Shown here: positions 1-38,110 of the stretch, in pieces
Numbering within the stretch: the stretch's first letter is position 1
How the letters are laid out: every line of letters starts with the position of its first letter
DNA from: Candidatus Gastranaerophilales bacterium
Lineage (GTDB): Bacteria > Cyanobacteriota > Vampirovibrionia > Gastranaerophilales > Gastranaerophilaceae
Length of the DNA stretch: 38,110 bases
NCBI GenBank assembly: GCA_944326615.1
Contig: CALVEO010000013.1
Coordinates: 1 to 38,110 of the forward strand
Reading direction: 5' to 3'
The notes under the pieces: model-generated
Told to the model about the DNA's origin: nothing
What the model saw: only the letters and a program-made list of their open reading frames with translations
The model's database searches: none
Translations under genes and position numbers: made by a program

Positions 1-66
1 CTTCTATATCTCTGTTAAAATTCAACCAGTACATTTAAAATAAAGAATAGCAATTGAAAAAAATTT

Positions 67-140
67 CGGGATGTAGCGCAGTCTGGTAGCGCACCGTGTT
101 CGGGTCGCGGGGGTCGCAAGTTCGAATCTTGTCATCCCGA
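67..140 (+). tRNA. tRNA-Pro (anticodon CGG)
   Basis: The sequence folds as a complete cloverleaf. The acceptor stem CGGGATG (67-73) pairs with CATCCCG (133-139), with discriminator A140. The D arm uses GCGC/GCGC. The five-pair anticodon stem is 94-98/106-110, with loop TTCGGGT, so the anticodon CGG is at 101-103, followed by G as expected for proline tRNAs. The T arm carries TTCGAAT. The 3' CCA is not encoded. It reads the rare proline codon CCG. Confidence 0.95.
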
Positions 141-192
141 TTTTTTATTTTATAAAATTATTTTGTATTTTAATGTCTTTTTTTGTAATAAC

Positions 193-221
193 TTGTGTAG
201 TGTTTTTTTTATTTGTGTAAT
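193..221 (+). promoter_or_regulatory. putative promoter of the lactate dehydrogenase gene
   Basis: TTGTGT (193-198) and TGTAAT (216-221) are separated by 17 bases and lie about 36 bases upstream of the ldh start codon. Both boxes match the sigma-70 consensus only partly in a very AT-rich stretch, so this is tentative. Confidence 0.35.
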
Positions 222-256
222 ATATATTAATAAAATAATAAAAAAGAGGTTGACTA

Positions 257-1222
257 ATGGAAACAAAATGCTTAAATTGTATAAATTTTAGAAAAGCTGT
301 TATGATAGGCTGTGGATTTGTCGGTTCTGCTACAGTTTTTTGTTTAATGCAGAGCGGTCTATTTTCAGAGATAGCAATGGTAGATACTGATAACGGACGC
401 GCTGAAGGTGAGGCTTTGGATATAAGTCATGGTGTTCCATTTGCCAAGCCAATGAAAATTTATGCTGGAAGCTATGATGATGTAGAAGATGCTTCTATTG
501 TTATAATAACTGCAGGCGCAAATCAAAAAACAGGAGAAACACGCCTTGATCTTGTAAATAGGAATATTGAAATATTTAAAACAATTATTCCGGAAATAAA
601 AAAAAGAAATTTCAAAGGGATTCTTCTTATAGTTTCAAATCCTGTTGATATTTTAACAGCGGTTTCAGTAAAGTTAAGCGGACTGCCTGCACACAGGGTA
701 ATTGGTTCCGGCACAGTTCTGGATACAGCGAGATTAAAATATTCAATAGGAGAACAGTTAAATGTTGATAGTAGAAGTGTTCATGCGTTTATCATAGGCG
801 AACATGGAGACAGTGAAATTGCTGCATATAGCAGCGCTAATATCTCAGGCATTCCGCTAAACAAATTTTGCGAAATGCGTGGGCATTACAACCATGAAGA
901 AACAACTTCTGAAATTGCTGAAAAAGTCAAAAATAGCGCCTATGAAATTATATCAAGAAAAAAAGCAACATATTACGGTATTGCGATGTCTGTCAAACGT
1001 ATATGTGAAGCAATTGTCAGAGATGAAAAATCAATATTGCCGGTTTCTTCTATGATGTATGGAGAATACGGTATTTCTGACATATCTCTTAGTATGCCTG
1101 CAATTGTAGGTAAAAACGGAATTGAAACAAAGGTTCCAATACAGCTTAATGATGAAGAAATGCTAAAACTTCAACAATCTGCAAAACAGCTTCAAGATGT
1201 TTTAAAAAGTGCTGATATCTAA
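257..1222 (+). CDS. ldh: L-lactate dehydrogenase
   Basis: NAD-dependent L-lactate dehydrogenase of the LDH/MDH superfamily. It reduces pyruvate to L-lactate and regenerates NAD+ in fermentation. The Rossmann glycine motif GCGFVG is at residues 19-24. The substrate loop reads AGANQKTGETR, with Gln90 at the position that is Gln in lactate and Arg in malate dehydrogenases, and Arg96 as the mobile-loop arginine. Other visible catalytic residues are Asn128, Asp156, Arg159 and His183 in GEHGDSE. The 321-aa length is normal, although a 12-residue N-terminal extension with two cysteines precedes the Rossmann fold. GAGGT lies about six bases before the ATG. The Gln rather than Arg makes the LDH call firm over MDH. 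The gene stands alone, with no clear terminator after it. Confidence 0.93.
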   Translation: METKCLNCINFRKAVMIGCGFVGSATVFCLMQSGLFSEIAMVDTDNGRAEGEALDISHGVPFAKPMKIYAGSYDDVEDASIVIITAGANQKTGETRLDLVNRNIEIFKTIIPEIKKRNFKGILLIVSNPVDILTAVSVKLSGLPAHRVIGSGTVLDTARLKYSIGEQLNVDSRSVHAFIIGEHGDSEIAAYSSANISGIPLNKFCEMRGHYNHEETTSEIAEKVKNSAYEIISRKKATYYGIAMSVKRICEAIVRDEKSILPVSSMMYGEYGISDISLSMPAIVGKNGIETKVPIQLNDEEMLKLQQSAKQLQDVLKSADI

Positions 1223-1384
1223 ACTGTGAAAATTGGAGTATGCTGATTTTAAAATAAATTGTTGGACTTTATTGAATTATGCTTAGTATGTCATATTCTA
1301 AAATTAAATCGCTTGATTATACATGTGTTTTGACAAATTCTGTTTAGATAATTCTTACTTAAAATTAAATTTTTAATCTTATGC

Positions 1385-2245
1385 TTAGTTGTATTCATTT
1401 ATCGAATGAGATAGTTTTCTTGCCAAATGTTTATCATACTTAAGCTTATTTTTAAATATGTATTTGTATACAAATAATTTATAATTTTCTTTTATGTAAA
1501 AATAAAGATTAGATATTGGCGGTTTGTTTATTTTCCCTTTGTAATTCATTTTTTGTGTTTTTTCAATAAAATTTAATAAACATTTATCCTGTATGGTTAG
1601 TTTTTCTATATAATTGCTGTGGTAATCTTCAAAACCGTTTTCTCTAACTATTTTAACATCGCATCCGCAAATATTTGCTTCTTCCAGAAGCAGTGAACAA
1701 TCGTCAAAAGAATAAAGAGTTTTTGTTTCTCTTAATAGTTTTGCAAGTTCCTCTTTTGTTTCAGGGTATTGCATATTGATTTCTGTCATATCTTTAAATT
1801 CCGGAATATCTTTCCATTTCCCGCCTTTATAGACAAAATAGCATTCTTTAGTTTTTTCAGTATCATCTTTATAAAACGTTTTTGTATCAAGAGTTGAAAT
1901 AAATAATTCATCTGCGTCAGGATAAAATAATTTGTAAAATGTAAATTTTAATTCATAATCATCATATTGTTTAGTTCCTCCATTTACTCCTGGATAATAT
2001 AAAATATATCTCACAACATTTTGAAATTTTAGAGGATTATTAAACACAATTTCAGGATAAATAACAATATCATTTTTTCTCATTTTGTTAGTGATATGAG
2101 AAATATATTTACATTTATATTCAGTAGGCTGTGCATACATATAGACATCATACCCCTTTTCTAAAAGCAAATCATGTAATTTGTATAGAACTTTTATTCC
2201 ATTGCTCTTATAATATTTGGGAGCCCATATTATGTATTTTTTCAT
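1385..2245 (-). CDS. putative glycosyltransferase-like protein
   Basis: A 286-residue soluble protein with no signal peptide or membrane segment. It starts with a short hydrophobic strand (KKYIIWAPKYY), then a helix with GIKVLYKLHDLL and a second strand DVYMYAQP, the order expected of the N-terminal domain of a GT-B glycosyltransferase. A middle motif, VRYILYYPGVNGG, resembles segments seen in surface-polysaccharide glycosyltransferases. No catalytic motif is certain, so the substrate is unknown. The frame is also open from a TTG at 2251, but the ATG at 2245 is preferred: AAAGGA sits about nine bases upstream of it and too close to the TTG. It is convergent with ldh and faces the same way as the efflux operon, with an 84-bp gap. 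Confidence 0.5.
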   Translation of the reverse strand: MKKYIIWAPKYYKSNGIKVLYKLHDLLLEKGYDVYMYAQPTEYKCKYISHITNKMRKNDIVIYPEIVFNNPLKFQNVVRYILYYPGVNGGTKQYDDYELKFTFYKLFYPDADELFISTLDTKTFYKDDTEKTKECYFVYKGGKWKDIPEFKDMTEINMQYPETKEELAKLLRETKTLYSFDDCSLLLEEANICGCDVKIVRENGFEDYHSNYIEKLTIQDKCLLNFIEKTQKMNYKGKINKPPISNLYFYIKENYKLFVYKYIFKNKLKYDKHLARKLSHSINEYN

Positions 2246-2329
2246 TTCCAAATTTCCTTTTTTAATAAGTTTACATAAAATACAAATTATATAACATAAT
2301 AATTACGGAATTTTAAGAGCATTCTATAT

Positions 2330-3898
2330 TTAGACATGATGAGTTTGGTTTGCAGCTTGTCTTTTTCCTGTACAATTTGTTTTAAAAAGAAATGCAAGCG
2401 GGATTAGGCAAAAGGCAATAAATGCAAATATTTCAAAAACATCTACATAAGCTGTCAAACGTGACTGTGTAAGCAAAGATTTGTACATATAAGAATTTGT
2501 TTTGATTGTTGCAAATGTGCTTGATGCATTTGACATAAAAGTTCCCAACAACGCAGCGAATTTTTGCTGGAATACAAGATTAAAGTTGGAAAGATTTTCA
2601 ACCAGATAAACCTGATGCATCTGGCTATGTCTTGCAACAAGTGTTGATGCAACTGAGGCAATAATAGCTGTCATTGTACTTTTACACAAATTGTGCAGAC
2701 TTGAACCATTTGTTAGTTCTGATTTTGGCAAAGTGCCGAGAACAAGCGCCGATACAGGGATAAATACCAATATGACACCGATACCCATCAATACCTGAGG
2801 AATTGCAATATAAATAAATGAAACACTAAGGTTCAAATTTATAAAGAAAAGAATTGAAATTCCTAAAAAGAAAAATCCTATAGCAATTAAAATTCTGTTA
2901 TCAAAAATTTTCATTAAAGAATTTATAACTAACATCATAAGTACACATGATATAATACGCGGAGCAAGCGCATACCCGCTTAAGATAGCCGTATAACCCA
3001 TCATATTTTGTAAAAACTGCGGGATTAGAACGATACTTGAAAACACAAGCATGTTAACAGAAGCACTCAAAATTGTACCGATTAAAAAGTTTCTGTCTTT
3101 AAACAGCCTTAAATTAATCAATGGCGCACTGCTTTCCAATTCACGTATGATAAAAAATACAAGCATGCAAACAGAAAATCCCGCAAGCCAGCTTATCCAG
3201 GCACAGTCAAACCAATTGTACTGCTGACCTTTGTCAAGAACAATCTGCATGGACAAAAGCCATAAAACAAGCGAAATCATTCCAAGAAAGTCTGTCTTTT
3301 TTATTTCTTTTCTTGATTCAAGTTCTTCAATATTAGCATGTACCATAGAAATTGAAAGTATTCCGACCGGAATATTTACAAGATAAATCCACTGCCAGTC
3401 AGCGTTATCAACAATAAATCCGCCAAATGTCGGCCCGAGAATTGCAAAAACCATAACAGCAATTCCATATAAGCTCATTGCAATCCCCCTTTTATCCTGC
3501 GGAAATGCTGCAAGAAGAATTGACTGGGCAAGCGGAGTCATAGGCCCGCCGCCTATTCCTTGAATAAGCCTTCCTAAAACCATCAAATTGAGGTTAGGCG
3601 CAATTGCACAAATCAAAGAGCCAAGTGTGAATATTCCTATGAAAATTTTTAAAAATCTCTTTCTTCCCAGCAGATTTTCAAGCCAGCCTGACATCAAAAT
3701 CAAACAGGAATTTGCAATCATGTATGATGTAATAATCCAGTTTGCCTCATCTATCGTTGAGCCAAAATATCCTGAGATATGCGGAATTGCAACGTTTGTG
3801 GCAGAGGTGGCAAGGCATGCAAAAGATGTAGGTAAAAGTATCGAAAACGCCACAAGCCACAGAGGTGCCGGTGTATGTTTATACACATATTTTGTCAT
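2330..3898 (-). CDS. emrB: DHA2-family multidrug efflux transporter (EmrB/QacA type)
   Basis: A 522-aa major facilitator superfamily drug:H+ antiporter of the 14-helix DHA2 family, in the inner membrane. The first loop carries the MFS motif A-like GWLENLLGRKRF (residues 71-82). The antiporter motif C-like GPTFGG is at 155-160, followed by WQWIYLVNIPVG (168-179), which is strongly conserved in EmrB/QacA proteins. Hydrophobic segments run to the C terminus. Its start codon overlaps the emrA stop (TAATG), so the two are translationally coupled. With EmrA and the divergent TolC-like channel it would form a tripartite pump exporting toxic compounds (bile salts or hydrophobic drugs are plausible in the gut, which is inference). 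Confidence 0.92.
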   Translation of the reverse strand: MTKYVYKHTPAPLWLVAFSILLPTSFACLATSATNVAIPHISGYFGSTIDEANWIITSYMIANSCLILMSGWLENLLGRKRFLKIFIGIFTLGSLICAIAPNLNLMVLGRLIQGIGGGPMTPLAQSILLAAFPQDKRGIAMSLYGIAVMVFAILGPTFGGFIVDNADWQWIYLVNIPVGILSISMVHANIEELESRKEIKKTDFLGMISLVLWLLSMQIVLDKGQQYNWFDCAWISWLAGFSVCMLVFFIIRELESSAPLINLRLFKDRNFLIGTILSASVNMLVFSSIVLIPQFLQNMMGYTAILSGYALAPRIISCVLMMLVINSLMKIFDNRILIAIGFFFLGISILFFINLNLSVSFIYIAIPQVLMGIGVILVFIPVSALVLGTLPKSELTNGSSLHNLCKSTMTAIIASVASTLVARHSQMHQVYLVENLSNFNLVFQQKFAALLGTFMSNASSTFATIKTNSYMYKSLLTQSRLTAYVDVFEIFAFIAFCLIPLAFLFKTNCTGKRQAANQTHHV

Positions 3899-4878
3899 TA
3901 TTTAACCTTTACCTCCGGCACAACAGACATTCCTGGAACTATATTGTATTTTGAGATATCTTCAGTAAATACAATTTTTACAGGAACTCTTTGTACAATT
4001 TTTACGTAACTTCCGACTGCGTTTTCAGGAGGGAAAAGACTTGCTCTTGCACCTGTTGAACGCTGGATACTGTCAACTTTTCCTTTAAATTTTTTGCCGC
4101 CATAGGTATCAATTTTAATTTTTACAGGCTGTCCGGGTTTCATATTTGCAAGCTGTGTTTCTTTAAAATTTGCCACAATCCACATCTTTTCAGGTACAAT
4201 CGCAAACATTGGCTGTGCCACCTGAACATAATTTCCTTGTTCAACTGAACGGTTAGTAATTTTCCCGTCAGCGGCTGCATAAATCTTTGTATATGAAAGA
4301 TTAAGTTCATCCTGTTCAACTTCGGCTTCAAGTCTTTTTATTGAAGATTGAATTTCATTGAATTTTGCTTTTGCGGAATTATTATTTGCTTCTGCAACAG
4401 TAAGTTTGTTCAGGCTAGCTTCGTAATCCTGCTTGGAAGATATTCCTTTTTCTCTCATTTTTGAATATCTTTCATAATCGTTTTTGGCAAAATCTAAATC
4501 AGATAAACTTTTAGTAACCTGATTATCTGCACTGACAAGAGCAGCCTTTGCTTCATCAAGTTTAGCTTTTGTTTCTTTAAGTTTTGCCTGATAATCGTTA
4601 GGATCGATTTCCAGCAACAAATCACCTTTTTTTACATCCTGATTGTCTTCAATGTTCAAATGTAAAACAGGTCCTGAAACTCGCGGAGCAACAGTTATTA
4701 CATGTCCTTCTATAAAAGCGTCATCTGTAGATTTGTAATAAACTGTATGCACAGCATAAAACAACCCGCACAGTAAAAATATTATTCCGGTTATGCTTGG
4801 AACAAGCACTCTTTTTTTTAAATATTCGGGGCGTGTGTCTTCTATTTCAACTATATCTTCGGCTTTTTTATCTTTCAC
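3898..4878 (-). CDS. emrA: EmrA/HlyD-family membrane fusion protein
   Basis: A 326-aa periplasmic adaptor for the EmrB pump. A short cytoplasmic N terminus is followed by one membrane anchor (about residues 25-45). Next comes the biotinyl-lipoyl half-motif STDDAFIEGHVITVAPRVSG, a long alpha-helical hairpin rich in Lys, Glu and Ala (about 90-190), then the second lipoyl half and beta-barrel domain (DGKITNRSVEQGNYV; VKIKIDTYGGKKFKGKV). Length and order match the EmrA family. It lies 12 bases downstream of marR and overlaps emrB by one base, so the three genes form one operon. It links the inner-membrane transporter to an outer-membrane channel. Confidence 0.92.
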   Translation of the reverse strand: MKDKKAEDIVEIEDTRPEYLKKRVLVPSITGIIFLLCGLFYAVHTVYYKSTDDAFIEGHVITVAPRVSGPVLHLNIEDNQDVKKGDLLLEIDPNDYQAKLKETKAKLDEAKAALVSADNQVTKSLSDLDFAKNDYERYSKMREKGISSKQDYEASLNKLTVAEANNNSAKAKFNEIQSSIKRLEAEVEQDELNLSYTKIYAAADGKITNRSVEQGNYVQVAQPMFAIVPEKMWIVANFKETQLANMKPGQPVKIKIDTYGGKKFKGKVDSIQRSTGARASLFPPENAVGSYVKIVQRVPVKIVFTEDISKYNIVPGMSVVPEVKVK

Positions 4879-4890
4879 TTTTTGTCTCCT

Positions 4891-5349
4891 TTATATTTGT
4901 AATTTTACTTTATCTCGGATATTCATATTCATTTTTTCAAGTGTACTGAATGTAACAGCCAGTTCGTCATTTGTTATACCATTTATAATGTCATTTCGCA
5001 GATTTATATCTGTTTGAAAAATTTTTTCTTTTATTGCTTTGCCTTTTTCAGTGACAACCAGTTTGTATATTTTTCTTCCATGCGATTCCGGCACTTTATC
5101 AACAAGTCCGTTTTTGTGCATTATATCAATAATTCTTGATATATTTGACCTGTCCTTAAACAAAATTTCTGCCAATTGTCTTTGATACATAATTTCATCA
5201 TTTTCAATCAAAAGTGACAATATTACATACTGATCAGGCGTAATTCCAAAATCATTTTCGGTAAAAGTCTGGGTTGAAAATCCTCTTATAAGGGTACCTG
5301 TAATATATATTAATGAGCCAATTCTTCCTTTAAGATATTCTCTGTACAT
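4891..5349 (-). CDS. MarR-family transcriptional regulator
   Basis: A 152-aa winged-helix regulator, usual MarR length. The recognition region is around residues 60-105, with RQLAEILFKDRSNISRIID followed by the wing GRKIYKLVVTEKG. The flanking helices would form the dimerisation domain. It is the first gene of the marR-emrA-emrB operon and is transcribed away from the TolC-like gene. The 70-bp gap between them holds a perfect palindrome suited to a MarR dimer, so it probably represses both directions until a pump substrate binds. AAGGA lies five bases before the ATG. The ligand cannot be read from the sequence. Confidence 0.92.
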   Translation of the reverse strand: MYREYLKGRIGSLIYITGTLIRGFSTQTFTENDFGITPDQYVILSLLIENDEIMYQRQLAEILFKDRSNISRIIDIMHKNGLVDKVPESHGRKIYKLVVTEKGKAIKEKIFQTDINLRNDIINGITNDELAVTFSTLEKMNMNIRDKVKLQI

Positions 5350-5373
5350 TTTTTCCTTGTTTACATTACAATA

Positions 5374-5401
5374 TTCTTGTGCTGTAATTATAGCACAAGA
5401 A
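5374..5401. promoter_or_regulatory. probable MarR operator between divergent efflux genes
   Basis: TTCTTGTGCT and AGCACAAGAA are perfect 10-base inverted arms around the 8-base spacer GTAATTAT. The site is in the only regulatory gap between marR and the TolC-like gene. The spacer overlaps a minus-strand TATAAT (bases 5392 to 5387), so occupancy would block marR-emrAB transcription. MarR dimers typically bind palindromes of this size and placement, but assigning this regulator to this site is inference. Confidence 0.75.
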
Positions 5402-5421
5402 AAATTTTGAGGAAGTTAATA

Positions 5422-6798
5422 ATGAAAAAAAAAATTATAATTACCCTGCTAATACTTGCCGCCATTAATATTCCTGCTTTTGCAAAAAGTTCACAGCCGG
5501 TATTTGCAAACCATATTGAATATATGAATTTGGCATGGTGGAAAAATTTTAATGATGAAAATCTAACTAATAATCTTTTAAAACTTTATGAAAATAACTA
5601 TGATCTAAAAAATGCAGCACTTAAAGTAAAAGAAAATGAACAGGCTGTAAAAATCCAGTTTGCAAATGAATTGCCGCAAATCGGCTTATCCGGTCAATTA
5701 TACAGAGATATGAGATCTTCCATGCAGCAGTTTGGCAGTATGCAAATTCCAAGTTATGCACAGTATAACTATTACCTTCCGATTACTGCAAGCTATGAAG
5801 TAGACATCTGGGGTTCAAACAGACTGCGGACAAAAAGTATAAAAGAACAGCTTGAAATAGTAAAACAAGCGGAACGTGCTACATATATTGCCCTTACGTC
5901 TGACTTTGCGGCTGATTATTACAATCTTATAAGGGCCGATGAATTTTTAAAAATTCAAAATGAACTTATAAAAACACAGGAAGAAATAGTTTCAAAAGTT
6001 AAAGACAAATATGATATAGGGCTTTGTACGATAAATGATTTGCTCGCCGAACAAAGACTTTTAACCATACTAAAAGAAGAACGCAACCGCCATATCAAAA
6101 CACGTAATACATTAATAGATACTATGAGAGTCTATTTATCTTATTCTTCCGGCGATATAGAAAGAAGTAATTATGACAATATTGTGATATTAACAGGTAT
6201 TCCGGCAGAATACAGCACTTCAATAATTGAAAATCGCCCTGATTACCTTCAGGAACAAGCTAATATTAAACGTATAGGCTTTGATGTAAAGGTAGCAAGG
6301 CGAGAGTTTTTACCGAAGTTTATCATATTCGGACAAATCGGGTTAAATGCTTACCATCTGGATACTTTATTTAATTCCGCTTCTCAAATGTTCAGCGCGG
6401 GAGTTTTACCATCAATTGATTTATTTGCCGGCGGAAGAAAAATTGCAATGTTAAAATTAAAAAAATTTCAGTATGAAGAAGCATTAAACAGTTATCAAAA
6501 AGCAATTCTCACAGGAATAAAAGATATGAATTCAGGGCTTGTCGAATATAATGAAGCGCAGGAAAACTACAAAGAAAGTGCAGAGCGTTTGAAAATGCAA
6601 AGGCAAACTTATTTTCTAGCTATAGATAAGCAGGAAATAGGTTCGGCAAGTGATTTAGATGTTTTGTATGCTAAAGAAGCCTATTTGATGGTAAAAAAAG
6701 ATGAGGTTTCAAATAAAATAAATACTATAATCTCAACAATCGGACTTTACAAAGCCGCAGGCGGTATAGATTTGTATAAGATTAATGAAAATATTTAA
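5422..6798 (+). CDS. TolC-like outer-membrane efflux channel
   Basis: A 458-aa outer membrane factor (OEP/TolC family) that would complete the EmrAB tripartite pump. The start at 5422 is chosen because GAGGAAG lies just upstream and the product then begins with a clean signal peptide (MKKKIIITLLILAAINIPAFA, cleavage after AFA). The frame is open from 5377, but that would start inside the operator palindrome. The family pattern is seen as two similar halves rich in long helices, with YEVDIWGSNR in the first half and SIDLFAGGR in the second. No lipobox cysteine is present. It is divergent from marR-emrA-emrB and probably shares their regulation. Confidence 0.88.
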   Translation: MKKKIIITLLILAAINIPAFAKSSQPVFANHIEYMNLAWWKNFNDENLTNNLLKLYENNYDLKNAALKVKENEQAVKIQFANELPQIGLSGQLYRDMRSSMQQFGSMQIPSYAQYNYYLPITASYEVDIWGSNRLRTKSIKEQLEIVKQAERATYIALTSDFAADYYNLIRADEFLKIQNELIKTQEEIVSKVKDKYDIGLCTINDLLAEQRLLTILKEERNRHIKTRNTLIDTMRVYLSYSSGDIERSNYDNIVILTGIPAEYSTSIIENRPDYLQEQANIKRIGFDVKVARREFLPKFIIFGQIGLNAYHLDTLFNSASQMFSAGVLPSIDLFAGGRKIAMLKLKKFQYEEALNSYQKAILTGIKDMNSGLVEYNEAQENYKESAERLKMQRQTYFLAIDKQEIGSASDLDVLYAKEAYLMVKKDEVSNKINTIISTIGLYKAAGGIDLYKINENI

Positions 6799-6872
6799 TT
6801 ATCAAATGTTTGTTACTAAAAATTTTTATTTATAAATTTGTGGTACAATTCATAAGAAAGGAAATATGATTT

Positions 6873-7673
6873 ATGATTTTACCGCAAAATTTCGGCCCCG
6901 CCATGTTGATTACTCTGTTTGCAGGTTTGTCTACTGCAATAGGGGGCGGGATTGCTTTTATTGTAAAAAAAGATAATTTGAAAGCTTTGTCTATAGGATT
7001 AGGTTTTTCAGCAGGCGTTATGATATTTGTGTCATTTATGGATATGATTCCCGAGGCTGACAAACTTCTTCTTTCAAATTTCCCTAATAATCATCAATGG
7101 ATTACATTTGCAGGGTTTATAATAGGATTAGTTGTAGCAATACTTATAGATTACTTTTTGCCGGATCATATTGATACTGATGATGTTTTAAACCCTGATG
7201 GCCCGGCACACCGGGATTACAAAATTAAAAGAGCGGGTTTGTTTACGGCAATAGCAATTTGTGTACATAATTTCCCGGAAGGTATGGCAACATTTTTTAC
7301 AACCACACAAAATATTACACTAGGACTTTCTGTGGGTATTGCTATAGCTATTCATAATATTCCTGAAGGGATTGCAGTTGCTTTACCTATGTATCATGTG
7401 ACCGGTAAAAAACGTTATGCAATGCTTTATGCCGCATTATCAGGTATATCAGAACCTATCGGGGCACTTGCCGGAATGTTTATTTTCGGGCTGTTTCTTC
7501 CGCAGGTGTTAATTGGTGCTTTGATGTCAGCAGTTGCCGGTATAATGATTTATATTTCATTTGATACGCTGCTGCCTCTGGCTAAAGAATACGGGGATTG
7601 GCATCAGTCTATTGTCGGTATTTTGTCAGGAATACTTGTAATCTGGGTAAGTTTGATTTTAATCGGAGGATAA
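6873..7673 (+). CDS. zupT: ZIP-family metal transporter (ZupT-like)
   Basis: A 266-aa inner-membrane importer of zinc and possibly other divalent cations. Both metal-binding signatures of the ZIP family are intact: HNFPEG (132-137) and HNIPEG (161-166), in transmembrane helices 4 and 5. About eight hydrophobic segments and a short histidine/aspartate-containing loop between helices 3 and 4 (DYFLPDHIDTDD) match ZupT. AAAGGAAA lies before the ATG; another ATG seven bases upstream is out of frame. A GTG-started radical SAM gene follows after five bases, so the two are probably co-transcribed. Confidence 0.93.
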   Translation: MILPQNFGPAMLITLFAGLSTAIGGGIAFIVKKDNLKALSIGLGFSAGVMIFVSFMDMIPEADKLLLSNFPNNHQWITFAGFIIGLVVAILIDYFLPDHIDTDDVLNPDGPAHRDYKIKRAGLFTAIAICVHNFPEGMATFFTTTQNITLGLSVGIAIAIHNIPEGIAVALPMYHVTGKKRYAMLYAALSGISEPIGALAGMFIFGLFLPQVLIGALMSAVAGIMIYISFDTLLPLAKEYGDWHQSIVGILSGILVIWVSLILIGG

Positions 7674-7678
7674 TTTAA

Positions 7679-8749
7679 GTGGTAAATCTTTCAAACCTTT
7701 TTGATTTTGGCAGAAATTTATATGCTCTGCCATGGTACAACAGCAGAAGCGGGCTTGCGCCTATACCATTAAGATATTTTTTTGAATTAACTTACAGATG
7801 TAATCTTCAGTGTCCCTATTGCTATGTCGGCGGTGATAGAAAAAAAAATGAATTAACAACTGATGAATGGTTTAATATTATAGATCAAATTCCATGGTAT
7901 TCGTTTGTTACGCTTGTCGGCGGTGAGCCTTTAATTAGAAAAGATTTCGTTGATATTTTGATGAAAACCGCTAAAAAAACTTTTGGAAAACTTAATGTTG
8001 TATCAAACGGAATTTTGATTAACGATGAAATTATTGAAGCTTTTATTAAAAGCAGAATGATGCTTTTATCGGTTTCTTTAGACGGCTATGGCAAAAATCA
8101 TGACCTGAACAGAGCAAAGGACGGGATATGGGATAAGATTATGAATAATTTTGATAATATGAATTCCCGTAGAAAGCGTCCGATGATTGATATTAAAACT
8201 ATTGTTCTTGAAAATAACCTTGATGACCTGGTTAAACTTTATAAAATGTGCAGTGAATATAAATTTAATTTTCTCTCTATTTCTTTTTTGAGAAATAATA
8301 ATTTAAAACAGAATTCGGTTCTTTTTAACAGCTTTGTGCCGGAATTCAATGCAAATTATCCTATAGAAAAATATTTTGATATGGAGCATTTTAAAGAAGT
8401 TTATAAAGAACTAATGAATTTAAGCAAAAAATCGAATGTTAAAATCCGTTTTTCTCCGAAATTTGAGTATGCAAAAGATCCGCTTGCAAAAATTGAGGAA
8501 TTTTTTAATACACCGGCTGACAAACCTGTTTCAGAAATTTATAAACCCTGTCTGTATCCGTATTCAAATATGATGATAACTCCGGCCGGAGATGTATATC
8601 CTTGTCTTTCGCAAAAAATCGGGAATGTAAAAGATATGAAAATAAAGGAGGTATTTAACCTCCCTCACTATAGATGTTTCCGTAAAAATCTTAAAGCCGC
8701 AAAGGTATTCGGGGCCTGTCAGATGTGCTGTGAACTATGTTTGAAGTGA
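7679..8749 (+). CDS. radical SAM/SPASM domain protein of unknown substrate
   Basis: A 356-aa radical S-adenosylmethionine enzyme. The [4Fe-4S] motif CxxxCxxC is at Cys41, Cys45 and Cys48 (TYRCNLQCPYCYVGG), followed by the SAM-binding GGEPL region. The C terminus has a SPASM-type cluster domain with cysteines at 291, 309, 333, 347, 350, 351 and 354 (YPCL, then CQMCCELC), so one or two auxiliary Fe-S clusters are likely. Such enzymes modify peptides, proteins or cofactors. No precursor peptide is evident nearby, so the substrate is unknown. The start is GTG with GGAGGA eight bases upstream, inside the end of zupT. The last 98 coding bases are duplicated exactly at 11493. Confidence 0.88.
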   Translation: MVNLSNLFDFGRNLYALPWYNSRSGLAPIPLRYFFELTYRCNLQCPYCYVGGDRKKNELTTDEWFNIIDQIPWYSFVTLVGGEPLIRKDFVDILMKTAKKTFGKLNVVSNGILINDEIIEAFIKSRMMLLSVSLDGYGKNHDLNRAKDGIWDKIMNNFDNMNSRRKRPMIDIKTIVLENNLDDLVKLYKMCSEYKFNFLSISFLRNNNLKQNSVLFNSFVPEFNANYPIEKYFDMEHFKEVYKELMNLSKKSNVKIRFSPKFEYAKDPLAKIEEFFNTPADKPVSEIYKPCLYPYSNMMITPAGDVYPCLSQKIGNVKDMKIKEVFNLPHYRCFRKNLKAAKVFGACQMCCELCLK

Positions 8750-8752
8750 AAT
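8652..8752. repeat. 101-bp direct repeat, left copy (3' end of radical SAM gene)
   Basis: Bases 8652-8752 are identical over 101 positions to 11493-11593. This copy forms the true end of the radical SAM gene, including the stop codon and three further bases. Flanking bases differ at both ends (G versus T before, T versus G after), so the limits are exact. It is the kind of repeat left when an integrating element enters the 3' end of a gene and restores it. Confidence 0.97.
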
Positions 8753-8755
8753 TGT

Positions 8756-8989
8756 TCAGTAAAACATATTCCAAAATTTATCACGACCTGCTGTTGTATT
8801 TTTTGGGTCAGGTTGATATGTACGGATAGATAGATTATTTTGGTAAAGTTTGGCTTTGTGTGTGTCTTTTCGGGTTAGAAGAATAATTGCTATGCAATGG
8901 TTAATATCATCAGCACCCTCGGCAACACCGCCGATTGTGTTGAGCTTTAATTGCCAGTCAACGTAGGTGATTTCATTTAAGTTTGTCAT
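8756..8989 (-). pseudogene. phage baseplate W/gp25-like protein remnant
   Basis: 77 aa, starting ATG with the segment VDWQLKLNTIGGVAEGADDIN followed by CIAIILLTRK. This resembles the N-terminal half of phage gpW/gp25-like baseplate proteins, where a ...DDI.Q.I..IL.TPKGSDPHRP... segment is usual. After RKDTH the likeness stops, and the expected DPHRPxFG segment is absent, suggesting a frameshift or internal deletion. The gpV-like fragment lies upstream on the same strand, as in P2-like gene order V-W. The family call is from remembered motif similarity and is moderate. Confidence 0.45.
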
Positions 8990-9005
8990 AATTTTTAGTA
9001 ATTTA

Positions 9006-9034
9006 TTGAGATTTCGAGGATTTTTTGTTATAAT
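9006..9034 (+). promoter_or_regulatory. promoter of the parDE module
   Basis: TTGAGA (9006-9011) and TATAAT (9029-9034) are spaced by exactly 17 bases, a near-consensus sigma-70 promoter. Transcription would start near 9041, about 32 bases before the parD ATG. AGAGGT (9061-9066) is the ribosome site. Type II antitoxins usually repress such a promoter. Confidence 0.75.
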
Positions 9035-9072
9035 TTTTTATGTAAAGTGTTATCAATTTTAGAGGTAAATTC

Positions 9073-9318
9073 ATGGATATATCTTTAAGTGGTGATTTCG
9101 AAAAATTTATAAAAGAACAGATGGCTACGGGGTTATATAACTCTGTAAATGATATTGTCCAGGAAGCTTTATCACTTTTAATTTCAAGAAAAAGTATTCC
9201 GCAGGAACGTATTGCAATGCTAAATAAAGATATTGATGAGGCATTGGCTGAATTAGAAGCAGGAAAGCATAAAGATGGTCATGCGGTTATGAGGAATCTT
9301 ATAGCTAAATATGAATAA
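9073..9318 (+). CDS. parD: ParD-like antitoxin
   Basis: An 81-aa type II antitoxin. The N terminus (MDISLSGDFEKFIKEQMATG, then YNSVNDIVQEALSLL) has the strand and helices of the ParD/CopG ribbon-helix-helix DNA-binding fold, typical of ParD (S/G-x-F-E-K-F-I-xx-x-V-xx-G-x-Y-xx-A/V-x-x-V). The C-terminal half is charged and would wrap the toxin. It overlaps parE by eight bases (ATGAATAA) and has its own promoter. It appears intact although every phage gene around it is broken. Confidence 0.88.
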   Translation: MDISLSGDFEKFIKEQMATGLYNSVNDIVQEALSLLISRKSIPQERIAMLNKDIDEALAELEAGKHKDGHAVMRNLIAKYE

Positions 9319-9613
9319 TAAATTAAACTTAAGAATTCTGGATAAAGCTGAAGAAGATATGACCTTAATTGGAGAATATATTGCAAAAGATAATCCAACT
9401 GCGGCAAGTAATTTGTTAAAACAATTTTATTCAACCTTCGAAACATTATCTGAATATCCGAATCTTGGTTTTAAAAGAGAAGATTTTACATACAAAGATG
9501 TTAGGTTCTATGTTGTAAGAAAAAACTTTTTGATCTTGTATAAGATTGAACAATCGACCTTGTTTATTTTGAGGGTATTTCCTGCTTATCAGGATATTTG
9601 TGCTTTGTTATAG
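9311..9613 (+). CDS. parE: ParE-like toxin
   Basis: A 100-aa member of the RelE/ParE toxin superfamily. The N terminus (LRILDKAEEDMTLIGEYIAKDNPTAASN, in parts) gives the family's helical hairpin. It is followed by the PNLG motif and the C-terminal strands VRFYVVRKNFLILYKIE and LFILRVFPA, as in ParE proteins. ParE toxins inhibit DNA gyrase; for this protein that is family knowledge, not shown here. The ATG lies inside the end of parD, so translation is coupled to the antitoxin. Length is normal and no key feature seems lost. Confidence 0.88.
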   Translation: MNNKLNLRILDKAEEDMTLIGEYIAKDNPTAASNLLKQFYSTFETLSEYPNLGFKREDFTYKDVRFYVVRKNFLILYKIEQSTLFILRVFPAYQDICALL

Positions 9614-9634
9614 TTTTCTATTTTTATTCCTTTC

Positions 9635-9770
9635 TTACATTGTTTTATTAGGTGCAGAAGTCAATTTCCCTTGATTGCCTGTATGCGTATGAGGATTATA
9701 TGTATCTCTCATTGCTTGCATTGACGATGTTTTATCAGTAATATCGGAATTTGATTTAATGTCGTCGGTA
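9635..9770 (-). pseudogene. phage baseplate assembly protein V, C-terminal fragment
   Basis: The last 45 or so residues of a gpV-like baseplate spike protein, including DIKSNSDITDKTSSMQA and the C-terminal NPHTHTGNQGKLTSAPNKTM. The NxHTH...G.....P motif near the C terminus is typical of gpV-like proteins. The rest of the gene is missing. The preceding sequence on this strand is the N terminus of a gpD-like gene in a different frame, so a deletion has joined the two near 9766-9785. Confidence 0.6.
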
Positions 9771-9965
9771 TTATGCACACAAGGTATCGCCTTTTGTCGG
9801 ATTCCAAGAGCCTTGCCAGAGTTTTTCGGAATCCTCAAATGCAATGACAAGTTCGTCAGACTCTCCATGTTCAACGTCAGTGTATTCAATAGAAGTAACA
9901 TAGGGGGAAACGTCTTTTGTTATATTCTTTTTTTCATAAAACAATTCAAAAATAGGTACAAGCAT
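9771..9965 (-). pseudogene. phage late control protein D-like, N-terminal fragment
   Basis: About 60 residues starting at the ATG 9965 (MLVPIFELFYEKKNITKDVS), followed by YVTSIEYTD..HGESDELVIAFEDSEKLWQG. This is the usual N terminus of gpD/tail-hub proteins of P2-like and related contractile phages (normally over 300 aa). It breaks off after NPTKGD and runs into a gpV-like C terminus out of frame. Its ATG overlaps the stop of the X-like gene (TAATG), preserving the original operon junction. Confidence 0.6.
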
Positions 9966-10177
9966 TATTTTTTCCAAGGGGGTAGTTCAAATTGTATTGT
10001 TTCGGATTCTTCAATAACCGGGATTTTTAGTTTTATTCCTGCATCCAAGACAGGTTCAATCTGGATTTCGCGGTTTGCTTTTATAATTTCCTCATACAAA
10101 TTAGGAGTGCTGTAATATTTTTGAGAAATCATATCCAAACGGTCTCCGTCACGAGTGATATAGGTATAATAGTCATT
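9965..10177 (-). pseudogene. phage tail protein X-like (LysM-type), start lost
   Basis: Reading codons back from the TAA at 9965-9967 gives 70 residues: NDYYTYITRDGDRLDMISQK, then YYSTPNLYEEIIKANRE and a proline-rich end ELPPWKK. The pattern (xYTV.DGDRLD.I...YG....Y..I..AN) is that of tail protein X of P2-like phages, which is about 70 aa. The only ATG at the right place (10176) is one base out of frame with this reading, so the start has been lost by an indel. Too short and broken to appear as an ordinary ORF. Confidence 0.6.
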
Positions 10178-10243
10178 TCTTTGCTCCTGTGAAATCAGAG
10201 ATTTCTACGTCGCCATCGTTAAGTTTCACCCTCAGTTCACCGG

Positions 10244-10686
10244 CTAACCGCCGCTGAATTCGGGCTGCACTCCGGCTACCGTTTTTTTAAATCCTTTCTG
10301 TTCCATTTTATCTTCCGGAATTTTTCCGGTGTATTCTTTTAATCGGACATCGACCTGAACAGACATTAAATCACCCTCAGACGAGGCTTGTTCTGTAGTT
10401 TGTCCGAGTTCATCAATAACGAAAACACCGACATATTCACCGTTTCCTTTGATAAATTTCAATGGGGTTGCCTGCGACATCTTTTAAGTTTTTTATCTCA
10501 TCTTTCGGCACGCAGAAGTTGCGGTGGAAGTTTAACTTTATATTTTCTTCCTGCAAATTCTTTCCTAAAAATTGCAGAATGGATTTGTTTTCTATGCGTT
10601 CGTGCTGAGCATAATTGTAGGATACCGTCTCATTTAAACCGTTGAAGTAAGTTATTAATTCAAATTTTATCTAATTGTGCGAACAA
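10244..10686 (-). pseudogene. phage tail protein U-like, frameshifted twice
   Basis: Starts at TTG 10686 (MFAQLDKI, with AAGGAG eight bases upstream). It shifts frame to ELITYFNGLNETVSYNYAQH and on to VPKDEIKNLKDVAG, then shifts again at about 10465-10480 to ATPLKFIKGNGEYVGVFVIDE and DLMSVQVDVRLKEYTGK. The order matches gpU of P2-like phages, in which a GxGxYGxYVIExL segment is followed by a FTLxLKRY strand. Two indels make the gene non-functional. It lies directly upstream of the X- and D-like fragments, in P2 order U-X-D. Confidence 0.6.
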
Positions 10687-10698
10687 TTTTAAAACTCC

Positions 10699-10771
10699 TT
10701 AGTATGCCACTCTTTCTTTACGTTCAAACTCCCTTTTAATGATGTTAACGACTTCATCTTTGTGTGAGCAT
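10699..10771 (-). pseudogene. C-terminal tip of a further phage tail gene
   Basis: A short open stretch ending TAA at 10699-10701 reads SHKDEVVNIIKREFERKERV and ends AY. It lies directly upstream of the U-like gene, where the tape-measure gene T sits in P2-like phages, and a charged helical end is usual there. Everything upstream is lost. The identity is positional inference only. Confidence 0.35.
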
Positions 10772-10886
10772 TTTCAAAAATTTTTCTTTTGATTCAGAAC
10801 CTGAAATTGTGATTGTTGGGTTGTATGTTACAACAATGGATGCCGGTGCAGATGAACGACCTCTCACGTTGGCTTTGAAGCCTCAT

Positions 10887-11221
10887 GAAAATACTCACAA
10901 GGCGACAGTGAAAAAGGAGATTCTTATGACAACAAAGTTAACGCTCTTTCAGATTATAACCTCAAAAAGAAAGAAGCAAAGCCGGTAATTCCACAGGTAC
11001 TTTACCTTATGTTGAAACCTATAGATAATTTGATGAAAGACAGAACTGTTTTTATCATCGCACACAGACTGTCAACAATTAAAAATACGGATAGAATTGC
11101 TGTTATAAACGAGGGCGAATTGGTAGAACTCCGGACTCATGATGAGCTTATGTTAATAGAAAACGGACAATACAAGGCGCTTTATGAAATGCAGTTTAAA
11201 AAACAAGAGGTTAACGTATAA
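10887..11221 (+). pseudogene. ABC transporter C-terminal fragment
   Basis: The last 65 or so residues of an MsbA/LmrA-type exporter ATPase domain: DNLMKDRTVFIIAHRLSTIK with the H-loop histidine, then ADRIAV-like TDRIAVINEGELVELRTHDEL and a final helix. Walker A, the signature motif and Walker B are all missing. The frame is open upstream to about 10887, but that part (for example KVNALSDYNLKKKEAKPVIP) is not ABC-like, so the fragment seems joined to foreign sequence near 11010. No ribosome site is evident; the gene is dead or a by-product of rearrangement. Confidence 0.7.
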
Positions 11222-11263
11222 AGTAGGTTATTGAATGAAAAGACATGCATTTTAATAATATTC

Positions 11264-11481
11264 GGGTGGTGGTTCTAGTGATGAATCATATTTCTCAGGA
11301 GTTTCAATGGATTTAGAAAATTATCAAAATTTTCTGATGTCTACTAAAGTTGGTGCTTGGTATGAAAGTGAAATTACAATCCTATAGAATACAAGTAAGA
11401 GAATATTAATTCAAATTCTTAATCAAATAAAAAATGAACACAAAAAGATAACTTTAGTGATATTTAGATGGAGATTTTGAA
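11264..11481 (+). pseudogene. probable caspase-like (C14) protease N-terminal fragment
   Basis: The frame reads GGGSSDESYFSGVSMDLENY, then QNFLMSTKVGAWYESEITIL, an in-frame TAG (11381-11383), then NTSKRILIQILNQIKNEHKK and a stop. A GGS..D..YF.GV..DL..Y..FL.S..GG.W...EI..L pattern leading to a helix before a strand ending SGHG is usual of caspase-like peptidases. Here the sequence decays at the strand (ITLVIF) before any catalytic His or Cys. The family call is from motif resemblance and is tentative. Confidence 0.4.
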
Positions 11482-11492
11482 AATAAATGATT

Positions 11493-11593
11493 TATTTAAC
11501 CTCCCTCACTATAGATGTTTCCGTAAAAATCTTAAAGCCGCAAAGGTATTCGGGGCCTGTCAGATGTGCTGTGAACTATGTTTGAAGTGAAAT
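11493..11593. repeat. 101-bp direct repeat, right copy
   Basis: Exact copy of 8652-8752, that is, the last 98 coding bases of the radical SAM gene with its stop and three more bases, without the rest of the gene. Under the integration model this is the original chromosomal gene end, displaced 2841 bases from its gene. Confidence 0.97.
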
Positions 11594-12019
11594 GTTGTAT
11601 ACTACATAAATTAGGAGATTGTGATGCTCCATTCTGTCGCTCGCAATGACGATTGTTAGATCTTAGATAAAATTTACGGGAACATACTCCCTCCCTTATT
11701 AGGTAGGGTTGGGGTGGGGTGCAATCAGAAGAACAGAAGTTCGGAGGGCAAGAGGGCAGGCTAATTTCATTAAAAGTAGTTATGGTAAATTATTCAATTC
11801 TTCCATTACTGATACCAGCTTGACCTCCTGACATCCGATCCTCCGGCTGCTATATGACTTACCTTTCTGATAAGCCCCTCTCCCTAACCCTCTCCCCAAG
11901 GGGGCGAGGGGAGTAAAAGGTAAATCTTTTACTGTAAATGGCTTACCCTCCTATCTTCCTACCTTCTTACCCTCTAGTTAATCCCTCTCCCGAGGAGAGG
12001 GAAATATATTATGCTATTC
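11594..12019. other. non-coding stretch with dispersed repeats
   Basis: No gene is visible. It contains a short REP-like string (about 11620-11652, with TCGCTCGCAATGACGA), purine- and pyrimidine-rich blocks (11750-11775; 11940-11976), and C/G-rich palindromes at 11878-11914 and 11983-12001. The same kinds of block recur at 19190-19380. Under the integration model this is the original downstream flank of the radical SAM gene. Confidence 0.7.
11983..12001. repeat. CCCTCTCC/GGAGAGGG palindrome
   Basis: Perfect 8-base inverted arms around CGA, 18 bases beyond the stop of the leftward 580-aa gene. It could act as a transcript-end hairpin, but no T-run follows in either direction. Similar palindromes occur at 19190-19207 and 19358-19375, so it is better seen as part of a dispersed repeat family. 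Confidence 0.6.
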
Positions 12020-13762
12020 CTAAGCATTATAGCGTTTAAATGATTTTTCTATGTTTTTGGAGATTGTATTTTTTACGGTATCGTATTCTGTCGTTAAAGA
12101 GGATATTTCTGTATCCAGATTTTTCATCTTCATATCTAATGTTTCTTCTTTGGAATTCAATTTTGCTTTTTCGGTTGTATATTTGGCTTCGGCCTGTGCT
12201 ATAAGGGTATCATCAGAAATTTCTTTTATATAAGTATCTGTTGCATAATTTGCCTGATAATAGTAACCGTCATCTTTTACTTTAGATATAAAGAGCATGC
12301 CGCTTTGAAGCATTTGCTGGAGGTAGTCATTATCATTTATATTGTCATTTTCTGTCCACCCGTTTGCACAAATCTGGTTGAATAATGCATCATAGAATGT
12401 TGCTTGGGCAAGATCATCACTTGATACAGATGTGCCTGTCGTAATTGTAAGCAATGTGTTATTTTCTATCAGTTTTGAAGTAGATATTCTGTCTCCGACA
12501 TAATATTGATCCTGACCGTCAAGATCTGTAGTTGAAATACCGTTCATGAAATCATAAAAATAAGTTAAATATGCTTTCATTATACTACTAATGTTTATAC
12601 CAATAGCAGTTGCGCATCCATTCTTATCATCATGTCCAGAGTCTGTATTACCATAAGCTACAAGACCTATATAACCGGTGCCGGATGAGCTGAGCCACTG
12701 GTTAGTGTCTTTTATAACGCCGCTATTATTTTGTTTACGTCTTTCGTATCTGTATACGAAGTTGCCCATATCTTCATCATTAAAGAACTGCCATTTATGA
12801 TCTTCAGCATTACCATCTCCTCTTTTCGAATCTTTATTTGATGTATCGCATTGATTGCTTACAAGATATTCGATTTGTGTCTGTGCATATTCAATGGCCT
12901 GCTGTGTGAATGGATCTCCTGTATCAAGTAACGATGCGAGAGCTTCGAACATATCAGTCCATACGGATGAAGTTGTGATTGCATCAATCGGACCGCCTTC
13001 ATAACCAATTGAACTCGTTCTGTTACCTTTTGCCTGTGCAATTAATGTATAATCTCCGCTTAAAATATCCCCAAGAGTAACCTGACCGGAGCCGGAACTT
13101 TTGTTAAATCCGGATGCTACGTTGCCTGTACCGTTCTGGTAATACTCTTTTTTACCATTATCATAGAGTGTAACACCATTGGTTATGTCTGATGTAAAAT
13201 ATGAATCTGTCGGATTAACAGTATAATTTTTTAACACATCTGCTAATTCATCTACAGTAACATCTTTAGTCTGGACTGCAACTGTGACATCTCCGCCAAA
13301 CCCTGCTGCCTGATTGTAAGGCAAACCTTTAATTGTGTCTTTTAAGGTTTCGGATATCAAACCGCTGTTATATAAACCTTCTACAAAGGCCTGACGCATG
13401 GCCTCTGACGGTAATGTCCCCAAGCCTTCCTGAGGTATACCTGCAAAACGTGCCGCAGATGCGTATTTGCCGTTTAATGTTACACGGTTTAATGAATCGG
13501 TTAGTATTATCGGCATATAATCGTTTAAAGTCGATGGTGACATTAATATATTGTAAGATAACGGCGTACTTGTGTCTCCTGTGCCGTAGTAATCGTAAAT
13601 AAGTTTTGTCTGATCAAGTGAATTCTGGTATTCGTTAGATAAATCAGCAAGCTCTCTGGACAAGGCTATTTTCTGGTGTGATAAGCGCATTGATTGATAT
13701 TCACAGTCAGATTTTCTGGCTGTTATTGTCAATAATCTAGCTTGTCCTGCTGCTAAGCCCAT
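12020..13762 (-). CDS. large protein of unknown function with terminal coiled coils
   Basis: 580 aa, not recognised. No signal peptide or membrane segment. The N terminus (residues 1-60, MGLAAGQARLLTITARKSD, then SMRLSHQKIALSRELADLS) is a long amphipathic helix. The C terminus (about 515-578) is a charged coiled coil rich in Glu and Lys, ending in SFKRYNA. The middle (about 65-510) is Asn-, Thr- and Gly-rich with short strands and no known motif. Helical ends around a variable middle recall flagellin/hook-type or needle-type secreted structural proteins, but no sequence signature supports that. AAAGGAAAA before the ATG supports the start. It is divergent from the R3H ATPase across 308 bases. 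Confidence 0.75.
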   Translation of the reverse strand: MGLAAGQARLLTITARKSDCEYQSMRLSHQKIALSRELADLSNEYQNSLDQTKLIYDYYGTGDTSTPLSYNILMSPSTLNDYMPIILTDSLNRVTLNGKYASAARFAGIPQEGLGTLPSEAMRQAFVEGLYNSGLISETLKDTIKGLPYNQAAGFGGDVTVAVQTKDVTVDELADVLKNYTVNPTDSYFTSDITNGVTLYDNGKKEYYQNGTGNVASGFNKSSGSGQVTLGDILSGDYTLIAQAKGNRTSSIGYEGGPIDAITTSSVWTDMFEALASLLDTGDPFTQQAIEYAQTQIEYLVSNQCDTSNKDSKRGDGNAEDHKWQFFNDEDMGNFVYRYERRKQNNSGVIKDTNQWLSSSGTGYIGLVAYGNTDSGHDDKNGCATAIGINISSIMKAYLTYFYDFMNGISTTDLDGQDQYYVGDRISTSKLIENNTLLTITTGTSVSSDDLAQATFYDALFNQICANGWTENDNINDNDYLQQMLQSGMLFISKVKDDGYYYQANYATDTYIKEISDDTLIAQAEAKYTTEKAKLNSKEETLDMKMKNLDTEISSLTTEYDTVKNTISKNIEKSFKRYNA

Positions 13763-14070
13763 TTGATTTTCCTTTCAAAAGTAACGTTCACTTATTTAAT
13801 ACGGAATTTACCTGCTTAATCTTTAAAAAATAATGATTTTTTGTAACATTTGTTAATACTTTTTCTTCTTAAAAATATTGATGTTATTAAGTAATATAAA
13901 ATTGCTATGATTGTAATATCAATAATTGATGTGATTTTTGAAAAAAGTGGTATAATATATATAGAAAGGTGAATTGAAAACTTTATAAAAAATCGTTCCG
14001 TTGCGCGTACGGAGTTATCAGCCGGTGATTATTTTGTTTTATACAAAATATAAGAAAGGCAGAAAAGAAA
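13763..14070. other. 308-bp divergent intergenic region with leader
   Basis: No gene is seen. The right part contains an extended -10 promoter and a leader of about 105 bases with one small hairpin (CCGT/ACGG around 14001-14015). The left part is plain AT-rich sequence that must hold the promoter of the leftward 580-aa gene. No riboswitch class was recognised. Confidence 0.6.
13948..13956 (+). promoter_or_regulatory. extended -10 promoter of the R3H ATPase gene
   Basis: TGG followed by TATAAT (13951-13956) gives a perfect extended -10 element. No good -35 box is at 17 bases (TTGATG is 19 bases away). Transcription near 13963 leaves a leader of about 108 bases before the ATG at 14071, unusually long for this window. 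Confidence 0.6.
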
Positions 14071-15696
14071 ATGACCAGCCTACAATTTCAAAATGATTTG
14101 GATCGCTTGACAGAAGTTTTGCCTGACAAAGTCAGGAAGCACATTACTTATGAAAAAATGGATGATGTTATTGAAATTGTTCTGGATATCGGCAGAACCC
14201 CTGAAATCAGACATGCCGGCGGAAAGATTGAATATCTTGGCGATGAATTTGTTACGGAAGATGATATTAATTACATTACCTCACGTATTCAGGAATTTAC
14301 ATCGGATAACCGTTCAGGGATTCCCGGAACTCTCCATAGAATCAGCGCAATAAGAAACAGGCAGGGAAAAATTATAGGTCTGACCTGTCGTATCGGAAGA
14401 GTCGTAACAGGTACAATTGCCTGCATCAAAGATATTTGTATGATGAATAAAAGTATCTTGTTCCTCGGGCGTCCGGGAGTCGGCAAAACTACAAAACTAC
14501 GTGAAATTTCACGTCTTGTTGCTGATGAACTCGGCAAGCGTGTAGTAATTGTTGATACATCCAATGAAATTGCTGGCGACGGCGACACTCCACATCCTGC
14601 AATAGGCCATGCAAGACGTATGCAGGTTACCCAGCCGGAATTTCAAAAAGATATTATGATTGAAGCTGTTGAAAATCATACTCCTGAAGTTATTGTTGTG
14701 GATGAAATCGGCACCGAAGCTGAAGCGCAGGCCGCAAGAACAATTGCAGAACGCGGTGTAATGCTTATTGCTACAGCTCATGGAAACAGCCTTGAAAATT
14801 TAATTAAAAACCCTACATTATCGGATTTAGTAGGCGGTATTCAATCAGTAACTTTAGGTGATGATGAAGCAAAACGCAGAGCGTCTCAAAAAACGGTTCT
14901 TGAAAGAGAAAAACAGCCTACATTTGATGTCGTTATAGAAATTCTGGATAGAAACACTCTCGCGGTATATAAAAATACCGCAGAAGCTGTTGATTATATT
15001 TTGCGCGGCTGGCCTATCAGACCGGAAATAAGAAAAGTTGATAAAACTTACGACACAGAAGTTACGGCGCAGGATAACCATGAACCGACAATTTCTGATA
15101 TTCCTAAAGAAATCAATAAACTTGAACAAAAAATTCAGCCGGAACATAATACGGATAGCTTAAAATTCAGCTTTTCACGACAGAAATATGTTGAAGAGGT
15201 TAAAGGTATAAAGAAAATTTATCTTTACGCTGTGTCGCGGACTATTGTTGAAAAAGTAATTGAAAGACTTGATTTAAATGCTGAAATTACGCGTAATCTT
15301 GAAGATGCTGATATTGTGATTGCACATAAAAACTTTATAAAAGGCGGAGCAAAAGTTTTGAGCACTGCAAATGATTACAGGCTGCAGATATTTTATGTAA
15401 AAACTAACTCTATGGCGCAAATTCAGAAAGTTTTGAAAGAAGCATTGCAGATAACGGAAGCGTCAGAAACTTTATGCGGGTACTATGATGATGCAGAACG
15501 TGCACTTGATGAAGCAAAAGCCGCTATAAATAAAATTCTTGCGGGTGCAGAACATGTTGAATTGACCCCGCAAAATCAGCATATAAGAAAATTACAGCAC
15601 GAACTTGTTGAACAGCACAATCTTTCGAGCAAATCCGTCGGAGAAGGCAGTAACAGGCACCTCAGAATTGTCGGCGGAAAAGATTTCAATAACTAA
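14071..15696 (+). CDS. AAA+ ATPase with R3H domain (Ycf45-like)
   Basis: A 541-aa nucleic-acid-linked ATPase of the Ycf45/SpoIIIAA-like family. Walker A is GRPGVGKT (133-140), Walker B is VIVVDEIG (207-214), with an arginine-rich stretch AARTIAERG and ATAHGNS sensor-like segment after it. The linker (about 330-400) is charged. The C terminus carries an R3H single-stranded nucleic-acid-binding motif, RKLQHELVEQH, with Arg506 and His510 as the R-x3-H pair. This domain order is typical of cyanobacteria and plastids (ycf45), which supports the lineage guess. Its exact job is not established in the family. It is followed by grx after 53 bases with a separate strong ribosome site. Confidence 0.88.
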   Translation: MTSLQFQNDLDRLTEVLPDKVRKHITYEKMDDVIEIVLDIGRTPEIRHAGGKIEYLGDEFVTEDDINYITSRIQEFTSDNRSGIPGTLHRISAIRNRQGKIIGLTCRIGRVVTGTIACIKDICMMNKSILFLGRPGVGKTTKLREISRLVADELGKRVVIVDTSNEIAGDGDTPHPAIGHARRMQVTQPEFQKDIMIEAVENHTPEVIVVDEIGTEAEAQAARTIAERGVMLIATAHGNSLENLIKNPTLSDLVGGIQSVTLGDDEAKRRASQKTVLEREKQPTFDVVIEILDRNTLAVYKNTAEAVDYILRGWPIRPEIRKVDKTYDTEVTAQDNHEPTISDIPKEINKLEQKIQPEHNTDSLKFSFSRQKYVEEVKGIKKIYLYAVSRTIVEKVIERLDLNAEITRNLEDADIVIAHKNFIKGGAKVLSTANDYRLQIFYVKTNSMAQIQKVLKEALQITEASETLCGYYDDAERALDEAKAAINKILAGAEHVELTPQNQHIRKLQHELVEQHNLSSKSVGEGSNRHLRIVGGKDFNN

Positions 15697-15749
15697 TTTG
15701 CAATATCAGACTTATTAATTTATAATAACTTAAATTAAAGGAGGTTATT

Positions 15750-16010
15750 ATGAACAAAATTGATATTTACACAATGACAACATGCCCTTATTGCGTCAAG
15801 GCAAAAAAACTTTTATCAACTCTGGGTTTAACTTACACAGAGCACAATGTTGATGAATCTTTTGATGAAATGACAAAAGAATTGTCGGAAAAATTCAATA
15901 AACCAGTTATGACAGTTCCGCAGATTATTATTAACGATAATTATGTCGGCGGATATGATGATTTGGAAGCAGCATACAAAAGCGGAAAACTCAAAGAAAT
16001 TTTAGAATAA
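15750..16010 (+). CDS. grxC: glutaredoxin
   Basis: An 86-aa dithiol glutaredoxin. The redox site CPYC is at Cys12-Cys15, the cis-proline TVPQ at 55-58, and the glutathione-binding GG at 68-69 (NYVGGYDDL). Length is usual for Grx3. It reduces protein or glutathione mixed disulfides in the cytoplasm. AAAGGAGG directly before the ATG is one of the strongest ribosome sites in the window. A bidirectional terminator separates it from the convergent ppdK. Confidence 0.95.
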   Translation: MNKIDIYTMTTCPYCVKAKKLLSTLGLTYTEHNVDESFDEMTKELSEKFNKPVMTVPQIIINDNYVGGYDDLEAAYKSGKLKEILE

Positions 16011-16040
16011 TTAAATTGTGATTTCATAGCGAATAAAACA

Positions 16041-16072
16041 AAAGGCGGGAATTTTTAATTCCTGCCTTTTTA
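16041..16072. terminator. bidirectional terminator between grxC and ppdK
   Basis: Thirteen-base arms (16041-16053 and 16057-16069, AAAGGCGGGAATT and AATTCCTGCCTTT) pair with a single G-U and a three-base loop. A-rich sequence precedes and a T-run follows, so it can end transcripts from either side. It lies 30 bases after each stop codon. Confidence 0.88.
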
Positions 16073-16102
16073 TATTTTTGAGGTATAGCGTATGTTTTAC
16101 GC

Positions 16103-18781
16103 TTATTTACATCCGAGAGGTCCTTCTTCCTCTTTGCTGTGTTTGAATTCGATTACTGCCTGAGCTGCAGCAAGTCTTGCCTGCGGTACTCTGAACGGTG
16201 AACAAGATACATAGTTCAAGCCTATTCTGTGGCAGAATTTAACCGATGCCGGATCTCCGCCATGTTCTCCACAGATTCCGCGTTTTAGATGCGGTCTGAC
16301 TTTCAGAGCTTTATCAAGAGCTATCTTCATCAACTGTCCGACGCCTTCCTGATCAAGTGTCTGGAACGGGTTAGCAGGCAGAATTTTTTGTTCTACATAG
16401 TTTTGCAAGAACTTGCCTTCCGCATCGTCTCTTGAGTAACCGAATGTCATCTGCGTTAAATCGTTTGTTCCGAATGAGAAGAATTCTGCGTATTCTGCAA
16501 TTTGATCTGCTGTCAAAGCTGCACGCGGAATTTCAATCATTGTACCGAACATATAATCAACCATTACGCCTTTTTCATTCATAACTTCTTTTGCTACACG
16601 TTCAAGAACTCCTTTTACTGTTTTAAGTTCATTTACGTGCCCTACAAGGGGGATCATAATTTCAGGTTTTACATCTACCCCTTCTTTTTTCAAATCACAG
16701 GCAGCATAGAATATTGCTTTAACCTGCATTTCGTTGATTTCAGGATAAGTTAAACCTAAACGGCATCCTCTCAAGCCCATCATCGGGTTAGATTCAGACA
16801 TTGCTTCAACGATATTAAGAAGTTTTTCGTCTTCTTTGTAATCTTCGCCTTTAGCTTTTTTAGCAGCAACTTTAGCTATTAATTCTTCCTTATCAGGCAG
16901 GAATTCATGAAGCGGCGGATCAAGAAGTCTGATTGTCATTGATTTTTCTCCCAATGCTTTAAACATTGCATAGAAATCGCTGTACTGCATTGGAAGAAGA
17001 TGATCAAGAGCTTCTTTTCTTGCTTCCGGCGTACCTGCAATAATCATTTTTTGAACCCATGGAAGTCTTTCAGGATCCATAAACATGTGTTCTGTACGGC
17101 ATAAACCTACGCCTTCAGCACCGAGTTCAAGAGCTTTAGCAACATCTGCAGGAGTGTCTGCATTAGCTCTAACGCTCATTAGTTTAACTTCATCAACCCA
17201 TTTGAAGAGTTTTTGGAAGTTTTCATCCATTTTAGGCGGTATTAAATGAACTGCTCCAGCCATAACTTCACCTGTTCCGCCGTCGAGAGAAATAATATCA
17301 TCCTTATGGTAAACAGTTCCGTCTGCGGATGTCAGAGTTTCATTTTTAAGGTCGATTTTTAAATCTTCACAGCCTGCAACACAGGGTTTTCCCATACCTT
17401 TTGCAACAACGGCAGCGTGAGAAGTCATACCGCCTCTGAGTGTCAGAACACCTTGAGATTCAATCATACCATGAATATCATCAGGACAGGTTTCAATTCT
17501 GACTAAAATTACTTTTTCTCCTGCTTTCCCGCGTTCTGCGGCTTCTTCTGTATCAAATACGATTTTACCAACTGCAGCGCCAGGTGATGCTGCTAAACCT
17601 TTTGCAATCTGTTTTGCTTCTTTTTTAGCTGCAGGGTCAAAGTCAGGAAGAAGTACCTGATAAAGCTGGTTTGCATCAACAAGTTCAATTGCTCTTTCTT
17701 TATCTATGATGCCTTCTTCACACATTTCAACTGCAATTCTCACAGATGCTTTAGCAGTTCTTTTACCGTTACGTGTCTGGAGGATATACAATTTTCCTCT
17801 TTCAATTGTAAATTCCATATCTTGAACATCTTTGTAGCCTTTTTCAAGTTTTTTAGCAATATCAACATATTGTCTGTATAAATCCGGCATTTCATGTTCA
17901 AGTTCTGCAATCGGTTTCGGTGTTCTTATACCTGCAACAACGTCTTCGCCTTGAGCGTTTGTCAAATATTCACCATAGAATTTGTTTTCACCGGTTGACG
18001 GATTTCTTGTGAAAGAAACACCTGTTGCGCAGTCATCTCCCATGTTCCCGAATACCATTGTCTGTACGTTAACTGCAGTACCGTAATTATGGTCAATTTT
18101 ATAGTGATCTCTGTATGCTACTGCACGAGGAATGTTCCATGATCTAAATACTGCTTCAATTGCTTCTTCCAATTGAACGTAAGGATCCTGCGGAAATTCT
18201 TTCCCTGTTTCTTTTTTGATTAATTCTTTATAAGGTTCGATTAAAGATTTCCAATCTTCTGCTGTTAAGTCAGTATCTGATTTATAGCCTTTTTCTTCTT
18301 TAATTTTGTCAAGATAATCTTCAAATTTTTGTCTATCGATTTCCCAGGCAACAGAACCGAACATTGTTAAAAATCTTCTGTAAGAATCATAGCAGAATCT
18401 CGGGTTGTTTGTAAGTTTAATCATGCCTTCAACAGTTTTGTCGTTTAACCCCAAATTCAAAATTGTTTCCATCATACCGGGCATTGAAAGTCTTGCACCG
18501 GATCTTACAGAAACAAGCAGCGGGTTTTCTGCATCACCGAATTTTTTACCTGCCTGTGTTTCAACAACTGCAAGAGCGGTTTTTACCTCATCCATTAAGC
18601 CTGATGGCATTTTGTTGCCATGATTAATGTAATCCATACAGGTTTCTGTTGTAATTGTAAGCCCCGGCGGAACAGGAAGACCTAAATTAGTCATTTCTGC
18701 AAGGTTTGCACCTTTGCCGCCAAGGAGATTGCGCATATCAGCGTTACCTTCTTTGAATAACCATACGCGTTTTTCAGTCAT
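16103..18781 (-). CDS. ppdK: pyruvate, phosphate dikinase
   Basis: An 892-aa enzyme interconverting pyruvate, ATP and Pi with PEP, AMP and PPi. The N-terminal ATP-grasp domain (NLLGGKGANLAEM) is followed by the swivelling domain with the phospho-histidine motif GGMTSHAAVVAKGMGKPC. With the start at 18781 the catalytic His falls at residue 455, the same number as in the well-studied clostridial enzyme. The C-terminal TIM-barrel ends with GICGEHGGDP and the catalytic Cys region NYVSCSPFRVP. The frame is open 11 codons further upstream, but AAAGGAG is six bases before the chosen ATG. In anaerobes it supports PPi-linked glycolysis or gluconeogenesis. Confidence 0.96.
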   Translation of the reverse strand: MTEKRVWLFKEGNADMRNLLGGKGANLAEMTNLGLPVPPGLTITTETCMDYINHGNKMPSGLMDEVKTALAVVETQAGKKFGDAENPLLVSVRSGARLSMPGMMETILNLGLNDKTVEGMIKLTNNPRFCYDSYRRFLTMFGSVAWEIDRQKFEDYLDKIKEEKGYKSDTDLTAEDWKSLIEPYKELIKKETGKEFPQDPYVQLEEAIEAVFRSWNIPRAVAYRDHYKIDHNYGTAVNVQTMVFGNMGDDCATGVSFTRNPSTGENKFYGEYLTNAQGEDVVAGIRTPKPIAELEHEMPDLYRQYVDIAKKLEKGYKDVQDMEFTIERGKLYILQTRNGKRTAKASVRIAVEMCEEGIIDKERAIELVDANQLYQVLLPDFDPAAKKEAKQIAKGLAASPGAAVGKIVFDTEEAAERGKAGEKVILVRIETCPDDIHGMIESQGVLTLRGGMTSHAAVVAKGMGKPCVAGCEDLKIDLKNETLTSADGTVYHKDDIISLDGGTGEVMAGAVHLIPPKMDENFQKLFKWVDEVKLMSVRANADTPADVAKALELGAEGVGLCRTEHMFMDPERLPWVQKMIIAGTPEARKEALDHLLPMQYSDFYAMFKALGEKSMTIRLLDPPLHEFLPDKEELIAKVAAKKAKGEDYKEDEKLLNIVEAMSESNPMMGLRGCRLGLTYPEINEMQVKAIFYAACDLKKEGVDVKPEIMIPLVGHVNELKTVKGVLERVAKEVMNEKGVMVDYMFGTMIEIPRAALTADQIAEYAEFFSFGTNDLTQMTFGYSRDDAEGKFLQNYVEQKILPANPFQTLDQEGVGQLMKIALDKALKVRPHLKRGICGEHGGDPASVKFCHRIGLNYVSCSPFRVPQARLAAAQAVIEFKHSKEEEGPLGCK

Positions 18782-18855
18782 ATTCATCTCCTTTCTTATT
18801 CGTATAATAAACACTTTTTAATGTTTTTACTATAACACAAAAATAATATATCATG

Positions 18856-18884
18856 TTGAAAAATAAAAAAAAATACTTTATAAT
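18856..18884 (+). promoter_or_regulatory. consensus promoter upstream of the G10 tract and prepilin
   Basis: TTGAAA (18856-18861) and TATAAT (18879-18884) are 17 bases apart, close to the sigma-70 ideal. Transcription would start near 18891. AAAGGAG (18906-18912) and an ATG (18919) follow at proper spacing. Confidence 0.75.
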
Positions 18885-18918
18885 AATTATGTAGTTTAAT
18901 TTTTGAAAGGAGACTTAA

Positions 18919-18966
18919 ATGCGAAAAATTGATTATTCCGAAATGTCGGGGGGGGGGCACTTTTAG
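18919..18966 (+). CDS. short leader reading frame with G10 tract (prepilin start, out of frame)
   Basis: ATG 18919, preceded by a strong promoter and AAAGGAG, reads MRKIDYSEMSGGGHF and stops at 18964-18966. The run of ten G (18948-18957) sits in codons 10-13. With 11 or 8 G the same start would continue without a stop into the prepilin frame (ALLAGRRAVSQVV, then joining 19020) to give a 436-residue protein (11 G). With 9 G it ends after 19 codons. This is what a slipped-strand on/off switch looks like, although a simple pseudogene or an assembly error in the homopolymer is possible. Confidence 0.55.
   Translation: MRKIDYSEMSGGGHF
18948..18957 (+). repeat. homopolymer tract G10
   Basis: Ten consecutive G in a very AT-rich region, 29 bases into a well-initiated reading frame. 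Long G tracts are rare by chance at this base composition and are classic sites of slipped-strand mispairing. Confidence 0.9.
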
Positions 18967-19007
18967 CTGGCAGAAGGGCTGTAAGTCAAGTCGTTTCCAG
19001 TAATATC

Positions 19008-19069
19008 ATTGCGCATTTATTGCGCAATCCGGAATTTGTCCTAAAAAGATCGCGCAACATATGCGCGAT
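19008..19069. repeat. pair of REP-like hairpins
   Basis: Two palindromes with the same geometry follow each other. ATTGCGC/GCGCAAT (19008-19014, 19022-19028) and ATCGCGC/GCGCGAT (19049-19055, 19063-19069) each have perfect 7-base arms and 7-base loops and share GCGC cores. Such twin GC-rich hairpins are the hallmark of REP/BIME-type elements. They lie within the open frame that leads into the prepilin. Confidence 0.6.
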
Positions 19070-20228
19070 GACAGGTCTTAATATTCAATTTCTTTCTCTT
19101 TTTGAATATGATGTCATTATATGGCAGGTTTTTATTCGGATGCTAGGATACTATGGCAGTAATGCAGTAGGACGTATCGTAAAAATTTTCCCTCTCTTGG
19201 GAGAGGAATTTATCAGAGGTCAGGAAGCCCAGAAGGCAAGAGGGCAAGCTGGTTTAGAAGATAGGAAGGTAAGAAGGTATGAGGATAGGCCATTTACGGT
19301 AAAAAGCTTATCCTCCTATCCTCCTACCCTCATATCTTCTGATAACCCTCTCCCTCAATCCCTCCCCCAGGGGAGGGAAGCAGAAAAATGCGCTTCACGT
19401 TTCACTCTTCACACTTCACTAAAAAAACAAACCGCCTTTACGTTGGCTGAAGGTGCTACGCACGTAGTCCACTTTGACGACATTCGTCAAGCCGCGTTTA
19501 ATTTGGTGAAAGGTAATACGCACGTAGCCCACTTTGACAAAATTCGTCGCGCTGCGTTCACTTTGGCTGAGGTGTTGATTACCTTAGGAATTATCGGTGT
19601 TGTCGCGGCCATGACTATGCCTGTTTTGGTTGGAAGCTACAGAAAAACGGTTACAGAAACAAAGTTACAAAAATTTTATTCTATAATGAACCAGGCAATA
19701 AAACTTGCAGAAGTTGATTATGGTGAAGCTTCTATGTGGGTGCCGCAGCGCGGTGATGATAACGGTGATTTTGGTGTATGGTATAACACATATCTTGACA
19801 AAAACATAAAATCATTGAGTAAAAACTATTATGATCTTTATTATCATGTAGCATTTTCTGACGGAAGCGGTTTTGCAGCATATATTCCTAAAGCACCTTC
19901 GGATGGAACTGCCATGGGGCCGGTAAGAGCATATATATTTTACTGTACTGATTATAAATACTGCTCTATGCCTACATATGAAGGAACTAGTGGAACAACG
20001 TTTGATGAGAGAAATTCATACGATGGAAAACATACATTCCTGTTTTCAATTTGCTCAGATGGAAGATTCGCTGCATCAGGATGTGTTTCCGCAGATGATA
20101 ATTATTATTCCAGAGATGTGTTACTAAGCGGTTGTGCAGACTCTGACCCGCACAAGAGGCACCTTTGTACTGCTCTTATTCAGCATGACGGCTGGAAGAT
20201 AAGCAAAGATTACCCTTGGATAAAATAA
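19020..20228 (+). CDS. prepilin-like protein with repeat-laden 5' region
   Basis: The genuine protein begins near residue 178 of this open frame. RRAAFTLAEVLITLGIIGVV is a type IV prepilin/type II pseudopilin cleavage and hydrophobic-helix motif (cleavage before Phe180, Glu at mature position 5). It is followed by about 200 residues of pilin-like globular domain with cysteines and the C-terminal end QHDGWKISKDYPWIK. The first 177 residues are encoded by repeats: REP-like hairpins, a purine/pyrimidine repeat and two extra copies of the cleavage motif at Phe140 and Phe160. No ribosome site suits any start between 19020 and 19557; the only well-made start is ATG 18919, one base out of frame through a G10 tract. 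Expressed pilin therefore needs a frame change or an unrecognised start. It would be processed by a PilD-type peptidase and placed in the inner membrane. Confidence 0.7.
   Translation: MRNPEFVLKRSRNICAMTGLNIQFLSLFEYDVIIWQVFIRMLGYYGSNAVGRIVKIFPLLGEEFIRGQEAQKARGQAGLEDRKVRRYEDRPFTVKSLSSYPPTLISSDNPLPQSLPQGREAEKCASRFTLHTSLKKQTAFTLAEGATHVVHFDDIRQAAFNLVKGNTHVAHFDKIRRAAFTLAEVLITLGIIGVVAAMTMPVLVGSYRKTVTETKLQKFYSIMNQAIKLAEVDYGEASMWVPQRGDDNGDFGVWYNTYLDKNIKSLSKNYYDLYYHVAFSDGSGFAAYIPKAPSDGTAMGPVRAYIFYCTDYKYCSMPTYEGTSGTTFDERNSYDGKHTFLFSICSDGRFAASGCVSADDNYYSRDVLLSGCADSDPHKRHLCTALIQHDGWKISKDYPWIK
19190..19376. repeat. dispersed repeat block shared with 11.7-12.0 kb
   Basis: This block holds a CCTCTC/GAGAGG palindrome (19191-19206), AGAAGGCAAGAGGGCAAGCT, an imperfect inverted repeat of about 34 bases (about 19257-19290 against 19312-19345: AGAAGATAGGAAGGTAAGAA and its near-complement), and CCCTCCCC/GGGGAGGG (about 19358-19375). 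Matching strings occur at 11750-11775 and 11935-12001 (AGGGCAAGAGGGCA; CTTACCCTCCTATCTTCCTA). It interrupts the 5' part of the prepilin frame without creating a stop. Confidence 0.65.
19431..19571 (+). repeat. 60-bp tandem repeats carrying the prepilin cleavage motif
   Basis: Units start at 19431, 19491 and 19551 (third partial). Each begins with codons for A-F-(T/N)-L-(A/V)-(E/K). Units one and two match at 46 of 60 positions, and the third continues as the real pilin helix. Between motif copies lies a segment with its own dyads (CTACG-CA-CGTAG and TTGACGA-CAT-TCGTCAA in unit one). Encoded spacers read GATHVVHFDDIRQ and GNTHVAHFDKIRR. Confidence 0.85.
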
Positions 20229-20234
20229 CCTGGA

Positions 20235-20465
20235 TTATTTTTTGAAATAATCACATATTAATGTTTTTTTGCGCGGGATAAGATTTTTTATCCCGTCAAA
20301 AAATCTGCTTTTTTTCGAATCTTCAAGTTCTTTTTTCAGGATTGCTTTTTCTAAAACGACTTTGTTGTATAAATCTGAGCATACAGAACTTTTTTCAACA
20401 TGTTCTTTTAATTTGGCAAGTTGAATCTCTTTTTCTCTAATAAATCGGATAAGTTCTTTTTTCAC
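20235..20465 (-). CDS. small coiled-coil protein of unknown function
   Basis: A 76-aa charged protein, not recognised. Residues 1-50 (KKELIRFIREKEIQLAKLKE onward) form a likely coiled coil; the C terminus is basic (RFFDGIKNLIPRKK). The frame opens at an ATG (20492) with no ribosome site. The GTG at 20465 is preferred, since GAGG lies about eight bases upstream. It follows the oxidoreductase operon on the same strand after 82 bases and ends only six bases from the prepilin stop (convergent). Two short hairpins (20233-20252 and 20274-20295) overlap its 3' end. Confidence 0.6.
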   Translation of the reverse strand: MKKELIRFIREKEIQLAKLKEHVEKSSVCSDLYNKVVLEKAILKKELEDSKKSRFFDGIKNLIPRKKTLICDYFKK

Positions 20466-20547
20466 TTTGAAAACCTCAATGAACTGTACCATATTAGAAT
20501 AATCTCAATCTAAAATTTTTAAATCGGCTTTTTAGTTGATTTAATAT

Positions 20548-21096
20548 TTATACGTGCAATAAATCATATTCATAGCCTATTTTTAAAGCTTTGATATTTA
20601 AAGGCAGAAGATTTTTTCTGTGGGGCGGAATTACCGCATCAAGCGCCTGGCTTAATGTCTCAAGAGAAACTACTTTTCCGGCTTTTGCAAGAATTCCGAG
20701 CGCAAGAATATTAGCCATTTTTACATTGCCTAAATCCTCTGCAAGCTTTGAAATCGGGGCAAAAAGATAATTTATGTCGGTTCTTGTTTTTATTTCTTTA
20801 ACAAGGGTTGAATTTGCAATCATCAGTCCGCCTTTTTTTATTTTTGACAAAAATCTGTCAAATGAAGCCTGATTTAGTGCAATAATAAAATCTGCATCTG
20901 GTTTGTTTACTTCGCTTACATCTTCATCACTTTCAACAATTTCGCAGTTGACAGTTCCACCGCGCATTTCAGCTCCGTAGGAAGGATACCAGGTTACATT
21001 TTTCCCTGCGAGCATAAAAGCGTTAGCCAGTACCTCTCCGGCTAATAATACGCCCTGACCGCCAAATCCTGCTATTATAAAATTCTTTTCACTCAT
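20548..21096 (-). CDS. vorC: 2-oxoacid:ferredoxin oxidoreductase, gamma subunit
   Basis: A 182-aa gamma subunit. The N-terminal GFGGQGVLLAGEVLANA is the family signature, and the WYPSYGAEMRGG segment is also typical. It is last in a delta-alpha-beta-gamma operon with 14 bases to the beta gene and GGAG before its ATG. With the other subunits it oxidises a 2-oxoacid to acyl-CoA and CO2 and reduces ferredoxin. Substrate class is taken from the alpha subunit, so the symbol is provisional. Confidence 0.88.
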   Translation of the reverse strand: MSEKNFIIAGFGGQGVLLAGEVLANAFMLAGKNVTWYPSYGAEMRGGTVNCEIVESDEDVSEVNKPDADFIIALNQASFDRFLSKIKKGGLMIANSTLVKEIKTRTDINYLFAPISKLAEDLGNVKMANILALGILAKAGKVVSLETLSQALDAVIPPHRKNLLPLNIKALKIGYEYDLLHV

Positions 21097-21110
21097 TTTT
21101 TCTCCACCCC

Positions 21111-21872
21111 TTACGATTTATTAAATTCTGAAGTTAGGTCTTTGTATATACCTGGTTTAAATACCGGCATCATTTCGTTTCTTACTCTTTCATGTGCCTT
21201 TTGAGGAGACATTTTCCAATTTGTAGGGCAGGTTGAAAGTATTTCAACAAAACCTAATCCAAGCCCTTTTATCTGAACCTCAAAAGCTTTTTTAATAGCC
21301 TGTTTTGCTTTTCTGATATTTGCAATAGTGTCAAGGGACACTCTTGCAGAAAAAGCTGTACCGTCACAAAGAGCGATATGTTCGGCAATTTTTATCGGAT
21401 ATCCGTAATAATCAACATTTCTGCCTGTCGGAGATGTTGTTGTTACCTGACCAACAAGTGTTGTAGGACCTAATTGTCCGCCAGTCATGCCGTAAGTTGT
21501 ATTGTTTATACATATTGCTGTAATTTTTTCACCTCTCAAGGCTGCATGCATACTTTCTGCCAGTCCGATTGATGCAAAATCCCCGTCACCCTGATAGGTA
21601 AATACAATTTTATCAGGTCTTGCTCTTTTTATCCCCGTAGCTTCTGCCATAGCTCTTCCATGAGGAGCTTCAAGCGCATCTATGTTTATAAAGTCATATA
21701 TTGTTACCGAACATCCGATAGATGCTGCAAGAATTGTGTTTTCTCTAATCCCGAGTTCATCAAGCACCTCTGCTACAAGCCTTACGGCAACCCCATGGTC
21801 GCATCCCGGGCAGAATGAATATTTTACGTCTCCTTTTAAAGATTCAGGTAATTTAAAAACTTGTGTGGCCAT
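21111..21872 (-). CDS. vorA: 2-oxoacid:ferredoxin oxidoreductase, beta subunit (TPP-binding)
   Basis: A 253-aa subunit carrying thiamine pyrophosphate. FCPGCDHG (20-27) is the conserved cysteine motif near the N terminus. GDGD (95-98) through NN (123-124) is the TPP/Mg binding motif (GDGDFASIGLAE, then ICINNTTYGMTGGQ). The length matches KorB/VorA subunits, which are shorter than PorB. Its ATG overlaps the alpha stop by one base (TAATG), with GAGGAA upstream, so translation is coupled. Confidence 0.9.
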   Translation of the reverse strand: MATQVFKLPESLKGDVKYSFCPGCDHGVAVRLVAEVLDELGIRENTILAASIGCSVTIYDFINIDALEAPHGRAMAEATGIKRARPDKIVFTYQGDGDFASIGLAESMHAALRGEKITAICINNTTYGMTGGQLGPTTLVGQVTTTSPTGRNVDYYGYPIKIAEHIALCDGTAFSARVSLDTIANIRKAKQAIKKAFEVQIKGLGLGFVEILSTCPTNWKMSPQKAHERVRNEMMPVFKPGIYKDLTSEFNKS

Positions 21873-22936
21873 TATAATAATTCCTCAATTCTTCTAACAA
21901 TATCATCAGCAGAAGGCGGAACGCCTACTCCTTTATTTATTAATTCAACAGGACATGCACCGTTAACAGCAAGTCTGACATCATTTACCATCTGACCCAT
22001 GTTCACTTCCACTGTTATAAATTTCTTTACCGACTGTGCAAGTTCGAAAATTCTTTTATTCGGGAAGGGATAGAGGGTAATCGGTCTTAAAAATCCTGCT
22101 TTAATTCCTTTTTCACGTAAGATTTTCATTGCTGTTTTTACGTTTCTTGAAGTGCTTCCAAAACTTGTCAGAATAATTTCTGCATCTTCTGTGTTAAGTT
22201 CTTCCCATTCTGTTTCATTTTCTTCAATAAGTCTGTATTTATCGTACAATTTATTCAAAAATTCACATCTGTCATCCGCAAGCGGGCCGTAAGAACGTAT
22301 AATTCTGCCGTCTCTGCCTCTGGCACCTGTTAATGCCCAGCTTGATGTATCAATTTCAGGATACGGATAATCATAGAATTCTACAGGTTCCATCATCTGC
22401 CCTAATAGTCCGTCAGCTAATAATACTGCCGGATTTCTGTATTTTTGTGCAAGATAGAATACTTTGTATGTTAAATCTACACATTCCTGAACAGTTGAAG
22501 GTGCAAGGACTATCAGCTTATAATCCCCGTTTCCACCGCCTTTTGTAGCCTGAATATAATCCCCCTGAGACGGATAAATATTGCCAAGTCCGGGGCCGCC
22601 CCTCATGACACTTACCAGAACTACAGGCAATTCATCTGCTGCCGCGTATGACAGACCTTCCTGCATTAAAGATACAGCGCAGGAAGAAGATGATGTCATG
22701 GCTTTTACCCCTGTCGATACCGCACCTATTGTCATATTAATTGCAGCAAGTTCGCTCTCTGCTGAAACATAGCCTCTTTTCAGCTCCTGCATCTTTCCGC
22801 TCATAAATTCTCCGATTTCGCTCTGTGGCGTAATTGGATATCCGAAATAACACCGGCATCCAGCTAAAATTGCAGCGTTTGCTATTGCATAATTCCCTTT
22901 TGTTAAAACTTTTTTATTTGTTAAGCATTGTGTCAT
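21872..22936 (-). CDS. vorB: 2-oxoacid:ferredoxin oxidoreductase, alpha subunit (VorB-like)
   Basis: A 354-aa alpha subunit. The pyrimidine-binding region reads GNYAIANAAILAGCRCYFGY and PITPQSEI. The segment VMRGGPGLGNIYPSQGDYIQ with ATKGGGNGDY, and LLGQMMEPVEF later, closely resemble VorB (2-oxoisovalerate:ferredoxin oxidoreductase) rather than pyruvate enzymes. VOR and KOR are close relatives, so 2-oxoglutarate remains possible. Branched-chain 2-oxoacids would yield branched acyl-CoA and reduced ferredoxin. It is 60 bases downstream of the ferredoxin subunit and coupled to the beta subunit. Confidence 0.88.
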   Translation of the reverse strand: MTQCLTNKKVLTKGNYAIANAAILAGCRCYFGYPITPQSEIGEFMSGKMQELKRGYVSAESELAAINMTIGAVSTGVKAMTSSSSCAVSLMQEGLSYAAADELPVVLVSVMRGGPGLGNIYPSQGDYIQATKGGGNGDYKLIVLAPSTVQECVDLTYKVFYLAQKYRNPAVLLADGLLGQMMEPVEFYDYPYPEIDTSSWALTGARGRDGRIIRSYGPLADDRCEFLNKLYDKYRLIEENETEWEELNTEDAEIILTSFGSTSRNVKTAMKILREKGIKAGFLRPITLYPFPNKRIFELAQSVKKFITVEVNMGQMVNDVRLAVNGACPVELINKGVGVPPSADDIVRRIEELL

Positions 22937-22996
22937 ATTTTATCCTCATCGATAATTTTTATTGTGGAAACAATTTTACAGTCCCTTTAAAAATTT

Positions 22997-23209
22997 TTAG
23001 TCTTTATATACTTCTGTTATGGCTAAATCAGGGCATCTTACAGCACACATAGCACATCCGAGACATTCATGATTCGGATCATTAAATTCTACTGTGTGAA
23101 CGCCGAGACTGTTTGTTTCATTTCCGACTTTGAGAAGTTTTTTGGGGCATTCATTTATACAAAGATAGCATGCTTTACATTTATTTTTGTCTATTACTAT
23201 TCTGCTCAT
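22997..23209 (-). CDS. vorD: 2-oxoacid:ferredoxin oxidoreductase, delta subunit (2[4Fe-4S] ferredoxin)
   Basis: A 70-aa ferredoxin-type subunit with two complete CxxCxxCxxxC motifs: Cys11, 14, 17, 21 and Cys49, 52, 55, 59, so two [4Fe-4S] clusters. It is first in the operon and moves electrons from the TPP site to external ferredoxin. AGAGGGA precedes the ATG. The order delta-alpha-beta-gamma is the standard KOR/VOR layout. Confidence 0.92.
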   Translation of the reverse strand: MSRIVIDKNKCKACYLCINECPKKLLKVGNETNSLGVHTVEFNDPNHECLGCAMCAVRCPDLAITEVYKD

Positions 23210-23242
23210 CTTTCCCTCTGTTTATACAATCGTCTAATTTTT

Positions 23243-23251
23243 ATTATATCA
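23243..23251 (-). promoter_or_regulatory. extended -10 promoter of the vorDBAC operon
   Basis: On the minus strand TGA precedes TATAAT (bases 23248 to 23243), a perfect extended -10 element. No clear -35 box is at the usual distance. Transcription near 23236 would leave a leader of about 27 bases before vorD. Confidence 0.55.
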
Positions 23252-23307
23252 CTTAATAATAAAAATGATACTTTATCTTTACAATTGTAATAATAAACGT
23301 TAACAGT

Positions 23308-23337
23308 TTGCATAGATTGCTATTCTTCTGATAAAAT
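23308..23337 (+). promoter_or_regulatory. putative promoter of the giant coiled-coil gene
   Basis: TTGCAT (23308-23313) and TAAAAT (23332-23337) are spaced by 18 bases, about 50 bases before the start codon. A competing TATAAT-like stretch lies a few bases downstream, so the assignment is tentative. Confidence 0.4.
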
Positions 23338-23388
23338 ATTTGTAAAAATATAATATAAAGTGGGATATATTTTAAGAAAGAGAACAAA

Positions 23389-26300
23389 ATGGCACTGACT
23401 GTAGATGAAATTGCTGAAATCCTCAACACTATGCGTGTTGAAAATGAACATAATGTTGAAAATTTTGAAAAAGTTTTAACCGGAATAAATAACAAGCTTG
23501 AGTTAATGGCGGAAGATAACGAAGCTACTGATTTAATTAAGCTATATTTATCCGAGTTGAAAAAAATTGTAGAAGAAAAGCATAACAATGCAAATGACAG
23601 ATTCAGAACTCTGGAAAATTCTCTTAATAATCTTCTTTCATCACAGGAACAGTTTGCTAAAACATCAGAGCTAAGAGATTTGTTCCATGTTCTCAGTGCC
23701 AGTTTTGACACATTTTCAGGAGAATTTACAAGCCAGACAAGTACGCTTGAAACAGTTAATGACAAACTCGCCCAAATAGAAGAAAGCGTTTTTGATAAGG
23801 GGGAACTCGCTTCGTTATTGAACGGTTTTGCGTCAGATTTGTCTGAAATGAACAGTGGAATTGACAATTCATTTAAAAATATTGAAACTTCTCTTTCCGA
23901 TGCAGTTTTTGCGATTAACCGTTTAAATGCGCTGGATAGCAGGATTTCATCTCTAAGTGAAGATATAAATGCAATTCCTTCAAAAATTTCTTTTGCCGGT
24001 GTTGAAGAAAGAATTGAGAATTTTCAAAATATTATAAATTCTATTAGAGAAGCTGTCTCTGAAATTCCCGCGTTGAATGCCGGAATGCTTTCAAGCAGGT
24101 TTACGGATATAGAAAATTCATTTAAAAATATTGTTACAGAACAAAATTTTTTGGATTTTAAAGAAAATCTTGCTGATTTTGTACGGCAGATAAGCGATAA
24201 TGCAGTATCTATAAGCGAAGGTATAAATGCTAACAGGCAGAGAATAGAAAATATTTTAGCATCAATAAATACTCTTGATTACAAAAATGATTTTAATGCT
24301 GTTTCAGAAAAAATCAGCGCTCTTGAAGATGCTGTAAAAGGTATTTCCCAAAGCAGTGTTTATGAAATTCAAAACCTCGGAAGAACTTTGTCATCAGTTG
24401 TAACAGATTCGGATTTTGCAGGGTTTAAGGCTGAACTTGCAGATTTTGTGCAAAAAATTATCGATAATTCTTCTGCATTAAATTCAGAACTTTCATATAG
24501 TACGGAAAGAATTGAAAATATTCTTTCAACAGTTAATTCGCTGGATTATACTAATGATTTTGAGAACATTTCAAAAGAAATATCTGAATTAAAATCAGCG
24601 CTTAGCGACAATTTATCATTGTCAGAAAGTGTTAATAGCTTAATAGGCAGTGCAAAGAGTGAAATTACACAAAAGCTTGACGGATTTGAGACATCTTTGT
24701 CAACAATCGTAACAGATTCGGATTTTGCAGGGTTTAAGGCTGAACTTGCAGATTTTGTACAAAAAATTATTGATAATTCTTCCGCATTAAATTCAGAACT
24801 TTCATATAGTACAGAAAGAATTGAAAATATTTTAACTACAATAAAATCTCTTGATTTCAGAGATGATTTTGCAGCTATTGAAAGTCGTATAAATGATTTA
24901 AAAGAAACTTTTGATGCAGGCTCAAAAATCAATTATACAAATTTGTCTGAACAAATATTTTCTATTAAAGAAAGTATGGAAAGCAGTTTCACACAAATAG
25001 ATTCGGAACGGGATGCTGTATATTCGGATTTTAAAACTCAGTTAACCGGGATTTTTGATAATCTTGATAATCTGATAAAATCAAATCCGCAAAAATCTAT
25101 AGATGAACTTTCATCTCTTGTGCTTAGTTTATCTGAAACGGCATCTGTTTTGCGAAATGGTATAACAGAAGATATTCAGGGAGATTACGGGGATTTAAAA
25201 TCAAGCATAAATGCTGTTGCTGAAAATTTACAGATTGTAAAAGCAGATTTAATTGCCAAAAATTCTGATTTGTATAATTTGTCATCGCAAAATTCAAATC
25301 TTTTAGAAGGTAAAATAGATTTGCAGATAAAAACTCTTGAAGATTTAAAGACTGAATTCAGCGATGCAGGCAGGTTTGATTTAGAAAAAATTACGGCATC
25401 TGTTGAGAGTTTATATGCTGATATTTCAGGAATTATTGCAGATTTGAAAGAAGATGCAAATACAAATTATGAGGCCGTAAAATCGTATGTGGAAGAATTA
25501 TCTTCTGCTTTGAGCGGAATTAAGGATGAAATTTGTAATTTATCCGGGCAAAATTCAAATATTTTGAGCGGCAAGATGGATTCTCTATCAGATGGCGTGA
25601 ATGAGTTTCATGAAGAATTTAAGCAGGCATGTGCAAGTGATGCGGTTAATTTTTCAACGATTTCAGGTGGTATAAATGAAGTCTCAGAAAAGATTGACGG
25701 TTTACAAAGCAGTTTGGCGCGGGATAATGACTTGAACATGCAAACTTTGAAATCTTTGATGGATGAATTGTGCGTAAAACTTTCGTCTGATCTGGATATT
25801 CAAAAAGAAATTTTTTCACATTCTTTGCAGGGAGATGAACAAAAACGTCTTGTACAGCTTCAAAATATTGCAGGTGACGTGAAAAATTTAGAGTCATTAA
25901 TTGCAGAAGGAAATGAAACTTACAAAAATACTATAGAAGAAAATATAAAGAGTATAAGAGAATACATTGCTGAATTGAGTAATTCTGTTTATGAATCACG
26001 TATGGACAGTGATGATAAATTCAGTACAAAATTGGAGGCTCTGGATGCATTAAATCATGGGTTTGAGAATTTTGTTGTATCAGTTAACAATCAAATCCGG
26101 AATGTATTGGACACTATAATTTCACTTGATGTATCCGGTCAAAACAGTGTAATACAGAATGAAGTTAATAATATAAAAGTTCTTTGTGAAACGATATCCG
26201 CTTCTTTGAATGAATCCCAAAAACGTAAAGACGAATTAACACAAATTATTTCGTCTTTAATGGATAGTGTGCTTAAAAAAGAAGATATAAATGAAATATC

Positions 26301-29300
26301 ATTTAAGCTTGATGAATATACTGATATATTGAATTCATTAAAAGATTTTATTGAGGCATCTTTTGCAAGTAATTCTTCTGATATAAATTTATTATTCGAA
26401 AAACTGGAGACCTCTTTTGCGAATATTTCGTCAAAACAAGACTTTTTGGAATTTAAGAGTGAACTTTCAGGCTTTTTGCAGACGATTACAGATAATGCAA
26501 ATATATTGAATGTTGATTCTACATTTAATAAAGAAAAAATTCAGGAAATTTCTGAAAAAGTTTCTACACTCGAAATTCCGGATTATTCATACGACCTTGT
26601 ACAAATTTCTTCTAAAATAGATGATTTACAGGAGCTTTTTGCAAATTCTTCTGCTTCGAATTATGAGGGGATAAGCGCTAAGCTTGATGATATAAGTTCA
26701 AAAATAGAAGAAAACGGTAAAGACGAAAAAATAACAGGAAAGTTAGATGAATTTTCAGAGCTTATTAACTCTTTAAAAAATATTGTTTCTGCTTCTATAG
26801 ATACATCATCAACAGAAGAACAATTTTTAAGAATAGAAGATGCGTTTTCCAGAATTGTAACAGAAGAAGATTTTACAAATTTCAGAATTGATTTTGGTGA
26901 TTTTATACAGAAAATTCTAGATAATGCGGATGTTATTCATTTGAACAGCGAAGCAAACAAAGAGCAAATTAATAAAATTGTTGAAAAACTCGCCGAACTT
27001 GATTACACACAAAATTTTGACAGTATAGAAGGTAAATTAACCGAAATTCAGACTTCTTTTGAAAATAATTCTAAAACGAATTATGAAAATATAATAAACG
27101 AGATACAGGATTTTAGAAGTAATTTAGCAGAAAAGTTTTCAGACACAGCTGCAAAAGAGAATTTTGACAGGCTTAATTTATCTCTTGCTGAGTTATCTGA
27201 TAATGTTCAGATTCTTTCAGATATATCATCGCATAAGTCAATAGAGCTGCTTGATAAGATAGCCGGACAAATTCAAAGTTCTGCAAATGAAATTACTGAT
27301 AATGTAAACAGCGGTATAAAAATTAATATTGATGATTTGAAAATTTCTCTTGCAAATGCGATTAATGAGTTGAATACTGTTAAAAATGATTTTACAGAAA
27401 AAAGCGATAATGTAACTTTCAGTGTAACCTCAGGATACGATAATCTAAAATCCTCAATTGAAAATATATTGAGTGCATTTAATTCTCTAAATGATTATTT
27501 AAAAGATGATTATACAAAGAGTACGCATTTAATTTTGTCTGAGATTGAGGAATTATCCGCAAAAGCCGGAGAACTTAAGGATGAGATAAATAAATTTACT
27601 TCTGATTATATTGAGAGAGTGTATAATATATCAGAAGAAATATCTGATAAATTAGAAGGTTTGTCTGTCGGGCTTTCCGGTAGTTTGACGGCAGAGGTTT
27701 CGGAGTTTAAAAATATTCTTTCTTCAGTTTCTGATAATTTGCATAACATGTACGGTGAGTTAAAAGATTCAAATGAACTCCAGGTAAATGAGCTAAATGG
27801 CATTTCAGGTAATATATCAGAATTCCGCGGGCATGTTGATGAAATTATTCAGAATTTAAAAGATTATATAACTGAGTTGAATGTAGCGTCAAAATCTTCT
27901 AAGTCTTTGAGTGACAGTAAATTTTCTGAAAAGCTGCTTTCTCTTGAAAGTGCAGTTGTGAACAGCGCTGATGCTTATGAAACAAAAATTGAACTTTTGC
28001 AGAATAAAATTGCGGAGTTTGTTCAAATTGTAGAAAATTCCTCATCAGATACTGAGGCAAAAATTTCATCCTCTGCACAAGAAATTAATTACATTAAAGA
28101 TGAACTTACATCAGTTTCAGAGCTTATAAATGCTGTTAAACTTTCTTCTGATGAAAAAACTTCTCAGATAATTTCACTTCTTGATACAAGGCTGGATAGT
28201 ATTACTGTTTCTGTTAATGAAATTGCAGATAATGCATTAAAAGGTATAAATTCATCAATATCTGATAATCTTTTGTCTGTAGATGACAAGCTTACTGTTT
28301 TACAAAATACAATTGATTTGTTGCGCGGGACTAATTTATCGGAGTTCGCAAATAATATTGATGATAAAATTGTTGAGATAAAACAGGAATTAGGACTGGT
28401 TAATGCAGATATTGCAGATGCATTACAGAATAAATCTGAAGATATTCTAAGAGCTTTGGAACCGGTTAAAACAGCTATTGATGAGTTTGCGGGTTATGAT
28501 TTTGAAAAATTGTTAACTGATATAAAATCCGAGCTTGAAACTTCTTTCATGAATTTCAGTGTGGATGTAAATGGCGAACTTTCCGCAAATTCTGAATCGG
28601 TTTTAAGATTGGAGCAGGCATATAAAGAAACATTTAACAAAATTTCAGTTATTGAAGATTGTGTATCTGAAGATATACAAAACAGTATAGAACTTTTAAA
28701 TGTTACAATTGAAACTAATACACGTAATTTAAAATGCGGTTTTGAAGAGAAACTCGATGAATATATAAATGATTTGAGAGTGCATCTTGATGAAGTTTTG
28801 CATGACACCAGAACACTTGATTCAATTGAAAATTTAAAAGATGAAATTTCTGTAAAATTAGATTCAGTTTTGTCAGAGCAAAGCAGCATTGCGGAACAAG
28901 CAGATATTATTTCAGCTGGAATTTCTACACTTGGTGATGATATAAAAAATTATGTTCAGTCAGCCTGTGAAAATACTATTGATAAATACAGTCCGATTCA
29001 AAGTAAAGAAGCTATAGAGGCTTTACATCAAAAAATAGATACATTTGTAGATTCTACGAATAATGAAGATATTTTGGAAGCTTTATTGGAAATCGAACAG
29101 AAATCCGGTAAATTAGGTGCTGATATCAGTGAAACTGTTCATGAAATAATGGATAAAATTGAAACATTTGAAAAGGATAATTCGTTAATTCTTGCATTTC
29201 ATGAGCTTGCAGCGGAGATTGATTCATTTAAAGATAATTCAGAGCTTAATACTGCATTGAAAGCTTTGTCTGAAAAAATTGATATTTTAGCCGCAGATGA

Positions 29301-31080
29301 ATCCATAAGTGAAATACGTGATGATATTAGTGAAGCCTTTGACAGTGTAAATTCAAAAATAGATGTTCTTGTTGCGGATACAAATGTAGAAGATTTAAAA
29401 GGACAGTTAAAAGACGCATTTGACTCATTGAATGATAAAATAGATATAATTGCATCTGATGCTGAAACGGCTGATTTGAAAGATGAACTGCATGGTGCAT
29501 TTGAATCTTTAAATACTAAAATAGATATAATTGCGACGGATACGGCTGTAGATGATTTAAAAGATGAATTGCGTGGAGCATTTGAATCTTTAAATACTAA
29601 AATAGATATAATTGCTGCAGATACATCCGTTGATGATTTAAAGGATGAATTAAACACAGTATTTGAAACATTAAATAACAAAATAGATATAATTGCATCT
29701 GATAATGCTGTAGATGATGTAAAAGATGAATTAAATGATGTATTTAATGCGTTAAATGCAAAGATAGACATAATAGTATCTGATACCACTGTTGAAGATT
29801 TAAATGAGCAGCTAAATGATGCGCTTGAAACTGTAAATTCAAAAATAGATATTCTTGCCTCTGATACTTCAATTGAAGAATTGCATGAAAAACTTGATGA
29901 AGTTCATCAAACAGAAGATAGAGTTTCAGAGATGCTCTCGACTTTGCATGAAAAAGTTGATGCAATAGCTTCGGATGGCTCTGATTTTAATATTGAAGAT
30001 GAAATTGATGATATTAAATCTTTAATTTTTGAACAGAGAAAATATTTTGAAGCATCTTCTGATGAAAAAGCAGCGGCAATTGATAAATATCTGCGTGATG
30101 TCTTGCTGAAGCTTGATAATGTTGATCTTGAAAAAAATTCTGAAGATATAAAAGATTCCATTACAAATGCCCTTGTCTCGCTTTTTGAACAGGTATCTTT
30201 TGTAGAAGAAAGTGAAGATATAAAGGATTTTGTAGAAGAAAAGACTGATGCCATTAATCAAAGTCTTCTTGAAGTTCAAAATCAATTGAAACAAATTGCA
30301 AGTTCAAATGATGAATATAATTATTCATATACTCTGCAGGATGTTGAGACTGATATTGCTAAATTAAGGATGGCAATAAACAATATGTCCGGCAATGATT
30401 TTGCAAGTTTTTCGGATGATATTAAAAAGATTGTAAGTTCTGTAGAAGGTCTTGAATCATCCTTAACACAGGATCAAATGGTTGATTTAAAAGGCGATAT
30501 TGAAAAACTTAATGATGATATATTGAGTATAAGTTCAAGAACAAACAAACTTCTTTTAACATCTGATGAATCTTATAAAGCTTTAAACGATGGTTTAAAC
30601 AATTTTAGCAGTCTTGTATATAAACTTGAAGATCGAATTAATTATCTTGATAATACAGAAGCCAGCCAGAGACTTGAAAGAAAAATTGATAATATTCATT
30701 CAATGGCTGTTGCATCTGCAAATGCTGATAAAGTATTTCATCAGGTAATGATGTATTTAGGTGAGTGGATTGACTCTACGACTGAAAATATCGCTAGTAT
30801 TACCGATAAAACTTCTGAAATATCTAAAATCAAAAAAAATCTTGCAGAGCTTAAAGAGGCAATCCCTGAAAAAACGGAAATTCTTGATGAGATTGAGAAT
30901 AAGTTTGAAGAACAGGAACTGCGTATAGACAGATTAGAAATGAAATTAGAGAAAATTTTATCGGCACTTGAAGAAAAAGATGATATGATGTTAAATAGAA
31001 AAGTGGATAAAATCGAAAAATTAATATCCAGACTTGGTACCAATATAGAAAAACTGACATCGTATGTTGATGAAGAATAA
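23389..31080 (+). CDS. giant repetitive coiled-coil protein of unknown function
   Basis: 2563 aa, one unbroken frame of 7.7 kb. It has no signal peptide, no membrane segment and very few cysteines, and is acidic and rich in Ser, Asp, Glu, Ile and Leu in heptad-like spacing, so it should be a long cytoplasmic rod. A module of about 75 residues occurs five times, starting near residues 249, 338, 441, 1014 and 1157 (pattern V-T-x-x-x-F-x-x-F-+-x-x-L-x-D-F-V-x-x-I-x-D-N). Copies two and three are almost identical in DNA. Seven 27-residue repeats run from residue 1974 to 2162. The C terminus is a denser Lys/Glu coil ending SRLGTNIEKLTSYVDEE. Roles in cell shape, polarity or chromosome organisation are possible but unsupported. 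It overlaps the next gene. Confidence 0.85.
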   Translation: MALTVDEIAEILNTMRVENEHNVENFEKVLTGINNKLELMAEDNEATDLIKLYLSELKKIVEEKHNNANDRFRTLENSLNNLLSSQEQFAKTSELRDLFHVLSASFDTFSGEFTSQTSTLETVNDKLAQIEESVFDKGELASLLNGFASDLSEMNSGIDNSFKNIETSLSDAVFAINRLNALDSRISSLSEDINAIPSKISFAGVEERIENFQNIINSIREAVSEIPALNAGMLSSRFTDIENSFKNIVTEQNFLDFKENLADFVRQISDNAVSISEGINANRQRIENILASINTLDYKNDFNAVSEKISALEDAVKGISQSSVYEIQNLGRTLSSVVTDSDFAGFKAELADFVQKIIDNSSALNSELSYSTERIENILSTVNSLDYTNDFENISKEISELKSALSDNLSLSESVNSLIGSAKSEITQKLDGFETSLSTIVTDSDFAGFKAELADFVQKIIDNSSALNSELSYSTERIENILTTIKSLDFRDDFAAIESRINDLKETFDAGSKINYTNLSEQIFSIKESMESSFTQIDSERDAVYSDFKTQLTGIFDNLDNLIKSNPQKSIDELSSLVLSLSETASVLRNGITEDIQGDYGDLKSSINAVAENLQIVKADLIAKNSDLYNLSSQNSNLLEGKIDLQIKTLEDLKTEFSDAGRFDLEKITASVESLYADISGIIADLKEDANTNYEAVKSYVEELSSALSGIKDEICNLSGQNSNILSGKMDSLSDGVNEFHEEFKQACASDAVNFSTISGGINEVSEKIDGLQSSLARDNDLNMQTLKSLMDELCVKLSSDLDIQKEIFSHSLQGDEQKRLVQLQNIAGDVKNLESLIAEGNETYKNTIEENIKSIREYIAELSNSVYESRMDSDDKFSTKLEALDALNHGFENFVVSVNNQIRNVLDTIISLDVSGQNSVIQNEVNNIKVLCETISASLNESQKRKDELTQIISSLMDSVLKKEDINEISFKLDEYTDILNSLKDFIEASFASNSSDINLLFEKLETSFANISSKQDFLEFKSELSGFLQTITDNANILNVDSTFNKEKIQEISEKVSTLEIPDYSYDLVQISSKIDDLQELFANSSASNYEGISAKLDDISSKIEENGKDEKITGKLDEFSELINSLKNIVSASIDTSSTEEQFLRIEDAFSRIVTEEDFTNFRIDFGDFIQKILDNADVIHLNSEANKEQINKIVEKLAELDYTQNFDSIEGKLTEIQTSFENNSKTNYENIINEIQDFRSNLAEKFSDTAAKENFDRLNLSLAELSDNVQILSDISSHKSIELLDKIAGQIQSSANEITDNVNSGIKINIDDLKISLANAINELNTVKNDFTEKSDNVTFSVTSGYDNLKSSIENILSAFNSLNDYLKDDYTKSTHLILSEIEELSAKAGELKDEINKFTSDYIERVYNISEEISDKLEGLSVGLSGSLTAEVSEFKNILSSVSDNLHNMYGELKDSNELQVNELNGISGNISEFRGHVDEIIQNLKDYITELNVASKSSKSLSDSKFSEKLLSLESAVVNSADAYETKIELLQNKIAEFVQIVENSSSDTEAKISSSAQEINYIKDELTSVSELINAVKLSSDEKTSQIISLLDTRLDSITVSVNEIADNALKGINSSISDNLLSVDDKLTVLQNTIDLLRGTNLSEFANNIDDKIVEIKQELGLVNADIADALQNKSEDILRALEPVKTAIDEFAGYDFEKLLTDIKSELETSFMNFSVDVNGELSANSESVLRLEQAYKETFNKISVIEDCVSEDIQNSIELLNVTIETNTRNLKCGFEEKLDEYINDLRVHLDEVLHDTRTLDSIENLKDEISVKLDSVLSEQSSIAEQADIISAGISTLGDDIKNYVQSACENTIDKYSPIQSKEAIEALHQKIDTFVDSTNNEDILEALLEIEQKSGKLGADISETVHEIMDKIETFEKDNSLILAFHELAAEIDSFKDNSELNTALKALSEKIDILAADESISEIRDDISEAFDSVNSKIDVLVADTNVEDLKGQLKDAFDSLNDKIDIIASDAETADLKDELHGAFESLNTKIDIIATDTAVDDLKDELRGAFESLNTKIDIIAADTSVDDLKDELNTVFETLNNKIDIIASDNAVDDVKDELNDVFNALNAKIDIIVSDTTVEDLNEQLNDALETVNSKIDILASDTSIEELHEKLDEVHQTEDRVSEMLSTLHEKVDAIASDGSDFNIEDEIDDIKSLIFEQRKYFEASSDEKAAAIDKYLRDVLLKLDNVDLEKNSEDIKDSITNALVSLFEQVSFVEESEDIKDFVEEKTDAINQSLLEVQNQLKQIASSNDEYNYSYTLQDVETDIAKLRMAINNMSGNDFASFSDDIKKIVSSVEGLESSLTQDQMVDLKGDIEKLNDDILSISSRTNKLLLTSDESYKALNDGLNNFSSLVYKLEDRINYLDNTEASQRLERKIDNIHSMAVASANADKVFHQVMMYLGEWIDSTTENIASITDKTSEISKIKKNLAELKEAIPEKTEILDEIENKFEEQELRIDRLEMKLEKILSALEEKDDMMLNRKVDKIEKLISRLGTNIEKLTSYVDEE
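24400..24522 (+). repeat. 123-bp near-identical internal duplication, first copy
   Basis: Matches 24709-24831 (offset 309 bases, 103 codons) with only about four differences, all but one of them at silent third positions or close to it. It encodes VTDSDFAGFKAELADFVQKI and onward. The near identity marks a recent duplication or gene conversion within the giant coiled-coil gene. Confidence 0.9.
24709..24831 (+). repeat. 123-bp near-identical internal duplication, second copy
   Basis: Second copy of 24400-24522. The sequences around the copies (24523-24708 and after 24831) are diverged, so only the central module is recent. Confidence 0.9.
29308..29874 (+). repeat. seven tandem 81-bp repeats (27-residue units)
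   Basis: Units start at 29308, 29389, 29470, 29551, 29632, 29713 and 29794. The consensus is D-D-L-K-D-E-L-x-x-A-F-E-S-L-N-x-K-I-D-I-I-A-x-D-T-x-V. Units three and four are nearly identical at the DNA level (GATTTAAAAGATGAA, TTTGAATCTTTAAATACTAA), and outer units are more diverged, which suggests expansion from the centre. Twenty-seven residues is one short of four heptads, so each unit would shift the coiled-coil register. Confidence 0.92.
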
Positions 31081-32449
31081 ACTAATTTCTGATTTAAAAA
31101 AAACTTTACCTTCTTCCTTTGTTTTAGACACATTTGAGGAAAGATATGCTTATGCCCAGGATGCTTCTAATACAAAAAAAATTGAGAATTTGCCTGATGC
31201 TGTAGTTTTTGTTGAAAATACTGAACAGGTGCAAAAAATTGTCCGGCTTGCCGGTAAATATAAAGTTCCCGTAGTTTGCAGAGGCGCCGGTACAAATGTT
31301 GTAGGTGCATGTGTAGCTGCGCATGGCGGAATAATTCTGAATTTTTCAAGAATGAACAAAATAATTTCTATCAACAAAGAAAATATGACTGCAGTTGTCG
31401 AGCCGGGAGTTGTGCTTGGCGATTTGCAAAGAGAAATTGAAAAATTCGGACTTTTTTATCCGCCTGATCCTTCAAATCTGGCCGTTTCTACTATAGGCGG
31501 AAGTATTGCACAGTCCTCAGGCGGAGCAAAATCGTTTAGATACGGAACTACAAAGGATTATGTGTTAGATTTGAAAATTGTTACGGCAGATGGAGAAATT
31601 TTGAAAACCGGATCAAACACAATTAAAAATGCAACGGGTTATAATCTTAATACGCTTTTTGTAGGCTCTGAAGGAACACTTGGGATAGTTGTTGAAGCAA
31701 CTTTAAAATTAATCCCTAAACCACAGAGCAAAAAAGTTCTTATGGCATATTTTGATACTGTAAAAGATGCTGTAAAAGCTGTTAATGCGTTAATAGAGCA
31801 GAGAATTTATCCGGCAACAATTGATTTTATGGATAAAAATGCAATTCAAACAGTGGAAAAATTTTATCCGGCTAATCTTTTAATAGATAAAGAATCAGCT
31901 TTGATAATAGAAATAGATGGTTTTGAATGTTCCATGAAATATCAGGAAGATATAATCATGAATACATTAAAAAGTTGTAATGCTTCTGCAATTCAGGCAT
32001 CGCATAATGAGGCAGAGTATAATAAAATCTGGACAGCAAGACGTTCTTCAATGGGAGCATGCGCGAAATTAAAGCCGAATGTAACAACAGATGATGTAAT
32101 TGTTCCCAGAGAAAATCTTGAAGCGCTTGTTTTAGGTATACGTAAAATTTGTGAAAAATATAATCTTGATGTTTGCATGGTAGGTCATGTCGGCGACGGA
32201 AGTGTTCATCCGCAGATCCCAATAGATTATAATGATGAAGATGAGTACAATCGTTATAAACTGGCAAAGAGTGAAATTTACGATTTAACTGCAAAACTCG
32301 GCGGAATTTTATCGGGTGAGCATGGCATAGGTGTAGTAAAACGTGATTATATTGGGAAAGTAGTTAATTCAACGGCGCTTGATTATATGCGTAAAATCAA
32401 AAAAATATTTGATCCTGATAATATTTTAAATCCCTATAAAATATTTTAA
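31070..32449 (+). CDS. glcD: FAD-linked oxidoreductase, GlcD family
   Basis: A 459-aa flavoprotein of the glycolate oxidase/D-lactate dehydrogenase (FAD) family. The PCMH-type FAD-binding domain has RGAGTNVVGACVA and PPDPSNLAVSTIGGSIAQSS with GGAKSFRYG. The C-terminal domain has MVGHVGDGSVHP and ends with the family's LSGEHGIGVVKR and FDPDNILNP. It oxidises a 2-hydroxyacid such as D-lactate or glycolate; the substrate and acceptor cannot be told. Two in-frame starts exist (ATG 31064 and ATG 31070), both inside the end of the giant gene. The overlap of 11 or 17 bases implies translational coupling. No GlcE/GlcF partner is nearby. Confidence 0.9.
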   Translation: MKNKLISDLKKTLPSSFVLDTFEERYAYAQDASNTKKIENLPDAVVFVENTEQVQKIVRLAGKYKVPVVCRGAGTNVVGACVAAHGGIILNFSRMNKIISINKENMTAVVEPGVVLGDLQREIEKFGLFYPPDPSNLAVSTIGGSIAQSSGGAKSFRYGTTKDYVLDLKIVTADGEILKTGSNTIKNATGYNLNTLFVGSEGTLGIVVEATLKLIPKPQSKKVLMAYFDTVKDAVKAVNALIEQRIYPATIDFMDKNAIQTVEKFYPANLLIDKESALIIEIDGFECSMKYQEDIIMNTLKSCNASAIQASHNEAEYNKIWTARRSSMGACAKLKPNVTTDDVIVPRENLEALVLGIRKICEKYNLDVCMVGHVGDGSVHPQIPIDYNDEDEYNRYKLAKSEIYDLTAKLGGILSGEHGIGVVKRDYIGKVVNSTALDYMRKIKKIFDPDNILNPYKIF

Positions 32450-32503
32450 TAAAGAACTTAATTTTTTATAATATTTTTTACAAATTTGCGTACCAACACA
32501 AAT

Positions 32504-34495
32504 TTAATTATTTCCGTTATATATTCTTATATAATTCCAGTAACTTGCAAAAACCTTTTTAACATAGTTTTGAGTTTCCTGATACGGTATTTGTTCAACA
32601 AATTCATCTGTGTCGTTATATATTAATGAAGATTTCCACCTCTGCAAAGAACCTATCCCTCCGTTATAAGCAGCAACAGATGAGATGTCATGGCCTTCAA
32701 GATTATTTCTCAAAAATTCATAATAATAATTCCCGAGTTTTATATTTTGATAAGGATTAAATAAAGATGAAGGTATAAGCATTCCGAGTTTAAATTTATT
32801 ATTAATTTCACCGGCAGTTGCAGGCATTAACTGCATAAGCCCGCTTGCGCCTGCAGCGCTTTGTGCAAGTGGATCAAAGTAGCTTTCTTCACGTGTTAAC
32901 GCAAGCATCAAAGGGGCGTTATTACCTGTTTTTGCGGCAAAATGTTTGATGTCATCGTAATATATTACTGGATAAACAAGACGCCAGCGTAAATCATATT
33001 TATCAGGTTTATCTTTAATTTTTGCCATTGCTTCACGTGCAGTAACCATGGAATTTGGATAATCACCCTTCTTAAATAGAACCCAGCTCTTTATGAATTC
33101 GTCATCTCCGCCTATTTCATTAACAATATCGTAATCTTTTAGATCAACCAGTTTTACTATAATATTGTTGCGTTTGTACTTGTAGGGATATACAACAGGT
33201 TTTGGCTCAATATAATCGGTAATTAGCGGGCCATTGATGCGGCTGAGTTTTAAGTAAGCTCTATAAGCATAATAAGAATCCGGATATTTATTAATAACAT
33301 TTTCGTAAAAGCTCGTGTATTGTGCATAATCATTTGTTTTTTCTGCAATTTTGCCGAGCCAGAACATTACCATTGGCGCAGAATTTGAATCAGGGAATTT
33401 TTTTAAATGATCAAGACCGATTTTTTTTGCATCTTCGTAAGCACCTGCCTTAATTTTTAAAAAGAATATATTTGAAAGTGCATCCGCAGAAAATTTTCCG
33501 TTTGGGTATTTTAAGTACAAGTCATTATAACAGGAAGCTTTATCATTCTGTTCTGCATTCTGGCATTTTAAGCTCAAAAGATAATCTCTTCCTTTTCCTT
33601 CTGCAAGCCCCAGAAGTCTGTTTACTGCTTTTGAATATGAATCTGATAATTTTATATAAATATCAATCGAATCTATTAAGCTTTCATCTGAAACATATTG
33701 CGAACGTTTTTGAATGCCGTTTTCAGTTAAAAATTTTGCTCTTGCATAATTATTCATAGCATAAGAAATTTTTACATCAAGAGTCCAATTTTCGTTTAAA
33801 TCTGTTTTTCGCAGAATTTCTCGTGCAATTTCATACTCACCAAACAAATAACAGGTATTTGCCATTAATAAGTAATCATCTTTTGAAATTTCATCCGATA
33901 TATCAAGCCAATCATTCACTGCATTCAAAGCAAGCTTCCCTGACGGTGCTTTTTCAAGATAATGTCTGAAACAATTTTGTACATCATCTTTTACGGACTG
34001 CGGAATAATTTTTGCATCATTATATTTATTCTTCAAAAGAACGCCTAGGTAATACTCTGATGCTATTGCATAGTCAGTATCAGGAGCATTGTGGATAATA
34101 TATTCAAAATATTTTTTAGCAAGATGAGGTTTTGAATCAATTAACTTCTGGCCTGCAAGGTAGCGTGAACGGATACTTAATTTATGATTTGGATAATTAT
34201 TGAAAAGGAGTTGGTACTGTTTTAGCTCAGATTTATCATCTTCCAACATTCTGGCACATTCAGCCCTGTGATAAATCGCAACAGGTTTCAAATTTGAGAA
34301 AATTGATACTTTTGAAAATAAGTAATATGCATTTTGATAATCACCTTTAGAAAAATCTTCAAGGGCTGATGCATAAATTTCATCAGTTTTTTCGCAGGAT
34401 TGATATAATTTTGAAGCCAATATTCCGGCAGAAGCTAACACTATAACCGCAGAAATAATTATAACTACTCTCTTTTGCATAACCAGCTCAATCAT
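32504..34495 (-). CDS. slt: lytic transglycosylase with TPR-like repeats
   Basis: A 663-aa murein lytic transglycosylase. An N-terminal signal anchor (about residues 10-28, VVIIISAVIVLASAGILA) exports it. A long superhelical region of TPR-like helices (about 35-500) precedes the catalytic SLT domain. There TREESYFDP holds the catalytic Glu537, followed by GASGLMQLMPATA and AAYNGGIGSLQRW. It cleaves peptidoglycan to anhydromuropeptides in the periplasm. The start is uncertain: ATG 34495 has no ribosome site and lies close behind a TAAAAT, and an ATG five codons in (34480) is equally possible. It is divergent from manC. Confidence 0.9.
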   Translation of the reverse strand: MIELVMQKRVVIIISAVIVLASAGILASKLYQSCEKTDEIYASALEDFSKGDYQNAYYLFSKVSIFSNLKPVAIYHRAECARMLEDDKSELKQYQLLFNNYPNHKLSIRSRYLAGQKLIDSKPHLAKKYFEYIIHNAPDTDYAIASEYYLGVLLKNKYNDAKIIPQSVKDDVQNCFRHYLEKAPSGKLALNAVNDWLDISDEISKDDYLLMANTCYLFGEYEIAREILRKTDLNENWTLDVKISYAMNNYARAKFLTENGIQKRSQYVSDESLIDSIDIYIKLSDSYSKAVNRLLGLAEGKGRDYLLSLKCQNAEQNDKASCYNDLYLKYPNGKFSADALSNIFFLKIKAGAYEDAKKIGLDHLKKFPDSNSAPMVMFWLGKIAEKTNDYAQYTSFYENVINKYPDSYYAYRAYLKLSRINGPLITDYIEPKPVVYPYKYKRNNIIVKLVDLKDYDIVNEIGGDDEFIKSWVLFKKGDYPNSMVTAREAMAKIKDKPDKYDLRWRLVYPVIYYDDIKHFAAKTGNNAPLMLALTREESYFDPLAQSAAGASGLMQLMPATAGEINNKFKLGMLIPSSLFNPYQNIKLGNYYYEFLRNNLEGHDISSVAAYNGGIGSLQRWKSSLIYNDTDEFVEQIPYQETQNYVKKVFASYWNYIRIYNGNN

Positions 34496-34504
34496 TCTGA
34501 TAAT

Positions 34505-34532
34505 ATTTTAGCAGAAAATAATTATTATTCAA
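34505..34532 (-). promoter_or_regulatory. putative promoter of the lytic transglycosylase gene
   Basis: On the minus strand TTGAAT (34532 to 34527) and TAAAAT (34510 to 34505) are 16 bases apart. Transcription would start at about 34498, only a few bases before the first ATG. Confidence 0.4.
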
Positions 34533-34597
34533 GAAATATTCAATATTGCTGAAAAAATATAATTTTTATAGTATAATAATTTCAATCAGGAGGGAAA

Positions 34598-35986
34598 ATG
34601 TACGGAATTATATTAGCAGGAGGCTCAGGGAGCAGATTATGGCCTTTATCAAGAGAACTGTATCCTAAACAGTTGTTAAATATAAATTCAGATAAAAGCC
34701 TTTTACAATCCACGTTTGACAGGCTTAAACATTGTATGCCGGAGAAAAATATTGTAAGTATTACAAATATAAAACATTCATCAAATGTGCGAATGCAGCT
34801 TTCTGAAATATCACAGACTCCCGTAATATTATCAGAGCCGACTGCGAAAAATACAGCACCTGCAATTGTGCTTGCAGCAAAATTTATTATGCAAAAATCA
34901 AATTCAGATCCGGTAATATTAGTTGTTCCGTCTGATCACCTGATAATTGATAATGATAAATTTTTGTCAACAGTGAACAAGGGAGAAAAATTGGCCCGGG
35001 AAGGTTATATAGTAACCTTTGGCATCAAGCCTGATTATCCTGAAACGGGATATGGGTATATTAATACATCCGAACAACTAGGAGATGGTTTTAAGGTTAA
35101 GGAGTTTGTGGAAAAGCCTGATTTTGAAACTGCTGAAAAATATCTGAGAGATGGAACATATTTCTGGAACAGCGGTATTTTTATGTTCAAAGCCTCTACT
35201 CTTTTAAATGAAGCTGCAAGTCATGCTCCTGTTATTGCAAAAATTTCTGAGGAATTTGATTTTTCGAAATCTGATGAAATTCCGTTTATAAATTTCGATA
35301 AAATGCCTAATATATCAATCGACTATGCGATTATGGAAAAATCATCTAAAATAGCACTTGTAAAACTTGAAAGCGACTGGAATGATTTAGGCTCTTGGAA
35401 ATCAATTTATGATGTAAGCAAAAAAGATGAAAACGGAAATGTATTTATAGGTCATGTATTGGATAAAGATTCAAAAAATTCGTTTGTTTACGCTTCATCA
35501 AAACTTGTTGCGACAGTCGGGCTTGAAGATACTATAATCGTTGAAACGGAAGATGCAATTTTGGCCTGCAAAAAAGATCAGACACAAAATGTTAAACATA
35601 TATATGATACGTTGAAAAAACAAAATGATAATACACATCTTATACATAAAACAGTCTATCGTCCTTGGGGCTTTTATACAGTAATAGCCCAAGGACAAGG
35701 ATTTTTAACAAAAATAATACACGTTAATACAGGACAGAAATTGTCCGTACAATCCCATAATTTTAGAAGCGAACACTGGGTTGTACTTACAGGTAAAGCA
35801 AAAGTTGTTTTGGAAGGTAAAGAACTTATTCTCTCTCCGGGACACAGTGTTGATATTCCTGTTAAGGCTATTCATTCTCTGCAAAATCCCTTTGAAGAAG
35901 GACTTGAAATTATTGAGGTACAAAAAGGTGATCCGCTTATTGAAGAAGATATTATTCGCTACGAAGATATGTACGGGCGAGTATAG
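34598..35986 (+). CDS. manC: mannose-1-phosphate guanylyltransferase / mannose-6-phosphate isomerase
   Basis: A 462-aa bifunctional enzyme of GDP-mannose synthesis. The N-terminal nucleotidyltransferase begins with ILAGGSGSRLWPLSRELYPK, followed by VPSDHLI, FVEKPD and YFWNSGIFMF. The C-terminal type II isomerase is a cupin with RPWGFY, GQKLSVQSHNFRSEHW and the final GDPLIEEDIIRYEDMYGR. Both halves are complete, so it can convert fructose-6-P-derived mannose-6-P as well as activate mannose-1-P. The product feeds surface polysaccharide or O-antigen. AGGAGGG is just before the ATG. Its end overlaps the convergent HExxH gene by 35 bases. Confidence 0.95.
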   Translation: MYGIILAGGSGSRLWPLSRELYPKQLLNINSDKSLLQSTFDRLKHCMPEKNIVSITNIKHSSNVRMQLSEISQTPVILSEPTAKNTAPAIVLAAKFIMQKSNSDPVILVVPSDHLIIDNDKFLSTVNKGEKLAREGYIVTFGIKPDYPETGYGYINTSEQLGDGFKVKEFVEKPDFETAEKYLRDGTYFWNSGIFMFKASTLLNEAASHAPVIAKISEEFDFSKSDEIPFINFDKMPNISIDYAIMEKSSKIALVKLESDWNDLGSWKSIYDVSKKDENGNVFIGHVLDKDSKNSFVYASSKLVATVGLEDTIIVETEDAILACKKDQTQNVKHIYDTLKKQNDNTHLIHKTVYRPWGFYTVIAQGQGFLTKIIHVNTGQKLSVQSHNFRSEHWVVLTGKAKVVLEGKELILSPGHSVDIPVKAIHSLQNPFEEGLEIIEVQKGDPLIEEDIIRYEDMYGRV

Positions 35987-36773
35987 TTTTTAACTCCATG
36001 TAATAACCGGTTTCAAGCAGTGCATAGAATTGTTTTGTAACATTTGGCGCTATTGCCTCAACCCATTCGCTGTCAAGGTAAAGGCCTTCAATAAGACGTG
36101 CAAAAAGCTCAGCCGGCATTTCGTAATATTTTTTATAACGGTTAATTCTTGCAGAAATTCTTGACTGCTTTTTTTGGCATGATTTTAACCTTATGTATGC
36201 AGCAAAGGCTTGCGGCATGTCTTGGAAATCATATTCAATATTGTCTATTGTGTATAATTTCGTAGTTTTTTTGAAAAATCCGCCTTTTATAAGTTTTACC
36301 CTGTCATATTTTAAAAGGTAGCGCGCGTCTGATTTTTTTATATATCTGTCAAACTCCTTGAACTTTTTTGAACGCTGAAATTTCGGATAAAAAATTTTTA
36401 TAATATCCTCGTACTCTTTTATTTTCGTTTTAACTCTGTCTCTGTGTTCATAAAACCGAACACAAAGCGAATTCGGATCAACAAAATTTGTAACTTTTAT
36501 CAATTCTTCTGCAAAAATCGGATTGTCCGATTTAAAAAGCATGCTCAAAGTTCCGCCGGTCTTATTCATATCAGGTTCTATTTTTGAATGAATATAATGG
36601 GCAAATTCATGCAATAGAGTCGGGATAATTCTGTTTTCAGGTGTGTTTTTTGAAATATCAATTCTGTTTTTAAGAAAAAATCCCTGATGCCCCCGCGCCT
36701 TTGTTGTCATGTGGACTGTTAGCCCGAGTGATTTATAATATTGTATAAGTTCTTTTTTATCAATATTATTCAT
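35952..36773 (-). CDS. HExxH zincin-like protein of unknown function
   Basis: A 273-aa soluble protein carrying LLHEFAHYIH, a zinc metallopeptidase motif with His55, Glu56 and His59, early in the chain, as in ImmA/IrrE-like proteases. The rest is Lys/Arg-rich helices, with MPAELFARLIEGLYLDSEWVE near the C terminus (about 223-243). A glutamate there could be the third zinc ligand. No signal peptide. The frame opens at a GTG (36788), but the ATG at 36773 is preferred: TATAAT lies just six bases before it, so the mRNA would be nearly leaderless. The function is unknown. Confidence 0.65.
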   Translation of the reverse strand: MNNIDKKELIQYYKSLGLTVHMTTKARGHQGFFLKNRIDISKNTPENRIIPTLLHEFAHYIHSKIEPDMNKTGGTLSMLFKSDNPIFAEELIKVTNFVDPNSLCVRFYEHRDRVKTKIKEYEDIIKIFYPKFQRSKKFKEFDRYIKKSDARYLLKYDRVKLIKGGFFKKTTKLYTIDNIEYDFQDMPQAFAAYIRLKSCQKKQSRISARINRYKKYYEMPAELFARLIEGLYLDSEWVEAIAPNVTKQFYALLETGYYMELKTILARTYLRSE

Positions 36774-36847
36774 AAAAATATTATACACTACTAAAAATTT
36801 TCTTTATTAATTTCCATAATTATTGTTTTATCAAAGTAATCTTCATT

Positions 36848-36890
36848 AAAAAATAAGACCTGATATTAAACCAGGTCTTATTTTTTTTGA
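36848..36890. terminator. strong bidirectional terminator
   Basis: Twelve-base perfect arms AAATAAGACCTG (36851-36862) and CAGGTCTTATTT (36872-36883) surround a nine-base loop, with an eight-T run on the plus side and six T on the minus side after extended A-T pairing. It ends the leftward small secreted-protein gene before the next gene. Confidence 0.92.
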
Positions 36891-36913
36891 TTATTTTAAG
36901 CATGCCTAATTTT

Positions 36914-37339
36914 TTATAACATGTTTTTTCTTATATTTTCTTTTTGTTTGTCAATTTTTTTTATTCTTTTTTCAAGCGTTTTGATTTGTTTATCCAGCGC
37001 TTTTCTTTCAGCTTTAACAGCAGTGTACTGGGCATCTACATCTGCATACTTTGATTTATAGTTTAAAAGTTCGTTTCTAACATCCACCTGAGCATTATCA
37101 AGCTGAATAATAGCATTTTGCATTTTTGCATTTCCAACAGGTTCTTCTGCTGTAGTTGTTTGAGCAGATGCAATTGTTACAGGTTTGGCAGGTGCTGCAG
37201 GTGTACTTACAGGAGCCAGAGTATATGATGAATCATCAAAATTCAGAGGTGTAAAAGCATTGCCGTCAGCAAAAGCCTGGCATGCGCATGCAAGTACAAT
37301 TGATAAAGTTAAAACAGAGTTTCTTAATGTTTTTTTCAT
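36914..37339 (-). CDS. small secreted coiled-coil protein
   Basis: A 141-aa exported protein of unknown function. It has a signal peptide (MKKTLRNSVLTLSIVLACAC then QAFA, cleavage before DG), a Pro/Ala/Thr-rich linker (about 35-70), and a C-terminal coiled coil (about 75-138) with alternating Lys and Glu ending KENIRKNML. The two cysteines in the signal do not fit a lipobox. The start at 37339 is chosen because AAAGGAGAA lies eight bases upstream; the open frame extends 14 codons further. Periplasmic structural or adaptor roles are possible but unproven. Confidence 0.7.
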   Translation of the reverse strand: MKKTLRNSVLTLSIVLACACQAFADGNAFTPLNFDDSSYTLAPVSTPAAPAKPVTIASAQTTTAEEPVGNAKMQNAIIQLDNAQVDVRNELLNYKSKYADVDAQYTAVKAERKALDKQIKTLEKRIKKIDKQKENIRKNML

Positions 37340-37585
37340 GACAAATTCTCCTTTATTCAAAATTATAATTAAATAAGACAATTATATATTTACAGTTTAT
37401 ATTATGCCTGTTAAAAAAAACTCATTCAAAAAAATGAAAAAATATTGGGAACATTTTATAAATATATGCGTCTGGAACCATGTGTATAAGAGAATATTAA
37501 TTTTTGTAAATGGCGAAATTCCTTGTAATACAAGCATTTTAAAGAAATAGGTTAAAAAAAATAAAAAAATCATGAAAAAAAGTGC

Positions 37586-37614
37586 TTGACTTTAAAATTT
37601 CTTTTGCATACAAT
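37586..37614 (+). promoter_or_regulatory. rRNA promoter P1
   Basis: TTGACT (37586-37591) and TACAAT (37609-37614) are exactly 17 bases apart, preceded by A-tracts suitable as an UP element. It is about 440 bases upstream of the 16S start and in line with it. Confidence 0.8.
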
Positions 37615-37705
37615 CAAAGACGTGCCCAGTGCACAGTGAACCTTTAAAAATTAAGACATCGTTGAGGAAACGTTAAGAAATTTTAAAGAATTTAAAACAA
37701 ACCAC

Positions 37706-37733
37706 TTGACATTAAAAATTGACGATGTAAGAT
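37706..37733 (+). promoter_or_regulatory. rRNA promoter P2
   Basis: TTGACA (37706-37711) is a perfect -35; TAAGAT (37728-37733) is a fair -10 at 16 bases. It follows P1 by 120 bases and shares its CTTGAC(A/T)TTAAAA context, so the pair looks like a duplicated promoter unit. Confidence 0.6.
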
Positions 37734-38052
37734 AAGAAATGCAGATGACACTAGCGAATTAAATAACGAATGCATCTGATTTTGATAAATAATTAAAGGA
37801 AGTAAACCCCGATTCAAATCTAATTTGAAGTTGTGTCTGCGATCAGCAGAGCTTCTTAAGGAAGCGGTCGAAAAAGATAACTCAGTACTTTGACAACAGA
37901 ATAGCTGAACCGCGCAAGCTTTAATAAGCGAGCGCGAGAAAACAATACTTTGTTAATTCTAAAAACGAATGATAACGGACAGTTTAGATAACTAAACAAA
38001 AACTAATGAGCTAGAAACTACTTCAATAGAAGTAGATACTAATAACTTTCTG

Positions 38053-38110
38053 ACAATGGAGAGTTTGATCCTGGCTCAGGACGAACGCTGGCGGCGTGCT
38101 TCATACATGC
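38053..38110 (+). rRNA. rrs: 16S rRNA, 5' end (partial)
   Basis: GAGAGTTTGATCCTGGCTCA (38059 on) followed by GGACGAACGCTGGCGGCGTG is the universal 16S start. Aligned to Escherichia coli numbering, base 1 falls near 38053. Only about 58 bases are present before the window ends. Confidence 0.95.

Follow-up and report, generated by a model that had tools for sequence, protein, structure and literature searches.

A 60-bp repeat in the leader of a pilin gene of Candidatus Gastranaerophilales leads, in our best reading of the sequence, to what appears to be a large pilin-switching system. The window, that is the whole stretch of DNA analysed (38,110 nucleotides), and the genomes related to it suggest that this lineage probably carries a large repertoire of phase-variable pilins that are OFF by default, would be switched in living cells and have recombining leaders that are cleaved off. 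We lean towards a picture in which each genome holds from dozens to more than 150 pilin genes, each kept OFF by a ten-base G/C run in a leader that is cleaved off, and each opened when one base is added. Leaders and bodies would be reshuffled at the cleavage codons, and the 60-bp unit would be a footprint of this reshuffling. Such a repertoire would be among the largest single-family phase-variable repertoires known.

The features of the window gene are the following:

18879..18884, + strand: TATAAT, candidate -10 box for the pilin gene proposed to be switched, in a stretch shared with a paralogue whose run has 11 G
18906..18912, + strand: AAAGGAG ribosome-binding site (RBS); the same layout of RBS, ATG and tract is found in 46 pilin genes of this genome
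18919..18966, + strand: OFF frame computed for a run length (n) of 10, MRKIDYSEMSGGGHF, 15 codons and then TAG
18948..18957, + strand: poly-G with a length of exactly 10, proposed as the ON/OFF switch; by run-length frame calculation the gene is open at n=11 or 8
18958..19430, + strand: leader mosaic, stop-free in the pilin frame, with modules shared with other pilin leaders according to matches in its own genome
19431..19451, + strand: first prepilin core, TAFTLAE, without a helix after it
19452..19511, + strand: 60-bp unit 1, GATHVVHFDDIRQAAFNLVK, core decayed to FNLVK (match of unit model R1 at 19452-19510)
19512..19571, + strand: 60-bp unit 2, GNTHVAHFDKIRRAAFTLAE, which provides the working prepilin signal (R1 match at 19512-19571, E 1.1e-18)
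19557..20228, + strand: mature pilin body, with predicted cleavage between A and F (19556/19557), N_methyl helix (PF07963) and DUF6613 domain (PF20318)

The repeat is real, and its original description was partly confirmed, with corrections. A 60-bp direct repeat with a truncated third copy occupies 19428-19547 (period 60, 2.4 copies, score 179) and is the top-scoring array of the window, with the exception of that in a gene with 81-bp repeats. Units one and two had been described as alike at 46 of 60 bases, which holds in the register 19452-19511 against 19512-19571. Three AFTLAE motifs, 20 residues apart, had also been reported; the F codons do lie at residues 140, 160 and 180 of the 402-aa ORF and the pilin helix follows only the last, but the middle motif reads AFNLVK. 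The encoded protein has the type IV prepilin motif (G/A followed by FTLxE) and hydrophobic helix, and matched PF07963 with 22.5 bits (cut-off 21.2) and PF20318 with 40.3 bits. The 60-bp module can be described as about 13 codons of spacer followed by the putative prepilin-cleavage codons AAFTLAE, within a type IV prepilin leader.

The unit recurs widely. In the 1.96-Mb genome of the window (G000), 43 places matched the repeat-region query and a sequence-only model of the unit found 49 copies, and the same model found copies in 23 of the 33 genomes of the genus (0 to 49 each); this recurrence rules out a chance or single-locus repeat. An exact-pattern scan of 84,980 named genomes gave matches in Candidatus Gastranaerophilales bins and in unnamed bins, all directly preceding AAFTLAE and a pilin helix except for one chance match in an Acidobacteria bin. 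Carriage of the unit by phages or viruses was also considered and rejected, the viral contigs giving no match by pattern or by protein. The original prediction called for copies in other pilin genes with and without the insert, and this was strongly borne out: among 61 pilin genes in the stretches of the own genome that were examined, 31 have units (one in 19, two in 8 and three in 4) and 30 have none. The spacers of 47 copies in these 31 genes are related to one another, contrary to the outcome that had been named as refuting the prediction (a repeat confined to this locus, or spacers with no relation to each other), and all the copies examined lie in pilin leaders, although not all of the 49 own-genome matches were inspected singly. 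Furthermore, all 47 copies are in frame, 60 bp long and end at the FTLAE/VLITLG junction, and they begin exactly 59, 119 or 179 bases (counted from model position 2) before the E/V codon junction. Equal leader contexts occur with 0, 1 and 2 units, as with FTLHTSLKK in L029, L010 and L001; in a plain case, MSNNSKYG-FTLAE is followed by three units and then VLITLG, and in a relative (G004) MKKFNKKG-FTLAEVLITLG has zero units. The repeat varies leader length, as had been proposed, in 60-bp steps at the prepilin signal. Since cleavage is predicted to remove the leader, a change in its length is unlikely to be what chiefly matters, and the homopolymer switch upstream is a more likely function of the region. 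Internal units mostly end in FNLVK followed by GNTHV whereas last units end in FTLAE, so the arrays seem to have been copied from shared ancestors and not made afresh in each gene.

The original interpretation took the unit for a small mobile hairpin element directed at prepilin signals, whose insertion would duplicate about 21 bases. Copies are present in many pilin genes, invariably sit at the prepilin core and occur in some paralogues and not others. Such an element would produce this pattern, yet we consider it extremely improbable. The folding of the repeat was indistinguishable from that of shuffled sequences (z = 0.06), the consensus structure of the aligned copies had 0 pairs and, of the two dyads described in the spacer, 26 of 47 genomic copies have CTACG/CGTAG and only 7 have TTGACGA/TCGTCAA. 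The duplication was not recovered either, since core identity was 67.7% within the same locus and 66.5% between loci (permutation p = 0.15), and the 21-nt cores flanking the unit in single-unit genes were 67.4% identical within a locus and 68.5% between loci. In addition, no copies were seen outside pilin genes among those examined, and the 84,980-genome scan gave matches only ahead of pilin helices, apart from one chance match. The unit gave no sign of transposition and acts as a cassette with its own core. Ordinary local tandem duplication without wider meaning, which is very improbable in our estimation, would make the 60-bp register and the head-to-tail arrays of 1 to 3 units by unequal crossing-over. 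However, units are common to 31 genes in this genome and to several species, and single units are present in many genes, so that spread between loci is also needed; local duplication is contradicted as a full account and is likely a component of the best explanation.

Leaders and bodies of these pilins have independent relationships. Seventy-seven percent of leader bases are common to another leader, and of 2890 18-mers shared by leaders, 2820 keep to a single frame and 2 are found on the opposite strand. Among 1711 pairs of pilins of the own genome, 62 share only the leader, 3 only the body and 1 both. L090 and L151 have 97.2% identity over the stretch that begins 3 bases ahead of FTLAE and ends with the stop codon, and their upstream sequences are unrelated; L076 and L152 are 84% identical over the same extent with unrelated leaders. 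These breakpoints indicate that recombination recurs at the FTLAE codons, and this would account for the addition of units at precisely this place. It appears that leader blocks recombine independently of the pilin body and that the unit travels with them. The leaders are made of repeats and reach 318 residues. The window leader, about 200 stop-free codons after the RBS, ATG and G10, has 58 matches in its own genome, of which 38 are on the same strand and within 1.2 kb upstream of a pilin motif. The other 20 are not so placed, so some modules either have other homes or adjoin pilins missed at contig ends. Modules away from pilin motifs (query about 226-421 of 18958-19430) were found at C20:15742, C5:24750, C40:17707 and C36:14737 of G000, among others. 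Contigs C9, C21, C55, C63 and C72 of this genome have a run within about 250 bases of one end, which would occur where modules common to several leaders interrupt the assembly, and some pilins may be missed.

The leader of the window gene begins with a run of ten G (18948-18957), missed in the original prediction, because of which the ORF is not in frame with the ATG at 18919, the one good start codon available to it. The frame from this ATG has 27, 15 and 436 aa at n=9, 10 and 11, respectively, and the 436 codons at n=11 take in the leader and both units and continue into the pilin. In a paralogue at C11:15034, whose upstream region is the same, the run is G11 and the frame is open. An internal start after the run was considered and rejected, since the only good Shine-Dalgarno and ATG (about 19387) are in another frame. 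The own genome contains 74 G/C runs of 8 or more, and 64 runs of exactly 10 when 0.06 would be expected from base composition. For the frame analysis each run with an RBS and ATG upstream was paired with whichever prepilin motif lay closest within 1.1 kb, regardless of frame. From the motif back to the run, 44 of 46 such genes in the own genome were stop-free (the 46 leaders have 6386 codons in all, in which about 365 stops would be expected from shuffling), as were 97 of 97 in relatives. Run lengths of n = 2 mod 3 would open the pilin frame in 42 of 46 own genes (chance 1/3, p about 3e-16) and in 80 of 97 genes of relatives (p about 3e-23 against one third), p values that are optimistic given that leader starts are partly of shared ancestry. 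In relatives, the genes in frame were 15 of 21 at n=11, 6 of 56 at n=10 and 0 of 19 at n=9, so the frame is anchored and the run length varies around it. Only 4 of 46 own genes are in frame as assembled, two at n=11 and two at n=10; these two, together with the 6 of 56 in relatives, are open at ten despite the OFF model. In nearly all genes the n=10 frame stops after about 14-21 codons. As in contingency genes, the run lies between start codon and body and its length sets the frame.

The run on the coding strand is G in some pilin genes and C in others. A second leader class with poly-C (MxREALNCPPPR..., ...RIAPPP...; L073, L075, L089, L134 and others) is unrelated in sequence to the poly-G class and follows the same frame rule. 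Each species was represented by one genome, and pairs of genes differing in run length were found among paralogues and relatives: L098 (G11, open) and L138 (C10, closed) are 92% identical over the body and the last 315 bp of the leader, L083/L246 have n=10 and 11 and L086/L118 n=10 and 9. In contig C40 of the own genome, a 611-aa pilin-like protein (L154:1849-3684; YTLAEIVIVLLVV) has a G11 run in its leader and is in frame; similar large pilins of relatives, L241 and L250, are also open, and core minor pilins may therefore be kept ON. Homopolymer runs were also observed near the start of non-pilin ORFs of relatives (L251, L223 and L191, secreted or unknown proteins), so switching may reach beyond pilins.

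Counted over all 33 genomes of the genus, and including those outside pilin genes, runs of exactly 10 numbered 1621, compared with 148 of 9 and 150 of 11, so that n=10 makes up 84% of these three lengths. Exact G10 runs were found in 29 of 33 genomes, up to 169 in one of them (G011), which makes it unlikely that the tract is an assembly artefact of one genome; assemblies may nonetheless give a wrong homopolymer length. The number of G10 runs followed the number of pilins per genome (Spearman 0.65). The runs are common in this genus; a few other genera of the order have them in abundance (for example 73 in G060 and 57 in G061), and most others have few or none. Matches to the pilin motif reached 108-119 in one genome. 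G004 and G002 have 128 and 96 pilin motifs with 3 and 0 exact G10 runs, and their sampled genes (L263-L274) have mostly ordinary short leaders; the switch is therefore not essential to pilin expansion. Prepilin peptidase cleaves between G or A and F ahead of the hydrophobic helix. The own genome has one gene for it (PF01478 at G000:C16:31108-31500, E 5.9e-10), and a single gene was found in 31 of 33 genomes.

We propose that homologous recombination, confined to one strand and one frame, assembles the leaders of this large pilin family from a set of modules, one of which is the 60-bp unit. As prepilin peptidase would remove the leader, its content could be nearly free, provided that its frame remains open and a functional (A/G)FTLAE with helix comes at its end. 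Recombination at the FTLAE codons would join leader blocks to different pilin bodies, and unequal exchange at the same codons may add or remove 60-bp units. The G/C run at the start of the leader, normally of exactly 10, would set the ATG out of frame with the pilin, and one base gained (n=11) or two lost would open the pilin frame. Each cell would then hold many intact, mostly OFF pilin genes, any of which slipped-strand mispairing could switch on at random and which would be expressed when ON. The last FTLAE, adjoining the helix, is probably the only cut site, and the run and the units would be removed with the leader.

The peak at ten, the main puzzle here, is narrow for a freely slipping tract and could reflect selection for OFF, a slippage bias or a role of n=10 itself; we prefer the first two in combination, with slippage biased towards ten, and recoding at ten is the main rival. 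Under recoding, the G10 or C10 would be a programmed slippery site where a -1 shift of the ribosome, or a base added by RNA polymerase, makes a fixed small share of the product full-length pilin without any change of DNA length. The sharp peak of run length in the genus would suit this reading, as would the exactly one extra base needed by 38 of 42 own n=10 genes and 50 of 56 of relatives, and L086 and its orthologue L118 both need +1 despite having n=10 and n=9. However, n=11 genes are mostly in frame (15 of 21) and n=9 genes mostly need +2 (15 of 19), which indicates a frame anchored to n = 2 mod 3 and not one that is one base short, and G and C runs with unrelated flanks both serve; we regard recoding as unlikely. 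It is also quite unlikely that the OFF genes are a sequence archive, like Neisseria pilS for pilE, from which a few open and expressed loci receive bodies by recombination. The recombination between leaders and bodies with a breakpoint at FTLAE and the few open pilin genes in the own genome agree with silent cassettes. Nevertheless, every OFF gene keeps RBS, ATG and a stop-free leader, needless in a silent archive, and the shared part is the leaders and not the bodies (62 pairs against 4).

Phase variation by homopolymers is well known, and in Neisseria pilin variation by pilE/pilS recombination is combined with PilC poly-G switching. The system proposed here would similarly join pilin diversity by recombination to homopolymer switching but, unlike in Neisseria, each pilin gene has its own start and switch and the recombining shared part is the leader. 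The (A/G)FTLAE with hydrophobic helix and the single prepilin peptidase gene are those of type IV prepilins and pseudopilins (PF07963, Peptidase_A24), from which these proteins differ in the 108-119 motif matches in one genome and the long repeat-built leaders. As in the contingency loci of Campylobacter jejuni, G/C runs in coding frames near gene starts would determine ON and OFF by their length. C. jejuni NCTC11168 has 29 poly-G/C loci with runs of 7 or more (PMC4965091), compared with 74 runs of 8 or more in one 2-Mb genome here and 169 exact G10 in a relative; in contrast to C. jejuni, the runs here belong mostly to one family, lie in a leader predicted to be cleaved and almost always have n=10, with the gene OFF. 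The evolution of run length has been modelled (PMC4085013). PMC10969869 mentions Rickettsia palindromic elements and further MITE-like repeats that are in frame; these resemble the unit as frame-keeping repeats inside coding genes, but the unit has no conserved palindrome and no insertion duplication, and the copies examined lie in no unrelated host genes. For Gastranaerophilales, type IV pili have been recorded in the form of gene lists (PMC5877343), and the openly licensed literature searched gave no paper dealing with phase variation or with an expansion of pilins in this lineage.

If this reading is correct, a common uncultured gut lineage next to Cyanobacteria would be able to display shifting sets of numerous different pilins, as pathogens vary their surface proteins, and automatic annotation would conceal the repertoire, most genes reading as frameshifted. 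With the switch in the peptide that is cut off, the mature pilin would remain unchanged, a design of which we know of no description. Lastly, the window also contains a 2563-aa ORF (23389-31080, + strand) with 81-bp tandem repeats at 29385-29866 and coiled-coil-like Pfam matches (apolipoprotein family, 94 bits), possibly a large surface or scaffold protein.
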